The position numbers were made by a program, and so were the translations under genes. From Terriglobia bacterium (lineage in GTDB: Bacteria; Acidobacteriota; Terriglobia; Bryobacterales; Bryobacteraceae), in NCBI GenBank assembly GCA_020073305.1, contig JAIQFK010000015.1, positions 1 through 64,000 on the forward strand: a DNA stretch of 64,000 bases, given 5' to 3'. This document shows, in pieces, positions 1 to 64,000 of this stretch. Position 1 is the stretch's first letter. Each line of letters begins with the position of its first letter. The notes under the pieces are model-generated. The model ran no database searches. It saw only the letters and a program-made list of their open reading frames with translations, and was not told where the DNA came from.

Positions 1-177
1 GTTCCCCATCAGGCAATACCCGGCGATCCCCACCGATGCCCGCCGGCAATGCTGCGCCAACAACTGTAGATACATGGCGCGGTCGGCGTCCTCAAAGAAT
101 ACGCTTTGCCGCCGGTTCCCGCGTTGCGTTACGTGATGCCAGCATCCCAGCGCCACTACGCGTGCCATTCGTGCCAT
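1..177 (-). pseudogene. REP-associated (RAYT/Y1 family) transposase, 5' end, cut by window edge
   Basis: Reading leftward from an ATG at 175-177, the frame encodes an N-terminus containing HHVTQRGNRRQ and then, toward the window edge, YCLMGN. This is the conserved start of Y1/IS200-like REP-associated tyrosine transposases, in which the HxH-type region and a following YCLMxNHxH block form the HUH active site; the second block is at the very edge and cannot be completed. The gene continues outside the window, so I cannot say whether it is intact. Its first about 110 bp plus the upstream leader are repeated twice more to the right, where only fragments remain. The family call is firm; functionality is unknown. 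Confidence 0.7.
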
Positions 178-253
178 GGAATGGGATAGTCGGCATCGCC
201 AGGCAAGACTCTCATCGGTTTCGGGGTTTCGTAGCCTGTCCCCGAAACTGCCC
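66..253. repeat. 188-bp direct repeat, copy A (RAYT 5' end plus leader)
   Basis: This unit starts at gtagatacatgg and ends just after tgtccccgaaactg. It is repeated almost base for base from 254. It carries the transposase start codon, its upstream leader and the GGGGACAG-type element (on the minus strand, cggggacaggctacgaaac). The tandem arrangement with a period of 188 bp is read directly from the sequence. Confidence 0.9.
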
Positions 254-437
254 GTAGATACATGGCGCGGTCGGCGTCCTCAAAGAATACGCTTTGCCGC
301 CGGTTCCCGCGTTGCGTTACGTGATGCCAGCATCCCAGCGCCACTACGCGTGCCATTCGTGCCATGGAATGGGATAGTCGGCATCGCCACGCAAGACTCT
401 CATCGGTTTCGGGGTTTCGTAGCCTGTCCCCGAAACT
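254..437. repeat. 188-bp direct repeat, copy B
   Basis: Near-identical second copy of the 66-253 unit; a visible difference is ccacgcaag for ccaggcaag near 388. On the minus strand it contains a second RAYT start (ATG at 363-365) that runs only to about 254 before joining the leader of copy A, so it is a truncated duplicate of the transposase 5' end. Confidence 0.9.
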
Positions 438-460
438 CCCTGTCCCCGAAACTCCCTGTC

Positions 461-565
461 CAGCGCCACTACGCGTGCCATTCGTGCCATGGAATGGGAT
501 AGTCGGCATCGCTAGGCAAGACTCTCATCGGTTTCGGGGTTTCGTAGCCTGTCCCCGAAACTGTC
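461..565. repeat. Partial third copy of the RAYT leader repeat
   Basis: The stretch from cagcgccactacgcgtgcc through ttcgtagcctgtccccgaaa repeats the right-hand part of copies A and B, again including the RAYT ATG (488-490, minus strand) but only about ten codons of the gene. It is followed by short reiterations of ctgtccgaaa up to about 611, consistent with slippage or repeated insertion of the same short element. Confidence 0.85.
536..560. repeat. Left arm of inverted GGGGACAG element
   Basis: The minus strand here reads tttcggggacaggctacgaa and continues into acccc. The same motif, with two differences, stands on the plus strand at 1016-1039. The two arms bracket the small membrane protein gene at 614-985. 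Confidence 0.75.
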
Positions 566-613
566 CGAAACTGTCCGAAACTGTCCCGAAACTGTCCTGT
601 CCCCGAAACTGTC

Positions 614-985
614 CTACTTGGCCCTTTGCGGTACTTGCTTCCTATACACCAGGAAGAAATACAGACTGGATCCAAACCAAGCAGTGAAAAAAAAGGCTAA
701 GAGCCATAAGGTCTTCCGTCCTCCTGACGAGGGGTCACACAAAAACATATATATCAGCATTCCAAAGAAGATGACCAATCCTGCAAAGGCACCTACAATG
801 CCTAGACACCCTCCAAGTACCTGGAAAACAGTTCTTGTCACATCGTTCGAGAATATCCGGTCATAGACCGAGACCATCATGATTAGAAAGCCCGCAAGGA
901 GGACCATCCACCATGCCGAAAAGCGAAACAATGTGTAAGCGCGAGAGCTCTCCAAATATGTTCTCATTGCCTGTCTCGTGTTCAA
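614..985 (-). CDS. Small multi-pass membrane protein of unknown function
   Basis: A 123-residue protein with about four hydrophobic segments (around residues 23-42, 53-76, 78-84 extending into a short loop, and 92-113) and a basic C-terminus ending QVPQRAK. I recognise no family. The start is taken as TTG at 983-985 because AGAGG lies nine bases upstream; an in-frame ATG at 965-967 is the alternative. Base composition is clearly more A/T-rich than the core genes around it, and the gene is enclosed by inverted copies of the GGGGACAG element, which suggests it arrived with or was mobilised by RAYT-type repeats. A role as an immunity-type protein is possible by analogy with the Rhs region but nothing here proves it. 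Confidence 0.55.
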   Translation of the reverse strand: MNTRQAMRTYLESSRAYTLFRFSAWWMVLLAGFLIMMVSVYDRIFSNDVTRTVFQVLGGCLGIVGAFAGLVIFFGMLIYMFLCDPSSGGRKTLWLLAFFFTAWFGSSLYFFLVYRKQVPQRAK

Positions 986-1015
986 TTCGAGTTACCTCTA
1001 GGAGATTCGGGGAGA

Positions 1016-1039
1016 TTCGGGGACAGGCTACAAAACCCC
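1016..1039. repeat. Right arm of inverted GGGGACAG element
   Basis: The plus strand reads ttcggggacaggctacaaaa followed by cccc, the inverse of the 536-560 arm. It is preceded by a tandem duplication of ggagattcgg at 1001-1020. Confidence 0.75.
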
Positions 1040-1109
1040 CAAACTGAGTTGCGTGTCTGTGCCGAGGTCTCCGTCCCTAGTTTCCCCCGTCACAGTGTAC
1101 TTGGCCGAG

Positions 1110-1335
1110 TCAAGCGCTCTTAGTTTCGAACAGGTCACGCGGCAGGCCACACTGCCGAATAACCAGTATTCCCTTCCGCAACTCTCTGGCAAGTGGTACA
1201 GGGAACCGTCACAGTGCTGCCGGCCACGCGCTTCTGCATAATGCAATGGCTGCCCCGCTGACGAACTCGCTCAAATCCTTGTGACTGGAGGATACGGCAC
1301 ACTTCGTCGCCGGAAAGCGCCCCCAGCTTACCCAA
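1110..1335 (-). pseudogene. hicA: HicA-family mRNA interferase toxin, frameshifted remnant
   Basis: From a TTG at 1333-1335 the frame reads LSGDEVCRILQSQGFERV, RQRGSHCIM and STVTVP, the normal HicA/YcfA double-stranded-RNA-binding-like fold with its catalytic His (GSH). The reading frame then leaves homology; dropping one of the three G bases at 1201-1203 restores VPLARELRKGIL and RQCGLPRDLFE up to a TGA at 1110-1112, as expected for HicA. The restored part also looks two residues short (KGILVIRQ where the family usually has a longer GTLxSIIRQ). HicA toxins cleave mRNA and are neutralised by HicB. Here the single-base shift plus the damaged partner make an inactive locus likely. A sequencing error at the G run is the main alternative for the shift alone. 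Confidence 0.65.
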
Positions 1336-1429
1336 CCGGGACCTCGACCTCGGTCACAAACACGCCGGTATGAAGCCGCTCATCGACCTCGCGCTCGATG
1401 ATGGCTGTCAGGCGGCGTGACTGTTGCAT
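1328..1429 (-). pseudogene. hicB: HicB-family antitoxin with internal deletion
   Basis: A 33-residue reading frame from ATG (1427-1429) to TAA (1328-1330). Its first half, SRRLTAIIERE, is the canonical HicB N-terminus and its second half, RLHTGVFVTEVEVPVG, is the canonical C-terminus; the approximately forty residues normally between them, which include the core of the RNase H-like fold, are missing. The stop overlaps the TTG start of the hicA remnant, the usual translational coupling of hicBA. Loss of antitoxin core and a frameshift in the toxin are mutually consistent decay. The assignment is from memory of family sequences. Confidence 0.5.
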
Positions 1430-1438
1430 ATTTTCATC

Positions 1439-1867
1439 CTACCGCTTTGCATCCGCTGGCAGCCGCACAAACGGCCTGCCGCGCTTGGAGCGTACGGTCC
1501 GAAAATCGCGCTCGTCCACGGTCAGAATACGATCGATGTTCAAGCGCTCCGCGGTAGCGATCACGGCTGCATCGGCCAGGCCGAGGTCCAGATTCTGGTA
1601 CGTCGTTATGAGTTCGTGACAGCGCGTTATATCCTCGCTTGTCAGGTTTTCCAGCGTGAATGCACCGCTGATCAGACTCTCGATGAAGTCAATCTCTGCC
1701 TGAATTCCAAGGTGCTCACGCAGCAGATAATCAAGCTCGCCAAGGATGGCGGAGGGAATGATAACCAAGCCGCGCTCCCGGACCAGCGCCCTCGCTACGG
1801 CCGAGTGATGGCGATCCTTCTTGTCATAGAGGGCGAAAATCGCCCCGGAGTCAGCGATTATCGCCAA
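1439..1867 (-). CDS. vapC: PIN-domain ribonuclease toxin (VapC family)
   Basis: A 142-residue PIN-domain protein. The N-terminal ADSGAIFALYD supplies the first acidic residue, a central GELDYLL gives the conserved Glu, and LGLADAAVIATAE with TVDERDF give the remaining acids of the Mg-dependent active site, so the catalytic set looks complete. VapC toxins cleave tRNA or rRNA and are held inactive by a co-expressed antitoxin. The start overlaps the end of the upstream ribbon-helix-helix gene by 10 bp, indicating translational coupling. RNA target cannot be inferred. Confidence 0.85.
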   Translation of the reverse strand: MAIIADSGAIFALYDKKDRHHSAVARALVRERGLVIIPSAILGELDYLLREHLGIQAEIDFIESLISGAFTLENLTSEDITRCHELITTYQNLDLGLADAAVIATAERLNIDRILTVDERDFRTVRSKRGRPFVRLPADAKR

Positions 1868-2094
1868 CGGCGGCTCCGGGCCGCGCGGCGCATCAGTTCC
1901 TCAGCGCGCTCTGAAATATCGGAGCGTCCGCTCTCGTAGGCGCCGATACCTTTGGGCCGCGGCCTGCTGACCGACTTGGTATAGGCCAGGATCGCTTCGC
2001 GGATGATCTCCGCCTGCGGCCTCCGCTGTACAGCGGCCAGTTGCCGAAGCGTGAGAGCGACCTCCGAGTCCATATAGATGGTGGTCTTGACCAT
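1858..2094 (-). CDS. vapB: Ribbon-helix-helix antitoxin (CopG/VapB type)
   Basis: A 78-residue protein starting MVKTTIYMDSEVALTLRQLA, a classic ribbon-helix-helix DNA-binding N-terminus, followed by a charged, probably flexible tail ending RRAARSRRWR that would wrap the PIN toxin. The ATG at 2092-2094 is chosen because the RHH strand begins directly after it; longer frames extend into non-coding sequence. The start codon is inside a strong palindrome (2091-2117), as expected for autorepression. It is the first gene of a two-gene unit with the PIN toxin. Confidence 0.85.
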   Translation of the reverse strand: MVKTTIYMDSEVALTLRQLAAVQRRPQAEIIREAILAYTKSVSRPRPKGIGAYESGRSDISERAEELMRRAARSRRWR

Positions 2095-2117
2095 ATATGA
2101 TATATGGTACCATATAT
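2091..2117. promoter_or_regulatory. Overlapping palindromic operator of the vapBC pair
   Basis: Two perfect palindromes share a half-site: ccatatatgatatatgg (2091-2107) and atatatggtaccatatat (2100-2117). The alternating ATATATGG/CCATATAT half-sites are what paired RHH dimers bind, and the block covers the vapB start codon. The regulatory role is inferred from position and from how CopG/VapB proteins work. Confidence 0.65.
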
Positions 2118-2129
2118 TGCCTGAACCGG

Positions 2130-2261
2130 ATGGAACCCGTTCGCAAGCGGTGGGCGCGGCATGGGAGCGCGCGGTGGTTATGGGCGCCGGAGAATGTTGC
2201 GGCGGCGATTCGATACGTGGTTGACGAGCAGGGCGATGCCATGGCCGTTTTCGAGCTGTAA
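2130..2261 (+). pseudogene. Short frame, possible 3' remnant of a RAYT-type transposase
   Basis: A 43-residue frame from ATG 2130 to TAA 2259-2261 ends WLWAPENVAAAIRYVVDEQG then DAMAVFEL. As I remember them, some RAYT proteins end with a similar WxWxxENVxxAxRYVVxxQG stretch, which would make this a fossil of a second transposase in the same accessory region. The similarity is recalled, not searched, and the frame could be chance. Confidence 0.25.
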
Positions 2262-2342
2262 CCCCAGGATTAACACTTCCAACACGTAAACTCTGCGGCC
2301 TAACTCTTGTGCGATACGCGGCCGCCCCCAAAAATAGAAGGT

Positions 2343-3158
2343 ATGAAGTCAACGCAAGCACTCGCAGTCTTTCTTCTATCGATGGGAGTTGCCGCGGCGC
2401 AAAACGACCCGGCTCCCATCAGCCCGATTTTCAATTCTGAGTTCGCATCGCAGGCCGCGCAGGCCAGCAGCGCGCCGCTCTCGTACACCATCGCCCACTT
2501 TCCCTACGGAGGCGGTTGGAGCACGCGGGTGCTGCTGACCAACAGCGGCAAAACCGATGCGACGGTCAACATCACGTTCTTCAACACGGCGGGCGCCCCC
2601 ACATTGGTGCCGCTGGATGGGCAGGGACAGGAGGGCAGCCGGCAGGTCGTGGTGCACCCCAACGACACCCAGGTGGTGGGCGCCGAGCTGAGCGAGCGAA
2701 CGGCGGGCTCGCTGCAAGTAGCGTGGGCCACCGCAACCTCGAATGCGCCTTTGAACGTTTTCAGTCTCTTCGATTTCGGGCCCAACCCGCCAACCATCGC
2801 CGGCGCGGTTGGCGCGCAATCGACGCCGCCCGCGAAGACTTTCCGCTTCCCCGTTTCGGTGGGCGGCCCTTTGCAATATAACTTCGGTCTCGCCATCGCG
2901 AATCCGAATAAAACACAGACGACCGTCACCGTGAAGGTCTTGAACGCTGATGGTACGCCCAAGGGATCGTTCCAGGAGAGCCTGGCGCCCAATGCTCAGA
3001 CCCTCTTCACGCTTCCGAGCAAGGTCTCCTTCGATACCTCGACGCTCTTCAATGGCGCGGTTGCCGTTTGCGCCAGCCAGCCCGTGGGACTGGTAACGGT
3101 CGGATTTGAAGGAGGGGCATTCTTCAGCGCTTCCGTTACCAACGACCCTTGCCCATAG
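2343..3158 (+). CDS. Secreted protein of unknown function, beta-rich
   Basis: A 271-residue protein starting MKSTQALAVFLLSMGVAAAQ, a signal peptide with probable cleavage after AAA or AAAQ. The mature part is rich in Thr, Val, Gly and Asn, with motifs such as GGGWSTRVLLTNSGKTDATV and FNTAGAPTLVPLDGQG, typical of beta-sandwich secreted proteins common in Solibacter-like genomes. Chosen start: ATG 2343, with GAAGG three bases upstream; the longer frame from 2307 lacks a signal peptide at its start. It is monocistronic. I do not recognise a domain with assigned function. Confidence 0.7.
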   Translation: MKSTQALAVFLLSMGVAAAQNDPAPISPIFNSEFASQAAQASSAPLSYTIAHFPYGGGWSTRVLLTNSGKTDATVNITFFNTAGAPTLVPLDGQGQEGSRQVVVHPNDTQVVGAELSERTAGSLQVAWATATSNAPLNVFSLFDFGPNPPTIAGAVGAQSTPPAKTFRFPVSVGGPLQYNFGLAIANPNKTQTTVTVKVLNADGTPKGSFQESLAPNAQTLFTLPSKVSFDTSTLFNGAVAVCASQPVGLVTVGFEGGAFFSASVTNDPCP

Positions 3159-3236
3159 CGCAGTCTGATTCGCGGCACGCTCGCGGCCACGCCGGACCTC
3201 GAAGAGTATCTTAGACTCTTTGAGTAGGCCTCGAGC

Positions 3237-4289
3237 GTGCACAACATCCTGGTCGTGAATCCCGGCTCAACCACAACCAAGATCGCGTTATTTGCGGACG
3301 AGACTCCGGTCTCGGGCGACGTGTTCCGGCATGATGCCGCGGCCCTCCGGCCCTGCGCCAAGCTGTGGGATCAGCTCGAACTTCGCTGGCAGGCGGTTAG
3401 CGGCTGGACCTCGCTGCATGTTCGCGAGGTCTCCGCGGTCGCGGCCACGGGAGGTCTGCTCCGGCCCGTCGAAGGCGGCACGTATGCCGTGAATGAGCGC
3501 ATGCTTGCCGACGCCCGCGCCAATCTACAAGGCCAGCACGCCTCCAATCTCGGCTGCGCGCTGGCGCAGCGGCTGGCGGCCGGATACGGTTGTCCCGCGT
3601 ATGTGGTGGATCCGGTCTCGGTCGACGAGTTGGAACCGCTGGCGCGGTATTCGGGCCATCCGCTGATTCGACGACGCAGTTTATCGCACGCCATCAGTAT
3701 TCATGCCACGGCCCGGCGTGCTGCTGCGGAACTCGGCGTACCGCTGAACACAAGTTCGCTGATCGTCGCGCACTTAGGAGGTGGCATCTCCGTTGCCCCG
3801 GTGCGAGGCGGCCGCATCATCGATGTGAACGACGCCTCGAGCGATGGCCCGTTCTCGCCCGAACGCACTGGCGGACTGCCTCTGCAACCGTTCATCGATC
3901 TCTCTTTCTCCGGCTCGTACTCGGAAGCGCAGATGCGGACGTTCGTGATGGGCGGCGGCGGGTTGCTCGCCTACCTTGGAACGAATTCGGCGCTGGAGGT
4001 GGAGCAGCGCATCCACTCGGGCGATGATGCCGCGCGCGAGGTGTATGAGGCCATGGCGTATCAGATCGCCAAAGAGATCGGCGCCATGGCCACGGTTGTC
4101 GCCGGACGCGTCGACGCGGTGGTGATCACGGGCGGGCTTGCCGCTTCGACGCTGCTCATCAGGTCGATCGAGAACCGTGTGAGATTCCTTGGCCCAGTGC
4201 TGGTCTTCGCAGGCGACGATGAAATGAGCGCACTCGCCCAAGGCGCGCTCGCCGTGTTACGCGGTGAGGCGCAGGCGCTCGAGTACTAA
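3237..4289 (+). CDS. buk: Butyrate kinase
   Basis: A 350-residue acetokinase-superfamily protein that interconverts acyl phosphate plus ADP with short-chain carboxylate plus ATP. The N-terminal ILVVNPGSTTTKIALF is the phosphate-1 motif; LIVAHLGGGISVAPV and the later VVITGGLAAS are the second phosphate and adenosine motifs. Length matches Buk (about 355) rather than acetate kinase (about 400). The GTG at 3237 is used because homology begins at once after it. The downstream ptb begins five bases after the stop, so the pair forms the Ptb-Buk route between acyl-CoA and free acid. Direction in vivo, butyrate or branched-chain substrate, cannot be told from sequence. Confidence 0.92.
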   Translation: MHNILVVNPGSTTTKIALFADETPVSGDVFRHDAAALRPCAKLWDQLELRWQAVSGWTSLHVREVSAVAATGGLLRPVEGGTYAVNERMLADARANLQGQHASNLGCALAQRLAAGYGCPAYVVDPVSVDELEPLARYSGHPLIRRRSLSHAISIHATARRAAAELGVPLNTSSLIVAHLGGGISVAPVRGGRIIDVNDASSDGPFSPERTGGLPLQPFIDLSFSGSYSEAQMRTFVMGGGGLLAYLGTNSALEVEQRIHSGDDAAREVYEAMAYQIAKEIGAMATVVAGRVDAVVITGGLAASTLLIRSIENRVRFLGPVLVFAGDDEMSALAQGALAVLRGEAQALEY

Positions 4290-4294
4290 CGGCC

Positions 4295-5218
4295 ATGATC
4301 CACAATCTGGATGAACTCCTTCAAGCAGCCGCCGACGTGAAAACGCGGCGCGCCTTGGTCGTCTACCCCGCGAACCGCGAGACATTCGCCGCCATTCACG
4401 AAGCGCGGGAGAAGCTCGGCCTCCAGTTCATTCTTGTGGGTGACCGCAAGATGATGGAGCCGGCTTTGCCGGTTGGCGATGGAATCGAGATCGTCGATCG
4501 CGCCGGCGTTGAGGATTCGCTTGCCGCATCCGTGGAGCTGCTAGGCAAAGTCGAGGCGGACATTCTGATGAAGGGTAGCCTGGACACGGCGACCCTGATC
4601 AAGGCGACGCTGCGGCCGGAGAGCGGCCTGCGCACCGGCCGGCTGCTCAGCGATGTTTTCCTGTTCGAATACAACTCGCGCCGGGAAAATAAGCTGGTGA
4701 TGATCACGGACGGCGGACTGAACATCGCGCCCGATCTTGCCGCCAAGGTACAGCTCATCCGGAACGCCGTGGAAGTGGCGCACGCGCTGGGCAACGCGAA
4801 TCCCAAGGTCGCGGTGCTGGCCGCCACCGAGCTGGTTCAGCCGAATATGCCGGCCGCTACGGACGCGGCTGAACTGTTGCGAATGTACGAGCGGGGCGAG
4901 ATCCCGGGATGCGTCGTCTACGGCCCGTTGGCCTTGGATAATGCACTCGACGAGTACGCGGCTCGGGAGAAGCATATCGCCTCTCCGGTGGCCGGAGCCG
5001 CTGAAATCCTGGTTTGTCCGAACATTGAGTGCGCCAACGCGCTGGCCAAATCGACGACTTACATCGGGCACGCGAGGCTGGCGCATGTCATCGTGGGCGC
5101 CCGCATCCCCATCCTGATTCCCTCTCGGGCCGACAACCGCGACGCCAAGCTATTGTCGTTCGCCCTGGGAATGATCATGAGCGAGCGCACCGAGGCCGCC
5201 GGGCGTCATCCTATTTAA
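4295..5218 (+). CDS. ptb: Phosphate butyryltransferase
   Basis: A 307-residue member of the phosphate acetyl/butyryltransferase family, converting butyryl-CoA (or a related acyl-CoA) and phosphate to acyl phosphate and CoA. Diagnostic stretches are ADILMKGSLDTATLIKA near residues 88-104, VFLFEYNSRR and MITDGGLNIAP in the middle, and CPNIECANALAKS with the final VVGARIPILIPSRAD-like region. It lies five bases downstream of buk in the same direction and is almost certainly co-transcribed. The order here is buk then ptb, the reverse of the classical clostridial order. Confidence 0.92.
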   Translation: MIHNLDELLQAAADVKTRRALVVYPANRETFAAIHEAREKLGLQFILVGDRKMMEPALPVGDGIEIVDRAGVEDSLAASVELLGKVEADILMKGSLDTATLIKATLRPESGLRTGRLLSDVFLFEYNSRRENKLVMITDGGLNIAPDLAAKVQLIRNAVEVAHALGNANPKVAVLAATELVQPNMPAATDAAELLRMYERGEIPGCVVYGPLALDNALDEYAAREKHIASPVAGAAEILVCPNIECANALAKSTTYIGHARLAHVIVGARIPILIPSRADNRDAKLLSFALGMIMSERTEAAGRHPI

Positions 5219-5287
5219 GACACCTCGATTTGCTAACAGTCGCGCTGCATCCGTTTGCTACGATGATAGGCTACTGAAAAGTATTCC

Positions 5288-6913
5288 ATGAGCTCTACCC
5301 GGCCGAAAAGGCTGAAGTGGATCTTTCCACTCAGCCTCGTCCTCGCCCTTACGGCTGCCCTGGGTTGGTTGAGCACACGGCAGCCGAAGCCCGGCCAGCA
5401 GATCTACCGGATCGGCTTCGAGAATGAACCACCCCTTCACTTTGTGGGAAAAGATGGCCAGGCCACCGGGCTCGCCGTGGACATGGTCGCCGAAGCGGCG
5501 AGCCGCCGCGGGATTCGCCTTCATTGGCAATTGGAGCCGGAGGGGTCGGAAGCCGCTCTGACCGCTAAGAAGGTGGACCTATGGCCGATGATGACCATCA
5601 GGCCCCCACGAAAGGGGGTCCTCTATATCACGGCGCCGTATCGCGAAGCTGAAATCTGCCTGCTTGTCCGCAGTGAGAGCAGCTACACCCGTTTGGAAGA
5701 TCTCGGGAACTCGACCATCTCTTACAACGGCGCGCCCCTCGACCTGAGTTCGCTCCGTCCTCGCCTCCCGAACGCGCGCCTTGTTGTGATTGAGTCTCCC
5801 AAGGACAGCCTGGAGGCCGTCTGTCAGCAACGCATCGATGCCACCTATCTCAGCGAGTACACCGCAGTGGCGACTCTTCTGGCGGGCGTCACGTGCGGCG
5901 GGCAAGGATTGCGCGTCATCCAGGTTCCCGAACTGAATGGCGTGCTGGGAGTCGGCGCCACTTTCGAAGCCCGGCCTGCCGCCGATGCCATCCGGCAGGA
6001 GATCGGGATGATGGCTGCGGATGGCGCCTTGACCCGGATCGCCGCGCGCTGGCGCTCTTTTTCGGGCCGCAACCTGGAGTTGGCCGAGGCCCTGATCCGC
6101 GCCCAGCACACCGAGCGCAGGCTGATTGCCGCCATCGCCGGCGCCGTTCTCCTGCTCTTCGGAACGTTTTGGCAAGCCATGAGGATCCGGCAGCAACGAA
6201 ACATCGCCAAACAAGCGAGCACGCAGCTTCGCCAGCTCGCCGCGAATTTACAGAATGTGCGCGAAGAAGAGAGGACGCGCATGGCACGCGATCTTCACGA
6301 TGAACTCGGCCAGTGCCTCACCGCCATCAAAATGGACATCGGCTGGGCTGCCGGCAGGGGACTCCCGGACGACAAAATATTCGCCGAAAGGTTGCAGTCA
6401 ACGCTCGCGCTCGTCGATGCCACGATTCGCACGGTGCGCAAACTCGCCACCGAGTTGAGGCCTTCGACCTTGGATCTGGGTCTCAAAGCCGCCATGGAAT
6501 GGCAGTTGGAGGAGTTTCACACGCGAACGGGTATCGAGTATAGTCTCGATCTCCCCCACCAGGACGTCCAGACCGATACCCAACGATCCACCGCTCTATT
6601 CCGCATTCTTCAGGAAGCGTTGACCAACATCACCCGCCATGCCGATGCGAATCGTGTCGATGTGCGGCTGGAACTCAGCCATGGCGATCTCACGCTGGAG
6701 GTTCACGACAACGGAACAGGTATCCCTGAAGAGCAATCTCCCGGCCGTACCTTCGGCATCATAGGAATGCAGGAGCGCGCCCTGGCCTTAGGCGGAGAGG
6801 TCACCGTGAAGCCCCATCCGTCCGGTGGGACCGTTGTCCGCGCCCGCATCCCGTTTAGCCAAACGAACGCTTCCGGTCCCGGCAATGAACGGAACGGCAC
6901 GGTGAGGCCATGA
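5288..6913 (+). CDS. Sensor histidine kinase with periplasmic amino-acid-binding-type domain
   Basis: A 541-residue protein. Residues about 10-30 form an N-terminal membrane anchor; about 40-265 form a family-3 solute-binding domain (YRIGFENEPPLHFV, GLAVDMVAEAASRRG); about 278-299 (LIAAIAGAVLLLFGTFW) form a second membrane helix. A short coiled coil then leads to a HisKA_3 dimerisation domain whose phospho-acceptor is the His in MARDLHDELGQ (about residue 337), followed by a HATPase domain with VHDNGTGIP and FGIIGMQERA. This is the NarX/DesK-like class that normally phosphorylates a NarL-type response regulator. No such regulator is adjacent, so it is an orphan here. It probably senses a small periplasmic ligand. 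Confidence 0.88.
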   Translation: MSSTRPKRLKWIFPLSLVLALTAALGWLSTRQPKPGQQIYRIGFENEPPLHFVGKDGQATGLAVDMVAEAASRRGIRLHWQLEPEGSEAALTAKKVDLWPMMTIRPPRKGVLYITAPYREAEICLLVRSESSYTRLEDLGNSTISYNGAPLDLSSLRPRLPNARLVVIESPKDSLEAVCQQRIDATYLSEYTAVATLLAGVTCGGQGLRVIQVPELNGVLGVGATFEARPAADAIRQEIGMMAADGALTRIAARWRSFSGRNLELAEALIRAQHTERRLIAAIAGAVLLLFGTFWQAMRIRQQRNIAKQASTQLRQLAANLQNVREEERTRMARDLHDELGQCLTAIKMDIGWAAGRGLPDDKIFAERLQSTLALVDATIRTVRKLATELRPSTLDLGLKAAMEWQLEEFHTRTGIEYSLDLPHQDVQTDTQRSTALFRILQEALTNITRHADANRVDVRLELSHGDLTLEVHDNGTGIPEEQSPGRTFGIIGMQERALALGGEVTVKPHPSGGTVVRARIPFSQTNASGPGNERNGTVRP

Positions 6914-6930
6914 CGCAAGGACACGGATCC

Positions 6931-8826
6931 TCACTTCACTACCCGCACTCGAATCCCCGAAGGATTTTCGCGCGACCGGTACACTCGCTCGGTGGCCTTT
7001 TGAAAATCCGCTTCGGTCGCCCGGTCAATGGCCACAAACTTCTGAGGATTCCGGTCCACGAGCGGAAACCAGGAGCTCTGCACGTGAATCACGATCCGGT
7101 GCCCACGGCGAAACGTGTGATACACATCGGGCATGGTGAAGGCGATCTTGGTGATTCGTCCCGGCTCGGATGCCTCAGGTTTTTCAAAGCTGTGGCGGAA
7201 TCGCGCCCGGAATGGCTCGCCCCGTACCAATTGCTGATAACCGCCCATGCGTACACCGGAGGGATTCGGTTTCGGGTCCGGAAAACTCCCCGGATATCCG
7301 TCCACCAGCTTCACCACCCAGTCGGCGTCCGTCCCGGTGGTGGACACGCGCAGGTCGCATTCGATGGGGCCGGCCACGGTGACATCCTCGTCCAGCGATT
7401 CGGTTTCATACACCAGCACATCCGTTCGCCGGGCGGCGAATCGCTGGTCCGACGTCATGTAGTTATAGGTCATGCCGGGGCTGGTCTCATCCGTGAAAGG
7501 CACCGGTTTCGCGGGATCGCTGACGTACTCGTCGAAGGCTTGCCCTCCATCGGGCGCCGCCTCGGATAGTTTCCCTGCTTCCCGGAAGTACAGCATCCGC
7601 GCGGCCGCGTCTTTGGGTGGCCATTCGTCATGCTTCCGCCACTGGTTCCGCCCGGTTTCGAAAACGTAAGCTTTGGGCAGCTTCATATCGTCGGTGGGCG
7701 TCTTGAGGTAGTGAACGAAGAACGGCAGCATGATCTTGTCTCGAAAGTATTCGCCGGTTTTGGAGGCGAACCGCACGTTCCCGAGCTGCTCGCCGTCGCC
7801 CATCCAACCGCCATGGGACCACGGGCCCATCACCAGCGTGCTTGCCGTCTGAGGACTCTGCGCTTCGATGGCGCGGTACACCGCGAGCGGACCGAGCAGA
7901 TCCTCGGCATCGAACCAGCCGCCGACTGTCAACATCGCCGGATGGACGTTCTTCAGATGCGGGCGGATGTTGCGTGCCTGCCAGTACTCGTCATAGCGAT
8001 TGTGCTCCAGGAGTTCTTTCCAGTACGCAGCCTGCGTGCCGAACAGCGCGGGATCGATATTGCGAAGTGGGCCCAGCCTGAGAAAAAAATCATAGCCGTC
8101 CGGCGTGCCGCGTTCGAAACGGGTGGTCGCGTGAGGCCGTATATCTCCGGGCTCGATCCATGGCCGTCCGAAACCGGAAAAGAAGCCGAACGCGTGAGCC
8201 AGGAACAGAGCGCCGTTGTGCCGCCAGTCGTCACCCATGAACCAATCGGAAACGGGAGCCTGAGGGGATGCGGCTTTGAGTGCAGGGTGCGCGTCGATGG
8301 CCGCCATGGCTGCGTAAAAGCCGGGGTACGAGATTCCCCAGATCCCCACGTTCCCGTTGTTATCGGGAACATTCTTCACCAGCCAGTCGATGGTGTCATA
8401 CGCGTCGGTGGATTCGTCCACGTCTTTCGGGCCGTGTTTCACGGGCAGGTAGGGGCGCACGTTCACATATTCGCCTTCAGACTTGGTGGTTCCGCGAACA
8501 TCCTGGTACGCGAAGATGAAGCCCTCCTTAGCAGCTTTTTCCGAGTTGGCTTGCAAATCGTGAAAGTTGTCCGCGCCGTACGGCGAGACCGTGTAGGGTG
8601 TCCGAAACAGCAGGATCGGATATTTCTGCGAGACGTCTTTCGGAGCATAGACCGACGTGAAGAGCCGGACACCGTCGCGCATGGGGATCATGTACTCGAA
8701 TTTCGTGTAGTTGGCTAGAAAGTACTCCTCACGTTCCGCCTCAGGCGTCTTCTTGGGAGGGGATTCCTGCGCGATAAGAACCGGCAGCGCTACCAGCGCC
8801 GCAAATACAAGCCATCGTCTGGTCAT
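6931..8826 (-). CDS. Secreted CocE/NonD-family serine hydrolase (X-Pro dipeptidyl-peptidase S15 fold)
   Basis: A 631-residue protein from MTRRWLVFAALVALPVLIAQ, a clear signal peptide; the frame is open for 67 more codons upstream but that part is not protein-like, and GGGGTG stands six bases before this ATG. The alpha/beta hydrolase domain has the nucleophile in GISYPGF (Ser 166), with FRTPYTV and YQDVRG upstream forming the oxyanion region. The C-terminal third is the jelly-roll X-Pro_C domain, with PIECDLRVSTTGTDADWVVK and FRRGHRIVIHVQSSWFP. Family members cleave esters (for example cocaine esterase) or beta-lactam side chains (glutaryl acylase); substrate unknown. It is convergent with the sensor kinase (17 bp between stops). 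Confidence 0.88.
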   Translation of the reverse strand: MTRRWLVFAALVALPVLIAQESPPKKTPEAEREEYFLANYTKFEYMIPMRDGVRLFTSVYAPKDVSQKYPILLFRTPYTVSPYGADNFHDLQANSEKAAKEGFIFAYQDVRGTTKSEGEYVNVRPYLPVKHGPKDVDESTDAYDTIDWLVKNVPDNNGNVGIWGISYPGFYAAMAAIDAHPALKAASPQAPVSDWFMGDDWRHNGALFLAHAFGFFSGFGRPWIEPGDIRPHATTRFERGTPDGYDFFLRLGPLRNIDPALFGTQAAYWKELLEHNRYDEYWQARNIRPHLKNVHPAMLTVGGWFDAEDLLGPLAVYRAIEAQSPQTASTLVMGPWSHGGWMGDGEQLGNVRFASKTGEYFRDKIMLPFFVHYLKTPTDDMKLPKAYVFETGRNQWRKHDEWPPKDAAARMLYFREAGKLSEAAPDGGQAFDEYVSDPAKPVPFTDETSPGMTYNYMTSDQRFAARRTDVLVYETESLDEDVTVAGPIECDLRVSTTGTDADWVVKLVDGYPGSFPDPKPNPSGVRMGGYQQLVRGEPFRARFRHSFEKPEASEPGRITKIAFTMPDVYHTFRRGHRIVIHVQSSWFPLVDRNPQKFVAIDRATEADFQKATERVYRSRENPSGIRVRVVK

Positions 8827-9097
8827 TGAGCACCCCATGCGGTCCAAATATACATTGAATAATGGATCGTGCGTGCCCGGCCCCCACGGGCGCTTTCCTG
8901 ACTCGTTGTAGCGGCCGAGCATGATGCCCGGCTGGATCTGTCCCCACAATCGAGATGAAATCGATTTCTTCACCTGCTCCCTCTTTCGCGAGCGCACACC
9001 GCGTCTCCTCCGCCGATCGCGATTCACTTACCTTTCCCCGCTCGTTCCGTCCCGCTCGCGTGCAATAATAATCCATCCACCCCACACAACAACGTAC
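8827..9097. other. Divergent intergenic region between hydrolase and Ser/Thr kinase
   Basis: About 270 bp carrying the promoters of two divergent genes. A/T-rich stretches near 8845-8865 (aatatacattgaataatgg) and near 9063-9075 are the best promoter candidates. Open frames cross it in both directions but look like extensions, not coding sequence. Confidence 0.4.
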
Positions 9098-11674
9098 ATG
9101 ATCGGCAAAACCATCGCGCAGTACAAGATCATCGAAAAACTCGGCGCCGGCGGCATGGGGGAAGTCTATCGCGCGCGCGATCAGCGCCTCGCCCGCGACG
9201 TCGCCATCAAGGTGCTTCCCGAGTCCTTCTCCAGAGACCCCGACCGTCTCCGCCGCTTCGAGCAGGAAGCGCGCGCCGCCGGCCAGCTCAACCGTCCCAA
9301 CATCGTCATCGTCCACGATTTCGGCATGCACGACGGCGCCCCGTACGTCGTCCAGGAACTGCTGGAAGGCGAGACCCTGCGGGAGAAGCTCGAGCATGGA
9401 GCCGTCTCCTCCCGCAAGGTGACCGACTACGGAATCCAGATCGCGCGTGGGCTGGCGGCCGCGCATGAAAAGGGCATCGTTCATCGCGACCTCAAGCCTG
9501 AGAATATCTTCGTCACCAAAGACGGCCGCCTCAAGATTCTCGATTTCGGATTGGCGAAGCTGACGCAGTACGAAAACCTGAGCAACGAGCTGACGAGCGC
9601 GCCCACCAAGGCGCCCGAAACCGAGCCTGGAATGGTGATGGGGACGGTCGGCTACATGTCCCCGGAGCAGGTGCGCGGGCAGCCGGCCGACGCGCGCTCG
9701 GATATCTTCGCGTTCGGCACCATCCTGTACGAGATGCTCTCTGGGAAGCGCGCTTTTGCGCGGGACTCCGGCCCGGAGACGTTGACGGCCATCCTCAAGG
9801 AAGAACCATCCGAAATCAGCGGGCCTGACATCAGCTTTCCGCCGGGGCTCGAGCGCATCGCTCGCAAGTGCCTCGAAAAAGCTCCCGAGCAGCGCTTCCA
9901 ATCGGCCAGCGACCTGGCCTTCGCCATCGAAGCCCTCTCCGGAATTTCGACGATGCGCACCGCTGAACCGCCGGTCAAAGCGCGTGCCCGGCGGCCCACG
10001 CTAGTTCTCGCCGTTGCTGCTCTGGTAGTCGTCGTCGCGGGACTCGCGGCATGGATTGCGGCCCACAGGACTCCCGCAGCCACTGTCCCTCTCTTCCGGC
10101 GTCTCAGTTTTCGGCGAGGCACCATCTACTCGGCGCGCTTCACTCCCGACGGTAAGTCGGTGATCTACGCCGCCGAATGGGACGGTAACCCTCTGCAGTT
10201 GTTTTCCACTCAGGTCGAGATGGCCGAGTCGCGCGCTTTTGACCTGCCGCGCGCTTATCTGCTCTCCGTCTCTCCGACGGGGGAGCTGGCCCTCACCCTC
10301 GACCCCACCATGCTGACTCACGGGGCCGCTCGCGGCACGCTGGCCCGCGCGCCCCAGAGCGGAGGCGCGCCCCGCGCTCTTCTCAAGGACGTGCTCTGGG
10401 CCGACTGGTCGCCGGACGGCAAAGATCTCGCCGTGGTGCGCGCCGTCGGCGCCACCAATCGTCTCGAATACCCCGCCGGCAAAGTGCTGTTCGAAACCGG
10501 CGGCTGGATCAGCCATCCCAGGATCTCTCCGAAGGGGGACAAAATCGCGTTCCTCAACCATCCGGTCTGGCCCGACGACCGCGGCTCGGTTGATGTGATC
10601 GACCTTTCGGGAAAGAGAAAAATGCTCTCTGCCGGTTGGGAAAGTGAAGAAGGCGTCGCCTGGTCTCCCGACGGGAATGAAGTTTGGTTCGCCGCCATCA
10701 AATTCGGGCTGGCCCACGGCCTGTATGCCGTGTCGCTCTCCGGCAAGGAGCGAGCCGTCGAGCGAATCGCGGGCGGTCTCACCCTGATGGATATCTCCCG
10801 CGACGGGCGCGTCCTCATCACCCGCGACGACGAACGCTACGGAATCATGGCGCGCACCGCCGGAGAGAACAGCGAACGGGACCTTTCCTGGCTCGATTAT
10901 TCGGATCCGGGCGATATTTCAGCCGATGGAAAATGGCTGCTCTTCGATGAAGAGGGCGATGGAGGCGGTCCGAACTATTCTATCTTCCTGCGGAAAATGG
11001 ATGGCGCGCCGCCCACCCGGCTGGGCGATGGTTTGGGTATGGGACTCTCGGCGGACGGCAATTGGGCCATTTCCACCCTTCCCACCACACCTTCGCAAAT
11101 CGTTCTGCTTCCCACGGGCCCCGGCGGTCCTAAAAAAGTCGAACGGTTCACTATCGAAGATTACGCATTGGCGGATTTCTTTCCCGATGGCAAGCGGATT
11201 CTGTTTTCCGGCATGGAAGCCGGGCATGCGATGCGCGACTACGTGCAGGACATCGAGGGGGGCAAGCCCAGGCCGATTACACCCGAAGGCGTGGTCTCGG
11301 TGTGGCGCACCCATCCGCTTTCTCCCGACGGAAAATCGGTCATTGCGCTCGACACGGACGGGAAATTTTTCCTTTATCCGACGGAGGGAGAAGGCCGGCA
11401 GCCGGCTCCCGGCACTCTGCCGGGTGATGTTCCCGTGCGTTGGGGCGACGACGGGCATTCGGTCTTCGTTACTCGAGCCGGCGAGATCCCAGCCAAACTC
11501 TATCGCGTGGACTTCAACACCCAGGCCCGCCGCCTCATCGCCGAACTCTCCGTACCCGACCGCACGGGTTTGACCGGAATTCGCTACATCCAGATCACTC
11601 CCGACGGCAAATCCTACGCCTACACGTACAGCCGTTTCCTCACCGAACTCTACATGATCGAAGATCTGAAATAA
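9098..11674 (+). CDS. Ser/Thr protein kinase with C-terminal TolB-like beta-propeller
   Basis: An 858-residue membrane kinase. The catalytic domain (1-280) is complete: glycine loop GAGGMGEVY at 16-24, Lys 38 in VAIK, HRDLKPEN at 129-136 and DFG at 149-151. A single membrane helix follows near 297-320 (LVLAVAALVVVVAGLAAWIA). The rest is a propeller of WD40-like/PD40 repeats with recurring SPDGK motifs (SPDGKDLAVV, SPDGNEVWF, SPDGKSVIAL, TPDGKSYAY), which would lie outside the cytoplasm. This PknB-plus-propeller design is multiplied in Acidobacteriota; the propeller is thought to be a ligand sensor. The ATG at 9098 is chosen because kinase homology begins directly there. Confidence 0.9.
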   Translation: MIGKTIAQYKIIEKLGAGGMGEVYRARDQRLARDVAIKVLPESFSRDPDRLRRFEQEARAAGQLNRPNIVIVHDFGMHDGAPYVVQELLEGETLREKLEHGAVSSRKVTDYGIQIARGLAAAHEKGIVHRDLKPENIFVTKDGRLKILDFGLAKLTQYENLSNELTSAPTKAPETEPGMVMGTVGYMSPEQVRGQPADARSDIFAFGTILYEMLSGKRAFARDSGPETLTAILKEEPSEISGPDISFPPGLERIARKCLEKAPEQRFQSASDLAFAIEALSGISTMRTAEPPVKARARRPTLVLAVAALVVVVAGLAAWIAAHRTPAATVPLFRRLSFRRGTIYSARFTPDGKSVIYAAEWDGNPLQLFSTQVEMAESRAFDLPRAYLLSVSPTGELALTLDPTMLTHGAARGTLARAPQSGGAPRALLKDVLWADWSPDGKDLAVVRAVGATNRLEYPAGKVLFETGGWISHPRISPKGDKIAFLNHPVWPDDRGSVDVIDLSGKRKMLSAGWESEEGVAWSPDGNEVWFAAIKFGLAHGLYAVSLSGKERAVERIAGGLTLMDISRDGRVLITRDDERYGIMARTAGENSERDLSWLDYSDPGDISADGKWLLFDEEGDGGGPNYSIFLRKMDGAPPTRLGDGLGMGLSADGNWAISTLPTTPSQIVLLPTGPGGPKKVERFTIEDYALADFFPDGKRILFSGMEAGHAMRDYVQDIEGGKPRPITPEGVVSVWRTHPLSPDGKSVIALDTDGKFFLYPTEGEGRQPAPGTLPGDVPVRWGDDGHSVFVTRAGEIPAKLYRVDFNTQARRLIAELSVPDRTGLTGIRYIQITPDGKSYAYTYSRFLTELYMIEDLK

Positions 11675-11717
11675 ATCCGGCCCTCGATTCGTGAGCCAGT
11701 TCGACAGCCTCCCGCAA

Positions 11718-13088
11718 TCACACTTGATCCGGCACTACGTAAGGCTCCCGGTAATTCCTGGTCAGCAGGGCGTCGGCCTCCTCGTCGCCCAGGACGCGGC
11801 CGGTCGACTGCGCCATCTTCAGCGAGCGGCCCACCCGGTAACTCATGTTTGCCAAATGGCAGAATGCCGCGGATCGCGCACCGATCTCGATGTCGGCGCG
11901 CAGCAGTTTGTGGTCACGCGCGCGTATGGCGTCGAGAAAGTTCTTGATATGTGGAATCGTGGTGTCGCCTCTTTTCTCCTGCGGCGGCTCATCCATCGCC
12001 TTTTCATATTTCTCCCGGTTCCCTGCCCCCGCGCCCCTGGCGGCATCGCCGCTCACGTCACCCGCCGTGCTCTTGAAAACCTGGAAGCCCGCGTGGTCCA
12101 CGGTCATGAAGCCTGTATCGCCGTAGAAAATATTGCCGACGTAGTCCGGCTCGCGCATACCGCCCAGACCCTCGGGCGGGGTGGGCAGATTGCGGACATC
12201 GAAAGTGATTTGCGCGTCGCCGAAATTGAAAGCGCTCTGCTGCGTATTTGGGGTCTCCTGGTCGTCTTTCCAAACGAACTTGCCGCCCGTGGAAGAGACC
12301 GACACGGGCCAACCGGTGCGGCCCAGGCCCCAGCAGCAAATATCCATTTCGTGCGCGCCCTGGTTGCCGATGTCGCCGTTGCCCGTGTCCCAGAACCAGT
12401 GCCAGTTATAAGCGAACTTATTTTTGCTGTACGGCTTCCATTGCGCAGGTCCCAGGAACCGGTCCCAGTCGAGGCCGGCCGGCACAGGCTCATCCGGCGA
12501 ATGGCCCATCGAGAAACGGCGCCGGAAGCAGAGCCCGCGCGCGTGGTAGACCTGTCCGATCGCGCCCTCCTGCAGCAGTTGTATGGCTCGCATTTTGTGC
12601 GCCTGAGACCGGCCCTGCGAACCGACCTGCACCATGCGGTTGTATTTGCGCGCCGCCTTCACCATCTGCACGCCTTCGAAAATGTTATGGCACGCCGGTT
12701 TTTCGATATAGACATCCTTACCGGCCTGGCACGCCCAGATGGTGGCCAGCGCATGCCAGTGATTGGGCAATGGCATGGAGACGGCGTCGACATCTTTCGA
12801 ATCGAACATGGCGCGCATGTCGGCGTAGTCTTTCGCGTCGTAGCCCTTCAGCTTGCGGACCAGGGCAACCGCGCGTTCGCGGGCGCTCTGGTTCACGTCG
12901 CAAAGCCCGGCGATGCGGACATCGGAATCGAGCGCGGCGTAGGAGTTCATATGGTTGCCGCCGCGGCCGCCCAAGCCGACGATTCCCACGTTGATCCGGT
13001 CATTGGCTCCGAGAATGGGAAACTGCGCGGTGGCGATAGCGGCAGCAGCCGCTTTCACAAACTGGCGTCTGGCTGTTTCAGGCTGCAT
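11718..13088 (-). CDS. Tat-exported Gfo/Idh/MocA-family oxidoreductase
   Basis: A 456-residue protein. The N-terminus MQPETARRQFVKAAAAAIAT is a twin-arginine signal, so the enzyme is exported folded with its dinucleotide bound. The Rossmann motif GIVGLGGRG follows at about 45-53, and EKPACHN supplies the conserved Lys-Pro of the EKP motif. The C-terminal alpha/beta domain includes NWHWFWDTGNGDIGNQGAHE, typical of the secreted subfamily abundant in Acidobacteria and Planctomycetes. GGGAGAGG lies just upstream of the ATG at 13086-13088. Likely acts on a sugar or cyclitol; no neighbour points to the substrate. Confidence 0.9.
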   Translation of the reverse strand: MQPETARRQFVKAAAAAIATAQFPILGANDRINVGIVGLGGRGGNHMNSYAALDSDVRIAGLCDVNQSARERAVALVRKLKGYDAKDYADMRAMFDSKDVDAVSMPLPNHWHALATIWACQAGKDVYIEKPACHNIFEGVQMVKAARKYNRMVQVGSQGRSQAHKMRAIQLLQEGAIGQVYHARGLCFRRRFSMGHSPDEPVPAGLDWDRFLGPAQWKPYSKNKFAYNWHWFWDTGNGDIGNQGAHEMDICCWGLGRTGWPVSVSSTGGKFVWKDDQETPNTQQSAFNFGDAQITFDVRNLPTPPEGLGGMREPDYVGNIFYGDTGFMTVDHAGFQVFKSTAGDVSGDAARGAGAGNREKYEKAMDEPPQEKRGDTTIPHIKNFLDAIRARDHKLLRADIEIGARSAAFCHLANMSYRVGRSLKMAQSTGRVLGDEEADALLTRNYREPYVVPDQV

Positions 13089-13154
13089 CGATCCTCTCCC
13101 GGGGCGATTGTATCGCACCGCGGTGTCCCGCCCCGGATTGCAGATTCGGAGCCC

Positions 13155-13832
13155 TCACAATCGTCTGATCTTGGGCGTGCGATGCCCTTCCCAGCGGTAT
13201 TCGAAATGCGCATCCGCACGAACTCTCGACACCAGCGCGGGTCTGAAACACGCGACGCACTCGCCGCCCCGCTTCCGCACGCACCGGTACAGCACGCCAT
13301 TCGAGCCGGAGTCCAGCAGTTCGTTTGCAAGCGCCTGGGAAGCCCGGTAGCTCACAGGATCGTGCAGCGGAAGATTCTGGGGTACATCTGCGCGCACATC
13401 ATGGAAGGTAGCATCGAAATCCGCAAGGTACAGTCTCATTTGAAGGCGTGTTTCGAACACACCAATTTCCGCCAGTTCTGCCGTCCGGTGATAGACAGCC
13501 TCGGCATGCGCCGTATCCAGTGCTGTTCCCGCGTACCAGGCGCCGCGCTCTGCTCCATTAAACCGGCCCCCGCCAACACGCGGATGACAAAACGCAGCCA
13601 TAATCACGCTGGCCATGAGTTTTTCAACTACCCATTCCTTCGGAGGAATGCGGCGCAGGATTCCGAGTTCAGCCGAAATGCGGTCGTTCGTCCAGCTCTC
13701 CAGTTCGAAAATCAGCGGCAGATCTTCAGGACTTGATACGGTGTCCAGGATGCCGGCAACCGGATATCGACTGGGTACGAGCCGGCACGTGTTGGCCAGA
13801 TGAACGCGGGTTTCCGGCGGGTTCAGCTCCAC
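13155..13832 (-). CDS. RES-domain toxin (probable NAD+ degrading)
   Basis: A 225-residue protein. The RES fold core is seen in GGGRFNGAERGAWYAGT followed by ALDTAHAEAVYH, providing the conserved Arg, Tyr and Glu, and a later DPVSYRASQALANELLDSG with GSNGVLYRCVRKRGGEC supplies the Ser and second half. RES toxins resemble ADP-ribosyltransferases and deplete NAD+. The GTG at 13830-13832 is selected: it sits inside the last codons of the antitoxin gene (ACGTGGAGCTGA), giving the short overlap expected in this operon. The frame is open further upstream but that part is the antitoxin gene read out of frame. Confidence 0.82.
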   Translation of the reverse strand: MELNPPETRVHLANTCRLVPSRYPVAGILDTVSSPEDLPLIFELESWTNDRISAELGILRRIPPKEWVVEKLMASVIMAAFCHPRVGGGRFNGAERGAWYAGTALDTAHAEAVYHRTAELAEIGVFETRLQMRLYLADFDATFHDVRADVPQNLPLHDPVSYRASQALANELLDSGSNGVLYRCVRKRGGECVACFRPALVSRVRADAHFEYRWEGHRTPKIRRL

Positions 13833-14269
13833 GTGCCGCGCCTGCCGTCCAGCAACCGGCGCACTTGATAAAGGCCATCCATACCGCCTTCGGTCATCAG
13901 TGCGAGCGCCGGCTGTCCACCGAACAAAAGGTTGCTGTTGGGCAGCTTCACCCAGCGATCCGCGAGAGCGGGTTCGGGGTAAAGAATGTGCAGGGCTTTG
14001 TAGATCCCGAGTACCAGCGAGATGCGCATCAGCATGTCGTACGGCAGCGTAGCGATCTGCCCGGACTTGTATTTGTAGAAGGTCGATCCGGGCGGCCACC
14101 CAAGCAATGCACGCTGCTCCTCGTTACTCAATTCCCATTTGTCTACGACGTTGAAGAACGTTCGCATTGCCGCGGGCGACATCTTGCGCCGCACATCGGG
14201 ATTCTGGCGCTGATCGGGCGCAATGGGCCGCGGGGCGGTACGTTTGGCGCGGCGGGCGCGTAGCTCCAT
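13823..14269 (-). CDS. Xre/MbcA/ParS-type antitoxin (DUF2384) of the RES pair
   Basis: A 148-residue protein. Residues about 30-80 form an Xre-like helical region (MRTFFNVVDKWELSNEEQ, LLGWPPGSTFYKYKSG), and the C-terminal half (LPYDMLMRISLVLGIYKALH to WVKLPNSNLLFGGQPALALM) is the MbcA/ParS/Xre antitoxin domain, which blocks the RES active site. It is the first gene of the pair, overlapping the toxin by 10 bp. The start is the ATG at 14267-14269, placed inside a palindrome and six bases after a -10 box. Confidence 0.85.
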   Translation of the reverse strand: MELRARRAKRTAPRPIAPDQRQNPDVRRKMSPAAMRTFFNVVDKWELSNEEQRALLGWPPGSTFYKYKSGQIATLPYDMLMRISLVLGIYKALHILYPEPALADRWVKLPNSNLLFGGQPALALMTEGGMDGLYQVRRLLDGRRGTWS

Positions 14270-14304
14270 ATATGGAGTATATACTACATTTCGAGAGAAG
14301 TCTA
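14264..14304 (-). promoter_or_regulatory. Promoter and palindromic operator of the Xre/RES pair
   Basis: On the minus strand a -35-like TAGACT (14304-14299), a 17-bp spacer and a -10 TATACT (14281-14276) are followed after six bases by the ATG. The perfect palindrome ctccatatatggag (14264-14277) covers the start codon, and agtatatact (14276-14285) is a second one over the -10 box. This fits autorepression and a leaderless transcript; both are inference from spacing. Confidence 0.55.
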
Positions 14305-14318
14305 TTTTGCCGGCGCCT

Positions 14319-14852
14319 TCAGGCAGAAACGCTCGCCCGCAGATCTTGGATCCGAAGCATCAAATGAAGGTCGTTGCCAGGGCAGCGCTCAAAATCGAAA
14401 TGCTCGTAGAAGCTACGCGCCTCTTCATCCAGCGCATGTACGAGGACTGCTCGTGCGCCGATAGTGTCAGCCGCTGACAGACATCGGGTTAGCGCGTCTT
14501 TCATGAGCGCGCCGCCGAGACCGGTACCGCGTTCGCGGCGATCGACTGCGAGGCGCGCGAGCAGAATGACGCCGAGCGGATAATTCGGCATGCCCTTGCC
14601 TACGCGGGCTGGGGCTTCTTGCTTGCGTACGCTGCCCGCCGTCAACGAATAATATCCGACCACCACAGAGTTCCTGTGAACTACGTATGTTTGGGATGAA
14701 TCAAGTTTCTGGTTGGCCAGGGCGTAACGCTTCAACCAGTCGTCGAGCGATGGTTTTCCACATTCGAATTTGGCCAAGACGTGCTGTTCGGCGAGTTTCT
14801 CGACTCCGGATAGTGGGGGCACGTAGTGCGGGATTGCAGGCGGATCAGACAC
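14319..14852 (-). CDS. GNAT acetyltransferase toxin (TacT/AtaT-like)
   Basis: A 177-residue GNAT-fold protein. The acetyl-CoA binding loop reads LLARLAVDRRERGTGLGGAL (Q/RxxGxG/A motif), preceded by VVVGYYSLTAGSV and followed by ARAVLVHALDEEARSFYEHF. Such toxins acetylate the aminoacyl group of charged tRNAs and stop translation. The GTG start (14850-14852) directly abuts the TAG of the DUF1778 gene with no spacer, and homology starts close behind it. The tRNA target cannot be predicted. Confidence 0.85.
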   Translation of the reverse strand: MSDPPAIPHYVPPLSGVEKLAEQHVLAKFECGKPSLDDWLKRYALANQKLDSSQTYVVHRNSVVVGYYSLTAGSVRKQEAPARVGKGMPNYPLGVILLARLAVDRRERGTGLGGALMKDALTRCLSAADTIGARAVLVHALDEEARSFYEHFDFERCPGNDLHLMLRIQDLRASVSA

Positions 14853-15137
14853 CTAGCGGTCGAGTACGCTCGGCTCCGCGAACAATCTTTGGAGCCTGGG
14901 CTTGATTCGCGCTGGGCGGTCCAGTGCCGCCGTGAACTCTTTCCAGGCTTCCGCAGAGATCTCAAAGTGCCGTTGGTCTGCGAGCATCTGCTCAGCTTCC
15001 TTGCTGGCGCTACTGAGAATGAACTCAGTCATATTGACGCCTCGCAACTTCGCGCCAATGCGGATCAATTTGGCTTCGCGCGAGGTCGCACGGACATTGA
15101 TCCGCTTTTTTCGGGTAGCTATGGGTGCAGATGCCAT
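14853..15137 (-). CDS. DUF1778 antitoxin (TacA-like) of the GNAT pair
   Basis: A 94-residue protein with an N-terminal ribbon-helix-helix (KKRINVRATSREAKLIRIGA, then KLRGVNMTEFILSSASKEAEQ) and a toxin-binding C-terminus (FEISAEAWKEFTAALDRPAR). This is the standard partner of GNAT toxins and represses the operon. The ATG at 15135-15137 is preceded by GGAG about eleven bases upstream; the frame extends 26 codons further but that region holds the promoter (TACAAT near 15160 on the minus strand). Confidence 0.87.
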   Translation of the reverse strand: MASAPIATRKKRINVRATSREAKLIRIGAKLRGVNMTEFILSSASKEAEQMLADQRHFEISAEAWKEFTAALDRPARIKPRLQRLFAEPSVLDR

Positions 15138-15296
15138 CGCGAAAGCTCCGTACATACATTGTACGTCATTGTGACCATTTGTTCCACAGAATGAATAGGC
15201 AATTATTTCAATCACTTACGAATCGGCTTGCCTCTTCCACCGTCTTGACGCCGACTCAGCGCCGAGCGTACTCGCGTTCCCGGATAATAAATAAAG

Positions 15297-15539
15297 ATGA
15301 AGGTGCGCGTCGAGTGCTATTCCGGCCGGAAAGCGGATGAGCGGCCCGTGCGGTTCCAGCTCGACGGGCGCGATTATGTCGTCGAAGAAGTGCTCGACCG
15401 GTGGTATGGCCCGCGTGACGCCTTCTTCAAGGTGCGAGCCGATGATGGCAATCTGTACATCCTCCGGCAGGATCAGTCCACGCCGGAAGGCTTGTGGCAC
15501 CTGGAATCGTTCCGACGCCAATGCACGTCCCGTTCATGA
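15297..15539 (+). CDS. Conserved small protein of unknown function
   Basis: An 80-residue protein, MKVRVECYSGRKADERPVRF, with alternating hydrophobic strands (DYVVEEVLDRWYGP, DAFFKVRADDGNLYILRQDQ). Closely similar short proteins, as I recall, recur in Acidobacteriota and Deltaproteobacteria as hypothetical cytosolic proteins. It probably folds as a small beta-barrel. No functional family is known to me. It is convergent with the DUF2934 gene. Confidence 0.7.
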   Translation: MKVRVECYSGRKADERPVRFQLDGRDYVVEEVLDRWYGPRDAFFKVRADDGNLYILRQDQSTPEGLWHLESFRRQCTSRS

Positions 15540-15553
15540 TCGCCCGGGACTCG

Positions 15554-15787
15554 TTATGCTGCCGCTCCCGAAGTCTGTCGCAGGAGATCCATTTCAGCAC
15601 GGAACCAGTCCTCTTGCGGTGAGCCATACGGACACCCGCGGGCTTCCCAGTACGAGTACGCCAGCCGGGCGGTCTCCTCGTGCTCGATAGCCGAACTACG
15701 CGATCCGGATTCCGGAACCCGTTCGAATGCCACCGCGACTGCTGCCCGCGTGGCCGGAATCGTTCTTGCACCTTCATGCTTTTTCAT
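15554..15787 (-). CDS. DUF2934 protein
   Basis: A 77-residue protein whose C-terminal half, ETARLAYSYWEARGCPYGSP followed by QEDWFRAEMDLL, matches the DUF2934 pattern (AYxxWExxGxPxGxxxxxWxxAE). AAGGAG lies upstream of the ATG at 15785-15787. It starts 12 bp after the stop of the response-regulator gene and is likely co-transcribed with it. Function of the family is unknown; it is frequent in Acidobacteriota. Confidence 0.78.
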   Translation of the reverse strand: MKKHEGARTIPATRAAVAVAFERVPESGSRSSAIEHEETARLAYSYWEARGCPYGSPQEDWFRAEMDLLRQTSGAAA

Positions 15788-15799
15788 CTGGGTCTCCTT

Positions 15800-16285
15800 C
15801 TAGCGGCCGGTAAACGCAGCGCGCTCCCGCCGTCCGGGCATCTGTTCAAATCCCGTGGACCCCGGTGGCTTGCGGAGCACCGCCGCCCGATCCCTTTGGT
15901 CTGCGCTGAAGTGGCAGGCGGTCGTCAACGCATGAAGCACTTCCCTTGCGTTGAAAGGTTTCGTCAATAGGTCGTATGCGCCGAGGTTCAACACCTCCGC
16001 CCACAACGTCTCATCGGCCAGGCGATCGGCCACGATGAGCGGCGGTGGACTTGGCATGCCTTGCAGTTCCCGAAGAATGTCTTTCCAGGAGTAACCGTCC
16101 GATAAGCGGCTCTCAGTGAGAACCACCACGACGGGACACGCACGCAACACGACTTGTGTCTCTGCAAGAGCGTGGGTGAACTGCAACTGCCAATCTGAAT
16201 GGCCGAGTACTTTATTCAGGGATGTGCGATCTTCTCCAGGAGGGAAAACCGCCAGGATGATTTGCTTGGTGACCTCTTCTAACAC
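15800..16285 (-). CDS. Response-regulator receiver-domain protein, degenerate
   Basis: A 161-residue single-domain protein. The receiver fold is recognisable from VVVVLTESRLSDGYSWKDIL, PPPLIVADRLADETLWAEVL and LGAYDLLTKPFNAREVLHAL, the last with the conserved Lys-Pro. However, the region where the phosphorylated Asp should stand reads VVVVLTESRLSDG, so canonical phosphorylation is doubtful. Start is GTG at 16283-16285, with GGAGG nine bases upstream. There is no output domain. It leads an apparent operon with the DUF2934 gene. Confidence 0.75.
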   Translation of the reverse strand: MLEEVTKQIILAVFPPGEDRTSLNKVLGHSDWQLQFTHALAETQVVLRACPVVVVLTESRLSDGYSWKDILRELQGMPSPPPLIVADRLADETLWAEVLNLGAYDLLTKPFNAREVLHALTTACHFSADQRDRAAVLRKPPGSTGFEQMPGRRERAAFTGR

Positions 16286-16629
16286 GTTTCGCCGCCTCCA
16301 GAAGGCCCCGGGGTGAGCGGGGGTAACGTGAAAGAGGGCTACGAGGGCAACACCTGTTCACGGATTATCGCCGGCACGTCGGGGAGTTCAACCAATCCCT
16401 CTGCGTGCAACTTCAGGGCGTACTGCCTCTTCCCGACCACGGTGAAATAGGCAGCGGAATCGAATTACGTTGAAGAGCTAGAAAGAGTCTGTTTGCACTC
16501 TAGCCTGAAATGCCGGAACTGTCAATGGTGCAGTTTCGCACTGCGTCCGACAGGTCGGGCTGCGGTAAAATGAAATCAGACAAGAGGATCTGCTTCCTTA
16601 GGTCTCCTTGAGTGGAGAGGTTGGCCGGT
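16286..16629. other. Intergenic region between receiver-domain gene and CRP-like regulator
   Basis: About 340 bp separating divergent genes. A minus-strand frame of 33 residues (16339-16440, GTG start, beginning VVGKRQYALKLHAEGLVELP) has protein-like composition but no recognisable family and no clear ribosome-binding site. The rest has no feature I can support beyond presumed promoters. Confidence 0.3.
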
Positions 16630-17262
16630 ATGCCTCGCTTCCTCATCCACGGCTCCAACAAGCCCGTTGGCTTCCCCCCTGGGATAAAGTTTTTTGATTT
16701 GGATCGACCCTCGCGTTGCATGTATCTTCTGCGGTCCGGGCGTGTACAGTTGGCAAACGGCCGTGGAGCCATCGTGGACTTTCTGACACCGGGTGATTTC
16801 TTCGGTGAGAAATGCCTGCTTGGCGTCCGCCACCAAGGCCAAATCGCTACCTGCCGTTCGCCGGTCAAGGTGCATGCCTTCCATAAATCGGAGCTGCTGG
16901 ATCGCATGCAACATGACCGTCGCTTCGCGCTGCATTTGTTGAAGAGTCTCGCTCTCCGCCTGGATCGCTATGAGCAGGCGCTCGGGGATTTTGTGACGGA
17001 GAGGGTTGAACGCAGGCTGGCACGGCTGCTGTCCCGCCTTGCGCCCGCCAAACCTGCATCCGGCTGGGTGCGATTGGAGTTCAGTCCCACCAATTCCGAA
17101 CTGGCCAGGACCATCGGCACCACGCGATGGCAAGTCTCCCATTACATGCGCCGCTTTCAGCAGTTGGGCTGGCTGGCGCGGAGGCCAGCCATCTGGGTCT
17201 ACCGCGAGGGTCTCACGGCGTTTCTGGAATCGCCCCGGGCAGCCGGCTCTGAGAGCTTCTGA
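16630..17262 (+). CDS. CRP/FNR-family transcriptional regulator
   Basis: A 210-residue regulator: a cyclic-nucleotide-binding-like beta-roll (CMYLLRSGRVQLA, DFLTPGDFFGEKCLLG), the long dimer helix (FALHLLKSLALRLDRYEQAL) and a C-terminal winged helix (NSELARTIGTTRWQVSHYMR, then RFQQLGWLARRPAIWVY). The PGDFFGEKCL stretch resembles the cAMP pocket, but the usual RSA signature is not seen, so the ligand is uncertain. There is no FNR-type Cys cluster. Start ATG 16630 is preferred because GGAGAGG lies nine bases upstream; a GTG at 16612 is in frame. Stops of this gene and the convergent TIGR03437 gene are six bases apart. Confidence 0.88.
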   Translation: MPRFLIHGSNKPVGFPPGIKFFDLDRPSRCMYLLRSGRVQLANGRGAIVDFLTPGDFFGEKCLLGVRHQGQIATCRSPVKVHAFHKSELLDRMQHDRRFALHLLKSLALRLDRYEQALGDFVTERVERRLARLLSRLAPAKPASGWVRLEFSPTNSELARTIGTTRWQVSHYMRRFQQLGWLARRPAIWVYREGLTAFLESPRAAGSESF

Positions 17263-17268
17263 TTCGCC

Positions 17269-19260
17269 TTACTTAATCAGCACGTCCACTGCGTTCGTTA
17301 GCTCGCCATCCACCGTGAGAGTTACATGGATCAACCCGGCGCCTTTGAGGCTTTGCGGCAACGGGATATTGATCTGATCTTCATCTATATAGACTCCCTG
17401 CTCTCCCGCGTACGTCGCCGTTACCTGCGTGGTTCCCAGTGTCGCCGTTGCGGTGCCGCTGTGGTGGCGGATTCCGGTTCCGTACAAGAGCAGGAACACT
17501 TGCGTCGAGCCGCTACCGACATCGATTGGCGTGGGGACAACGTTGCCCGACGCGTCAACCTGGAACGTGGTGGCTGCCGTCTGCACACCATTGTTGACGG
17601 TGAGGACATTGCCCGCCGCCAGTCCATTGGTGCCAAACAGCCCCGGTGCAGTCGAAACAATCTGCTGCACCGTGCTGAATGTGTCGGCGTTTCCTTCGAT
17701 CGTGATGGTCGCCGCCCCCAGTGCGGTCCCCTCCGGAATTCCGTAGTTGATTTGTGTGGACGACACGTAGAACAGCGGCGCCTGCCGGGTCGTTCCGGCA
17801 GAGTCTTTGACATTGACTGTGTCCCCCCCGAGGTTTTTGGGGAGCGGAAGGGTCTTGGCCGTGGCCGTACCGGATGCCAGGCCGGTGCCGAACGCGCTAA
17901 CGATCGAGTCCGCCGCCAACGGACCCGGCTGAAAGCTGGCGGCATTCGTGTTTGTAAAGGTGAGTGAAGTTGTCGTACTGTTCAGCAGAACATCTACAAC
18001 TCCGGCCGGGAGACCCGCAAGGATCGTGGTAGTGCTGTTGAACCCGGACTGGATGACCGTGCCGGTGGCCACCAGAGCGGCCGAGGACATCGCCGCCGCC
18101 GCAATATCGGGACGGCCGTCACCGTTGAAATCACCAACCAGAATCGAAAGCGGCACATCGTCCTGCCGCAGCGAAATGACCACCGGATCCTGAAACGTGC
18201 CGTCCCCGTTCCCGGCTCGATGGATGATGGCGCCCGGCGGGGTCGAAGAACTTCCAAACTCCAGCCCCTCGACTATGTCGACCTTGCCCGTACCGCCGAG
18301 CTCGGCAAGGCTCAGGCCCATCGCAAGGCTGCCCGCGGGGTCACTGATGTACGAGACTGCCTTGAAGGTGCCGTTCCCTTTTCCCGTGTACACCGCGACA
18401 CTCGTGTTCGAAGTGGCGCGGGTGAGGGACATTCCATACACCACCAGATCGGCAATTCCATCTCCGTTTACATCGCCGACGGCGATCGACGACCCGCCGC
18501 CGAACAGTGGAGTATAGGACGCTCCCGTGTGGAAAGATCCGTCTCCCGCGCCGAGGGTGATGACAACGGTGGTATCAAACGATTGGCCGGTGTCCACCTC
18601 AACCAAGGCCGCCAGGTCAGCATGTCCGTCCCCGTTGAAATCACCCGTGGCCAGCGAAATCACCCCGGCGCCGCCGAAGCCGATCGGTTCCGGCGCCGCA
18701 AACGTCCCGTCGCCATGGCCCCGCAGCAGATGTGCGTTGGTAGCATTCGACGTGATATTCCCCAACACAATCGCGATGTCTAACTTCCCGTCGCTATCGA
18801 AATCGGCGACGGCAAGCCCCAGGTTGATGGCTATAAAGTTGCCCGCAAGGGCTTCCTGGGAAAGCGGCGTACTTACGGGGTCCCCGAATGTGCCGTCCCC
18901 TTTGCCGGGAAGAACGAGCAGGTCGGTGCCAAACACGCAGATGCCCAGCAGGTCGGGATTCCCATCCTTGTTGAAGTCCGCAACCGCCAGGTAATTGATC
19001 TGGCACTGAAGGGTGAGCGGGTGGTTCAACGGGGCTTTAAAGGTCCCGTCGCCGTTACCCAGCAAGACCGATATGGACGGCGTGGTGGCGTTGGCCACCG
19101 CGATATCCGGCTTTCCGTCATGGTTGAAATCCGCGGTGGCGATGACGATCGGACCTTTTTGAACGGGATACGCAACCGCTGGCTGGAAAGCCGCCTCTTG
19201 CGCCAGCAACGCTGAGCAGCCAAGAAAAAGAACAACGCACGCGGAATATCTTTTGATCAT
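17269..19260 (-). CDS. Secreted FG-GAP/VCBS-repeat protein with TIGR03437 C-terminal domain
   Basis: A 663-residue extracellular protein. Signal peptide MIKRYSACVVLFLGCSALLA. Residues about 35-400 are FG-GAP/VCBS repeats with calcium-binding motifs (TADFNHDGKPDIAVAN, VADFNKDGNPDLLG, TGDFNGDGHADLAAL, VGDVNGDGIADLVVY, VGDFNGDGRPDIAAA), forming a beta-propeller. From about 435 (FTNTNAASFQPGPLAADSIV) to the end is the roughly 215-residue TIGR03437 domain named from Solibacter, with ALFYVSSTQINYGIPEG-like core. Likely exported and surface-associated; ligand unknown. This domain is the best single taxonomic clue in the window. Confidence 0.9.
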   Translation of the reverse strand: MIKRYSACVVLFLGCSALLAQEAAFQPAVAYPVQKGPIVIATADFNHDGKPDIAVANATTPSISVLLGNGDGTFKAPLNHPLTLQCQINYLAVADFNKDGNPDLLGICVFGTDLLVLPGKGDGTFGDPVSTPLSQEALAGNFIAINLGLAVADFDSDGKLDIAIVLGNITSNATNAHLLRGHGDGTFAAPEPIGFGGAGVISLATGDFNGDGHADLAALVEVDTGQSFDTTVVITLGAGDGSFHTGASYTPLFGGGSSIAVGDVNGDGIADLVVYGMSLTRATSNTSVAVYTGKGNGTFKAVSYISDPAGSLAMGLSLAELGGTGKVDIVEGLEFGSSSTPPGAIIHRAGNGDGTFQDPVVISLRQDDVPLSILVGDFNGDGRPDIAAAAMSSAALVATGTVIQSGFNSTTTILAGLPAGVVDVLLNSTTTSLTFTNTNAASFQPGPLAADSIVSAFGTGLASGTATAKTLPLPKNLGGDTVNVKDSAGTTRQAPLFYVSSTQINYGIPEGTALGAATITIEGNADTFSTVQQIVSTAPGLFGTNGLAAGNVLTVNNGVQTAATTFQVDASGNVVPTPIDVGSGSTQVFLLLYGTGIRHHSGTATATLGTTQVTATYAGEQGVYIDEDQINIPLPQSLKGAGLIHVTLTVDGELTNAVDVLIK

Positions 19261-19412
19261 CGGGGGCCCCCCATAAGACGGAAATCGGTCCCGCCACCGG
19301 CCGGATCAGTCCACGCCGGGGCCTGCGAGATCTGAAATCGTCCCGGAGCAATCGATCCCGCTCACCGGCTGTTGCCCGGTTCCGTCGCTCCGGTAATGAA
19401 CGCCCTCTTCTC

Positions 19413-19688
19413 TCAGCTCTGAAATGAGAATCGCGGCGTCAGTTTCATCAGCTTTAACGCTTTGTATGTGCCTACGTTGACGCCTCGCAACACAATCTTG
19501 ACGGCTTTGTCGTCAGCGGCGCCTGCTAACTTCTCCAGCGCCTTGAGCGCATTCGGATCGACACGGTCGACGGAAGTGAAATTCAACACCACCTCGCCAC
19601 CAGCGCCGTCCAGCTTCTCGAGGGCCTCCTGCAAAGCAGGGGCCACGCGCGCTCCATTAATGTCAAGCAACACTGTATTCACTGGCAT
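19413..19688 (-). CDS. Small STAS-like domain protein
   Basis: A 91-residue protein ([20 protein letters not shown]) with the strand-helix pattern of STAS/anti-anti-sigma domains: EALEKLDGAGGEVVLNFTSV, DRVDPNALKALEKLAG, DKAVKIVLRGVNVGTYKALK. The usual phospho-acceptor Ser after the D-x-x-x-x segment is replaced (VDRVDPNALKAL has Asn/Asp there), so classic SpoIIAA-style phosphoswitching is doubtful. It begins inside the 3' end of adhE (26 bp overlap; 35 bp if the ATG at 19697 is used) and is probably translationally coupled to it. Confidence 0.65.
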   Translation of the reverse strand: MPVNTVLLDINGARVAPALQEALEKLDGAGGEVVLNFTSVDRVDPNALKALEKLAGAADDKAVKIVLRGVNVGTYKALKLMKLTPRFSFQS

Positions 19689-22332
19689 GCGCTCCATCCT
19701 TGGCTACTTCTTGTTCAGATACACCGGCCACCTTCGCCACGCCTCGCCCCCGATATGCGGCCCAAAGCAGTTCGGCCAGTTCGTTGATGAGTGGCATGCG
19801 CGGATTCGTCGGCCGCCACGAAGGATCCTCAAAGGCAATCTTGACCAGATCCGGCACCGCTCGTTCGAAGTCTTCTTTCGAAATTCCCAGTGCGGCGATC
19901 GACTTCGGTACCGCCAACCGGTCGAGTAACTCTTCCGTCGCCTCCACCAGGTTGTTCACCTTTTCCTCAACCGTGCTGCCGCCCAGACCCAGCAAGTCCG
20001 CGATCGCCGCGTATTTCTTGTGCGCGGTATACGCTCGCACATGCGGCGACGGCATGAACTTGGTGGGCACTGACGCGTTATACCGGATGACATGCGGCAA
20101 CATGAGCGCGTTCGCCCGGCCGTGTGCCACGCGGAACCGCGCGCCGAAGGCATGTGCCAGCGCGTGATTCACTCCCACCGATGCGTTCGAAAACGCCAGC
20201 GCCGCAATGCACGCGGCGTTGTGCATCATGGTGCGCGCTTCTTCATTCTTGGGCTGTTCATATGCGATGGGCAGGTACTTATACGCCAGTTGAATCGCCT
20301 GCAAGGCGTTGGCATCGGTGTAAGGGGAAGCGTAAACCGAAACCGCGGCTTCGAGTGCGTGGGTCAGGCAGTCGATGCCGGTATCCGCGGTCAGGCCCTT
20401 CGGCATGGACATGACGAACTGCGGATCGACAATCGCCACGTCCGGAGTCAGCGAGTAGTCGGCGAGCGTTACCTTGCGGCCGTGCTCTTTGTCGAACAGA
20501 ACCGCAAACGGCGTGACTTCGCTCCCCGTTCCACTGGTTGTCGAGATGGCAATCAACCGCGCCTGGTTTGTCTTTTCCATTGGGAATTGCACAATGCGCT
20601 TGCGAATATCCAAAAACGGCGCGCCCAGCTCCGCAAGGTCAGCCTGCGGAAATTCGTACTTGAGTTTCATGATCTTCGCCGCGTCGATCACACTCCCGCC
20701 GCCCAGCGCCACGATCTGATCGGCTTTGTAGGAATTGATCGTCTCCAGTCCCTGCATGATGACCGCGGCTTCGGGCTCCGCATCGGGAATGGTGAGAACA
20801 TGGACGAGTGTCTGCTCCGGCAGGTGCCGCCGGACGACGTCTACATGGCCGAATTGCTCCATGGACGGATTGGTGACGATGATCGTCGAGCGCGATGGGA
20901 ATTGGCCCAGCGCCTCCACCGCGTTCATGTTGAAGTAAATTTGATTCGGAACTCGGAACCACATAGGGGCTTGGGTCCTCCTTGCCACGCGTTTGACGTT
21001 TAGATAGTGAAACACATTGACGTTATCCGTGGTGCTGTTGCCGCCGCCGGTCCCGCAGCCAAATGAAAACGTGGGAACCATGTCGTTGTAAACGCCGCCA
21101 ATGGCTCCGATGGATCCTGGCGAATTCACAATCACGCGCCCGGCGTTGATCACCTCGCTGAACTTCCGGATGACTTCATCGTTGCGCGAGAAAACCACAG
21201 CCGTATGCCCGATTCCCCCGGCATGATTCACGTCTACACACACCCGCAGCGCCTCTTCGACGGAATGCGCCCGATAGACCGCCAGCACCGGGAATAGCTT
21301 CTCCACCGACAGCGGATGTTCGCGGCCCACACCTTGAATCGGCGCGATCAAAAGTTTCGTGTCCGGCTTGACGGAAAGACCCACCGCGCGCGCGATATCG
21401 GTGGCTTTCTGCCCGGTGGCCATGGGCCGTGCCATTCCCTTTTCGGAATCAACCAGCATGCGTCCCAGCAATGCCGCCTCGTTCTCATTGCAGATGTGTG
21501 CGCCCAGGTCTGCAAATTTCTTCAGCACGCGGTCATAAATCTCGTCATCCATCACCACCGTCTGCTCCGAGGCGCAAATCGTGCCGTTATCGAACGTTTT
21601 GGAGGTGATGATGTCCACCACCGCCATGTCCAGGTCCGCCGTTTTGTCCAGGTAGACTGGTGTATTCCCCGCCCCGACCCCTAAGGCTGGTTTGCCGGAG
21701 CTATACGCGGCCTTGACCACGCCCCGCCCGCCAGTGGCATCAATCAGCGCGACATCTTTGTGATGCATGAGGTAGGCGTTGTCCGCCAGGGTGGGCGATT
21801 GAATGCACGTAAAAACGCCTTCCGGCGCGCCATGCTTCACCGCCGTCTCATACATGATCCGCATGGCCTCCTGGCAGCAGCGCGCGGCCATCGGGTGGGG
21901 ACCGAAAACGACGGCGTTGCGCGTCTTGATGGCCATGATGCACTTGAACAACACCGTAGACGTGGGGTTGGTAATCGGCAGGAGCGAGAAGATCACCCCG
22001 ATCGGTTCCGCTACCTCCACCAGACCGCGTTCCGGAAATTCACGAATGACGCCGGCGGTACGTTTGTCCCGGACGTAGTTGTAGACAAACTCCGTGGCCA
22101 CCATGTTCTTGATGGCCTTGTCCTCGGGAACGCCGAGCCGGGTCTCCTCAAACGCCATGCGGCCCAGATATTGAGCTTGCTCCATCCCGGCCATGGCCAT
22201 CTGTTTGACGATGCGGTCGACGTCTTCTTGCGTATATTGCGTAAAGACCGCGGCCGCGGTTCGGGCCTGGCTGACTAGTCCTTCCAGGTAAGCAATCCGC
22301 TCTTCACTGAGGCTTGCGCCATTGTCTGGCAT
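19663..22332 (-). CDS. adhE: Bifunctional acetaldehyde-CoA/alcohol dehydrogenase
   Basis: An 889-residue AdhE, the usual length. The N-terminal aldehyde dehydrogenase half carries the CoA-acylating Cys in [14 protein letters not shown]; the linker [20 protein letters not shown] is characteristic; the C-terminal iron-dependent alcohol dehydrogenase half has [29 protein letters not shown] and [20 protein letters not shown] with metal-binding His residues. The enzyme interconverts acyl-CoA, aldehyde and alcohol with NADH and assembles into spirosomes. AGAGGGGG lies upstream of the ATG. Lying before the WS/DGAT gene's 3' end, it could supply alcohols for ester synthesis as well as fermentation; that link is inference. 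Confidence 0.95.
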
Positions 22333-22450
22333 CCGTCTATTCCCCCTCTAAGATAAGTTCAACCAACTTCACGAATCACGTACCCGTCGCTTAGCCGCGA
22401 CCAAAGGAAGCGGAAAGCGCGTTCGCCATCTCGCAATTCCTCTCTGCCCG

Positions 22451-24118
22451 TTACGCAGCGTGCTTGTCGCTCACCCCCAGCGGAGTCTGCGGTGGCGTGT
22501 CGGACGGCGCTTCCGCCTCCGGCTCGGGTGCCACCGCCGGCACCAACTCCGGAAGTTTCGCGATCTCGGTTTTCGCCGCCTCGGTTTTCTTCTGGCGCGG
22601 CTTGCGCGGTGCCGTCTTCACCCCCGCGGCCCGGCGTAGTTCACGGAATGATACGTTGAGGAAATCGCGCAGCCGGTGCACGTCCCGGCCTACTCGAGAA
22701 TCCGCGATGAGTCCGAAAAAGAGCTTTCCGTCATAGCTCTGCACGGCGCAGTTGATGCCCAATTCATAGCCGGTCGGCACCTGCGGATACGACGCAATCA
22801 TCCGCCTCCCGGCCGCATAGAGAGGCGTGGGCGACCCTGGAATGTTGGTACAGATGATATTGAACAGCGGTACGGGCAGCCTCGCCTGCGAAATGCCTTT
22901 CCAGAACAGCGCCTGCAGTGGAGGCGGAGCGGCGGCGATGCAACCTGCCGCCAGTGACACCAGGTCGGCGGCGCCCGAGCGCTTCATGGTCTCCGTCCTG
23001 CTCGAGACGGCCTTCAGCATCCGGACAGGGTCGGTCACATCCAGTGGCAGCGCCACCGGCATGAACGAGATCTGGTTGCCCAACACCCCGTTTTGCTCGC
23101 CTTGCCGCAGACTGACCGGGCAAATGATGCGCACGAATCGGTTGACCACACTTTGATGGTGCCGTTTCAGGTAGCGCGCCAGCGCCCGGGTCAGCACCGC
23201 CAGGATAATGTCATTGACCGTGCCGCCGGCGGCCTTTCGGATGGCCTTCACGTCGGCGAAATCGAACTCCGCCCAGCAGAACTTCCGATCGCCGGCGCAC
23301 AGCTTGTTGAACGGAAGCCTCTCGACGGATACAGCCAGTTCCGGCAGCAAACCGGCAATTCCTTTGAGATCACCCCAGCTCGCATCACTCAAGAGGGCTC
23401 TTGCGAAACCCGCCAGACTCGCTTCGGCGGCGATCACTCCGTCAATAGTGTTCTCGATCACCTTGCCAATGGCCTCCGCCAGCGAGGGTTCCGCCGGCGC
23501 GGTCTTTGATGGTTCAGAGCGCGGCTTGCGCACGGGAGGAAGTGCATTTGGCGTCGCGTCGAACAGCATGTTCAGAATCGCCATTCCCGTTACGCCGTCC
23601 GCCAGCGCGTGATGCACGCGCGCTATCATGGCCCCGCGGCCGTCCTTCAGGCCGTCGATGACGTAAATGTCCCACAGCGGCTTGCTGCGGTCCATCAATT
23701 GGCTGAGGATGCGCCCGGCCAGATCTTCCAGTTCCTCGTCTCCGCCCGGAGGTTCCAGGGTCACGCGAAATATGTGCCGGCGAATGTCGAACTGCGGGTC
23801 GTCCTTCCAGTTCGGGTAGCCGAGATTGTACGGCGTCAGCTCTACGATTTGCGAATAACGCGGAATCAGATGCATCTTCGCCTGGATGCTGGCGACGAAC
23901 TCCTCGAAGGGTATCGGGCCATCAAACACGGTAACCAAGGCCATATGCAAGGGGATTTCCTTGCGCTCAATGTAAAGAAAGGCAGCGTCTACCGCGGACA
24001 AGCGGCGCGCAGCCAGCTCAGTTTTCAGGTCTGCCTGCTCTTGTGCCGCGCGTCGGCGGGCCGCCTTCCCCTTTCCCCCAACGCCGGCGGCCGCCTCTAC
24101 AGGCAACTGGCGTGGCAT
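22451..24118 (-). CDS. Wax ester synthase/diacylglycerol acyltransferase (WS/DGAT)
   Basis: A 555-residue O-acyltransferase that joins acyl-CoA to a fatty alcohol or diacylglycerol. The condensing motif HHxxxDG is present as VHHALADGV (His 169, His 170, Asp 174, Gly 175). RLSAVDAAFLYIE near residue 39 and the C-terminal NIICTNIPGSPTPLY and YELGINCAVQSYDGKLFFGL complete the WES_acyltransf/DUF1298 pair. Extra basic and Ala/Pro/Glu-rich tails stand at both ends (about 1-35 and 500-555), unusual for the family and perhaps used for membrane or granule contact. The gene start overlaps the upstream small gene by 22 bp. Confidence 0.92.
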   Translation of the reverse strand: MPRQLPVEAAAGVGGKGKAARRRAAQEQADLKTELAARRLSAVDAAFLYIERKEIPLHMALVTVFDGPIPFEEFVASIQAKMHLIPRYSQIVELTPYNLGYPNWKDDPQFDIRRHIFRVTLEPPGGDEELEDLAGRILSQLMDRSKPLWDIYVIDGLKDGRGAMIARVHHALADGVTGMAILNMLFDATPNALPPVRKPRSEPSKTAPAEPSLAEAIGKVIENTIDGVIAAEASLAGFARALLSDASWGDLKGIAGLLPELAVSVERLPFNKLCAGDRKFCWAEFDFADVKAIRKAAGGTVNDIILAVLTRALARYLKRHHQSVVNRFVRIICPVSLRQGEQNGVLGNQISFMPVALPLDVTDPVRMLKAVSSRTETMKRSGAADLVSLAAGCIAAAPPPLQALFWKGISQARLPVPLFNIICTNIPGSPTPLYAAGRRMIASYPQVPTGYELGINCAVQSYDGKLFFGLIADSRVGRDVHRLRDFLNVSFRELRRAAGVKTAPRKPRQKKTEAAKTEIAKLPELVPAVAPEPEAEAPSDTPPQTPLGVSDKHAA

Positions 24119-24294
24119 CGTAGTGCCTCTTCCTCGCTCAACCAGTATTCGTCCGCCGTCGGTTCCGAACCGTTCGCCCGTTTCCAGAGTTTGAAGGCCA
24201 GAATGTCCAGTTCCTCCTCCTCAAACCTGGGTGGAGGAGCATCATCCCATTGGGTGACTTCGGCGAGTTCTTCGGCCATCGCTGCTGCTTCCAT
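24097..24294 (-). CDS. Small acidic protein upstream of WS/DGAT
   Basis: A 65-residue protein, strongly acidic (QWDDAPPPRFEEEELDILAF), with a helical end KLWKRANGSEPTADEYWLSE that loosely resembles the DUF2934 pattern. GGAGG is seven bases before its ATG, a better Shine-Dalgarno than most genes here, and it overlaps the WS/DGAT start by 22 bp, so the two are likely coupled. I do not know its function; a regulatory or stabilising partner of the acyltransferase is a guess. Confidence 0.55.
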   Translation of the reverse strand: MEAAAMAEELAEVTQWDDAPPPRFEEEELDILAFKLWKRANGSEPTADEYWLSEEEALRCHASCL

Positions 24295-24524
24295 GACATG
24301 CCTCCTGCCTGATTTAGGTAAAAAGAGCTTATACTCTCGTTTTGCACCGTGGGGCTCCCCCTTCGCGGCCTGAGCGTATACACCCAGCCGGGTCAGTGAT
24401 ACCGCGCCGGGCTCCCCCGATCCGGCCCCTTTTCATGACATTTGGTCCTTAGAGGCTGCGCAGGTGCAATTCTCGTTCCAATGTCGGCAGAGAAAAGTGG
24501 CTTTTTGGCTTGCTGGTGAGTCAC

Positions 24525-24640
24525 TTACTGAAGCTGCTGCGCCGCGCCGTGCTGGAGCAGGCTGGGGACCCACGTCCACGGCCGCAACACCACGACTCCA
24601 GGTCTTGGCCCGTGGGCGGCCCGCCAAACGGCCGTGTCAG
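24525..24640 (-). pseudogene. 3' remnant of a second UbiB/ABC1-like kinase gene
   Basis: On the minus strand the frame ending in TAA at 24525-24527 reads VVVLRPWTWVPSLLQHGAAQ and is preceded by FAPADTAVWRAAHG. The intact UbiB-like kinase at 28004-29653 ends VVLRPWTWVPELLHSRAAQT with LLSPSDW upstream, so this is the tail of a paralogue. A 30-bp identical block (24565-24594 and 28044-28073) lies in the shared WTWVP region. Nothing 5' of about 24640 is recognisable. Confidence 0.6.
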
Positions 24641-24692
24641 CCGGAGCGAACCGCCTGGCTGCTTTTGGCAACTACATTTGGCCCAGTTCAAA

Positions 24693-24750
24693 AGGAAACT
24701 CGGCAGGAAACTGGCAGGAAACTCGGCCAGGAAACTCGAAGGAAACTCGG
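24693..24750. repeat. Short tandem repeat, aggaaactcgg units
   Basis: Five imperfect units of 11-13 bp (aggaaactcggc, aggaaactggc, aggaaactcggcc, aggaaactcga, aggaaactcgg) run directly into the GGGACAG inverted repeat at 24748. Confidence 0.85.
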
Positions 24751-24811
24751 GACAGTACACTCAAATCGGATTTCTGCGAGCGAATAACCGTGTATTGAGT
24801 GTACTGTCCCG
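24748..24811. repeat. Inverted repeat of the GGGACAG family (17-bp perfect arms)
   Basis: cgggacagtacactcaa at 24748-24764 is the exact reverse complement of ttgagtgtactgtcccg at 24795-24811, with a 30-bp loop. The structure could form a hairpin of REP/BIME type; related half-elements occur at 27535-27558 and 27874-27895. Confidence 0.85.
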
Positions 24812-24899
24812 CATTTCCCGCGGGCTGTCCCTGGGTTCTCTCCCGTCCGGGGTTACCGGAGTTCCTGAGTTTACCGCGTCGTGCGTTTCCGCGCTTCGC

Positions 24900-25193
24900 T
24901 CAGCGTCCCCACCTCAATAGCCCGAGGCTCCAGGCGAGAATAGCACACGAGGCAATCATCAGAGCGCCACAGGCCAGCGAGAGGTAAGGAAGCCAGCTCC
25001 TTGGGTAGTATTGGCGATGGTACCTCAGAACCTTTCCGATACCCCAAAAGATGTACGAGATCTGCTCGCTTTCGGGCAGCTTCCGATTAATCTGGCCAAT
25101 CATTACTAACGTCAGCATGTTGGCAGCGATCGCCATGGTGGCACCGATCGCGAGAATCAGCAGGGACCTGACGGAGATTCCGTTCATCGGCAT
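24900..25193 (-). CDS. Small membrane protein, candidate immunity protein of the Rhs tip
   Basis: A 97-residue protein with hydrophobic segments at about 8-31 (LLILAIGATMAIAANMLTLV) and about 68-91 (LPYLSLACGALMIASCAILA), separated by a basic loop. Its start overlaps the end of the Rhs tip frame by 10 bp, in the position where Rhs immunity genes stand. Function by position only: a membrane immunity protein would suit a toxin acting on the membrane. No family recognised. Confidence 0.6.
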   Translation of the reverse strand: MPMNGISVRSLLILAIGATMAIAANMLTLVMIGQINRKLPESEQISYIFWGIGKVLRYHRQYYPRSWLPYLSLACGALMIASCAILAWSLGLLRWGR

Positions 25194-26375
25194 GCCTGCT
25201 GCGCTACGAACAAGAATTGGTCGAGAGGGTCTGCGAGGAGTGGCCAGTATTTTCCGAGCTGCTGTGGCGCCGTGTAGCCCGTTTGTGAAATCGTAGCTCC
25301 ATAGCGTCCGACCAGGCTTGCACCAACGCCGCCCCCAACCGCTCCCACGCCGTTGCCGGCCCCTGATGTCAAACCCATTCCCGACACCTCAGGCACGGGA
25401 GTAGGAACTGAGACCGCCACCGTGGTGAACCCACCTTTGTAACCGCTGTTGTCGGCGCCGAGCGGTCCAGAAATGAAGCCCGAATAAACAGAACCTTGCG
25501 CAATCCCATTCCAGCCGAACTGCAGACCGCCGAACTCGAATAGGCTAGCCTGTCCTGAACTATAGTTGAATACTAGCTCCACACCCCCAGTCTGCCCTCC
25601 AATACCGCCAACTCCACCACTAGCGCCGAACGTGCGACCTTGGGGAAGGTTTGCACAAATCGCATTCTTGACCTTTTGCACAGGTCCCGTTGGCTTTCCG
25701 CCCCCACCACCTCCGCCCCCGCCACCACCGCCACTCGGATGGGGTCCACCGCTCCCGCCTGACGAACAGAGATACGGCAACCACTTACAGATCCAGCCCG
25801 GATCGCAGGGTGAAGCCGTGAGGGTATTAGTGGTTGGATCCCAAGTATCCGGGTCTCCGCACCCCAGCCCGCTCGGATCCGTCAGCACTGTCGGCGTGTC
25901 CCGCACGTACGGGTACCGGTTCCACGTCTGCGGGTCGGTGATATCCACCGCCGCTAAGCCCGCCGGATCGGGAGAAATCCAGCGGCCCTGCACCGGATGC
26001 AGCTCGCGCGCCGGGAAGTCCCACAGGTCGCTGGCGAGTGTGATGCGCTGGTTGGTGAAGTTCATCTGCGGCGATCCGCCGGATGCGTAGATGTAGCCAT
26101 AGGGCGACACGGCGGCAGAACCCAGGTACGTCCCATCCGGCGCCGTGGCCAGCCGCGTGCTGCCCAGCCAGTCGGCATGCCGGATGGCAAGGAACCCGCT
26201 GCTGGAATAACTCGCCTGGCTCTGGCCCGGCAGTTGAATCAATCCGCGTGAGAGCGTTTGCCCGTTCATGGCCGCCCGCCGCCAGCCCACCGGGTCCCAG
26301 ACCATCTGCGTGCTCGCGCCGCTTGAGGGTACTTGCTCCACCCGGCGGCCCAGGGCATCGTAGGTGCTCACGACA
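25184..26375 (-). pseudogene. Orphan Rhs C-terminus: partial core plus variable tip
   Basis: From 26375 leftward the frame gives Rhs core sequence (STYDALGRRVEQVPSSG, ADWLGSTRLATAPDGTYLGS, QGRWISPDPAGLAAVDITDP) ending at the core boundary RYPYVRDTPTVLTDPSGLG near 25870. The following 229 residues are the variable tip: a Cys/Trp segment (WICKWLPYLCSSGG), a run of twelve Gly, then a Gly/Ser-rich, weakly hydrophobic domain ending FVAQQACR. The 5' part of the gene is absent: homology starts abruptly at 26375 and no start codon or secretion region belongs to it. The tip toxin activity is not recognisable; its Gly-rich amphipathic look could suit membrane insertion. Confidence 0.7.
26146..26375. 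repeat. 230-bp perfect direct repeat, copy 1 (Rhs core)
   Basis: Identical, as far as I can read it, to 27127-27356 at an offset of 981 bp. It encodes the Rhs core segment from ADWLGSTRLA back to VVSTYDALGR. Both ends of the identity are abrupt. Confidence 0.93.
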
Positions 26376-26629
26376 TTGGCCCTCCTCGCTGTTATTCCGC
26401 AATGCCAAGTCCGTCCCCAGCTTGAGCAATGCGAGTTGGATGATCGAAAGGGACAGACCGGTGTGTCCACGGATCGGCATTCGCGAAGGAGTCACTTCAG
26501 GCTGTCCCCTTCGCTCCGAACGCAGCGCCGGAGCCGGAGCGGAGCCCTGCGCAGCGGAGCGGAGGCGGAGGCGCGGTCGCCGATGCGGCTGCTTGATCTA
26601 ACCAACTATGTCAGATCAAGTCTGAGCTA
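26376..26629. other. Non-coding stretch between Rhs fragment and DUF4288 gene
   Basis: About 250 bp holding a low-complexity GC-rich purine block (around 26520-26580, built from ggagc/cggag units) and two GGGACAG-like pieces (ggctgtcccc near 26492, gggacagacc near 26450). No gene is supportable. It marks the junction where the second Rhs core copy was joined. Confidence 0.4.
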
Positions 26630-27073
26630 TTACAGTTTAGGCTCTTGCTCGATCAGTCTGATGGCGTCGTTCAAAACGTCCTTTGAACTATAATTGGGGC
26701 AATCGATTGCGTCGTCCCGGTCCCGAAATAAATCCAGTTCTTCCTTAGGACGGACCCATTTGAGAATCTCCTCTTCTCCGACAGAAATTCTTCTTTCATA
26801 GAGTAATTCGGCACCATCCTCCAGATCATCGTGGATGACATTCAGATAACTTACACCTCGAAAATGTGACGTCACGTTCTTGCCATCTGGATTCAAATAT
26901 GAACTTTCTGATTGACTCCCTATCTCCAAACATCGTGCATAAGCTGCCTCCGGAGAGTCTGCGTGAATCAACAGAAGGTTCTTATGAACAACATTCCTAT
27001 TGTCGTCCTCAATACAGATTTCCTCGATGATCTCCGCTATGTACCATTGAGCGCCCTGCGGGATATAGACCAC
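26630..27073 (-). CDS. DUF4288-like protein, candidate Rhs immunity protein
   Basis: A 147-residue acidic protein, WYIAEIIEEICIEDDNRNVV, then NLLLIHADSPEAAYARCLEI and FRGVSYLNVIHDDLEDGAEL. This matches my memory of DUF4288, a small alpha/beta family often found near polymorphic-toxin loci. It lies 33 bp downstream of a broken Rhs core fragment whose tip is missing, so it may be the surviving immunity gene of a deleted tip. Its A/T-richer composition contrasts with core genes. Confidence 0.62.
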   Translation of the reverse strand: MVYIPQGAQWYIAEIIEEICIEDDNRNVVHKNLLLIHADSPEAAYARCLEIGSQSESSYLNPDGKNVTSHFRGVSYLNVIHDDLEDGAELLYERRISVGEEEILKWVRPKEELDLFRDRDDAIDCPNYSSKDVLNDAIRLIEQEPKL

Positions 27074-27106
27074 AGCATCTCCTTCAAAATTGACGGTAAA
27101 ATCTTA

Positions 27107-27520
27107 TTACATTCCTCGTGATCGCCTGGCCAGCCGCGTGCTGCCCAGCCAGTCGGCATGCCGGATGGCAAGGAACCCGCTGCTGGAATAACTCGCCTGG
27201 CTCTGGCCCGGCAGTTGAATCAATCCGCGTGAGAGCGTTTGCCCGTTCATGGCCGCCCGCCGCCAGCCCACCGGGTCCCAGACCATCTGCGTGCTCGCGC
27301 CGCTTGAGGGTACTTGCTCCACCCGGCGGCCCAGGGCATCGTAGGTGCTCACGACAGTCCCATTATCCAACGACGCCAGGTTGCCGTCGGCATCCCACTG
27401 GTAGTCGTGAAAACCATCATACGTGAGCTGGCCGTTGGCATCGTAGGTGGGCGTGGCCGCGGGAAGCGTAGCGAACTGGTTGGTAGCGGTGTTGTAGGTC
27501 GGCTGGAACGAAGCCAGATT
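27107..27520 (-). pseudogene. Rhs core fragment lacking a tip
   Basis: Rhs YD-repeat sequence (NLASFQPTYNTATNQFATLP, YDANGQLTYDGFHDYQWDAD, GNLASLDNGTVVSTYDALG) runs from about 27520 to ADWLGSTRLA and then breaks into unrelated sequence, stopping at 27107. It includes 27127-27356, the perfect duplicate of the core part of the 25184-26375 fragment, plus about 160 bp of additional upstream core. No 5' end exists in the window, so it cannot make a full Rhs protein. Confidence 0.75.
27127..27356. repeat. 230-bp perfect direct repeat, copy 2 (Rhs core)
   Basis: Duplicate of 26146-26375. The complete identity suggests recent duplication or continuing gene conversion between the two Rhs fragments. 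Confidence 0.93.
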
Positions 27521-27534
27521 CTCAGAAACCGCGT

Positions 27535-27558
27535 TTGAGTGTACTCTCCCGAGTTTCC
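27535..27558. repeat. GGGACAG-family half element, left of 92-aa membrane gene
   Basis: ttgagtgtactctcccgag followed by tttcc resembles the right arm at 24795-24811 with one visible change. With 27874-27895 it forms an imperfect inverted pair around the gene at 27571-27849. Confidence 0.65.
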
Positions 27559-27570
27559 TAGTTAAGTCCA

Positions 27571-27849
27571 TCAAAGAATTCGCAGAACCTTTAGCAAGAG
27601 ATAGAGGCTGCCTAGGCCAAACATAAACAAGATGTAGCCAGCTATTCGGCCGCCTAACCCCTGAATACTTTGTCCCCATTCGGCGCTTCTTGCGTAATAA
27701 TCGCCAATGGCTATTCGCCGGTAGATTCGAACGAATGCAGCAGGACTGATCGCCAAGAGTGCTCCTGCACAAATCATGGTTACTGCTGCAAGTGTAAGGC
27801 AAACGATAAGTCCTATCGGCGGCATTGCCGTTCTCAGAAAGCTCGACAC
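27571..27849 (-). CDS. Small membrane protein of unknown function
   Basis: A 92-residue protein with hydrophobic segments at about 10-34 (IGLIVCLTLAAVTMICAGAL) and about 68-90 (GGRIAGYILFMFGLGSLYLL). No family recognised. It stands upstream of the Rhs core fragments in the same direction and is enclosed by inverted GGGACAG-type half elements, like the gene at 614-985. It may be a third orphan immunity gene, but that rests on position only. Confidence 0.5.
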   Translation of the reverse strand: MSSFLRTAMPPIGLIVCLTLAAVTMICAGALLAISPAAFVRIYRRIAIGDYYARSAEWGQSIQGLGGRIAGYILFMFGLGSLYLLLKVLRIL

Positions 27850-27873
27850 CAGGAATAAGTTACTGCACCGGTC

Positions 27874-27895
27874 GTTTCGGGGACAGTTTACTCAA
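27874..27895. repeat. GGGACAG-family half element, right of 92-aa membrane gene
   Basis: gtttcggggacagtttactc followed by aa; its reverse complement begins ttgagtaaactgtccccg, matching the left element in inverted orientation with a few differences. Confidence 0.65.
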
Positions 27896-28003
27896 TCACC
27901 ATTGCGCCTCACCGATCGCGATTGCGCAACCGCTACGACACTAGGGTTCGTTCTGCCATGCGGAGGCGGATCAGTTCTCGTAGGCGCTGAACCTGAGACG
28001 CTC

Positions 28004-29653
28004 TCACTGCGCGGTTTGCGCCGCCCGACTGTGCAGCAGCTCCGGGACCCACGTCCACGGCCGCAACACCACGCGCGCACCCATGCGGGAGGCGAACGTC
28101 ATAGCGCTCCAGTCGAGCGCCATCCAGTCGCTGGGCGAAAGCAGTGAGAACAAGGCCGTGCAGGTTGCCGCCCAGTGCTCGAGCGCATAGCGCGTGATCG
28201 CAGAGTCCATGCGAATGCTGGATCCCGCGATATCTTCTAACACGCCATCCAGCGTGAACGAGGCCTTGCGGAACATGAGCAATGCGGCTGGAAACCGTAC
28301 TCCCTCCATGGCAATCTCATCCAGCAGACGCATCGCGCCCATGGCGGCCGGCACCTCAAACAGGGGCAGCGCGTCCAGAAAGCGCTTGACGTGCTCGCGC
28401 ACAATGCGTGTTTGCTCTTGATCCTCAGCGGCGTGACGCTGGCGCAGACGCTCTACCGCCCCGCATGCGCCATCGACATCTCGCAAAATCATCATGAGCA
28501 CAAGCATCAGTACGTTTTTGCGTTGCGCGCGGGTGAGGTGTTCGGTCAGAGCCCAGTCCAGGATCACCAGCTCTCCGCGCCGCTTGTCGTAGAGCAGATT
28601 GCCCGCATGCGGATCCGCATGAAAAACGGCGTCCTTGTCCCGGGTCAGCGCGGGGATGGCGATGAGGACCTCGGCCAGTCGCTCCGCAACGGAGGCACGG
28701 TCCGTGTCCGCCCGGCCCAGGGCCTCGGTGACTTTCACCCCGCTCTCCTGGGTCAGGGCCGTGATGATGTCGGTGGAGAGCGGCTCAATCAGCCGTGGCA
28801 CGCGAACTCCCGGGACGGAGCGATACATCTGTAGCGCGTTTAGCAGCGTCGTCTGTTCCCCGCGGAAGTCCACTTCGCGCTCCAGCAGAAGCCGGATTTC
28901 GGTAAGCGTCTCGGCCAAGCCGCCTAAACGCACACCACCAGCCCGGTGCTTGCGCGCCAGATATCCGGCGAGGTGCTGAAGGATCTTCATGTCCTCCGCA
29001 TAACAGCTCGGGATGTAGGGCTTCAAAACCTTGAACACGCCGCGCTCGCGCCGCCCGCTTTCCGGGTTGCGCCAGGTGAAACGCACCACCGCACTGACGC
29101 TGGCCTCGCAGAGGATAGCTGAGTCAATCTCGACGGCGTACTTGGCAAGTTGCGGCCGCAACTGTTGGACGATGATCGCGCGAATCTCGTTGATGCTCAC
29201 GTCCGAGATCCCGTTCTCTAACTCGGAGAGGGCTCGCCGCACCCGCGGATCGAGCTTGCGGTTGCGCGCCAGCACCTGGCCGATCTTCTGCAGCCCGGGC
29301 ACTTTCGCAATGAATCGCAGCAGCCGCGCTTCTGGAGGCGTATCCGCCGCCAGTTCCATCTGCTCCACGACTTTGGGGGCCAGGCGGTTGGCGGCAAGCC
29401 GGGATACCACGAACCCCATCGCGTCCCGCACCAAAGGCCGCCACCGGCGGTACTCCTCGGGAACCAGCAGATCCACCGGCACCATGCGCACGGTCCACTT
29501 TCCCAGCTCGTCGCGCCAGAACTTGCCGGCCGCGCTGCCGAGTGCGGCTTCGATGGCGCTGATCCGCGCGGCTGTGGTTTTGTAACCGTGCAGAAACGGT
29601 CCCAAAGCCTCCTGCAGCTCATCCGTCTCGATCTTTATTCGGTGGTGCTCCAC
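28004..29653 (-). CDS. UbiB/ABC1 (aarF)-family atypical kinase
   Basis: A 549-residue protein-kinase-like ATPase. It has the family's KxGQ region (LQKIGQVLARNRKLDPR), a nucleotide loop equivalent (EASVSAVVRFTW in place of the Ala-rich AAASIxQVH), Lys in GVFKVLKPYI, the catalytic FHADPHAGNLLYD and the metal motif as ILDWALTEHL where most members have IDFG. These substitutions make it a divergent member. UbiB-family ATPases act in lipid and quinone handling at membranes. The GTG at 29651-29653 is chosen because AGGAGG is four bases upstream; the frame is open 39 codons further. It starts 20 bp after the hydrolase gene ends, suggesting one operon. Confidence 0.82.
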   Translation of the reverse strand: MEHHRIKIETDELQEALGPFLHGYKTTAARISAIEAALGSAAGKFWRDELGKWTVRMVPVDLLVPEEYRRWRPLVRDAMGFVVSRLAANRLAPKVVEQMELAADTPPEARLLRFIAKVPGLQKIGQVLARNRKLDPRVRRALSELENGISDVSINEIRAIIVQQLRPQLAKYAVEIDSAILCEASVSAVVRFTWRNPESGRRERGVFKVLKPYIPSCYAEDMKILQHLAGYLARKHRAGGVRLGGLAETLTEIRLLLEREVDFRGEQTTLLNALQMYRSVPGVRVPRLIEPLSTDIITALTQESGVKVTEALGRADTDRASVAERLAEVLIAIPALTRDKDAVFHADPHAGNLLYDKRRGELVILDWALTEHLTRAQRKNVLMLVLMMILRDVDGACGAVERLRQRHAAEDQEQTRIVREHVKRFLDALPLFEVPAAMGAMRLLDEIAMEGVRFPAALLMFRKASFTLDGVLEDIAGSSIRMDSAITRYALEHWAATCTALFSLLSPSDWMALDWSAMTFASRMGARVVLRPWTWVPELLHSRAAQTAQ

Positions 29654-29672
29654 GGTACCTCCTGCCGGAGGG

Positions 29673-30434
29673 TTACTGCCCGGCCAAACGGCGGGCGACA
29701 AGACTATAGACAATGGGGCTGAATACGAGGCCGATGTGTGTGGCGGAGACTTCAAAATCCACGCTCTCATCGCCCGTCTGGCAAACCTTCCAATCCAGAA
29801 TGCCGTCTGTCTTGGTGTAGATGGCGGTCTCCCGCACGGATCTGGGAAACTGCCCCTTCAGCGATTCGAGGAACCTGCACGTGCACGAGCCGGTGTAGCA
29901 GTCCGGTAGCACCTTCTTGCCGTTCCTTTCCAGGATCTGCTTCCTCACCAGTTCGGCGGTGTTGAGGATGGCAGAGTGGGCAATAACACCCCGCAGCGGC
30001 GCACCCAACGTGATCACCGAAGCGATGCGATCGGGCTTCTGTGATGCGAACGAACGGGCGATCGTACCCCCCAAACTGTGGCCAATCAGGTGGATCTTTC
30101 TGCCGGTGGATTCGTAGGCCTTTTGGATGGCCTCATCCAAGCGCTGCCGGATCAACAGATTCGGGCACTCCGCGTTTAGGCCAATGCCGGAGTAATAGGT
30201 TTCGTAGCCGATCCGGCGAAGCCAGGTGCGGAATTCACCCAAGTAGAAATCCGTGCCCAGAAAGCCCGGAACCACCACCACGCCCGACCCATCCCCGCGG
30301 GGAACGCCGTGCCCCCAGTAAACCGGTGAAATCCGGAGGAAAGCCATCTCAACACCGACCAGCAGCTCCTGCCAGATCGGCAACGGCACGGCTTCATACT
30401 CCTCTTGCATTACGAGGCGGCGACGTGGCCTCAT
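29673..30434 (-). CDS. Alpha/beta hydrolase (lipase/acyltransferase-like)
   Basis: A 253-residue protein with nucleophile elbow GHSLGG (Ser 120), the preceding strand RKIHLI, an oxyanion region VVVVPGFLGTD, and a late His in VSATHIGLV that could complete the triad. Four Cys cluster near residues 187-195 (DCYTGSCTCRF), unusual for a cytosolic enzyme. There is no signal peptide. It starts the unit that continues with the UbiB-like kinase. An A-tract followed by TATATA upstream (30470-30495) looks like its promoter. In-frame ATG at 30410 is an alternative start. Lipid ester substrate is likely but unproved. Confidence 0.75.
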   Translation of the reverse strand: MRPRRRLVMQEEYEAVPLPIWQELLVGVEMAFLRISPVYWGHGVPRGDGSGVVVVPGFLGTDFYLGEFRTWLRRIGYETYYSGIGLNAECPNLLIRQRLDEAIQKAYESTGRKIHLIGHSLGGTIARSFASQKPDRIASVITLGAPLRGVIAHSAILNTAELVRKQILERNGKKVLPDCYTGSCTCRFLESLKGQFPRSVRETAIYTKTDGILDWKVCQTGDESVDFEVSATHIGLVFSPIVYSLVARRLAGQ

Positions 30435-30588
30435 TCTTGTCCAGTTTACCCAACGCCACCTCTGTTACAAATATATAAACCCCTTTTTTTTGAGAGTACT
30501 AGAACTCACCGGCCGCCGCCAGCCCTCGCCGCCGAAGCGGAAAGGGCCGGCGCGGGGGAGTGCGGCCGGATGCCCGTGTTTCGGCGCG

Positions 30589-31473
30589 CTATTTCTTGCG
30601 CCTCGGGCGAGTCGCCTTTGGAGCCCCGTTCTTGGCCGTTGCTTTCATCGGCTTCATGGCGAGGTCCATCAGAGCTTTCTGAGCCGTCACCACATTGTGA
30701 ACGCTCTTTTGCGTCACTTCGGCGAAAGAGGTAGTCGGTTCCGCGTGGGTTGCGGCAGGCTCGGGCTTGCTGGCCTCCTCCAACTGATGGATGGCCAGGT
30801 TCAGGAGCTTTTTCTGTGCATCGATATATTTCTCAACGCCTTCCCGCGCCATCTCGGTCAGGACCTTCGTCCGGGCCCGGGTGGGCTTGTGCCCCTCCTT
30901 GACGTTCTTGGTGGCGGCGGTCACCTCTTCGGCAGCCAAGTCGAGGAACTTCTTCTCGGTTTCGATGAAACCTTCAATTCCCTGCCGCGCCAGTTCAGCG
31001 GCGCTCTTGCCGGCCGCTGTCAATCCGTTGCCCTCTTTGTAAGATTCGGCGACGGTGTGGGTTTGCTCGGCAGCCGCATCCAGCAGATTCTTCTGCATGT
31101 GGATGAGCGTGTCCACCCTGTGCCGTACCACGTCGACCATGGCAGCAGCGGGCACGGGAAGGCGCAGGCCCTCCTTGACTCCATCCACCATCAGGGCGGC
31201 CTCGCCGGACGCTAAGTCCAGCAGAATCTTCCCCGCGGAGGTGAAGTTTTCGATGCCCTTGTCGGCAACTTTGGCGATCATAAGGTCCGGCCGGAAAGTA
31301 GGCTGGCTTAGACGTTCGCGGATGACTCCGACAGCCAGCGCATTTTGGTGAGCCGTAAGATCCAGCAAGATCTTTTGTGCGGCGACGAAACTTTCAATCC
31401 CTTGTCGAGCCCAACCCGCCAGCCGGCCTGCCGGCGAGAGGTCTCGAGAAGTGGCTTGTTCTGTAGCAGGCAT
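30589..31473 (-). CDS. Phasin-like protein with six internal repeats
   Basis: A 294-residue, Ala/Lys-rich, wholly helical protein. A unit of roughly 40-55 residues recurs six times, each with the core Q/K-G-I/V-E-x-F-x-x-A-Q-K-x-L-L-D-L: QGIESFVAAQKILLDLTA, KGIENFTSAGKILLDLAS, HRVDTLIHMQKNLLDAAA, QGIEGFIETEKKFLDLAA, EGVEKYIDAQKKLLNLAI, KSVHNVVTAQKALMDLAM. Phasins are normally single-unit (about 110-190 residues), so this is an internally multiplied version. The tail is basic (ATRPRRKK). Phasins coat polyester granules and lipid droplets. It is divergent from phaR, with a PhaR-type palindrome between them. ATG 31473 is chosen over 31488 because the protein-like sequence starts there. Confidence 0.75.
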   Translation of the reverse strand: MPATEQATSRDLSPAGRLAGWARQGIESFVAAQKILLDLTAHQNALAVGVIRERLSQPTFRPDLMIAKVADKGIENFTSAGKILLDLASGEAALMVDGVKEGLRLPVPAAAMVDVVRHRVDTLIHMQKNLLDAAAEQTHTVAESYKEGNGLTAAGKSAAELARQGIEGFIETEKKFLDLAAEEVTAATKNVKEGHKPTRARTKVLTEMAREGVEKYIDAQKKLLNLAIHQLEEASKPEPAATHAEPTTSFAEVTQKSVHNVVTAQKALMDLAMKPMKATAKNGAPKATRPRRKK

Positions 31474-31498
31474 GTTTACTCTCCTCAATCCTTGCGGT

Positions 31499-31515
31499 AT
31501 ACTGCAGTGCAGTAT
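31499..31515. promoter_or_regulatory. Palindrome resembling a PhaR binding site
   Basis: atactgcagtgcagtat is a perfect 17-bp palindrome around a central g. Its core ctgcagtgcag fits CTGC-N3-GCAG, the TGC-rich motif I recall for PhaR/AniA regulators. It lies between the divergent phasin-like gene (start 31473) and phaR (start 31589), about 25 bp upstream of the phasin start. Confidence 0.7.
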
Positions 31516-31588
31516 CCGAAATGAGTATACGGCTCCTGTTTCAGGCTGTCAAGGTAAATCAGATCTGATTCTCTGTACGGGAGAACAC

Positions 31589-32158
31589 ATGAGCAAGCCC
31601 AGTGTTGTCATCAAAAAATACGGGGACCGGCGCTTGTACGATTCGAGCGCCAGCCGTTATGTGAAGCTCGAGGACATTGCGAAAATGATCCGCGACGGGA
31701 TCGACGTGCAGGTGGTGGACGCCCGCACCGGAAACGATTTGACCTCCATGGTCTTGACCCAGATCGTTATGGAGAATGCCCGCGATCAGGAGACCGCGCT
31801 GCCGCTGCAACTCCTGCGCCAGCTGGTCACGGCGTCCGACCAGGCCACGCATGATTTTCTCTCGTGGTATCTGAACAGCACGTTCGATCTGTATCAGAAG
31901 GCTCAACAGGCTGCCGCGACAGGTTCGGAGAAACTTCGCACGGGAATTTCCGAGGCCAAGAGCGCGGTAACCAGCCCGCTCGAATACGTGCGCAACCTGC
32001 TGGGGAGCCGGCCGTGGCCGCCCACGCCGGCGCAGGCGCCGACGCCGGACACGAGCGAAACCGAAACACTTCGCCGCCGCATCGAAGAACTGGAGGCGCG
32101 CCTGGCCCAGCCGGCGAAACCTGCGCGCCGCGAAGCCAAGCGGAAGCGCAAGGCGTGA
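31589..32158 (+). CDS. phaR: PHA accumulation regulator (PhaR/PhbR)
   Basis: A 189-residue protein. The N-terminal DNA-binding domain is unmistakable: VIKKYGDRRLYDSSASRYVK, LEDIAKMIRDGIDVQVVDAR, TGNDLTSMVLTQIVMENA. The PHB_acc domain follows (LPLQLLRQLVTASDQATHDF, YLNSTFDLYQKAQQAA), then a Pro-rich linker and a helical, basic tail (RRRIEELEARLAQP). PhaR represses phasin genes and is released on binding to nascent polyester. Start ATG 31589 follows ACGGGAGAACAC, with GGGAG seven bases before. No PHA synthase gene is visible in the window. Confidence 0.9.
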   Translation: MSKPSVVIKKYGDRRLYDSSASRYVKLEDIAKMIRDGIDVQVVDARTGNDLTSMVLTQIVMENARDQETALPLQLLRQLVTASDQATHDFLSWYLNSTFDLYQKAQQAAATGSEKLRTGISEAKSAVTSPLEYVRNLLGSRPWPPTPAQAPTPDTSETETLRRRIEELEARLAQPAKPARREAKRKRKA

Positions 32159-32180
32159 TTCGAAAATCCGTCCCGATTCC

Positions 32181-34553
32181 GTGATGGCAAGCTGGCAAGC
32201 CCATTTCGTGAGTTTCGTGCTGCGGCACACGTTCAAGCGGAGGCTCGCGCGCGCGAAGGACGCCCTAAAGGCGCGCGCCATTCTGAACCTCAATTGGTTC
32301 AAGACTCCCGCGGACGTTCGCATTGCGCAGGAGACGCTCGGAGGGATTCCCGGCGAATGGGTCGAGGGCGAATCGAGGCCAAGCGCCGCGGTGCTGCTCT
32401 ACTTACACGGCGGCGGTTACTTTGCGTGCTCGGCGCGGACGCATCGCGCTTTCACAACCGCCTTCGCCAGGCAGGGATTCAAAGTCTTCGCACCCAATTA
32501 CAGGCTGGCTCCGGAGAATCCTTTCCCGGCGGCCGTGATGGACGCCGTGGCGGCGTATCGCGCGGTTCGCGCAGAAACCGGCGCATCGACGCCGATGGTC
32601 ATCGCCGGCGATTCGGCGGGCGGCGGTCTGGCGCTGGCGACGCTACTCAAGCTGCGTGACGAAGGGGATGCGCTGCCCGTCGCGGCGGCGCTCTTTTCGC
32701 CTCTGACGGACCTTGCCGGCAGAGGGAAATCGCGCGAGACCAACGACAAGCGCTGCGCGATGTTTCACGCGAAAGGCCTGGCGCGCGGGGCGGGGTTCTA
32801 CCTATGTGGCGCAGATCCGCGCGACCCTATGGCATCTCCTCTTTATGCCGACCTGCGAGGTCTGCCGCCCATGCTGATCCATGTTGGCAAGGACGAGACC
32901 CTGCTGGATGATTCGACCGAGTTGGCCGAGCGCGCCCGCGCCGACGGCGTGCCGGTGGAGTTAAAGGTTTGGGATGCCGTCCCGCACGTGTGGCAGTTGT
33001 TTCATTACTTCGTGCCCGAGGGCGGCCAGTCGCTCGCCGAGGCGGCGGCATTTTTGAAAACGATGGCCGCTCCGGCGAACGGGAGCGGCGGGTTGCCGAC
33101 AAACGTCGACGTTCTCATTGTCGGTAGTGGATTTGCGGGACTCTGCATGGCGATCCAACTGCGCCGGGCGGGGATGGATTCGTTCCTGATCCTCGAGCGC
33201 GCAGCGGATATCGGCGGCACGTGGCGGGACAACACCTATCCCGGCTGCGCTTGCGACATTCCGTCACACCTGTACTCTTTCTCGTTCGAGTGCCATGCGG
33301 ATTGGACGCGCATGTACCCGACGCAGCCGGAGATCTGGAATTACCTGAAGCACTGCGTCGAGAAGTACAATCTGGGCCCGTCGATCCGCTTCGGAAGCGA
33401 AGTTCGCGAGGCGGTGTTTGACGAAGGCGCGCATCTCTGGCGCGTCGAAACTCTAGATGGCGCGACTTTCACCGCCCGCTCCGTGGCGCTGGCGATGGGC
33501 CCGCTCAGCCGGCCGGCGTACCCACGGATTCCCGGTCTGGAGCGCTTCCAAGGGCGCGCGTTCCATTCCGCCGAGTGGGATCATTCCTGCGATCTCCGCG
33601 GAAAACGCGTGGCGGTGATCGGAACCGGCGCCAGCGCGATCCAGTTCATCCCGCAGATTGCTCCTGAAGTGGATCAACTTCACGTGTTCCAGCGCACGCC
33701 GCCGTGGATCACGCCCAAGATGGACCGGCCGATCCGCCGCTGGGAGCGTTCTCTGTTCCGGTGTGCACCGGGCTACATGTGGCTGTTCCGGAAACTTCTC
33801 TACTGGCGCCAGGAAGTGCTGGCGGTGGGATTCACCGGAAATCTGAAATTCATGAAGCGCATCGAGCAGTTTGCGCGGAAGCACATCACGAAGAGCATCC
33901 CGGATGCGGCGCTTCGCGAGAAAGTGACGCCGGACCACCTGATCGGCTGCAAGCGAATTCTGATTTCGAACGATTATTACCCGGCGCTGGGCCGCGCGAA
34001 CGTCGAGCTGGTCACCGAAAGCATTACTGAAGTGCGTGAACACAGCATCGTGACGGTGGACGGCAAGGAGCGTGCCGTCGACGCGCTGATTTACGGCACG
34101 GGTTTCCGGGCGACTGACCTGCTGACGCCGGTGCGCATCCTGGGGCGGAACGGCATCGATCTCAACGACGCCTGGCGCGACGGTTTCGAAGCTTATTTCG
34201 GAATCACGATTACGGGATATCCGAACCTGTTCATGCTGGTGGGGCCGAACACCGGGCTCGGGCACAATTCGATCGTGTTCATGATTGAGGCGCAGGTGAA
34301 CTACGTGATGAGTTGCCTCGAACTGCTGCGCAAAAAGGGCGCGGCGGCGATGGATCTGCGGCCGGAAGTGCAGGCCGAATTCAATCGCGGCCTCCAGGAG
34401 CGGATGAAGCGGACCGTGTGGGCGTCGGGGTGCAAGAGCTGGTACCTGGACGCGAACGGGAAGAACACGACGCTGTGGCCGGGATTTTCGTTTAAGTACT
34501 GGATGGAGACGAGGAAAGTGGCGGGGCGGGATTATGCGTTTTGGGCGGAGTGA
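32181..34553 (+). CDS. Fused esterase (HSL family) and Baeyer-Villiger-type flavin monooxygenase
   Basis: A 790-residue two-enzyme protein. Residues about 60-295 are a hormone-sensitive-lipase-family hydrolase: oxyanion HGGGYF at 75-80, nucleophile GDSAGG (Ser 144), acid in GKDETLLDD (Asp 237) and His 268 in VPHVWQLF, so the triad is complete. After a short Gly/Pro linker, residues about 308-790 are a class B flavin monooxygenase: FAD motif VGSGFAG, the Baeyer-Villiger fingerprint FQGRAFHSAEWD, NADPH motif VIGTGASAIQFIP, and YGTGFRATDLL. Numbering is from the ATG at 32184; a GTG at 32181 is also in frame. The monooxygenase would turn ketones to esters and the esterase could hydrolyse them. 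Substrate unknown. Confidence 0.9.
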   Translation: MMASWQAHFVSFVLRHTFKRRLARAKDALKARAILNLNWFKTPADVRIAQETLGGIPGEWVEGESRPSAAVLLYLHGGGYFACSARTHRAFTTAFARQGFKVFAPNYRLAPENPFPAAVMDAVAAYRAVRAETGASTPMVIAGDSAGGGLALATLLKLRDEGDALPVAAALFSPLTDLAGRGKSRETNDKRCAMFHAKGLARGAGFYLCGADPRDPMASPLYADLRGLPPMLIHVGKDETLLDDSTELAERARADGVPVELKVWDAVPHVWQLFHYFVPEGGQSLAEAAAFLKTMAAPANGSGGLPTNVDVLIVGSGFAGLCMAIQLRRAGMDSFLILERAADIGGTWRDNTYPGCACDIPSHLYSFSFECHADWTRMYPTQPEIWNYLKHCVEKYNLGPSIRFGSEVREAVFDEGAHLWRVETLDGATFTARSVALAMGPLSRPAYPRIPGLERFQGRAFHSAEWDHSCDLRGKRVAVIGTGASAIQFIPQIAPEVDQLHVFQRTPPWITPKMDRPIRRWERSLFRCAPGYMWLFRKLLYWRQEVLAVGFTGNLKFMKRIEQFARKHITKSIPDAALREKVTPDHLIGCKRILISNDYYPALGRANVELVTESITEVREHSIVTVDGKERAVDALIYGTGFRATDLLTPVRILGRNGIDLNDAWRDGFEAYFGITITGYPNLFMLVGPNTGLGHNSIVFMIEAQVNYVMSCLELLRKKGAAAMDLRPEVQAEFNRGLQERMKRTVWASGCKSWYLDANGKNTTLWPGFSFKYWMETRKVAGRDYAFWAE

Positions 34554-34625
34554 GGTCAACGGCGGTCGTCGTCCGGATGCGGCACTGGGACACAGCGTGG
34601 CCCTGCAATCGTGTATCATCCTTTT

Positions 34626-34898
34626 GTGATACGCCGGCTCTATGTACATAATTTCCGCTGTCTGACAAACTTCACTTTGCCCGTCTCGAGCCAGTCTTCC
34701 GTTCTGCTAATCGGCAACAACGGGTCCGGCAAGACAACAGTTGGGCTTGCGCTGGAAATTCTGCAGAAGATCGCCGCGGAGGCAAAGGAGTGGCAGGTTC
34801 AGCATGCGCTGCTCAAGCGCCTGAAGGACATCGTACACAAACAGAGGATCACCCACTCGGAGATCGCAAAAAGGGCAGGCACTTCGCGAAGCAGGTGA
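34626..34898 (+). pseudogene. Truncated AAA ATPase 5' end joined to an HTH fragment
   Basis: The frame starts like an OLD/RecF-type AAA ATPase (VIRRLYVHNFRCLTNFTLPV, Walker A IGNNGSGKTT, GLALEILQKIA) and after about 55 residues switches to a sequence typical of an Xre-type helix-turn-helix (LLKRLKDIVHKQRITHSEIA, then KRAGTSRSR), where it stops. Two unrelated N-terminal pieces in one short frame mean a deletion fusion. GTG 34626 stands six bases after a TATCAT box; GTG 34611 is also possible. The tandem gacaaacctagggac repeat follows directly. Confidence 0.6.
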
Positions 34899-34926
34899 CA
34901 AACCTAGGGACGACAAACCTAGGGAC
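34897..34926. repeat. Tandem gacaaacctagggac repeat
   Basis: Two exact 15-bp copies of gacaaacctagggac, followed by ag to give a GGGACAG end. It stands at the broken end of the ATPase/HTH fragment, in the same relation to a truncated gene as the other GGGACAG elements. Confidence 0.85.
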
Positions 34927-35015
34927 AGCGCGAACGTTTTCCAGAAAAATCCGCCTCCTCCTGGACCTCATTAGAACCGACAAACCGTCCAGGCATTCTC
35001 GAGCTTCAGCCCTCT

Positions 35016-36287
35016 CTACCGCCCCACCACTTCCCCGCCCTTCATCACAAACTTCACCCGCTCCAGCTCCGTAATGTCGCTCAGCGGGTCGCCGTCCACC
35101 GCGATGATATCTGCGTACTTCCCCGCGGTGATCGAGCCGAGATTTTCCTGCTGATCGAGTAGCGCCGCCGCCACCGACGTGGCCGACTGGATGGCCTGCA
35201 TGGGCGTCATGCCGTACTTCACCATGTACGCGAATTCCTTGGCCTGATTTTCGGTCCAGGCGAAGCCGCCCGCGTCGGTACCGAAGCTGATGCGCACGCC
35301 CCTCTTGACGGCTTTGGCGAACGCGGCGGCCGCCAGTTCCTTCATCTTGACCCAGATGGGCGCGCCCCCCGCGGCGCGTCCTTCGGCCACGTACACGCCG
35401 ACATAAATCGTCGGGCACCAGTAGACGCCGCGCCGCACCATCAGGTCCATCAGCTCGTCGTCGAGCCCGTCGCCGTGCTCGATCGTATCCACGCCCGCGC
35501 GCAGTGCCTGGTCGATCCCCTCGCGTCCCATGGCGTGCGCCGCCACTTTATGGCCGAGCCGGTGCGTCTCATCGACCAGCGCGCGCGCCTCTTCGTCGGT
35601 GAAGTTCGGGCTGGAGTGCAGCGCGCCGTCTTTCAGGAAATAGTGCAGGTCGGAGTAATACTTGATCCAGTCGGCGCCGTAACTCACCTGTTCGCGCACG
35701 GCGCGCCGGATGTTGTCCGCGCCATCGACTTCCTGCACGCCTTTGGGCACCTTGATCTCCCACGAATAGCCGAGCAGCGGGTAAAAGCCGGTGGGCGCGA
35801 ACGAGCGCGTGGCCACGAACATGCGCGGCCCGGGGATAATGCCGCGGTTGATCGCCGTCTTCACGTCCACGTCGGCGTACATCGCGCCTTCGGTTTCGAG
35901 ATCGCGCATGGCGGTGAAGCCGTGCATCAGTGCCGTGCGCACATTCACGGTGGCGCGGATCGCCCGGTAGGGAATCGATTGCTTCAGCAACTGCTCGTCG
36001 TAGTCGGCCACCGTGATATCGCCGTTCAGCATGACGTGGGTGTGGTTGTCGATCAGTCCCGGGAGCACGGTGGAATGGCTAAGGTCGATCACCTCGGCTC
36101 CCGTGGGAATGGCGAGCCCCGCGCCCACTTCCCGAATGCGCTCGCCCTCAATCAGAATGACGGCGTTCACGCGCGGAGCGGCGTTCACACCATCGATCAG
36201 GCGCCCGCACCGGATCGCGACGCGGCGAGGCGCCGGCTGCGCCACAAGAAAGCCCCAGCTCAAGAAAAACAGAGTCAATGCACGCAT
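35016..36287 (-). CDS. Secreted amidohydrolase
   Basis: A 423-residue amidohydrolase with signal peptide MRALTLFFLSWGFLVAQPAP. Metal ligands: HxH in GLIDNHTHVML, a probable carboxylated or bridging residue region around YGADWIKYYSDL, His in KVAAHAMGREGIDQAL and VDTIEHGDGLDD, and Asp in FGTDAGGFAWTE. The layout is that of the imidazolonepropionase-like/Xaa-Pro dipeptidase group of amidohydrolases, many of which are secreted dipeptidases. Exact substrate cannot be told. Both this gene and its M20 neighbour upstream are exported hydrolases in the same direction (56 bp apart), which suits peptide scavenging. Confidence 0.88.
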   Translation of the reverse strand: MRALTLFFLSWGFLVAQPAPRRVAIRCGRLIDGVNAAPRVNAVILIEGERIREVGAGLAIPTGAEVIDLSHSTVLPGLIDNHTHVMLNGDITVADYDEQLLKQSIPYRAIRATVNVRTALMHGFTAMRDLETEGAMYADVDVKTAINRGIIPGPRMFVATRSFAPTGFYPLLGYSWEIKVPKGVQEVDGADNIRRAVREQVSYGADWIKYYSDLHYFLKDGALHSSPNFTDEEARALVDETHRLGHKVAAHAMGREGIDQALRAGVDTIEHGDGLDDELMDLMVRRGVYWCPTIYVGVYVAEGRAAGGAPIWVKMKELAAAAFAKAVKRGVRISFGTDAGGFAWTENQAKEFAYMVKYGMTPMQAIQSATSVAAALLDQQENLGSITAGKYADIIAVDGDPLSDITELERVKFVMKGGEVVGR

Positions 36288-36342
36288 AGGTTGATGCAGA
36301 TCGTATCACGCAGCGCGCGGAGCCGTCGCTGCCAAGGCCGCT

Positions 36343-37803
36343 CTACAGGCCTGCCAGCAGCGCCGCCAGCAGCTCGATTCCGTCCCACAGATTCGCCAGC
36401 CGCAGATTCTCGTTCGCACTGTGCTGGTTGTTGTCGTGATTCGCGATCGGCACGGTAATGGTGGGCGATCCCAGCGTCTGCGTGATCATATAGAGAGGTA
36501 CGCTGCCGCCCATCGTGGGCAGTTTCACAATCGGGACCCTCACACTCTCCGCAATGCGCAGCACTTCGCGCGAAATGGGCAGGTCCATCCACGTGCGTTC
36601 CGCCGGATAACCGCCGCGGTCCACCACCTTCGCGACCTTGGCGTGAGACATCAGCGTATCCGCATCCGGATCGTGATCCACAATGAAATAACCTTGCTTG
36701 CGGATGTGGGCGACAAGGCGCGCCTGGGCCTTTTCCGGAGTGATGCCCTTGACCAGACGCATGTCGATGGATGCGGTCGCGGTGGACGGGATCACGTTGC
36801 TGGCTTTTTCTCCCGACCGCGCGGCGCTCATGCCGCGAATGTTCAGTGAAGGAACGTTCAGCAGCTCGACGAGGCGCTTGCCGCCTCCCTCGGTGCGTCC
36901 CAGCCAGAGTTCGCGTTTGAGTTCGGAATCGACCTCGGGTGCTTCGGCGATGGCCCGCTTCTCGGTCTCGCTGAGCGGCTCGATGCCGTCGTAGAAATGC
37001 TCGACAAGCACCCGTCCGTCGTCGTCTTTCATGGAAGCCAGCAACCGGGCCAGCATCATCGCCGGGTTCGGCGCCCAGTTGCCGTAGTGACCGCTGTGCA
37101 ACTCTCGCTTCGGCCCATAGACGGTGATTTCGGTTTCCGTGATGCCGCGCGCGCCGAACACAATCTGCTGGCGGCGGCTCTGGTGAACCGGGCCATCGCA
37201 GATCAGCCAGACATCCGCTCGCAGCAAAGCTTTGTTGGCCGCAAGAATCTCCTGAAGATGAGGCGACCCCGCCTCCTCCTCGCCTTCGAACACGAACTTG
37301 ATATTCGAATGCAGCGGGAGTTTGGCGGCATCGAGCGCATCCAGAGCAGTTGCCAGCGCCACGATTGGAGCTTTGTCATCGGATGCCGACCGCGCGTAAA
37401 TTCTTCCGTCGCTAATGACCGGCTGCCACGGCGGCGTGGCCCATTCCTTGGGATCGAGCGGCTGGCCGTCGTAGTGCGCATAGAAAACCACTGTGCGGGC
37501 CGCGCCCGAATGCAGAATCTCTCCGTAAACCACCGGCGGCGCACCCGCGGCCTCCAACAGGCGTGTCTTGACGCCGCGCTTCTCGAGTATCTGCCGGACG
37601 GCCGCCGCATTTTTTCGGATATTCGATGAATCGGAGGCGACGTTGGGTATGGCGAGCAGATCCATGAATTCCTGCAGGATCACCGCCTCATGCGCCTCGC
37701 GCCACTGGCGCGCCGCAACCGCCGCGGGATTCGTGTGAGCGAAGGCGACTGAGAAACAGAAAAGAGCCGCGGGCGCTGTCACTCGATGCATCCACGATGT
37801 CAT
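36343..37803 (-). CDS. Secreted M20-family metallopeptidase
   Basis: A 486-residue enzyme with signal peptide MTSWMHRVTAPAALFCFSVA, AFAH cleavage region. M20 motifs: YAHYDGQPLD (first metal His and Asp), ASDDKAPIVAL (bridging Asp), FEGEEEAGSPHL (catalytic Glu and metal Glu), and a dimerisation lid domain (GMSAARSGEKASNVIPSTAT). The family includes carnosinase-like dipeptidases and aminoacylases. Start ATG 37801-37803 is taken because the signal peptide begins there; the frame extends 59 codons further into the divergent promoter. Likely paired with the amidohydrolase downstream. Confidence 0.9.
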   Translation of the reverse strand: MTSWMHRVTAPAALFCFSVAFAHTNPAAVAARQWREAHEAVILQEFMDLLAIPNVASDSSNIRKNAAAVRQILEKRGVKTRLLEAAGAPPVVYGEILHSGAARTVVFYAHYDGQPLDPKEWATPPWQPVISDGRIYARSASDDKAPIVALATALDALDAAKLPLHSNIKFVFEGEEEAGSPHLQEILAANKALLRADVWLICDGPVHQSRRQQIVFGARGITETEITVYGPKRELHSGHYGNWAPNPAMMLARLLASMKDDDGRVLVEHFYDGIEPLSETEKRAIAEAPEVDSELKRELWLGRTEGGGKRLVELLNVPSLNIRGMSAARSGEKASNVIPSTATASIDMRLVKGITPEKAQARLVAHIRKQGYFIVDHDPDADTLMSHAKVAKVVDRGGYPAERTWMDLPISREVLRIAESVRVPIVKLPTMGGSVPLYMITQTLGSPTITVPIANHDNNQHSANENLRLANLWDGIELLAALLAGL

Positions 37804-37888
37804 GGCATTTCCATCCTCTGCAGTAGACCACAACCGCGGCCGGCACGCTTCCCACGGAGCCTCTCGCCGTGTCACCCTAGGAATGCTC

Positions 37889-38593
37889 ATGCGCCGACTT
37901 CCCGCGATCTTCGCGATTGCCACGCTCCTCGGCGCAACCGACCTGCCGGAAAACTCCCTCGCTGAGCTAACCGCTCGCATGGCGCAGACGGACCGGGAGC
38001 GGCAAAAGAGTCTCGAGCGTTACACCGGTACGCAGCACTACGTTCTGAACAACAAGCGTTTCAAGACACACGCTGAAATGACGGTGCGCATGGCTTACGG
38101 CCCGCGAGGCAAGAAGGAATTCCAGGTGCTTTCCGAGTCGGGATCGGAATGGGTTCGGAAATACGTGTTCCGCAGGCTGATGCGCGCGGAACAGGAGAGC
38201 GCGGGGGGCTCCGGTTACACGGAGACCCGCATCGGTCCCGAAAATTACGATTTCCGGCTGATTCGCATAGAAATCACGGACGGGCGCCGGTTCTACCTGC
38301 TCAACGCGACACCCAAAACAAAAAACAAGTACCTGTTCCGCGGCCGGGTTTGGGTGGACGCCGAGGATGCAGCCGTGGCCCGCGTCGAAGGCAGCCCGGC
38401 GAAGAACCCTTCGCTGTGGACCGCCAGCGTCCACTTCGTTCACCAGTACAGAAAGATTGGCCCCTACTGGCTGGCGGCATCCAACGTCTCACAAACCGAC
38501 GTGCGATTATTTGGTTCGACGGAACTGACGGTTGAGTATTCCGATTATGTGATTAATCAACCGGCGGCAGGCGCGGCTTCTGCTCGCCCCTGA
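37889..38593 (+). CDS. Secreted outer-membrane-lipoprotein-sorting-like protein
   Basis: A 234-residue protein with signal MRRLPAIFAIATLLGATDLP. The mature part (RYTGTQHYVLNNKRFKTHAE, YVFRRLMRAEQES, YLFRGRVWVDAEDAAVARVE, TELTVEYSDYVIN) has the strand pattern of LolA/LolB-type half barrels (MucB/RseB or DUF4292-like). It may carry a lipid or act as an envelope-stress sensor; no partner gene is adjacent. ATG 37889 has TAGGA seven bases upstream; ATG 37883 is an alternative. It is convergent with the next gene with 7 bp between stops. Confidence 0.68.
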   Translation: MRRLPAIFAIATLLGATDLPENSLAELTARMAQTDRERQKSLERYTGTQHYVLNNKRFKTHAEMTVRMAYGPRGKKEFQVLSESGSEWVRKYVFRRLMRAEQESAGGSGYTETRIGPENYDFRLIRIEITDGRRFYLLNATPKTKNKYLFRGRVWVDAEDAAVARVEGSPAKNPSLWTASVHFVHQYRKIGPYWLAASNVSQTDVRLFGSTELTVEYSDYVINQPAAGAASARP

Positions 38594-38600
38594 AGAATCT

Positions 38601-39632
38601 CTATTCCTTTCGCGTGGCCGTCCACTGCCCATCAGCCCGGCCTTCCACCTTCACTCGCCCCTTGGCTGAAGTGCCGTCTATCCACCCGGCCAGACTCGTG
38701 GTCACTTCACCCGGCGCGCCCTGCGGCCAGTCCTTCGGCCAGCTGGCGGTGAAGGTCAGTTCCACGTAGCCGTCGCGCCACGCTCCCGCCACCGGCCGGT
38801 CCTCACCCAAGTCGCCGGACCATGTGCCGGTCAAATTGTTGCCCTCGCGATTCAGTTTCAGCGAACCCTGGAAGCCTCCGGCGTCGGTGCCGAATTTCAC
38901 GTCCCAAACGCCGCCAGCCTCGGCGCCGTTCTTAACCGGCTGCGGCGAAGCATGGGTGATCCGCAATTTGGAAAAGTACGACTCTTCGCCGGCGTAGCCC
39001 CAAAGCGCGACAGCGCCGTGCAGGTCCGCGCCCTTTAGACCATCCACCACGAGGCTCGGCTTCGCCGATCCATTCAGATAGAGCTTGGCGGAGCGGCCCG
39101 CCACCTCGATCTTGACGTGGGTCCAGGCTTCCAGTTGCAGGTCGGCATAAGCCTCGTAAACTGCCGGCCACGCTCTGCGCAGCGCATACCAACCGTGGTC
39201 GGGCTCCGCGCAGTATTGCACCGAGTGGTTCCGCATCGCCTGGTCGTCGGACTGAGAGTTGCCAGGCCGGAGATAGAAAAGCTCGTAGTGAGACCCATCA
39301 GTCCTGGCGCGAAAAGCGATGCCGACAAAACCGGGCATTCTCATACCGGGCGGCGTCGTCACCTTCAATGCGATATCTGCTTCGATGGTTCCATCCTGAA
39401 AGTCCGAATCCGGCAGCAGGGCGAACCCGTCATCAAGCGATTCTTTGGTAAGGCGGACGGCCTTGCGCCCCTCGTATTCCACCGGCTCCAACTTTACGTT
39501 CCGTTCAATCAGCCCCTTGGTTTCTTCCAGCGCGAATGTCTGGACCGCCGGGAGGTCCCGGCCAAAAGCGCTGCAAGGCAGCACCGTGAAAAAAACGAGA
39601 CCCAGGTCAATTCCAAGCGTGCATCGCCACAT
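38601..39632 (-). CDS. Secreted concanavalin-like (DUF1080-type) protein
   Basis: A 343-residue protein, signal peptide MWRCTLGIDLGLVFFTVLPC. Residues about 35-225 have the jelly-roll pattern of 3-keto-disaccharide hydrolase/laminin-G-like domains (FQDGTIEADIALKV, FVGIAFRARTDGSHYELFYL, WTHVKIEVAGRSAKLYLNGS, GAVALWGYAGEESYFSKLRI). The C-terminal 100 residues (FQGSLKLNREGNNLTGTWSG, DRPVAGAWRDGYVELTF) form a separate beta domain of the kind that recurs in acidobacterial secreted proteins. Probably binds or cleaves a glycan. Promoter region shared with nothing nearby. Confidence 0.65.
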   Translation of the reverse strand: MWRCTLGIDLGLVFFTVLPCSAFGRDLPAVQTFALEETKGLIERNVKLEPVEYEGRKAVRLTKESLDDGFALLPDSDFQDGTIEADIALKVTTPPGMRMPGFVGIAFRARTDGSHYELFYLRPGNSQSDDQAMRNHSVQYCAEPDHGWYALRRAWPAVYEAYADLQLEAWTHVKIEVAGRSAKLYLNGSAKPSLVVDGLKGADLHGAVALWGYAGEESYFSKLRITHASPQPVKNGAEAGGVWDVKFGTDAGGFQGSLKLNREGNNLTGTWSGDLGEDRPVAGAWRDGYVELTFTASWPKDWPQGAPGEVTTSLAGWIDGTSAKGRVKVEGRADGQWTATRKE

Positions 39633-39709
39633 ACGTGAATCTCCTTCGATTCCACCACACTAAACTGAGCCGCGCGCAAAGCAAGCGGTATTGGGACACA
39701 ACGGCCCAT

Positions 39710-39769
39710 GTGCGGGGCAGAATCTCCATCACGCTTCCCGAAGACCTGAATGCCGCCAGCATCAACTAA
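39710..39769 (+). pseudogene. Vestigial RHH antitoxin N-terminus
   Basis: A 19-codon frame (GTG 39710 to TAA) reads RISITLPEDLNAASIN, which parallels [15 protein letters not shown] at the start of the neighbouring MazE-like antitoxin. It looks like the surviving first strand and helix of an earlier antitoxin gene at the same place. Very short, so chance cannot be excluded. Confidence 0.35.
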
Positions 39770-39786
39770 CGCGGCGCCGCGCACGG

Positions 39787-39817
39787 CTGACAATTATCCG
39801 TACTGATGCAGTATAAT
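39787..39817 (+). promoter_or_regulatory. Promoter of the MazEF-like pair
   Basis: CTGACA (39787-39792) and a perfect TATAAT (39812-39817) with a 19-bp spacer. The GTG start of the antitoxin lies six bases past the -10 box, so the transcript probably begins at or next to the start codon. Confidence 0.6.
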
Positions 39818-39823
39818 TATCTT

Positions 39824-40045
39824 GTGCGAGTCAAGACATCCATCACACTCCCGGAGGAATTGCTGAAGAGCATCGACCGGACCGATCCCAATCGCTCCGC
39901 GTTCATTGAACGGGCCTCCCGTGCCTATCTGGCGCGCCTCGAGAAGGCGAAGCGCGAAGCCAAAGACATCGAGATCATCAACGCCAACGCCGATCGGCTT
40001 AACGAGGAAGCCATGGACGTGCTCGAATATCAAGGCTTGCCGTGA
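39824..40045 (+). CDS. RHH antitoxin of MazF pair (MazE-like)
   Basis: A 73-residue ribbon-helix-helix protein ([40 protein letters not shown]) with an acidic tail ([17 protein letters not shown]) suited to wrap MazF. The GTG at 39824 is preferred: the RHH strand begins there and the promoter -10 lies just before it. An ATG at 39806 would place the start inside the -10 box. It overlaps mazF by four bases (GTGA). Confidence 0.82.
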
Positions 40046-40377
40046 GGCGCGGTGAGCTTTACCTGGTCAAGAAACCGGGATCGCAGGATCCCAAACGCCA
40101 GCGTGTCTTCGTCGTCGTGAGCCGCGAGGCTCTCGCAAATACGCGCTTCTCTTCCGTTATCTGCGCGCCCGTATATTCCCGGCACGACGGGCTCACCACC
40201 CAGGTGCAGATCGGGATCGAGGAGGGCCTGAAACGTGAATCGAGCATCCATTGCGACGAATTGGTGAGCCTGCCGAAGGCACTGCTGACCCGTTACGTCG
40301 GGCGTCTCGGCGAATCGAAAATAGACCACCTAAATCGCGCTTTGCTGATCGCTCTGGATTTGGACGAAGTGGTTTGA
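40042..40377 (+). CDS. mazF: MazF/PemK-family endoribonuclease toxin
   Basis: A 111-residue Maz[12 protein letters not shown] at the N-terminus carries the catalytic Arg-Gly region, [10 protein letters not shown] the second strand, [20 protein letters not shown] the third, and [14 protein letters not shown] with [11 protein letters not shown] the C-terminal helix. Family members cut single-stranded RNA at short sequences. GTG start overlaps the antitoxin stop by four bases. Confidence 0.88.
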
Positions 40378-40409
40378 GGAAACAAGGAACGTAGTATCCG
40401 TTTCTTGCT

Positions 40410-43226
40410 CTACAGATACTTCCCCGTCCACGACCCCTCCGCCTTCGCGATCTGCTCCGGCGTGCCTGTCGCCACCACGTAGCCGCCGCGCTCGCCGCCT
40501 TCCGGACCCAGGTCGATGACCCAGTCCGCGGCGCGGATCACGTCGAGATTGTGCTCGATCACCAGCAGCGACCCGCCGTTTTCGATCAGCCGCTGGAACG
40601 CCGCCAGCAGCTTGGCGATATCGTCGAAATGCAAACCCGTCGTCGGCTCGTCGAAAATGTAGAGCGTGCCTTCGCACGACGACTGCGCCAGATGCGCCGC
40701 CAGTTTCACGCGCTGCGCTTCGCCGCCCGAAAGGGTCGTCGCCGATTGGCCCAGCCGCAGATACCCAAGCCCCACATCCGACAGCACCTTCATGCGCGAA
40801 ACCACGCGCGGCGCGGGATGAAAGAAGCGGATGGCTTCATCCACGGTCAACTGCAGCACCTCGTAAATGTTCAGCCCCTGGTAGAGAATGTCGAGAATCG
40901 CGCTCTTGTACCGCGTTCCCTTGCACTCGTCGCACACCAGCTCCACATCGGCTAGAAACTGCATCTCCACCGTCACCGTGCCATCGCCCTGGCAGGTCTC
41001 GCAGCGCCCACCGGGAATGTTGAACGAAAAGTGCCCGGCGGTGTAGCCGCGCTTCTCGGCTTCCTTCGTGGATGCGAACAACGAGCGAATCAGGTCGAAC
41101 GCCTTGATGTAGGTCACCGGGTTGGAGCGTGGCGTGCGTCCAATGGGCGATTGATCCACCAGCACGATCTGGCGCAGCCGCTCCGCGCCGTCCACTCTCC
41201 GGCACGACATCCTGGCCAAGGATTCCAGCATTTCGCCGTCAGGCAGACCCTCGCTTTCCTCGAGCGCCTCGGATTTTTTCAGGATCGCCTCGAGCGACCG
41301 ATAGATCACATCGTGCACCAGGGTGGATTTCCCCGATCCCGAAACACCGGTTATGCACACCAGCATCCCTAGAGGAATCTCGACGTCGATGTTCTTCAGG
41401 TTGTGCACGCGCGCGCCGGAAATGCGCAGCAAGCGCTTAGGATTCGCGCGCCGCCGTTCCTTCGGCACCGCCACATGCATTTCGCCGCGGAGGTAACGCC
41501 CGGTCAGCGAGCCGTTGGTGTTGCGCAGCAGGTCCGGATACGAGCCCTCATAAATCACGGTCCCGCCGTTTTCGCCCGCGCCCGGCCCCAGATCCACGAT
41601 GTGATCGGCCGAGCGCATCACTTCGGGATCGTGCTCGACCACCAGGATCGTGTTTCCCAGCCCCCGCAGCTCCTCGAGAATCCGGATGAGCCTTCCGGTA
41701 TCGCGAGTGTGCAGCCCAATCGAAGGCTCATCCAGCACATAGCACGCGCCTACCAGTTGCGAGCCCAGGCAAGTGGCGAGCTGGATGCGCTGGGCTTCCC
41801 CGCCCGAAAGCGTGGATGCCAGACGGTCGAGCGTCAGGTAATCCAGGCCCACGTCGTTCAGAAATTTCAGGCGCTGGCGGATCTCCACCAGAATCTTGTC
41901 CGCGATGGCGGTCTCTTCGGGTGTCAGCGCGAGCGCGTCGAAGAACGCCTGCGCTTCGGCGATGTTCAGCCGCACGACATCGGCGAGATTCTTGCCTCCT
42001 ACGCGCACATAGAGCGCTTCCTTCCGCAACCGCGCCCCGTTGCATTCCGGGCACCGCGCATAACCCCGGTAGCGGGCCAGGAAGACGCGCACGTGCAGCT
42101 TATATTTTTTGGTTTCCAGGTAGTCGAACAAGCCGCGAATCCCGCCAAAACCCGGCCCGCCCTCAATGACGTATTTTTTCTCTTCGTCACTCAGATCGCA
42201 GAAAGGCACGTTCATGCGCACCCGGATTCCTTTGGGTGCAGCCGCGCCGCGCTTCAATTTGAGGAACCACTCGCGGCCCTTGGGCTTCGTCCAGGGCTCG
42301 ACCGCGCCTTCGTCGAGGGTCAGCGACTTGTCCGGAACCGCCAGGTCCATGTCGTAATCGATGGTGTTGCCGAAGCCCTGGCACCGCGGGCAGGCGCCCG
42401 CCGGACTGTTGAAGCTGAACAGCACCGGCTCCGGTTCCACGAACGCCGTGCCGCACTGCTTGCATTCGAACTTCTCGCTGAAACGCAGACGCTCGCCCGA
42501 GCCGGCATTTTCAAAAATCACCTCGCCTGCTTCCCGATACGCCGTCTCCGTGGTATCCACCAGCCGCTGGTGCAGATCGGGTGTGATCGCGAGGCGATCC
42601 GCCAGCACGTAGAGCGGCTTCGAAAAATCGATATCCAAAAGGGATTCGGGCGTCGAGAAGTCGAACGTGCGGCTTCCCTGAAAGAGGCGGCTGAAGCCTT
42701 TCTGGCGCAGCGAAAAGAGGTGATCGCGTAGTTTTTGCGTGTCCGGCCGCTCGGCATGGCTCACCGGGAACAGCGCGTACCAGCGCGAGCCTTCCGCCTG
42801 GGCCAGCATGCGCGCCCCCACCTGGTCCACGGTGTCTTTCTCCACGCGATGCCCGCATTGCGGGCAGAACGTGCGCCCCACGCGCGCAAACAGCAGGCGC
42901 AGAAAATCGTAACACTCCGTCGAGGTCGCCACCGTCGACCGCGGATTGCGGCTCGTATTCTTCTGGCGGATCGCGATGGCCGGCGCGATACCGTCGATCT
43001 CATCTACTTCCGGCTTCTCCATGCGCTCCAGAAACTGGCGCGCGTACGCCGAAAGCGATTCCACGTACCGCCGCTGGCCTTCCGCGTAGATTGTGTCGAA
43101 AGCGAGCGAAGACTTCCCTGATCCCGAGACACCCGTGATCACCGTCAGACGGTTGTGTGGGATCGCGAGCGAGATGTTCTTCAGGTTGTGGACCCGCGCA
43201 CCACGGATTTCGATGGATTCTTCCAC
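40410..43226 (-). CDS. uvrA: Excinuclease ABC subunit A
   Basis: A 938-residue UvrA of normal length and full domain set: N-terminal Walker [21 protein letters not shown], first zinc module [11 protein letters not shown] with [11 protein letters not shown] and [14 protein letters not shown] signatures [19 protein letters not shown] and [20 protein letters not shown]-terminal Walker [15 protein letters not shown], and the [23 protein letters not shown] zinc finger. UvrA finds DNA lesions for nucleotide excision repair with UvrB. ATG 43224-43226. Core chromosomal gene; no other uvr gene is nearby. Confidence 0.97.
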
Positions 43227-43430
43227 AGGCGTTCTCGACGGCAGATCGGTGACTGGCTTCGCTGTCCCAAGCCATGAGAAGCCTCGTCAAAAAATCCGTC
43301 ACGCCTGGGGCGCGTGGACAGCGCTGCCTGTCACCGATCTCATTTCACGGTACTGGTTGGGATGAACCTTTCAGTATATCAGCGGGCCGAGTGTATCATT
43401 CTCCGCGAACGGTTACTATGGAGGGATCAC

Positions 43431-43991
43431 ATGGCTGTCTGTCCGAACGGGGCGGAGCGGATGAACCTCTTCGCTCTGGTCGTTTATATACCCGATCCAC
43501 TCGCGAGGTTTCTCGACGATTTGCGGAAGGACTTGGTCCCCGGCTGCCTGCCGCGCGCGCACGTGACCATCCTGCCGCCCAGACCTCTGGCGGCGGATGT
43601 CGACGGCGCCCTTCATCTTGCGCGAACCACGGTCGCCGGCTTCGCCCCGTTTGACATCCTGGCCGGAGAAGTCAAAATCTTCCCCTCGACCGACGTCATT
43701 TACCTCAATATCAAGGAAGGCGAGCGCGAGTTGCGAGAAATGTACCGCGCGCTGAACCAGGGTGCCTTGGCTTTTCACGAGCCATTCCCCTATCAACCGC
43801 ACATCACGCTCGCGCAGGACCTGGCTCAAGATCAGGTCCAGCCGCTCTACGATCTCGCGTGCAAGCGATGGGCCGGCTTTTCGCATTCGCGGCGAATCCA
43901 TGCCGAACGGACCTGCTTCGTTCAATCCCAGGACGCCTGCACATGGGCCGATCTCGCTGAGTTCCGCCTCGCGGGCTTGCCGGTAGGTTAG
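43431..43991 (+). CDS. 2H phosphoesterase (2'-5' RNA ligase family)
   Basis: A 186-residue protein with the two HxT motifs that define the family: AHVTILPPRPL near residue 43 and PHITLAQDL near residue 123. Between them is FDILAGEVKIFPSTDVIYLN. Members act on 2'-5' or cyclic phosphodiester bonds in RNA or on related nucleotides. ATG 43431 has GGAGGG six bases upstream, and a TATCAT box at about 43394-43399. It is convergent with the next gene with four bases between stops. Confidence 0.82.
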   Translation: MAVCPNGAERMNLFALVVYIPDPLARFLDDLRKDLVPGCLPRAHVTILPPRPLAADVDGALHLARTTVAGFAPFDILAGEVKIFPSTDVIYLNIKEGERELREMYRALNQGALAFHEPFPYQPHITLAQDLAQDQVQPLYDLACKRWAGFSHSRRIHAERTCFVQSQDACTWADLAEFRLAGLPVG

Positions 43992-43995
43992 ACAG

Positions 43996-44484
43996 CTACT
44001 CTTGTTCGAACAGCCCGATCTGCTCTTTGGGGACTTCCTTGCGCCGCCGTCGGGTGAGGGGGCTGCCAACCACCCCCAGCACATGAAACTCGCTGAGCGC
44101 CTGCCGCGGCGAGAAGATCTTCTGATTGTTCGAATAGGGTTCGGGAGGAATAAAAGTGAAGCCGTAAGGCTCCAACTGCAGGAGGTTGTTCGATAGGATG
44201 CCGTCCATTATTTCGCCGTCGCGGAAGCGCATCCGTACCCACAAGCCGTCCATTTTGGGCCGGGTATGGAACACCAGGCGTTCGGGCGAGGCTTCGACAG
44301 TGTCGAAATCCTTAACAAAACAAACGGTTTTGATCTCCTGGTACGGAATCACTGCCACGGTACCGTCGGTTTTCATCAATTCCACGCCGTCGGCAAGCAG
44401 GTAGCTCTGCGGGTTGACAAAACCCGTCAGCGGTTCCCGGTCAAAGCGCCGGACCAGCACCTTCTTGGTTGTGGAGGCTGCCAA
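43996..44484 (-). CDS. Conserved protein of unknown function
   Basis: A 162-residue protein with a beta-rich pattern (KVLVRRFDREPLTGFVNPQS, GTVAVIPYQEIKTVCFVKDF, GLWVRMRFRDGEIMDGILSN, YGFTFIPPEPYSNNQKIFSP) and a basic tail RRRRKEVPKEQI. I recall similar acidobacterial proteins being filed under an uncharacterised family (DUF6982-like), sometimes compared with PilZ, but the RxxxR/DxSxxG PilZ motifs are not visible. It is divergent from xerD with 60 bp between starts. Confidence 0.6.
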   Translation of the reverse strand: MAASTTKKVLVRRFDREPLTGFVNPQSYLLADGVELMKTDGTVAVIPYQEIKTVCFVKDFDTVEASPERLVFHTRPKMDGLWVRMRFRDGEIMDGILSNNLLQLEPYGFTFIPPEPYSNNQKIFSPRQALSEFHVLGVVGSPLTRRRRKEVPKEQIGLFEQE

Positions 44485-44508
44485 ACCGTCACCCGTTAAC
44501 TAAACTGT

Positions 44509-44537
44509 TTCAAACATTTTCGCGATTATTGTATCAT
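44509..44537 (+). promoter_or_regulatory. Promoter of xerD
   Basis: TTCAAA (44509-44514), 17-bp spacer, TATCAT (44532-44537). The xerD ATG begins eight bases on (seven bases between), which leaves essentially no room for a leader with a ribosome-binding site. Confidence 0.5.
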
Positions 44538-44544
44538 TGGCACA

Positions 44545-45489
44545 ATGTCGGATGGCTCAACGAGCGCCACAGTTGGGGTGTGCAATGCCAAACCGGGGCC
44601 ACTGGCCGAGTATACGGCGGACTTTCTCAATTTCTGCAGGATAGAGAAGGGGTTAGCCAGCAACTCGCTCGAAGCGTATGCCCAGGACCTGGAGCGGTAC
44701 GACAGGTATTTTCAGGGCCTGCATCAGGAGAATCTCCCTGGCAATCATACAGATACAGTTCTGAGCTACCTCAATTCGCTGTACCAATCGGGGCTCGGCA
44801 GCCGCTCGATTGCCCGCCATCTGGCTACGTTACGGAATTTTTATCGTTTTCTGCTGCGGGAGGGGAAAATCGGGTGCGATCCGACTGAGCATGTGCGCAC
44901 TCCGAAGCAGTGGAAGACTATTCCTAAGTTTTTGAATCTAAATCAGATTGATAAGCTGCTGCAGGCTCCCAACACGGCAACTCCGACCGGGATCCGGGAC
45001 CGCGCCATGCTCGAACTGCTTTATGCGACGGGACTTAGGGTCTCGGAACTCTGCCGGGTCGGAATTTCTGACCTGAACCTCGAGATGGGTGTCGTGCGGA
45101 CTACCGGAAAAGGCAATAAGCAGCGCATGGTGCCGGTGGGGCGGTCGGCGATCGGAGCGGTGCGGCAATACCTGGAAGGGGGACGGGGGCGGATTCTGAA
45201 GGGCCGGGGGAGCCGGTTCTTGTTTGTGACGGCGCGCGGAGGCGCGATGACGCGTCAGGCTTTCTGGAAGCTGCTAGCGGCGCATGGCCGCCGGGCAGGC
45301 ATTTTCCGCAACCTGACGCCGCATGTGCTCCGCCACAGCTTTGCCACGCACCTGTTGGAAGGCGGGGCGGATCTGCGGAGCGTGCAGACCATGCTGGGGC
45401 ACGCCGACATATCGACCACCCAGATTTATACGCACGTCATGCGGTCCAGGCTTCGCAAGACGCTGGACGATCATCATCCCCGTGCCTGA
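44545..45489 (+). CDS. xerD: Tyrosine recombinase XerD-like
   Basis: A 314-residue tyrosine recombinase with all active-site residues: Arg 165 (ATGLRVSEL), Lys 189 (TTGKGNKQRM), His 260 and Arg 263 (HVLRHSF), His 286 (LGHADIS) and Tyr 295 (TTQIYTHV). The N-terminal SAM-like core-binding domain is present (FLNFCRIEKGLASNSLEAYA). The IYTHV ending and length fit chromosomal Xer recombinases that resolve dimers at dif, rather than phage integrases. No dif-like site is recognisable close by. It is followed 36 bp later by cca. Confidence 0.9.
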   Translation: MSDGSTSATVGVCNAKPGPLAEYTADFLNFCRIEKGLASNSLEAYAQDLERYDRYFQGLHQENLPGNHTDTVLSYLNSLYQSGLGSRSIARHLATLRNFYRFLLREGKIGCDPTEHVRTPKQWKTIPKFLNLNQIDKLLQAPNTATPTGIRDRAMLELLYATGLRVSELCRVGISDLNLEMGVVRTTGKGNKQRMVPVGRSAIGAVRQYLEGGRGRILKGRGSRFLFVTARGGAMTRQAFWKLLAAHGRRAGIFRNLTPHVLRHSFATHLLEGGADLRSVQTMLGHADISTTQIYTHVMRSRLRKTLDDHHPRA

Positions 45490-45525
45490 CTCTCGAAATC
45501 AAATGCCAACCACGAGGCGCACCCG

Positions 45526-46833
45526 ATGAGCGACTACATGTTCATGTTGGAGAGCCACCTGAACGCGGACCAGAACCGCGTGGTGGCGGAGCTGCAAAGC
45601 GCGGCCACCCATGCCAACATGAACCTCTTCCTCACCGGCGGCGCGATGCGCGACATGCTGGGAGGATTTCCCATTCGCGACCTCGACTTCGCGGTGGAGG
45701 GCAACGCGCTCAAACTCGCCAAGACCGTGGTCGAGAAGGGGGAAGGCCGCATTATTTCGGTGGACGAGCAGCGCCGCACGGCGCAACTGATCTTTCCCGG
45801 AGCGGTGACCGCCGAGATCGGGATGTCGCGGCATGAGAAGTTCTCGCGGCCCGGCGCCAAGCCGCAAGTGACGCCAGCTTTCATCCAGGACGATTTGCGG
45901 CGCCGCGATTTCACCATCAACGCCATAGCGCTTTCGCTCAACCGGGGCTCGCGCGGTTTGCTGATCGACCCCACCAACGGCCTGGCCGACCTGACGACCA
46001 AAGAGCTGCGGACCACCCATTCCTACGCATTTTACGAAGAGCCGTCGCGCCTGCTACGCCTGATCCGTTTTCGCGTTCGCTTCACCTTCGTGGTGGACGA
46101 GCGCACGCAGCGGCAATACGAGAATGCGCGCGAGGGCGAACTGGAAAAGCTGATTCCGGGCCGGGTGCTATTCGAGGAGCTGTGCGGCATTGCCGATGAG
46201 CCGGAAGCCGGTGAGATCATGCGCGAACTGGAGCGCGCAGGGCTGCTCGCGATTTTCTCGACGGCCCTGGCCGGACCCAAGCTGAGCGTGGCCTCCATCG
46301 GCAAGCTGGAGAAGCTGCGCAAACTGCTGCCGGCAGGCAATGGCATTCGCCCAGCCGGCGTAGGACCGTTCCTCTATGTGCTTACCGAGAAGCTCACGCT
46401 GAAGGAAAGGCAGGAGTTGATCCACACGCTCGAAATGCGCAAGCCGGAAGTCGACTTATGGCAGAAACTCGAGCCGCGCGCCAAGAAATTGGAACAGGCA
46501 CTCAGATCGGTGCGCTTGAAGCTGCCGTCGCAGATTTACCAGGCTCTGGTGAAGGCTCCTGGAGACGAGATGCTATTCCTGCTCTACCGGTCGCAGCAGC
46601 GCCTGGTGCAGGACCGCATCCGCAATTACCTGCAGAAGTACTATCCGACCGCGCAGGAAGTGACCGACGCCGACGTGGAAAAGGCCGGCGGGAAACCGGG
46701 CACGCCCAAATACCAAAAGCTGCGAGAAGAGCTGATCATCACGCGGCTGAACACACGCAAGAAGCCTGAGCCGCCGCCTCCCGCTGAACCTCCCGTTCCT
46801 GCCGTCGCCGGCCGCGACCGCAGGGCTTCCTGA
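45526..46833 (+). CDS. cca: CCA tRNA nucleotidyltransferase/poly(A) polymerase family
   Basis: A 435-residue class II nucleotidyltransferase. GGAMRD at 38-43 and the catalytic DLDF (Asp 52, Asp 54) form the palm; RRDFTINAIALSL and EEPSRLLRLIRFRVRF are the conserved neck motifs. The C-terminal part lacks an HD domain and ends in a Pro-rich tail (PEPPPPAEPPVPAV). It adds or repairs CCA ends of tRNA, or adds A; which one is not decidable from motifs alone. Same direction as xerD. Confidence 0.9.
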   Translation: MSDYMFMLESHLNADQNRVVAELQSAATHANMNLFLTGGAMRDMLGGFPIRDLDFAVEGNALKLAKTVVEKGEGRIISVDEQRRTAQLIFPGAVTAEIGMSRHEKFSRPGAKPQVTPAFIQDDLRRRDFTINAIALSLNRGSRGLLIDPTNGLADLTTKELRTTHSYAFYEEPSRLLRLIRFRVRFTFVVDERTQRQYENAREGELEKLIPGRVLFEELCGIADEPEAGEIMRELERAGLLAIFSTALAGPKLSVASIGKLEKLRKLLPAGNGIRPAGVGPFLYVLTEKLTLKERQELIHTLEMRKPEVDLWQKLEPRAKKLEQALRSVRLKLPSQIYQALVKAPGDEMLFLLYRSQQRLVQDRIRNYLQKYYPTAQEVTDADVEKAGGKPGTPKYQKLREELIITRLNTRKKPEPPPPAEPPVPAVAGRDRRAS

Positions 46834-46849
46834 TTCGTCTTGCCTAACG

Positions 46850-47998
46850 ATGAAACCTCTCAAAATCGGCATGGCCGGCGCTGGTTTCGCCGCGCGGTTT
46901 CACCTGGAGAATTTTCCCGAATCGGGAGTGGAAGTCGTAGCCGTAACCTCGGCGCGCGCAGAGACCCGCGAAGCGTTTGCCGCGAAGCATCAGCTGCGCG
47001 CGTTCGCTTCGGTCGAGGAGATGCTGCCGGAGATCGATGTGCTGGACATCTGCACGCCGCCGTCATCACATCAGGAATACATGCTGGCTGCGGCGCGCGC
47101 GGGAAAGCACGTGATCGTGGAAAAACCACTCACCGGATTTTTCGCTTCGCCCGAGAAAACCGGCAAGCGCGCCATGCTCGATGCGGTGGTGGAGGCAGGG
47201 CGCGAGCTGCTGGATACCGTGCGGGGAGCCGGGATCACGCTGGGCTATGCGGAGAATTTCGTCTACGCGCCCTCGGTACAGAAGGAACGCGAGATCATCG
47301 AAAAGTCGCGCGCGCAAATCCTGCGCATGGCGGGAGAGGAATCGCACAACGGCTCGCACTCGGCGGTTTACGGCATCTGGAGCGTGCAAGGTGGCGGCTC
47401 GCTGATTGCGAAGGGCTGCCATCCGCTAGGCGCCATTCTGTATCTCAAACGCAAGGAAGGATTGACGCGGCTGGGCCGCCCGCTACGGCCGGCGGCGGTT
47501 TCGGCGCGCACGCACTCGATCACGGCCATTCCGGGCTTCGAGGACCGCGGCTTTCTACGCACGAAGTATCAGGACACCGAAGATTACGCCTTTCTGCACG
47601 TGACGTTTGAAGACGGCACGGTGGCGGACGTCACGGCGTCGGAGTTGGTGATGGGCGGTATTTACGATTACGTCGAGGTGTTCGCCAACAACCACCGCAC
47701 GCGATGCCGCATCAGCCCGGTGAGTGTGCTGGATGTCTATAACCCGCGCCACGAGCAGTTTAAGGATATTTACCTAATGGAAAAGATTAGCTCGAACGAG
47801 GGCTGGATCCCGGCGTCGCCCGAGGAGGGGTGGAGCCTCGGGTACGGCCGCGAGTTGCGGAACTTCGTCGAGTGCATTCGTGAGAAGCGGACGCCGGAGA
47901 GCGATCTGGAGCTGGCGCTGGATGTGACGCTCGCAATCTATGCGGGGTATCTGTCGGCAGAGGAGATGGGGAGGGAGGTGGAGGTGAGGCGGGTGTAA
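46850..47998 (+). CDS. Gfo/Idh/MocA-family oxidoreductase (cytosolic)
   Basis: A 382-residue NAD(P)-dependent oxidoreductase without signal peptide. Rossmann motif IGMAGAGFAARFH, catalytic VEKPLTGF (EKP motif), C-terminal sheet domain with SITAIPGFEDRG and EDYAFLHVTFEDGTVADVTA. It starts 16 bp after cca. The last 324 bp (from 47675) are duplicated at 49837-50161. Likely dehydrogenates a sugar or inositol derivative; no substrate clue. Confidence 0.88.
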   Translation: MKPLKIGMAGAGFAARFHLENFPESGVEVVAVTSARAETREAFAAKHQLRAFASVEEMLPEIDVLDICTPPSSHQEYMLAAARAGKHVIVEKPLTGFFASPEKTGKRAMLDAVVEAGRELLDTVRGAGITLGYAENFVYAPSVQKEREIIEKSRAQILRMAGEESHNGSHSAVYGIWSVQGGGSLIAKGCHPLGAILYLKRKEGLTRLGRPLRPAAVSARTHSITAIPGFEDRGFLRTKYQDTEDYAFLHVTFEDGTVADVTASELVMGGIYDYVEVFANNHRTRCRISPVSVLDVYNPRHEQFKDIYLMEKISSNEGWIPASPEEGWSLGYGRELRNFVECIREKRTPESDLELALDVTLAIYAGYLSAEEMGREVEVRRV

Positions 47999-48199
47999 GA
48001 CGGTTTCTTGTACTACTCGGCGGTTTGGCGACAATTCGCTCATGTGGTTTCCGTGGTGGCGTTTCAGGAAAGCGATACACCGTTCCGGGGGCTGGGGCGG
48101 TACCGACCGGTTCGGAGCATTGTACGAGTTGCGCGTGACTCGCCCGGAACAGGATGACCGTCTGGCGATTGGTATACTTGCTCTCGCGGAGGTCGGACA

Positions 48200-49558
48200 A
48201 TGCTGGTGCGGACGTGTTTAGGGCTGTTTGTTGTCGCTGGAGCGTGGGCCCAGCAGACGCAGCCGGCTAAGGAAAGCGAGAAAGGAGATGCCCCCCTCAC
48301 GCGCAGTAGTTTCTCCGCCAAGGGGCTCACCCACGAAGACGACCTGACCGACTTGTTTGTCGGAAACTTTGCGGACGTCGCTTTTGATCGCGGAAGCCTG
48401 ATCTTCAGTCAATTGTTCGAGGCGTACCTGGAGGCGTACTGGCGTCACTGCGGTACGTACCTGCGCAACAAGGTGGAGATGAAGACACAGGTCTGCGCCG
48501 ACCCCATTGATACAACCCCCCCACGATTCGGCGAGCCTCCTCCCCGGCCGCACGGCTGTATGTCATGGAAAACGGTCAGCCTGGGCTACGCCGATCCTGC
48601 TTTGTACGCCGCCAAAAACCGGTTGGACGTCGAACAGTCAGTCAACCAGTTTAAGGACATGGTCGGCTCTATAAAGAATCCCGTGCGCCAGTTCGCCGAC
48701 ATTGGCCAACTCACTGACGACATGGACGCCCTGTTTCGCCTCAACGCTTGTGTCGGCCCCGGCCTGCGGCGTTTCCAGGAAAACGTCGTGCTCTTCTCCG
48801 CGGGGAAGCAGCCGCTTCTCATTCCCGGCGAGCCACCACCGGTTGCGCCGAGGGCTCTACCTGCCGGCGTACTCGCCGACTCGGACTACAACCGGCTGGT
48901 GGAGGACCTGGTAACCGACCAGGCGAAAACGTGGACATTCAATCGCTATCTGCCCGGAAGTACCACTCTCCGGATTGTGGCGCATGATCCGAGGGGCCAG
49001 CCCGCTCAGATAAGGGCGAAGTATTTCTTTACGTCGCTTGCTAAGCCCGCGCGCACCCAGGGGTCCGTGATTGTGAGTTTCACCGACGGAATGCCCACGT
49101 GCATTTATTTTTCAGACGCTCCCAGCACGTGTCAGACGCCGGACCGCAGGATCGTATCGAAGTATTCGAGTGGTGGTTATCTAAACGCGAATGCCTCGCC
49201 TCCCGGCTTATCTCCAGCGGCGGCTCCGCCGGTCCAGCCCGATCGCGGTGCCGCGGTGCCAGCCCACGATCAGGCCGAAGCCAGCGTCCGAGTCAGCGTC
49301 TGCGTCCCCGGCGATTTAGCCGCCGGGTGGACAAATCCGCTTCCGGGCAGCAAGATGGAGGCCTTGCAGTCTCAGCTCAAAGCATCCATTCGTGAACGCG
49401 CTAAAATGCCAGGCTACGATCAAACCCAGTGGATGACGGTGAATGCGCGCATCTACTCCACCTGGGATCCCAACGGCCCATTCCTGGACGTGGTCACAGC
49501 CACTAATGGCGGCCGCTGCGCCGTAGGGCGTCACGAGTTCCTCACGCTCAACCCCTAA
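48200..49558 (+). CDS. Secreted protein of unknown function
   Basis: A 452-residue protein with a short signal MLVRTCLGLFVVAGAWAQ, ten Cys in the mature part and a Pro/Ala-rich linker near residues 330-360 (SPPGLSPAAAPPVQPDRGAA). The N-terminal half (DLTDLFVGNFADVAFDRGSL, FSQLFEAYLEAYWRHCGTYL) is helical; the C-terminal part (TQWMTVNARIYSTWDPNGPF, LDVVTATNGG) is beta-rich. GGAGG is eight bases before the ATG. No known family. It stands between the two copies of the oxidoreductase 3' end. Confidence 0.62.
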   Translation: MLVRTCLGLFVVAGAWAQQTQPAKESEKGDAPLTRSSFSAKGLTHEDDLTDLFVGNFADVAFDRGSLIFSQLFEAYLEAYWRHCGTYLRNKVEMKTQVCADPIDTTPPRFGEPPPRPHGCMSWKTVSLGYADPALYAAKNRLDVEQSVNQFKDMVGSIKNPVRQFADIGQLTDDMDALFRLNACVGPGLRRFQENVVLFSAGKQPLLIPGEPPPVAPRALPAGVLADSDYNRLVEDLVTDQAKTWTFNRYLPGSTTLRIVAHDPRGQPAQIRAKYFFTSLAKPARTQGSVIVSFTDGMPTCIYFSDAPSTCQTPDRRIVSKYSSGGYLNANASPPGLSPAAAPPVQPDRGAAVPAHDQAEASVRVSVCVPGDLAAGWTNPLPGSKMEALQSQLKASIRERAKMPGYDQTQWMTVNARIYSTWDPNGPFLDVVTATNGGRCAVGRHEFLTLNP

Positions 49559-49836
49559 GCGCAAACACCGGGTCCTCCGAACTCTGAGGTGCACATGACG
49601 GGGGTACCCCGATTCCGATTTGTACGCCGCCAAAGCCTCAATAAAACCCGATAAGCGCCATTGTGTTGATCGGCAGGCCCCGCTCTGGACGAATCGTCGG
49701 CCACTCGGAGAATCCTCCAACCGCGCGTCTTCAACACCCGTGGCCGGCGGCTTTCGCAACTTGCCGTATAACGCCCCATGCTCCGTTGTGCTCGCACGAA
49801 GCTGTACCAGAACGAAGCAGCATTTCCAATTAGGCG
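49559..49836. other. Non-coding stretch before the duplicated oxidoreductase end
   Basis: About 280 bp with no supportable gene. A short phrase, ttgtacgccgccaaa, is shared with the coding sequence of the preceding gene (near 48602), which might indicate a small internal duplication. Confidence 0.35.
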
Positions 49837-50161
49837 GAGGTGTTCGCCAACAACCACCACACGCGGCTGCCGCATCAGCCCGGTGAGCATGCTGGACGTC
49901 TATAACCCGCGTCACGAGCAGTTTAAGGATATTTACCTGATGGAAAAGATCAGCTCGAACGAAGGCTGGATTCCGGCGTCGCCCGAGGAGGGGTGGAGCC
50001 TCGGGTACGGACGCGAGTTGCGGAACTTCGTCGAGTGCATTCGTGAGAAGCGGACGCCGGAGAGCGATCTGGAGTTGGCGCTGGATGTGACGCTCGCGAT
50101 TTATGCGGGATATGTTTCGGCGGAGGAGGTGGGGCGGGAGGTGGAGGTGAAGAGGGTGTGA
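49837..50161 (+). pseudogene. Duplicated 3' end of the Gfo/Idh/MocA oxidoreductase gene
   Basis: From gaggtgttcgccaacaacca onward it repeats 47675-47998 with scattered substitutions (for example YVSAEEVGREVEVKRV against YLSAEEMGREVEVRRV) and a single inserted base near 49865 that shifts the frame at the junction. It has no start, no Rossmann half and cannot be functional. Direct repeat unit of about 325 bp. Confidence 0.9.
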
Positions 50162-50196
50162 GGGAGCGGCTCCTGGGCTTAGCTAACCAATCGGGC

Positions 50197-50202
50197 TAGA
50201 AT
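50197..50202 (+). promoter_or_regulatory. -10 box of the Phd/PIN pair
   Basis: TAGAAT ends six bases before the antitoxin ATG (50209), the same spacing as at the Xre, MazE and xerD starts. No good -35 hexamer is evident at 17 bp (TGGGCT). Confidence 0.4.
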
Positions 50203-50208
50203 AACCGT

Positions 50209-50439
50209 ATGGCAGCCTACAATGTCCATGAAGCGAAGTCCAGCCTCTCCCGGTTGCTCGAGCAAGTAGAACAAGGCGAGGAAGTCGTCATCGCGCGGCG
50301 CGGTAAGCCTGTGGCCAAGCTCGTACGGGTTCCTCAAGCCAAGCGCGTCCTGGGGTCGATGAAGGGACTTGTTACCGCAGAGAAGGGCTGGGACTCGCCT
50401 ATTAGCGATCAGCAGGCCGAGGAGGAGTTCGGATTGTGA
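50209..50439 (+). CDS. Phd/YefM-family antitoxin
   Basis: A 76-residue antitoxin: MAAYNVHEAKSSLSRLLEQV then EEVVIARRGKPVAKLVRV is the Phd/YefM DNA-binding fold, and the remaining GLVTAEKGWDSPISDQQAEE tail would bind the PIN toxin. It represses its own operon. Overlaps the toxin gene by four bases. Confidence 0.9.
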   Translation: MAAYNVHEAKSSLSRLLEQVEQGEEVVIARRGKPVAKLVRVPQAKRVLGSMKGLVTAEKGWDSPISDQQAEEEFGL

Positions 50440-50828
50440 GCCACCGCGTGCTGCTTGATACGCACGCTGTGGTCTGGTCACTGAGTGATCCTGAGCGCCT
50501 GGGCCGGCGCCTGCGGAGGCTCTTTCGGGACCGCTCGTTCGAGCCACTGGTCAGCACGGTCAGCATCTGGGAAATCCTGGCGAAGGCCAAGGCGGGCAAA
50601 CTTCACTTTGGCGGTGATCCCGAGTCATCGATCCGACAGCATTTGGACAATCTGCGGCCTTCGATTCTGCCGCTGCGATTGGACCACGTTTACGCTGCCT
50701 ACCGGCTGCCTATCCTGCACAAAGATCCGTGGGACCGGCTACTCATGGGTCAAGCCGTCGCCGAAGGCGCCTTGCTGGCCACCAGGGACGAAGCGATCCG
50801 GCAGTATAAGGTGCCAGTGATCTGGTGA
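50436..50828 (+). CDS. vapC: PIN-domain toxin (VapC family)
   Basis: A 130-residue PIN nuclease: VLLDTHAVVWSLSDPERLG (first Asp), VSIWEILAKAKAGKLHF (Glu), ILHKDPWDRLLMGQAVAEG (Asp pair) and LLATRDEAIRQY (last acid), the compact subclass normally paired with Phd antitoxins. Active-site acids are complete. GTG start overlaps the antitoxin stop. Confidence 0.9.
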   Translation: MSHRVLLDTHAVVWSLSDPERLGRRLRRLFRDRSFEPLVSTVSIWEILAKAKAGKLHFGGDPESSIRQHLDNLRPSILPLRLDHVYAAYRLPILHKDPWDRLLMGQAVAEGALLATRDEAIRQYKVPVIW

Positions 50829-50841
50829 GGGGCGGCTGCTG

Positions 50842-51006
50842 TTGATTTTCGTCTACCCGTTCCGCCACTGGCTGGCGGGTGTTGCATGCTTTCTGGTGGT
50901 GGCGCTGGTTTTGTTCCTTGCGAATTTCGTGATGACGGATACCGATAATCCGCTCAAGGGCGTTTGGAATGTGAGCCCGCAGCCGTTCGCGGATTTGAGG
51001 CTGTAG
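50842..51006 (+). pseudogene. C-terminal remnant of a DUF4239-like membrane protein
   Basis: A 54-residue frame (TTG start nominal) reads FVYPFRHWLAGVACFLVVAL, VLFLANFVMTDTDNPLKGVW, NVSPQPFADLRL. One membrane helix followed by D-x-D-x-P-x-x-G-x-W-x-V-S-P-x-P-F is how I recall bestrophin-like DUF4239 proteins ending. The N-terminal three quarters are missing, probably lost where the toxin pair now stands. Alternatively a genuine small membrane protein. Confidence 0.4.
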
Positions 51007-51101
51007 TGCGCGAGTGGGACAGGCACCACTGTCCACGACGAGCGGGCTGGTGGCTCGTGGGTGTTGGGATTGGGGACAGTGGAGCCAGTCCCGGTGAGTT
51101 G

Positions 51102-51626
51102 CTAACGCGTGGGGTGCGGCCTGGGCCTCGGGGCTTCGGCTTGCAGCTTCTTCCACTGGTCCGGGTTGAGGACCCTGCGGATTCCCAGCAGCATGCGCGC
51201 GTTGGCTTTTTCGAGTTCGGCGCGGGACTGGGCGACGCGATCGATCTGCGCCAGGATCTTCGATTCATCGGGCTGATCCCCTTCCATCAGCGGCTCGAGA
51301 ATGGCCTCCTCCCTTTGCAGCGAGGCGTTCAGGTCGATCAACTTCAACCGATGCTGCTGGAAGATCTCATCCATCCTCTTCTGCTGCTCAGCGGTCAGCC
51401 CCAGCTTTTGGGCCATGTCCGGATTGTTCCACCAGCGGCCCGGCGGGCCGGGATGAAAAGCGCGCTCCATGGGCGGACGGCCGGGCCGCGGGGGCGGCGG
51501 AGCCTCGGGGGGCCGGGCGGCGGGAGCAGGCAGCGCGGGAGGTTCTGGCGCCTCCGGTGGCTGCTGCGCCAGAACGAGGCCGCCGGTTAAAAGCGGGATC
51601 AGTGCGAAATATCTGCAGAGTTTCAT
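51102..51626 (-). CDS. Spy/CpxP-like periplasmic protein
   Basis: A 174-residue exported protein: signal MKLCRYFALIPLLTGGLVLA, a Pro/Ala-rich stretch (about 22-60), then a helical domain with WWNNPDMAQKLGLTAEQQKR, MDEIFQQHRLKLIDLNASLQ and LGIRRVLNPDQWKKLQAE, the LTxxQ pattern of the Spy/CpxP (heavy-metal sensor-like) superfamily. It is third in an operon after ECF sigma and anti-sigma genes and starts just before the anti-sigma stop (51623-51626 overlap). Probably a periplasmic chaperone or stress regulator. Confidence 0.82.
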   Translation of the reverse strand: MKLCRYFALIPLLTGGLVLAQQPPEAPEPPALPAPAARPPEAPPPPRPGRPPMERAFHPGPPGRWWNNPDMAQKLGLTAEQQKRMDEIFQQHRLKLIDLNASLQREEAILEPLMEGDQPDESKILAQIDRVAQSRAELEKANARMLLGIRRVLNPDQWKKLQAEAPRPRPHPTR

Positions 51627-52087
51627 CGGGTTGCTCCAGTTTTGGTCGTGCCGTTTGTATTCCATGAAACCAGCTTGACGAGAGGTTCCATTGGCGCCGG
51701 CACGGCTCGTGAAATTCCGGCGTCTACCTGCTCCAGCAGTGCAGCATCCGCCCGGGCCAATTCGGCCTGCCGCCGCCGATCCCGGGAGTTCGTATAAATC
51801 GGAATGGCCGCCAGCAGCAGCAACGCCGCGGCCACCGGCGCCCAGCGGGAAGGTCGCGCCGCAATACCGCGTCGCGCACGCTGGACGCCGGTGTGTAGCG
51901 GAAGCTCGGGACGCCCATACATTTCGCCGCTAACCCCAACGGAATCGCGAAACAGCGCGATGGCGGATTCCAGGCTAGCTACCTGGGCGGTGCAGTCAGG
52001 GCACTGGCGGGCGTGTTCCTGTTCTTGTGCCGTGCGCTCCCCGATCATCCACCGCGAAATCTGCTGCGATGAAAAATGCCCGTTCAT
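51623..52087 (-). CDS. Anti-sigma factor with zinc motif and one membrane helix
   Basis: A 154-residue protein. The ZAS motif H25-x3-C29-x2-C32 stands in EHARQCPDCTAQ; one membrane segment near 92-107 (WAPVAAALLLLAAIPIYT) and a periplasmic tail with AELARADAALLEQVDAGISR. The ATG overlaps the end of the sigma gene by four bases (ATGA). Its cytosolic head would hold the ECF sigma factor until a signal in the envelope releases it. Confidence 0.85.
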   Translation of the reverse strand: MNGHFSSQQISRWMIGERTAQEQEHARQCPDCTAQVASLESAIALFRDSVGVSGEMYGRPELPLHTGVQRARRGIAARPSRWAPVAAALLLLAAIPIYTNSRDRRRQAELARADAALLEQVDAGISRAVPAPMEPLVKLVSWNTNGTTKTGATR

Positions 52088-52656
52088 GTGATTCCTCCGA
52101 GGCGCTGGCGAATGGTTTCCGTCGCCCGGAAAAGGTGCGTCTTCACCGTTCCCTCCTTCATGCCGGTTGCGGCGGCGATTTCGAGCAGGTCCATGTCTTC
52201 CACGAATCGCAACAGAAAAACGGTCCGCTGCTTCTCCGACAGCCTCCCGGTGGCCCTCCAGACGGCTTCGACCTGTTCTTTCACCTGGGCTCTTCCTTCC
52301 GGCGAGACGCCGCGGTCGGCGATGGACCGGCTGACGGCATCGAGGTCCGGGGCCGAAGTCCGGGTGCGCTTCCAAAACTGAATGCGCCGGTTGCGGCCGT
52401 AGTCGCGAACCAGGTTCACGGCGATCTGCATCAGCCACGTGCTGACGGAGCACTCGCCGCGAAATGCCTGCCTGGCGTTGTGCGCTCTCAGAAAGCAATC
52501 CTGCGCGACGCTTTCGGCGGCATCGTGGTCGCGCAGCGAGGCCAGAGCAAACCGGAAGACCCTCGGCCAGTAGAGGCGTACGACCTCGTCGAAATCTTCG
52601 AGGTGTGGGCTCTCCACGGGATCCGCCACCGTCGCGAGCGGGGCCATCGGCTGCAT
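52084..52656 (-). CDS. ECF sigma factor (RpoE-like)
   Basis: A 190-residue ECF sigma factor. Region 2: FDEVVRLYWPRVFRFALASL, ESVAQDCFLRAHNARQAF, CSVSTWLMQIAVNLVRDY; region 4: LSEKQRTVFLLRFVEDMDLL, EIAAATGMKEGTVKTHLFRA. First gene of the sigma/anti-sigma/Spy operon. It would drive envelope-stress genes, normally including its own promoter. Confidence 0.92.
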   Translation of the reverse strand: MQPMAPLATVADPVESPHLEDFDEVVRLYWPRVFRFALASLRDHDAAESVAQDCFLRAHNARQAFRGECSVSTWLMQIAVNLVRDYGRNRRIQFWKRTRTSAPDLDAVSRSIADRGVSPEGRAQVKEQVEAVWRATGRLSEKQRTVFLLRFVEDMDLLEIAAATGMKEGTVKTHLFRATETIRQRLGGIT

Positions 52657-52756
52657 CCAAAGGTGTAGACGGTTTTGGATGGGGAAGGGTTTACGTCAAT
52701 TGCGATCTTGCTTTCTGGGGCTGGGGTGAGTCAGACGGCCCTCTGCTATCATTCCG

Positions 52757-53908
52757 TTGTTGGAAACAAAAGTCTCAGTTTGTATTGCAGCCATGCTGGC
52801 GTCGGGTCTTGGGATTGGGGCGCAGGCGCCCTCCTCCGAGTCCGACGCACAATTCGCCCGCGGCGTGCGGCTGCAACAGGCTGGGGATCTGGCGGGCGCC
52901 TGCCGCGCGTATGAAGGCGTCCTTAAGCTTTCGCCACGGCGCATCGACGCACTTTCCAACCTTGGGCTTGCCTACGGGGGGCTGCATCAGTATGACCGCG
53001 CGATTCACTCGTTTGAGAAAGCGTTGGAGATCGACCCGAAGCAGCCGGCGGTGCTCTTCAACCTGGGATTGACTTACCTTCAGAACGGACAAAATGAGAA
53101 AGCCCGCGGAACTTTGGGTTCCCTCGTCCGGGAGCAGAGCGGCAACTACCTGGCCCGGCATTACCTGGGGGTGTCGCTTTTGAAGGTGGGGCGCATCGAG
53201 GAAGGGATCGCCGAGTTGGAAACCGTGGCCAGCAAATCTCCCGAAGACCTGGATGCTTTATACACGCTGGCCTCTGCGTACATCAAAAGCAACCAGCTGG
53301 AGAAAGCGCGCCAGTTGATCGATAGCGCGATCGTGCGTCACGAGACGGCGGAAGCGCACCTGATCGCCGGCTCCTACTACATGGCGGCGCAGGCGTACCG
53401 GCAGGCGGTCGACGAATTGCGCCGGGCACAGCAGTTGAACCCAGCGCTTCCCGCATTGGGTGCAAGCCTCGGCGGTGCGTATGCCATGACCGGCAGCCAG
53501 GAAATGGCGATGCAGTTGTTCGAAGAGTATCTCAAGAAGAACCCGTCCGATTTCGATACTTTGGCGTTCCTCGGCTGGTTGCACCTGGAAGCGGAACGGT
53601 GGGACGAGGCCGAGATCGAGTTGAACAAAGCCCACCAGATCAGGCCGGCTGATGCGGAAGTTATGTTTCAACTCGCACGGCTCGCGCGCGCCAGGCAGCA
53701 CTTCGATGAAGCCCTTACGCTGCTGGAGCGGGTTGTGGCGGCACAGCCCGATCATACGCGAGCCCACGTCCTGCTGGCGCAGACTTACTTCCACCTGAAG
53801 AGAACCGCAGACGGCAACCGCGAGCGCGAGATCGTCCGGTGGCTGAATGAGGCGGAGCAGGCGAAGCACCTGAAGGAAACCGGGATCGCGCCCGATACCA
53901 AGCGATAG
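52757..53908 (+). CDS. Secreted TPR protein
   Basis: A 383-residue protein: signal-like start MLETKVSVCIAAMLASGLGI, then about nine TPR units (ALSNLGLAYGGLHQYDRAIH, AVLFNLGLTYLQNGQNEKAR, ALYTLASAYIKSNQLEKARQ, TLAFLGWLHLEAERWDEAEI). TATCAT at 52747-52752 lies just before the TTG starts at 52757 and 52760; an ATG at 52793 would cut the signal peptide. It is convergent with the CRTAC1-TPR gene, whose stop is immediately adjacent (53908/53909). Likely a periplasmic scaffold. Confidence 0.8.
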   Translation: MLETKVSVCIAAMLASGLGIGAQAPSSESDAQFARGVRLQQAGDLAGACRAYEGVLKLSPRRIDALSNLGLAYGGLHQYDRAIHSFEKALEIDPKQPAVLFNLGLTYLQNGQNEKARGTLGSLVREQSGNYLARHYLGVSLLKVGRIEEGIAELETVASKSPEDLDALYTLASAYIKSNQLEKARQLIDSAIVRHETAEAHLIAGSYYMAAQAYRQAVDELRRAQQLNPALPALGASLGGAYAMTGSQEMAMQLFEEYLKKNPSDFDTLAFLGWLHLEAERWDEAEIELNKAHQIRPADAEVMFQLARLARARQHFDEALTLLERVVAAQPDHTRAHVLLAQTYFHLKRTADGNREREIVRWLNEAEQAKHLKETGIAPDTKR

Positions 53909-56800
53909 TCAGCGCCGCGGCGCGTCTTCACCCTGCGGGCGTGTAACCTCGTCGAGCATCTGCGCGGTACGCAACTCTCCTTCAGCGGCAGGATCGCCGG
54001 ATGCTTTAAGAACCAGGCCCAAGGCAAAGTGCGGCGCGCTGAAACCTGGGCGCAGTCGGATAGCGGTGCGGAGCGCCTCAGCCGCTTCCCGCATCTGGCC
54101 CTTGTGCGCCAGGACGACGCCCATGTTGTAAGCCGCGAGCGCGAAATTCGGATTGTCGTCGAGCGCGTGGCGAAATGCGGCGAGCGCGTCGTCGAGACGG
54201 CCCTGGGCCATGAGGCGCACGCCTTGGGCATTGAGATCGTCGGCTTGGGCGGATTCCGCCGGGTGCGTCTTTAATTCACGGATCCTGGCGAAGAGCTGGC
54301 GGGCATCCTGCGGGTCCTGGGATTTCCTGGCCAGCCCATATAACGCCGACACCTGATCCGACTTCAATAGGATGGCCTTGCGAAACGCCGCTTCGGAATC
54401 TTGCGGGCGATTCAGATCGCGATAGACCCTGCCCAGTTCGGCGTAAGCCTCCGCCATGCCGGGTTGAAGACGGGCAGCTTCCTCCAACTGCATGGCAGCT
54501 TCGGCGGTGTGGCCCTGCTCCGCCAGCAGCCAGCCGAGTTCGAAGTGGGCGACGGGGTCGGCGGGAGTGAGGCGCAGGACGGTTTCAAATTCCTGAGCCG
54601 CCTCATCAAACTTGCGGAGATGCTTCAACGCCATGCCGAGACCGAAGTGAGCGCCGGGCGGCTGGCGGCCGGACTTGAGGGCATGGCGAAACGATTCAGC
54701 AGCGGCAGGGTATTGCCCTGCCTTGTCCTGTTTCTGCCCGAGCATGACATACAGTTCCGCACTCTCCGGGGCGAAGGTCACCGCCTTCTGCATGGCGGTA
54801 ACGGAGGCGGCGAAATCGCCTTCCTCCTCGAGGAGATTGCTGATGTTGACGTGGGCATCGACGTCGCGGGGATGGAGGCGGAGCACCTCGAGAAACTGTT
54901 GCATGGCCTCGCCGTAGTGTTCCCTACCCTGCCGCGCCAGAAGCACGCCCAGCGAAAAGTGGGCTTCGATCAGATCGGGGTTGAGGTGGACGGCCTCGCG
55001 GAAGGCCTCAATCGCCTCGGCATTCTTGCCTTGGCGCGCGAGAGAAAAGCCCAGCTCGAACTTCTGCTGGGCGTCTGATTTTAGCGGCTGAATCTGCGCG
55101 GGCGAAGCCGCCGAAGACTGGGCGGTCTCCATGATTTTGAGGATCTGTTCAGGCTTGGGGCCATGCACGACTTGTTCGATACCGCTCGGCCACTGGATCC
55201 GGATCTCGCGAATCGCCTGTTCCTGCCCGAGCCCGAAATAAACCCGCCGGTCGCTGGCCGAGAGATAGCTGCCGGCGGTCGAGACCATGGCGTACTGCAC
55301 TTTTCCCGCACCGCTGGTGAGACGCACCTGCGCACCAATGGCGTCGCGATTGCTCCTGGTACCGCGCAAATCCAGGCCGATCCAGTGATTTCGGTTTCCT
55401 CCCTCGTTGCGGAGGAAGTGGGCGGGACCGTGGTAGTCGGTGACGACGATGTCGATGTCACCGTCGTTGTCGAGATCACCGAACGCTGCTCCGCGCGCCG
55501 ACCAGGCATGCGTGAAGACCTCGCCGGCGGCCGCCGAGATGTTCACGAACTTGTTCCCGGCGTATTTCAGCAGGAGCGGCGGCTGGAGCGTGTGGAGATG
55601 CGGCTGCGTGACTTCGATGTTGTCCATCACGTGGCCGTTTGCCAGGAAGATCTCGTTGGCCGTGTCATTGTCGTAATCGAACACATGGATGCCCCAGCCG
55701 CCATACGGGCGCGTGGCGATGCTTAGACCCGCGCTCACCGACGCATAATTGAACTGTCCTTTGCCGGTGTTGCGGAAGAAAGCGAAGTACTCGTACGGCA
55801 GCGCGGTGGTCAGAATATCCGGCAGGCCATCATTGTCGACGTCAGCAATAACCGTTCCCATGCCGGAGAACGTCTTGCCGTCCTCGTTGTACGCCACGCC
55901 GGCGGAGAGGGCGACGTCGGTAAACGTGCCGTCGCCATTGTTGCGGAACAGCATTTGAGGCGCGGAATCGTTGGCAATATAGAAATCGAGCCAGCCGTCA
56001 TTGTTGTAATCACCAAAGGCGAGGCCCAACGCCTTGCCCTTCGCCGCACCGATGCCGCTGGCTTGGCTTGCGTCGGTGAACGTCCCATTGCAGTTATTGC
56101 GGAACAGGTAGTTGGATGCAGGCCGGAATTCGTCCGGGTGGCAATAAGCCCGCCCGCTGGGTTTGTCGACTCCGCAAAACATGCCGCCAGTGTTGAAATC
56201 CCATTCCATGTAGCGGCACACGACGAGATCGAGGCAGCCGTCTTTGTTGTAATCGAAGAAGCCGGCACCGGTGGTCCAGCCGGAGGTTTTGATACCCGAT
56301 TTCGCGGTGACGTCGGTGAAGGTGCCGTCGCCGTTGTTGCGGTACAGAATGGCGCCGCCGTAGGTGGTGACGAGCAGATCGGTGAAACCGTCATTGTCGA
56401 AATCGCCAGTGGCGACGCCCATGCCATAGCCTGCGCCTTGAAGGCCGGCTTTCACAGTCACATCAGTAAATGTTCCGTCGTGATTGTTATGAAACAGCCG
56501 GTTCCAGAACTCCGGCGCTGATTTGTCCAGAACCTGTCCGTCCGGTTGCGGATCTTTGAGAGCCGCGCCATTCACGAAGAAAACGTCGGGCCAGCCGTCG
56601 TTGTCAAAATCGAAAATGGCGACTCCGCCACCCATGGTCTCGATCAGATACTTCCGGGAGGTTGGGGAGTTGTGAAAGCGAAAGTCCAGGCCCGCAGCCG
56701 GTCCGGCTTCGACAAACGCGGGCGGCGACTCGGTGTGAAGGACTCCGGCAGTGGTTGCCAAAGCGGCGATTACAAAGATGCCGGCAGCGACCTGTCGCAT
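53909..56800 (-). CDS. CRTAC1-family protein: FG-GAP/ASPIC-UnbV domain plus TPR
   Basis: A 963-residue exported protein. Signal MRQVAAGIFVIAALATTAGV; residues about 30-470 are FG-GAP/VCBS repeats with calcium loops (FDFDNDGWPDVFFVNGAAL, TGDFDNDGFTDLLVTTYGG, FGDYNNDGWLDFYIANDSAP, FGDLDNDGDIDIVVTDYHGP); about 480-560 is the ASPIC/UnbV domain (NHWIGLDLRGTRSNRDAIGA, VYFGLGQEQAIREIRIQWPS, GIEQV); the rest is some ten TPRs (FSLGVLLARQGREHYGEAMQ, LGRVYRDLNRPQDSEAAFRK). The family is named from human CRTAC1. It probably acts on the cell surface or in the periplasm; biochemical role unknown. Divergent from the TPR/copper operon. Confidence 0.9.
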   Translation of the reverse strand: MRQVAAGIFVIAALATTAGVLHTESPPAFVEAGPAAGLDFRFHNSPTSRKYLIETMGGGVAIFDFDNDGWPDVFFVNGAALKDPQPDGQVLDKSAPEFWNRLFHNNHDGTFTDVTVKAGLQGAGYGMGVATGDFDNDGFTDLLVTTYGGAILYRNNGDGTFTDVTAKSGIKTSGWTTGAGFFDYNKDGCLDLVVCRYMEWDFNTGGMFCGVDKPSGRAYCHPDEFRPASNYLFRNNCNGTFTDASQASGIGAAKGKALGLAFGDYNNDGWLDFYIANDSAPQMLFRNNGDGTFTDVALSAGVAYNEDGKTFSGMGTVIADVDNDGLPDILTTALPYEYFAFFRNTGKGQFNYASVSAGLSIATRPYGGWGIHVFDYDNDTANEIFLANGHVMDNIEVTQPHLHTLQPPLLLKYAGNKFVNISAAAGEVFTHAWSARGAAFGDLDNDGDIDIVVTDYHGPAHFLRNEGGNRNHWIGLDLRGTRSNRDAIGAQVRLTSGAGKVQYAMVSTAGSYLSASDRRVYFGLGQEQAIREIRIQWPSGIEQVVHGPKPEQILKIMETAQSSAASPAQIQPLKSDAQQKFELGFSLARQGKNAEAIEAFREAVHLNPDLIEAHFSLGVLLARQGREHYGEAMQQFLEVLRLHPRDVDAHVNISNLLEEEGDFAASVTAMQKAVTFAPESAELYVMLGQKQDKAGQYPAAAESFRHALKSGRQPPGAHFGLGMALKHLRKFDEAAQEFETVLRLTPADPVAHFELGWLLAEQGHTAEAAMQLEEAARLQPGMAEAYAELGRVYRDLNRPQDSEAAFRKAILLKSDQVSALYGLARKSQDPQDARQLFARIRELKTHPAESAQADDLNAQGVRLMAQGRLDDALAAFRHALDDNPNFALAAYNMGVVLAHKGQMREAAEALRTAIRLRPGFSAPHFALGLVLKASGDPAAEGELRTAQMLDEVTRPQGEDAPRR

Positions 56801-56830
56801 GGATTCCCCATTTTAGCTACCCTGAACGGT

Positions 56831-56843
56831 TGCTATGATAGCA
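56831..56843. promoter_or_regulatory. Palindrome between divergent CRTAC1 and TPR genes
   Basis: tgctatgatagca is a perfect odd palindrome; it contains TATGAT, which could serve as -10 for the TPR gene starting at 56864. A similar ttgctatagcaa stands at 59709-59720. Confidence 0.4.
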
Positions 56844-56863
56844 GTCGCGCGGAACTGTCTGAA

Positions 56864-57793
56864 ATGCGGCGGGTCTTTCTGATTTTCCTGCTTTCCCTTC
56901 CCCTCAAGCCGCAAGTTGCGCAAGAATCCTGGACCCAAGGGATCGAGACGCTCATTGTTTCCGGCAACCTGTCCCAAGCACGACAGCGCCTGGAGCAGGA
57001 GACAGCGGCGCGAGGCGAAACGTCTGCCGTTCTATATTTCGACGCGAGAATTCTTTTTGAGGAGCACCGCTACGCGCAAGCGCTGCAGGTGGTCCAGCGT
57101 TCGCTGGCGATGGTTCCGACGAACCCGGAGCTGTACAAACTGGCTGCGCTCAGCGCCATCCGCATGGACCGCCTGGACATCGCCGAACCTGCTTTGAAAA
57201 CGGCGGCGCAGCTTGCCCCGAACGACTACCTGGTCCACTTTCATCTCGGCGCGCTGTACTACACGGAGAGCCTGTTCCTGTCGGCGAAACCAGAACTCGA
57301 GAAGGCGGCTCAACTCAATCCCAGTTACATGCCGGCTCTTCTGTTCCTGGGCCTGACTCTGGAGGAGGTGGGTGACGAAAAAACGACGATCGCAACGTAT
57401 CGCAAGGCCATAGAGATGGCGGCGGCGCAGCGCACTGCGAGGGAGATGCCGTATGTCTACCTGGGCAGGTTCTACTATCGGCTGAACCGGTTCGAGGAGG
57501 GGCTTCCACTCCTTGACAAGGCGGTGGAGATCAATCCGAGTTCCGGGGAGGGTTTACTCGAACTGGGAAAAACGCTGCACGCGCTGAAACGGGACAGCGA
57601 GGCGGTTCGAGTCCTGGAGCGCGCGGCCGTCGCGGATGCACTGGATCCGGAGCCGCATTATCTGCTATTCCGAATTCTCGAGTCGCAGAGTCGGGAGCAG
57701 GCGGCGCAGGATGAATTGCATCGGTTTCAGGCGTTGAGCAAGCAGAAGCCAGCGAGTGATACAGCACGGCGGAGGCTGCAGAGTACGCAATGA
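56864..57793 (+). CDS. Secreted TPR protein, first gene of copper-monooxygenase operon
   Basis: A 309-residue protein with signal MRRVFLIFLLSLPLKPQVAQ and about seven TPR units (AVLYFDARILFEEHRYAQAL, YLVHFHLGALYYTESLFLSA, ALLFLGLTLEEVGDEKTTIA, PYVYLGRFYYRLNRFEEGLP). ATG 56864 is taken because the signal peptide starts there; the long upstream frame is the shadow of the CRTAC1 gene. The stop overlaps the next gene's start by four bases (ATGA), so the two are translated together. Confidence 0.82.
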   Translation: MRRVFLIFLLSLPLKPQVAQESWTQGIETLIVSGNLSQARQRLEQETAARGETSAVLYFDARILFEEHRYAQALQVVQRSLAMVPTNPELYKLAALSAIRMDRLDIAEPALKTAAQLAPNDYLVHFHLGALYYTESLFLSAKPELEKAAQLNPSYMPALLFLGLTLEEVGDEKTTIATYRKAIEMAAAQRTAREMPYVYLGRFYYRLNRFEEGLPLLDKAVEINPSSGEGLLELGKTLHALKRDSEAVRVLERAAVADALDPEPHYLLFRILESQSREQAAQDELHRFQALSKQKPASDTARRRLQSTQ

Positions 57794-59664
57794 AAGAGAT
57801 CGCGCTTTGGCTGGCGGCGCTGCCGCTCCTGGCGGAACCTGTGACCTTCAATAAGCACATCGCGCCGCTGATCTTTCAATATTGCGCGCCGTGCCACCGC
57901 CCGGGAGAAGCGGCGCCTTTTCCTTTACTCACCTACCAAGACGTGCGCAAGCATGCATCGCAGATTGTCAGCGTCACCGAGCGCCGGTACATGCCTCCGT
58001 GGCTGCCCGAGCCGGGGTACGGCGACTTCGCCGGGGAACGCCGTCTGAGCGTGGATCAATTGCGCCTGATCGCGGAATGGGTAAAGGCGGGCGCCATCGA
58101 AGGCAACTCCGCCGATTTGCCGCCTCAGCTACATTTCACCGAAGGATGGCAGATAGGGCCGCCCGACCTGGTTGTGCAGATGCCCAAGCCGTACCGGCTA
58201 CCGGCCGGCGGCAGCGACGTCTTTCGGAATTTTGTGGTTCCGGTGAATCTGAACGAAACGAGATACGTTCGCGCGATCGAGTTGCGGCCCGGCAACAAGC
58301 GCGTCGTGCATCACGCCAATATCTGGATCGACCGCAGACAGTCTCTGCGCCGCCGCGACGGGGAGGATGGACAGCCGGGCTTTCCGGGCATGGAAAATGT
58401 CTCGACCGAGGCGCGCTCGGATTCTTTCGACCCGGACTCGCATTTCCTGTTCTGGAAACCGGGCACGGTGGTCGAGCCGGAGCCGGACGACATGAGCTGG
58501 CGGCTGGACCCGGGTACGGATCTGATTCTCAACCTGCATCTGCAGCCTTCAGGAAAGGAGGAGACGATCGAGCCGGTAATCGGCTTCTATTTCGCCGCGA
58601 AGGCACCACGGCTTCATCCGATGCTCGTGCAACTCGAGGACGATGGCGCTATTGATATCCAACCGGGTGCACGAGACTTCGCGGTAACGGATCGTTTGAC
58701 GTTGCCTGTGGACGCAGAACTGCTGGCCATCTACCCGCACGCGCACTATTTGGGAAAGCAGATCGAAGCCTGGGCCACGCTTCCCGATGGCGCACGCATC
58801 TGGCTGATCAAGATCGGCGACTGGGATATCAACTGGCAGGCGGTCTATACGTACCGCAAGCCCGTTTGGCTTCCCCGGGGTACGACGGTCGAAATGCGCA
58901 TCACGTACGACAACTCGGACTCGAATCCACGGAATCCGCACCATCCGCCGAACCGTGTTCGCCACGGGCCGCGCAGTGAAGATGAAATGGGCCACGTGTG
59001 GCTGCAGGTTCTGCCGAAGAAGGAATCCCAGGAGGATCCCCGCGTCGGCCTGCAGGAAGCAGTGATGCGGCGGCGTCTGGAAAAATATCCCGGTGATTTC
59101 GTTGCTCACTGCAACCTGGGAGCGCTATACATCGCGCAAGAGAAGTTTGGCGATGCGGTGTCTCACTTCGAGCAGGCACTGCGCGTCCAGCCTCAGAGCG
59201 CCACGGCGCGAAACGGCCTGGGAGCAGGCTTGCTGGCCGAGGAGCGCGTCGACGATGCCATCCGCGAACTGCGCGAAACGCTGCGAATCGATCCCGCCCA
59301 TCTGAATGCGCGCTGGAATCTCTCCAAGGCGCTCGTGCGTAAGGGTGACTTAGCCGGCGCTACCGCCGAACTGGATGCTCTGCTGAAACAAAAACCGGAC
59401 CACGCCGACGCGCAAGTCGGCCTGGCCATGGTTTACTTCATGCAGCACCGCTATGATGACGCGCTTCCGCATTTTCAGGAAGCCATCCGGCTGCGGCCCG
59501 AGGACCCGGGGATTCGAACCAACCTGGGCGCACTCCTGGCAAGCCAGGGCGATCTGGCCGGAGCGATCCGGTCCTTCGAGGAAGCGCTGAAGCTAAACCC
59601 GAACGATAAAGTGGCGCGCGACTATCTGGCGCAGGCCCAGGCAGCGCTGGCTGCGAAACACTAG
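57790..59664 (+). CDS. Cytochrome c/copper type II monooxygenase-like protein with TPR tail
   Basis: A 624-residue exported fusion. After a signal (MKEIALWLAALPLLAEP) a c-type heme motif Cys32-x2-Cys35-His36 stands in YCAPCHRPGEAAPF. Residues about 120-420 look like the peptidylglycine-hydroxylase-type copper fold: KRVVHHANIWID (two His, near 171), YPHAHYLGKQI (HxH, near 316) and EMGHVWLQVL (Met ligand, near 398). Residues about 440-620 are TPRs (FVAHCNLGALYIAQEKFGDA, LNARWNLSKALVRKGDLAGA). Copper monooxygenases hydroxylate C-H bonds; the fused heme could bring electrons. Substrate unknown; the motif reading is mine. Confidence 0.82.
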   Translation: MKEIALWLAALPLLAEPVTFNKHIAPLIFQYCAPCHRPGEAAPFPLLTYQDVRKHASQIVSVTERRYMPPWLPEPGYGDFAGERRLSVDQLRLIAEWVKAGAIEGNSADLPPQLHFTEGWQIGPPDLVVQMPKPYRLPAGGSDVFRNFVVPVNLNETRYVRAIELRPGNKRVVHHANIWIDRRQSLRRRDGEDGQPGFPGMENVSTEARSDSFDPDSHFLFWKPGTVVEPEPDDMSWRLDPGTDLILNLHLQPSGKEETIEPVIGFYFAAKAPRLHPMLVQLEDDGAIDIQPGARDFAVTDRLTLPVDAELLAIYPHAHYLGKQIEAWATLPDGARIWLIKIGDWDINWQAVYTYRKPVWLPRGTTVEMRITYDNSDSNPRNPHHPPNRVRHGPRSEDEMGHVWLQVLPKKESQEDPRVGLQEAVMRRRLEKYPGDFVAHCNLGALYIAQEKFGDAVSHFEQALRVQPQSATARNGLGAGLLAEERVDDAIRELRETLRIDPAHLNARWNLSKALVRKGDLAGATAELDALLKQKPDHADAQVGLAMVYFMQHRYDDALPHFQEAIRLRPEDPGIRTNLGALLASQGDLAGAIRSFEEALKLNPNDKVARDYLAQAQAALAAKH

Positions 59665-59708
59665 CCTTGTGCGCCGGAATCGTGATTTCACAAGAAACTT
59701 CCGTAGTT

Positions 59709-59720
59709 TTGCTATAGCAA
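59709..59720. promoter_or_regulatory. Palindrome upstream of the ABM-domain pair
   Basis: ttgctatagcaa, a perfect 12-bp palindrome 64 bp before the first ABM gene and upstream of a TGTTATAG box (about 59733-59740). Possible operator; no regulator gene is adjacent. Confidence 0.35.
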
Positions 59721-59783
59721 CACGCCGACGCAGTGTTATAGGCTAAGTCGCAGTTTTTCGTGGAAGCCGTGGAGGAGGAACGT

Positions 59784-60116
59784 ATGGCGAAAGCTGGGGA
59801 CGAAATCGTTGTTGTCGCACACTTCACCGCCAAGCAAGGAAAAGAGGGCGAATTGCTCGACTTGCTGCACAGCCTGCTCGAGCCGACGCGAAAAGAAGCG
59901 GGCTGCATCCGGTTCGAGCTGAACCAGGAAGTGGACAACCCGCGCGCGTTCACGTTCGCCGAGAAGTTCGCCAGCCGCGAGGCCTTCGAGGCGCACACAA
60001 AGACGCCGCACATTGCACGCTTCAGGCAACAGGCGGAGGAACTGCTCGAGTCGCGAGAGGTCCGGCTGCACCGGGAACTGCTGCCTGTTTCGCGGGAGGA
60101 AGGGACGCATGCCTAA
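59784..60116 (+). CDS. Antibiotic biosynthesis monooxygenase (ABM)-domain protein 1
   Basis: A 110-residue ferredoxin-like ABM protein: IVVVAHFTAKQGKEGELLDL, CIRFELNQEVDNPRAFTFAE, FASREAFEAHTKTPHIARFR. Such domains act as small cofactor-independent oxygenases or heme degraders, or as autoinducer-2-modifying LsrG-like enzymes. GGAGGA lies six bases before ATG 59784. It overlaps its paralogue downstream by eight bases. Confidence 0.85.
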   Translation: MAKAGDEIVVVAHFTAKQGKEGELLDLLHSLLEPTRKEAGCIRFELNQEVDNPRAFTFAEKFASREAFEAHTKTPHIARFRQQAEELLESREVRLHRELLPVSREEGTHA

Positions 60117-60417
60117 GCGGGATGAGACGCAGGTTGTCGTAATCGCTCACTTCACGGCAAAGCCAGGGAAGCAGGAGGAGCTTTCGGCGTTCCTGCAAAG
60201 CCTGGTGGAACCGACGCGCCGCGAGCCAGGCTGCCTGAGGTACGAACTGAACCAGCCGCTGGACGATCCCGCCACATTCACCTTCGTGGAGACCTTCGCG
60301 AACCAGCAGGGTTTTGAAGCTCACTGCGGGATGCCGTACATTGCGAAGCTGTTCGAGATGCTGCCCGTGCTGGTCGAGAAGCAATACATCGGGTTGCACC
60401 GGCAGATTCTCGCGTAG
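60109..60417 (+). CDS. ABM-domain protein 2
   Basis: A 102-residue paralogue of the preceding gene (VVVIAHFTAKPGKQEELSAF, CLRYELNQPLDDPATFTFVE, FANQQGFEAHCGMPYIAKLF). The two share the same pattern throughout and arose by tandem duplication; as ABM proteins dimerise, they may form a heterodimer. GGAGGAAGG precedes the ATG at 60109, which lies within the end of gene 1. Confidence 0.85.
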   Translation: MPKRDETQVVVIAHFTAKPGKQEELSAFLQSLVEPTRREPGCLRYELNQPLDDPATFTFVETFANQQGFEAHCGMPYIAKLFEMLPVLVEKQYIGLHRQILA

Positions 60418-60425
60418 GACTCGAC

Positions 60426-61910
60426 ATGATGCAGGCACGCATTGGGAAGGTGGTTCTTCTCTCGATTTTGACGGGCACCGCCCTGGCCGCCGAACCGATC
60501 AAGCCACACCCTGCCAATCCACACTACTATCTTTACCGGGGGCAACCCACCATACTGATTACTTCCGCCGAGCACTACGGCGCCGTTATCAACAGAGCTT
60601 TCGACTATGTGCCGTACCTCGACACGCTGAAGGCGCACGGCTTGAATTACACGCGCCCCTATGCCGGGGCCATGTTTGAGACCATCGACAAGTTCATCAC
60701 TGGCAATCCTCTGGGACCGAAGCCGCGAGATCTTGTGGCGCCATGGGCAAGAAGCAATCAGCCGGGATACCTGGTGGGCGGCAACAAGTTCGACCTTGAC
60801 CAGTGGAATCCGGAGTATTTTGCGCGGTTGAAAGACTACTTGAGTAAAGCGGGGGAGCGCGGCATCGTGGTCGAGATCTGTTTTTTCAACTCGCAATACT
60901 CGGACACGTGGCCCATCTCACCGCTGTACTACGAGAACAATGTGCAGGGCGTTGGCAAATGCGATTGGCGTGACGCCCAGACGCTGAAGCACGCCGATCT
61001 GGTGCGGCGAGAGGCCGACTATGTGCGCAAGATCACACAGGAGGTCAACTCATTCGACAACGTGATCCTCGAGATCTGCGATGAGGCTGCCAGCGTGGGG
61101 ACCGGAATCGCGCTGGCCGGCCCGTGGGTCAGCCATCTGATGGACACAGTCAAAACTGCTGAACGCGACCTGCCGAAGAAGCACATGATCGCGCAGGAAG
61201 TGGAAGGGCCCTTTGGCGGACCCATGGATTTTTCGGCCGACCCGCGCTTGTCCATCATCACGGCGCAGTACATTTGGGGAGGCGAGCCGGATGCACGTGG
61301 CGGTGAGATGGGCGGAATGCGGGGCCTCGATTACAAATACTCGCTCAACAAACCGATCGAGTTGAATGAAACCGATTGGTATCCGTGGGGCTACAGGGGA
61401 GATAAAACAAGCGCCTCACGCGTCGAGGCCTGGGAGTTCATCGTGGGTGGCGGAGCAGGATTCAATCACTTGAACGGACTCTTCACGCCTCAGGATCCGG
61501 GCGGAAAGTCAGCGGAGAATGAGCAGTTACTCGGCGCACTCCAGAACCTGACGAAGTTCATGTACAGCTTCGACTTCCTCAAGATGCGGCCCGACAGAGG
61601 ATTTGTCGTCAGCGGGCTGCCTTCCGCGGCCACTTTTTCCCGCGCCATCAGCGAGCCAGGAAAGCAGTATGCGCTGTATATTCACCATAGTCAGCGAGGC
61701 GGGCAGTTCGGCTCGTATGAGGCCGTGCCGGGAAGCTACCACGAAGACCTCACGGTCAGCCTGCCGCGAGGTGATTATCAGGCCGATTGGGTCGATCCCG
61801 CGCGCGGTGTGGTCATGGCGAGCGAGAGTTTTGCGCACGACGACGGAAACCGGACCCTGGCAACGCCCTCGTATACCATTGACATCGCGCTTCGCATCAA
61901 GCGGAAATAG
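60426..61910 (+). CDS. Secreted glycoside-hydrolase-like protein 1
   Basis: A 494-residue exported protein with signal MMQARIGKVVLLSILTGTAL. TIM-barrel features of the DUF4038/GH5-like group: YLYRGQPTILITSAEHYGAV, LDTLKAHGLNYTRPYAGAMF, NVILEICDEAASVGTGIALA (probable acid/base Glu in LEICDE), KPIELNETDWYPWGYRGDKT (probable nucleophile Glu in LNETDW). A small beta domain ends the protein (YIHHSQRGGQFGSYEAVPGS). It begins 9 bp after ABM 2, so may be in the same operon. Substrate presumably a plant or microbial polysaccharide. Confidence 0.75.
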   Translation: MMQARIGKVVLLSILTGTALAAEPIKPHPANPHYYLYRGQPTILITSAEHYGAVINRAFDYVPYLDTLKAHGLNYTRPYAGAMFETIDKFITGNPLGPKPRDLVAPWARSNQPGYLVGGNKFDLDQWNPEYFARLKDYLSKAGERGIVVEICFFNSQYSDTWPISPLYYENNVQGVGKCDWRDAQTLKHADLVRREADYVRKITQEVNSFDNVILEICDEAASVGTGIALAGPWVSHLMDTVKTAERDLPKKHMIAQEVEGPFGGPMDFSADPRLSIITAQYIWGGEPDARGGEMGGMRGLDYKYSLNKPIELNETDWYPWGYRGDKTSASRVEAWEFIVGGGAGFNHLNGLFTPQDPGGKSAENEQLLGALQNLTKFMYSFDFLKMRPDRGFVVSGLPSAATFSRAISEPGKQYALYIHHSQRGGQFGSYEAVPGSYHEDLTVSLPRGDYQADWVDPARGVVMASESFAHDDGNRTLATPSYTIDIALRIKRK

Positions 61911-61931
61911 CGACGCCGGGGGGAGTCGTAT

Positions 61932-63431
61932 ATGATTGGTTACCGTCAGAAAAATTCGTTCGCGTTTCTCCTCTGGCTGTTGCTCAGCGCGCGGGTTCCC
62001 GCGCCTGCGCAGATCGCCGGGCCGCTCACCGTCTCCAGCAATCCGAACTACTTCAAGGACGCTAACGGCAACGTTCTCATCTTGAACGGGTCGCAGACCT
62101 GGAATACTTTTCAGGATTGGGGGACTGACGGGTCTTTGCAGGCCTTGGATTTCGCGGCCTTCGTCCATTTCCTCACCGCGCACGGGCACAATTTTACTCT
62201 GCTGTGGACGACGGAATTGCCTCATTTCTGTAGTCTTCCAACTACAGCAAGTGCTCCGCCGGATTTCACGGCTAGCCCGCTTCCGTGGGCGAGGACGGGC
62301 CCCGGGGACGCAACCGATGGCGGCTTGAAATTCGATCTCACGAAGTTCGACGCAGGCTTTTTCGACCGCTTACGCGAGAGAGTGCAGGCCCTGCACCATG
62401 CCGGTGTCTATGTCGGTGTCTACTTGTTCACGGGCGAATGGCTGAATATTTTTCGTTGCTCCAGCGACGGTTACCCGTTCACGGGAGCGAACAATATCAA
62501 CGGCGTGGACGACGCGTACGCCGGCGGAAAGAACGGGATCGGCTCGATCACCATGACGGCGCCCAATGCGATCACGCGGTTCCAGGACGCGTACGTGGAA
62601 AAGGTCATCGACACTCTGAACGATTTACCCAACGTGCTCTGGATTGTTTCCGAGGAAGCCCCCAAAAATTCCACGTGGTGGAACGACCATCAGATCGCGC
62701 ACCTCCGCGCGTATGAAGCGAAGAAGCCACATCAGCACCCCATCGGATATGCCGCGCTGATTGGGGCCCCGGACACTATTCTGTACAACTCTGATGCGGA
62801 TTGGGTAGCGCCGCAGGTTAGGATTTCGCCCGCCACGTCCTGCGGAAACGGGATGCCGGCCTGCAAGGTGAACGTCAATGACAGCGACCATTCCTACTGG
62901 GAAATGTGGAACGAGACGCCGCAAAAGAACCGCAACTTCGCATGGGAGAACTTCATGAACGGGAACCAGGTGCTGTTCATGGACCCGTACCTGGTGTACT
63001 ACCCGCGCGAGAAACGGAACCTGTGCGTTTCTCCGACTAACGGAATTTGCAGCGCACCGGACACGCGCTATGACAATTTCAGAGACAATCTTGGGTACAT
63101 TCTGAAATATTCCCGCAGGTTGAATCTCGCCAGTGTCGCCCCGCGTGGCACCGTTTGCTCGACGGGGTATTGTCTTGTCCAGACTCCAGCCGCCGGTGCG
63201 GAGTATCTGGTTTACGCCCCTTCTGGCGGTTCGTTCACGGTCAATCTCTCGGCAATGCCAGCTTCAAGAGAACTGGCGGTAGAGTGGTTCAATCCTTCGA
63301 CCGGAGCTACGATTCCCGGAAATACAATTTCCGCTGGCTCATCCTCCCAAGCGTTCACGCCGCCGTTCAGCGGAGACGCGGTGCTGTACCTGGTGGATAC
63401 GGCGGGGCACGCCACCTCAGCCAGGCGCTGA
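61932..63431 (+). CDS. Secreted glycoside-hydrolase-like protein 2
   Basis: A 499-residue protein of the same design as its neighbour: signal FAFLLWLLLSARVPAPAQ, YFKDANGNVLILNGSQTWNT, FVHFLTAHGHNFTLLWTTEL, DLPNVLWIVSEEAPKNSTWW (probable acid/base Glu), and a C-terminal beta domain (AEYLVYAPSGGSFTVNLSAM, ELAVEWFNPSTGATIPG). Two His/Trp-rich segments would line the barrel. It starts 22 bp after gene 1 and is probably co-transcribed. The paralogues share architecture, but sequence identity looks low. Confidence 0.75.
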   Translation: MIGYRQKNSFAFLLWLLLSARVPAPAQIAGPLTVSSNPNYFKDANGNVLILNGSQTWNTFQDWGTDGSLQALDFAAFVHFLTAHGHNFTLLWTTELPHFCSLPTTASAPPDFTASPLPWARTGPGDATDGGLKFDLTKFDAGFFDRLRERVQALHHAGVYVGVYLFTGEWLNIFRCSSDGYPFTGANNINGVDDAYAGGKNGIGSITMTAPNAITRFQDAYVEKVIDTLNDLPNVLWIVSEEAPKNSTWWNDHQIAHLRAYEAKKPHQHPIGYAALIGAPDTILYNSDADWVAPQVRISPATSCGNGMPACKVNVNDSDHSYWEMWNETPQKNRNFAWENFMNGNQVLFMDPYLVYYPREKRNLCVSPTNGICSAPDTRYDNFRDNLGYILKYSRRLNLASVAPRGTVCSTGYCLVQTPAAGAEYLVYAPSGGSFTVNLSAMPASRELAVEWFNPSTGATIPGNTISAGSSSQAFTPPFSGDAVLYLVDTAGHATSARR

Positions 63432-63449
63432 CCAGATGGAGCATAACGG

Positions 63450-64000
63450 ATGACCTTGCGCGAAATCGACACACCGGCCCTGCTGCTCGATTTGGATGCC
63501 ATGGAGCGCAATGTGGCGAAGATGGCGCGCTTCTTTAGCGACGGCCCGACCCGGCTGCGTCCGCATTACAAGAACCATAAGTGCCCGGCTCTGGCGCGGC
63601 GGCAACTCGACGCGGGGGCCATCGGCATGACGTGCGCGACTTTCGGCGAAGCCGAGGCATTGGTCTCGAACGGAATCACGAACATTCTTCTTTCGAGCGA
63701 ACTTGCCGGCGACCGCAAGATCGAGCACTTCATCGAGCTGGCCCGGCAAGCCGACATCAAGGCTGTGGTGGACAATCCGAAGGCTATCGCAGCGATCGGA
63801 GCGGCGGCAAGGGCAAGAGGGTGCCGTCCCGGTGTCCTTGTGAATGTCAATGTGGGCCAGAATCGCACTGGCGTTAAGCCCGGGGAGCCTGTACTGGAAC
63901 TGGCGCGCCAGATTCTCACCGAAGGACTGTGGTTTCGCGGCCTCATGGGTTACGAGGGCCACGTGTCACATCAGGTGGAAGGGCCAGAGAAGGAATCCGC
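63450..64000 (+). CDS. D-threonine aldolase-like PLP enzyme, cut by window edge
   Basis: The first 183 residues of an alanine-racemase-fold enzyme: EIDTPALLLDLDAMERNVAK and TRLRPHYKNHKCPALARRQL, in which the Lys after RPHY (about residue 41) is the probable PLP Schiff-base residue; MTCATFGEAEALVSNGITNI and GVLVNVNVGQNRTGVKPGEP follow. This is the D-threonine aldolase/D-serine dehydratase-like family, which cleaves or dehydrates D-3-hydroxy amino acids. It starts 18 bp after the glycosidase gene. The C-terminal metal site is outside the window. Confidence 0.87.
   Translation, partial: MTLREIDTPALLLDLDAMERNVAKMARFFSDGPTRLRPHYKNHKCPALARRQLDAGAIGMTCATFGEAEALVSNGITNILLSSELAGDRKIEHFIELARQADIKAVVDNPKAIAAIGAAARARGCRPGVLVNVNVGQNRTGVKPGEPVLELARQILTEGLWFRGLMGYEGHVSHQVEGPEKES

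Follow-up and report, generated by a model that had tools for sequence, protein, structure and literature searches.

A candidate neutral-lipid droplet gene cluster linked to a PhaR-family repressor in Bryobacterales

The window analyzed here is a stretch of 64,000 nucleotides from a bacterium of the order Bryobacterales. A first-pass annotation had placed adhE, WS/DGAT, UbiB-like, hydrolase, phasin-like, and PhaR genes close together within it, interrupted by an Rhs island, and the analysis confirmed each of these in place. The features of the locus are as follows:

19663 to 22332, minus strand: adhE, bifunctional aldehyde-alcohol dehydrogenase (NF010378, 1133.5 bits, cut-off 951), adjoining WS/DGAT
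22451 to 24118, minus strand: WS/DGAT acyltransferase (TIGR02946, 365.9 bits, cut-off 309.95), with HHALADG in the translation
24528 to 24593, minus strand: remnant of the 3' end of a UbiB-like gene (tblastn, 22 amino acids at 73%, E 4e-4; 59 bp at 85%, E 6e-9)
25184 to 27802, minus strand: Rhs fragments splitting the gene run (TIGR03696, PF05593), an interruption outside the system
28004 to 29770, minus strand: UbiB/ABC1-like kinase (PF03109, 8.7e-25)
29673 to 30434, minus strand: alpha/beta hydrolase, lipase-like, with GHSLG (Pfam; structure model with pLDDT 82.6 and fold search)
30589 to 31473, minus strand: six-unit phasin-like gene, ATG at 31473 (repeat cores; relatives)
31500 to 31514: candidate PhaR operator of the CTGCNNNGCAG type, reading TACTGCAGTGCAGTA on the plus strand (palindrome comparison across loci)
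31524 to 31552, minus strand: phasin promoter TTGACA-17-TATACT, with the operator just downstream of it
31589 to 32158, plus strand: phaR, divergent from the phasin-like gene, with KKYGDRRLYD, an Asp variant (PF07879, 9.6e-26; TIGR01848, 100.8 bits, cut-off 109.45)

In the direction of minus-strand transcription, the order is phasin-like gene, hydrolase, UbiB-like gene, Rhs fragments, WS/DGAT, and adhE, with phaR on the plus strand. The adhE gene lies ~107 bp downstream of WS/DGAT, and the UbiB remnant, which had been reported beside WS/DGAT and was recovered here by both protein and nucleotide matches, lies about 410 bp upstream of it. Two Rhs fragments (25184 to 26470 and 27107 to 27802) have a 235-bp stretch in common at 99.6%. 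The simplest reading, we infer, is an ancestral phasin-hydrolase-UbiB-WS/DGAT-adhE run that was later split by the Rhs island. In the related locus of JOPF066 (L003), phaR faces a run of phasin, hydrolase, UbiB, an unidentified frame, and WS/DGAT, without an Rhs-type island. The real start of the UbiB-like gene is probably near 29656, because the longest frame runs into the hydrolase gene; the JOPF066 relative of the protein is 554 amino acids long. A lipase-monooxygenase fusion gene at 32181 to 34553 had no relative in the PhaR neighborhoods of the order relatives examined. Two further neighbors considered as special lipid enzymes were ruled out: the HMGL protein scores as 2-isopropylmalate synthase and the ALDH protein as succinic semialdehyde dehydrogenase.

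We next considered the features of each protein. The HHxxxDG motif of WS/DGAT had been described as intact and reads HHALADG in the window; it is kept in 47/50 WS/DGAT frames, and the window protein has sequence matches to PDB 6chj and 7nxg. The UbiB-like protein contains the ABC1 domain and scored 99.2 bits against the UbiB equivalog TIGR01982 (cut-off 487.55). A phmmer search of PDB sequences with this protein found nothing, and the H-D-H-GN motif is present in 31 of 33 UbiB-like proteins. The hydrolase is conserved at 46 to 74% identity among relatives, with GHSLG in 34/36 frames, and its model is closest to monoglyceride lipase and bacterial lipases (TM-scores about 0.5). The phasin-like protein contains six copies of a core (residues 29, 77, 123, 169, 216, and 261) defined by a pattern drawn up after the window sequence had been viewed; for five of its six helices, the hydrophobic moment exceeds that of 95% of shuffles. 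Six helices are also seen in its structure model, whose confidence is low (pLDDT 63.7), and a fold search with it retrieved nothing at E 0.001 or below. Pfam phasin models did not match the window protein at E 0.05 (Phasin_2, 12.8 bits, below the cut-off of 24.9), and Phasin_2 matched 8 of 27 relatives with E values of 0.05 or lower, 3.2e-5 being the best; support from Pfam for a phasin is weak. The window PhaR has the DNA-binding domain PHB_acc_N (PF07879, 90.1 bits; cut-off, 25) and falls below the cut-off of the NCBI equivalog TIGR01848; the granule-binding PHB_acc domain was not listed for it at E up to 1.

The neighborhoods of 40 PhaR loci in the order set (39 profile hits and JOPF066) were compared, a locus being called lipid-type when PhaR, a phasin, and at least one of WS/DGAT, hydrolase, and UbiB-like genes lay within 9 kb. 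Twenty-seven were lipid-type, 4 were PhaC-type, 2 had the phasin alone (one of them on a 3.6-kb contig), and 7 were phasin-less. WS/DGAT was found in 15 of the lipid-type loci, hydrolase in 19, UbiB-like genes in 18, and adhE in 3; the adhE of the window sits just past the 9-kb limit. The PhaC-type loci were without WS/DGAT, hydrolase, and UbiB-like genes, and the phasin-less loci carried a shorter, divergent PhaR-like type with none of the other cluster genes. Gene order is reshuffled among loci while membership is retained. Outside the order, 40 PhaR loci, a subset of the PhaR hits in the phylum, comprised 10 lipid-type loci, 8 PhaC-type loci, 8 with WS/DGAT and no recognized phasin, and 14 with none of these. 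Three genomes (G520, G377, and G329) of the Terriglobia family f4, which by our guess is a family of Acidobacteriales, carry a compact set with the same site, and a fourth (G465) has the set with WS/DGAT on a separate contig. The suspected linkage of PhaR and multi-unit phasin genes with WS/DGAT and UbiB-like genes recurs across genera and in another Terriglobia family, and extends to the hydrolase and sometimes to adhE.

Upstream of phaR, on the side of the phasin gene, is a 15-bp palindrome, TGCTGCAnTGCAGCA or TACTGCAnTGCAGTA. A CTGCNNNGCAG site lies at most 300 bp upstream of phaR at every one of the 33 phasin-linked loci in the order set and at 0/7 phasin-less loci, with an exact TGCTGCAnTGCAGCA/TACTGCAnTGCAGTA match at 27 of the 33; a cruder distance rule counted the site at 24/27 lipid-type loci. 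The 6 loci examined in f4 all have the site. It was missing at the PhaC-type locus of G451 and at six phasin-WS/DGAT loci of other classes. In three genomes (G072, G212, and G214, the last two of the same genus), the site precedes a phasin-WS/DGAT pair, and the available stretch includes no phaR. Within the window's own genome, the 13-bp form RCTGCANTGCAGY occurs at three places, namely, the window divergon, a divergon at phaC, and the end of the malate synthase gene, and the reversed RCTGCANTGCAGY control pattern occurs nowhere in that genome. The palindrome contains CTGCNNNGCAG, the PhaR site of Rhodobacter sphaeroides (PMC12542648). The placement of a PhaR-type site at the phasin promoter of the window (31500 to 31514), as at the other phasin-linked loci of the order, agrees with the earlier proposal that PhaR may control the phasin. 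The idea that each WS/DGAT gene has a site of its own was ruled out; the WS/DGAT of the window's genome has no exact site of its own.

To determine how widely PhaR and WS/DGAT occur together, we searched 257 Bryobacterales genomes with profiles, taking 170 bits or more as a full WS/DGAT and over 300 bits as a full PhaC. PhaR (PF07879) was found in 35/257 genomes, full WS/DGAT in 24, and full PhaC in 4. These counts omit 6 of the 30 genomes with WS/DGAT matches (G040, G045, G139, G174, G220, and G222; 19 to 29 bits in frames of 1214 to 3728 amino acids) and 22 of the 26 with PhaC matches (18 to 25 bits over part of the model), and they include a WS/DGAT cut by a contig end (G001) and one that is split (G204). 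PhaR was present in 24/24 genomes with full WS/DGAT versus 11/233 others (Fisher P = 1e-25, uncorrected for kinship). The 24 genomes cover 15 genera; in 14 of them, PhaR and WS/DGAT share a contig, are no more than about 8.2 kb apart, and are on opposite strands, and in the other 10 they are on separate contigs. All four PhaC genomes carry PhaR, and WS/DGAT and PhaC occur together in the window's own genome only, a full PhaC match being absent from the other 23 WS/DGAT genomes. Across 396 genomes drawn evenly from Acidobacteriota, PhaR was present in 57/58 genomes with full WS/DGAT (150 bits or more; 16 of 74 matching genomes, best 62 bits, uncounted) versus 29/338 others. The single exception (G589) is 74% complete, and the two genes lie within about 8.2 kb on one contig in 19/58, the window's genome among them. 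This phylum figure is less clean than that for the order because PhaC often adjoins PhaR in other classes (e.g., in G469, G440, and G307).

The first-pass annotation had seen no phaC, which is correct for the window but not for the genome. Contig C22 carries phaR divergent from a small phasin gene (106 amino acids), a phaE-like gene (129 amino acids), and phaC (354 amino acids), near isocitrate lyase and malate synthase genes; its PhaC scored 324 bits against TIGR01836, below the cut-off of 365.3, and is the sole PhaC match of the genome, leaving the window locus with no PHA synthase. Contamination was ruled out for this contig, which is separated from the window by a tetranucleotide distance of 0.112, compared with 0.106 to 0.142 between parts of the window. 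The C22 divergon has its own PhaR, phasin, and site, and phasin genes at PhaC-type loci are related to the phasin-like gene of the window (28 to 33% in BLAST or search matches). The annotation had named in advance a combination that would count against it, a full phaCAB operon elsewhere in the genome and no conserved linkage of WS/DGAT to phasin or UbiB genes among relatives. The phaE-phaC pair is indeed present elsewhere, but only half of that combination was observed, because the linkage of WS/DGAT is conserved.

Three genomes (G000, G108, and G032) have two phasin-linked PhaRs, one divergon carrying TAC half-sites and the second TGC. The residue that is Asn in KKYxNRRLYD is Asp in 5/5 PhaRs of the TAC type and Asn in 35 others (34 with TGC sites; at G451, none was found), a comparison covering 40 of the 79 PhaRs in the tree after prior exclusion of those from other classes and unclassified loci. 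The window pair is Asp/TAC and the C22 pair Asn/TGC; judging from sequence, the two pairs differ as if insulated, and the Asp/Asn position is a candidate operator-specificity residue. In the tree, which was rooted at its midpoint and built from 79 of 80 PhaRs (G514 was left out), the five Asp PhaRs form one clade (97/90) and therefore reflect a single event. The PhaC-type PhaRs of G000, G044, G064, G108, G340, G451, and G496 also form one clade (100/98), which sits among lipid-type PhaRs through weaker forks (87/29 and 91/84); seven lipid-type PhaRs from other classes group separately (95/89), next to the PhaC-type G307. Switches between polymer and lipid partners probably happened more than once.

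From these comparisons we consider it likely that the locus is a neutral-lipid droplet gene cluster under a PhaR-family repressor. The proposal that PhaR and a phasin were recruited to a neutral-lipid granule system is supported by the conserved linkage, the 23/24 WS/DGAT genomes without full PhaC, and the operator; this central idea of the first-pass annotation stands on comparative evidence, with its phaC point corrected. Several observations count against it: the phasin-like protein and PhaR of the window score under the Phasin_2 and TIGR01848 cut-offs, respectively, no PHB_acc domain was listed for this PhaR, the WS/DGAT of this genome has no exact site of its own, G108, G177, and G234 have the divergon without a WS/DGAT match, the counts are uncorrected for kinship, and PhaC often adjoins PhaR in other classes. 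In the system we propose, WS/DGAT would produce triacylglycerol and/or wax ester as the stored lipid, the six-unit amphipathic phasin-like protein would coat the droplets, and the lipase-like hydrolase and UbiB-like kinase would serve turnover or lipid handling. With PhaR bound to the palindrome, which closely follows the -10 hexamer of the phasin promoter, the phasin gene and the co-directional, presumably cotranscribed genes after it would be repressed. Once neutral lipid is present, PhaR would shift to the droplet surface and release the coat gene, by analogy with PHA granules, so that coat and accessory proteins would then be produced in proportion to lipid.

An alternative is that PhaR and the phasin-like protein belong to PHA granules that the C22 PhaC produces, with WS/DGAT an incidental neighbor. 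Both proteins are known from PHA, a phaE-phaC pair exists in the same genome, and G108, which has PhaC but no WS/DGAT match, carries a PhaR-phasin-UbiB unit. However, the phaC locus has a PhaR, a phasin, and a site of its own, its PhaR/site pair is unlike that of the window, and nearly all order genomes with WS/DGAT and PhaR (23/24) are without a full PhaC match. We regard this alternative as unlikely. It also seems quite improbable to us that the cluster centers on the UbiB-like kinase and hydrolase and handles membrane lipids or quinones, as likened to plastoglobules, with storage secondary. UbiB-like genes are indeed found within 9 kb at more lipid-type order loci than WS/DGAT (18/27 versus 15/27), and G108 and two partly complete genomes (G177, 84%; G234, 83%) have the divergon without a WS/DGAT match. 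Yet PhaR is present in all 24 WS/DGAT genomes, HHxxxDG is kept in nearly all WS/DGAT frames, and the UbiB-like gene is not near PhaR at several phasin-WS/DGAT loci (e.g., in G145, G215, and G243).

Chance clustering and shared ancestry without a functional unit would accord with the patchy distribution (24/257 genomes) and with counts uncorrected for kinship. Nevertheless, the site is conserved at the phasin promoter and, on other contigs, ahead of phasin-WS/DGAT pairs that have no phaR, membership persists despite reshuffled gene order, and, among the genomes listed, genera g1, g24, g72, and g73 include members that are without both PhaR and WS/DGAT. We judge this explanation very improbable.

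PhaR is currently defined by PHA. If the droplet reading is true, the titration switch would sense hydrophobic inclusions generally and be exchangeable between polymer and lipid stores, giving soil bacteria a testable lipid-droplet control circuit and many PhaR-annotated genes a function; PhaR alone would then not be grounds for inferring PHA.

The PhaR-operator-phasin module and its CTGCNNNGCAG site are known from PHA; here the module lies at a WS/DGAT locus. PhaR repression is relieved by PHA granules (PMC12542648, PMC3570403), and the PhaR-PhaP systems of Cupriavidus, Paracoccus, Rhodobacter, and Sinorhizobium resemble the window in having a PhaR-family gene, a phasin-like gene, and CTGCNNNGCAG at the phasin promoter (PMC12542648). 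In contrast to these systems, the synthesis enzyme in the window is WS/DGAT, accompanied by hydrolase, UbiB-like, and adhE genes, and most carriers in the order are without full PhaC. Rhodococcus droplets sequester MLDSR, the repressor of their coat protein MLDS (PMC5504291), which resembles the arrangement proposed here; MLDSR and MLDS are in one operon, whereas phaR in the window is divergent. That text contains no mention of phasin or PhaR (PMC5504291). WS/DGAT clusters from sediment metagenomes share a lipid gene context, one scaffold having a putative phasin, and differ in that the main text mentions neither PhaR nor ABC1 (PMC10351704). The PHA phasin PhaP1, expressed in organisms that make triacylglycerol inclusions, is reported to bind these (PMC6273058), and a cited title describes the contact between PhaR and PHB as nonspecific and hydrophobic (PMC3570403). 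A link between PhaR and WS/DGAT was not found in the accessible text of open-licence papers, which is weak evidence of absence.

A bolder version of the proposal, which we put forward tentatively and hold to be doubtful, makes PhaR a general sensor of hydrophobic inclusions, used by Acidobacteriota for both lipid droplets and PHA, with two insulated PhaR/operator pairs (Asp/TAC and Asn/TGC) where two divergons exist. In the window, PhaR would then run an alkyl-ester store, with AdhE forming the alcohol from acyl-CoA or acetyl-CoA and WS/DGAT fixing it in wax or short-chain alkyl esters; this would amount to a bacterial wax-ester fermentation storing reducing power at low oxygen. Wax-ester fermentation is known in Euglena (PMC5647427). 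Across the 27 and 10 lipid-type loci, adhE is part of 6/37, in several arrangements: in the window it follows WS/DGAT, in G377 and G329 it precedes WS/DGAT by about 200 bp, and in G232, G240, and G175 it adjoins UbiB instead. Where adhE adjoins WS/DGAT, its position suggests alcohol supply.

Downstream of phaR in the window lies a gene that encodes a fusion protein:

32181-34553, same strand as phaR, 22 bp after it: hormone-sensitive-lipase-like domain and flavin monooxygenase in one protein

No relatives of this fusion were found in the PhaR-locus neighbourhoods read. A leuA-like gene lies close to the cluster in six lipid-type loci (PhaR and a phasin with at least one of WS/DGAT, hydrolase and UbiB-like within 9 kb), and of the 33 WS/DGAT genes that make up the order set, 8 have a succinic-semialdehyde-dehydrogenase-like gene within 3 kb. 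These two kinds of neighbour were found repeatedly (L124, L125, L022, L115, L130, L021 and other loci).

The genome that supplied the window encodes another full WS/DGAT gene on contig C8 (L025:8629-10515), and none of the tested cluster genes was present within 3 kb of it. A third exact PhaR-type site of this genome (L020:10529-10541, equivalent to G000:C22:286528-286540) is on contig C22, at the end of a malate synthase gene, directly ahead of the frame of a TPR protein. This site may tie PhaR to the glyoxylate shunt, or it may have arisen by chance.

The PhaR-like proteins of seven loci (L134, L135, L136, L137, L138, L140, and L023) belong to a divergent and shorter type (31-46% identity). 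At these loci the CTGCNNNGCAG site was sought and was absent, and their neighbourhoods contained neither a phasin nor any cluster gene. Judged by eye, a AACGCAnnGCGTCA-like motif is repeated among the upstream regions of this shorter type.

Within the Rhs island, which splits the UbiB-like gene from WS/DGAT, two Rhs fragments (window 26141-26375 and 27123-27356) have 235 bp in common at 99.6%, which points to a recent duplication inside the island.
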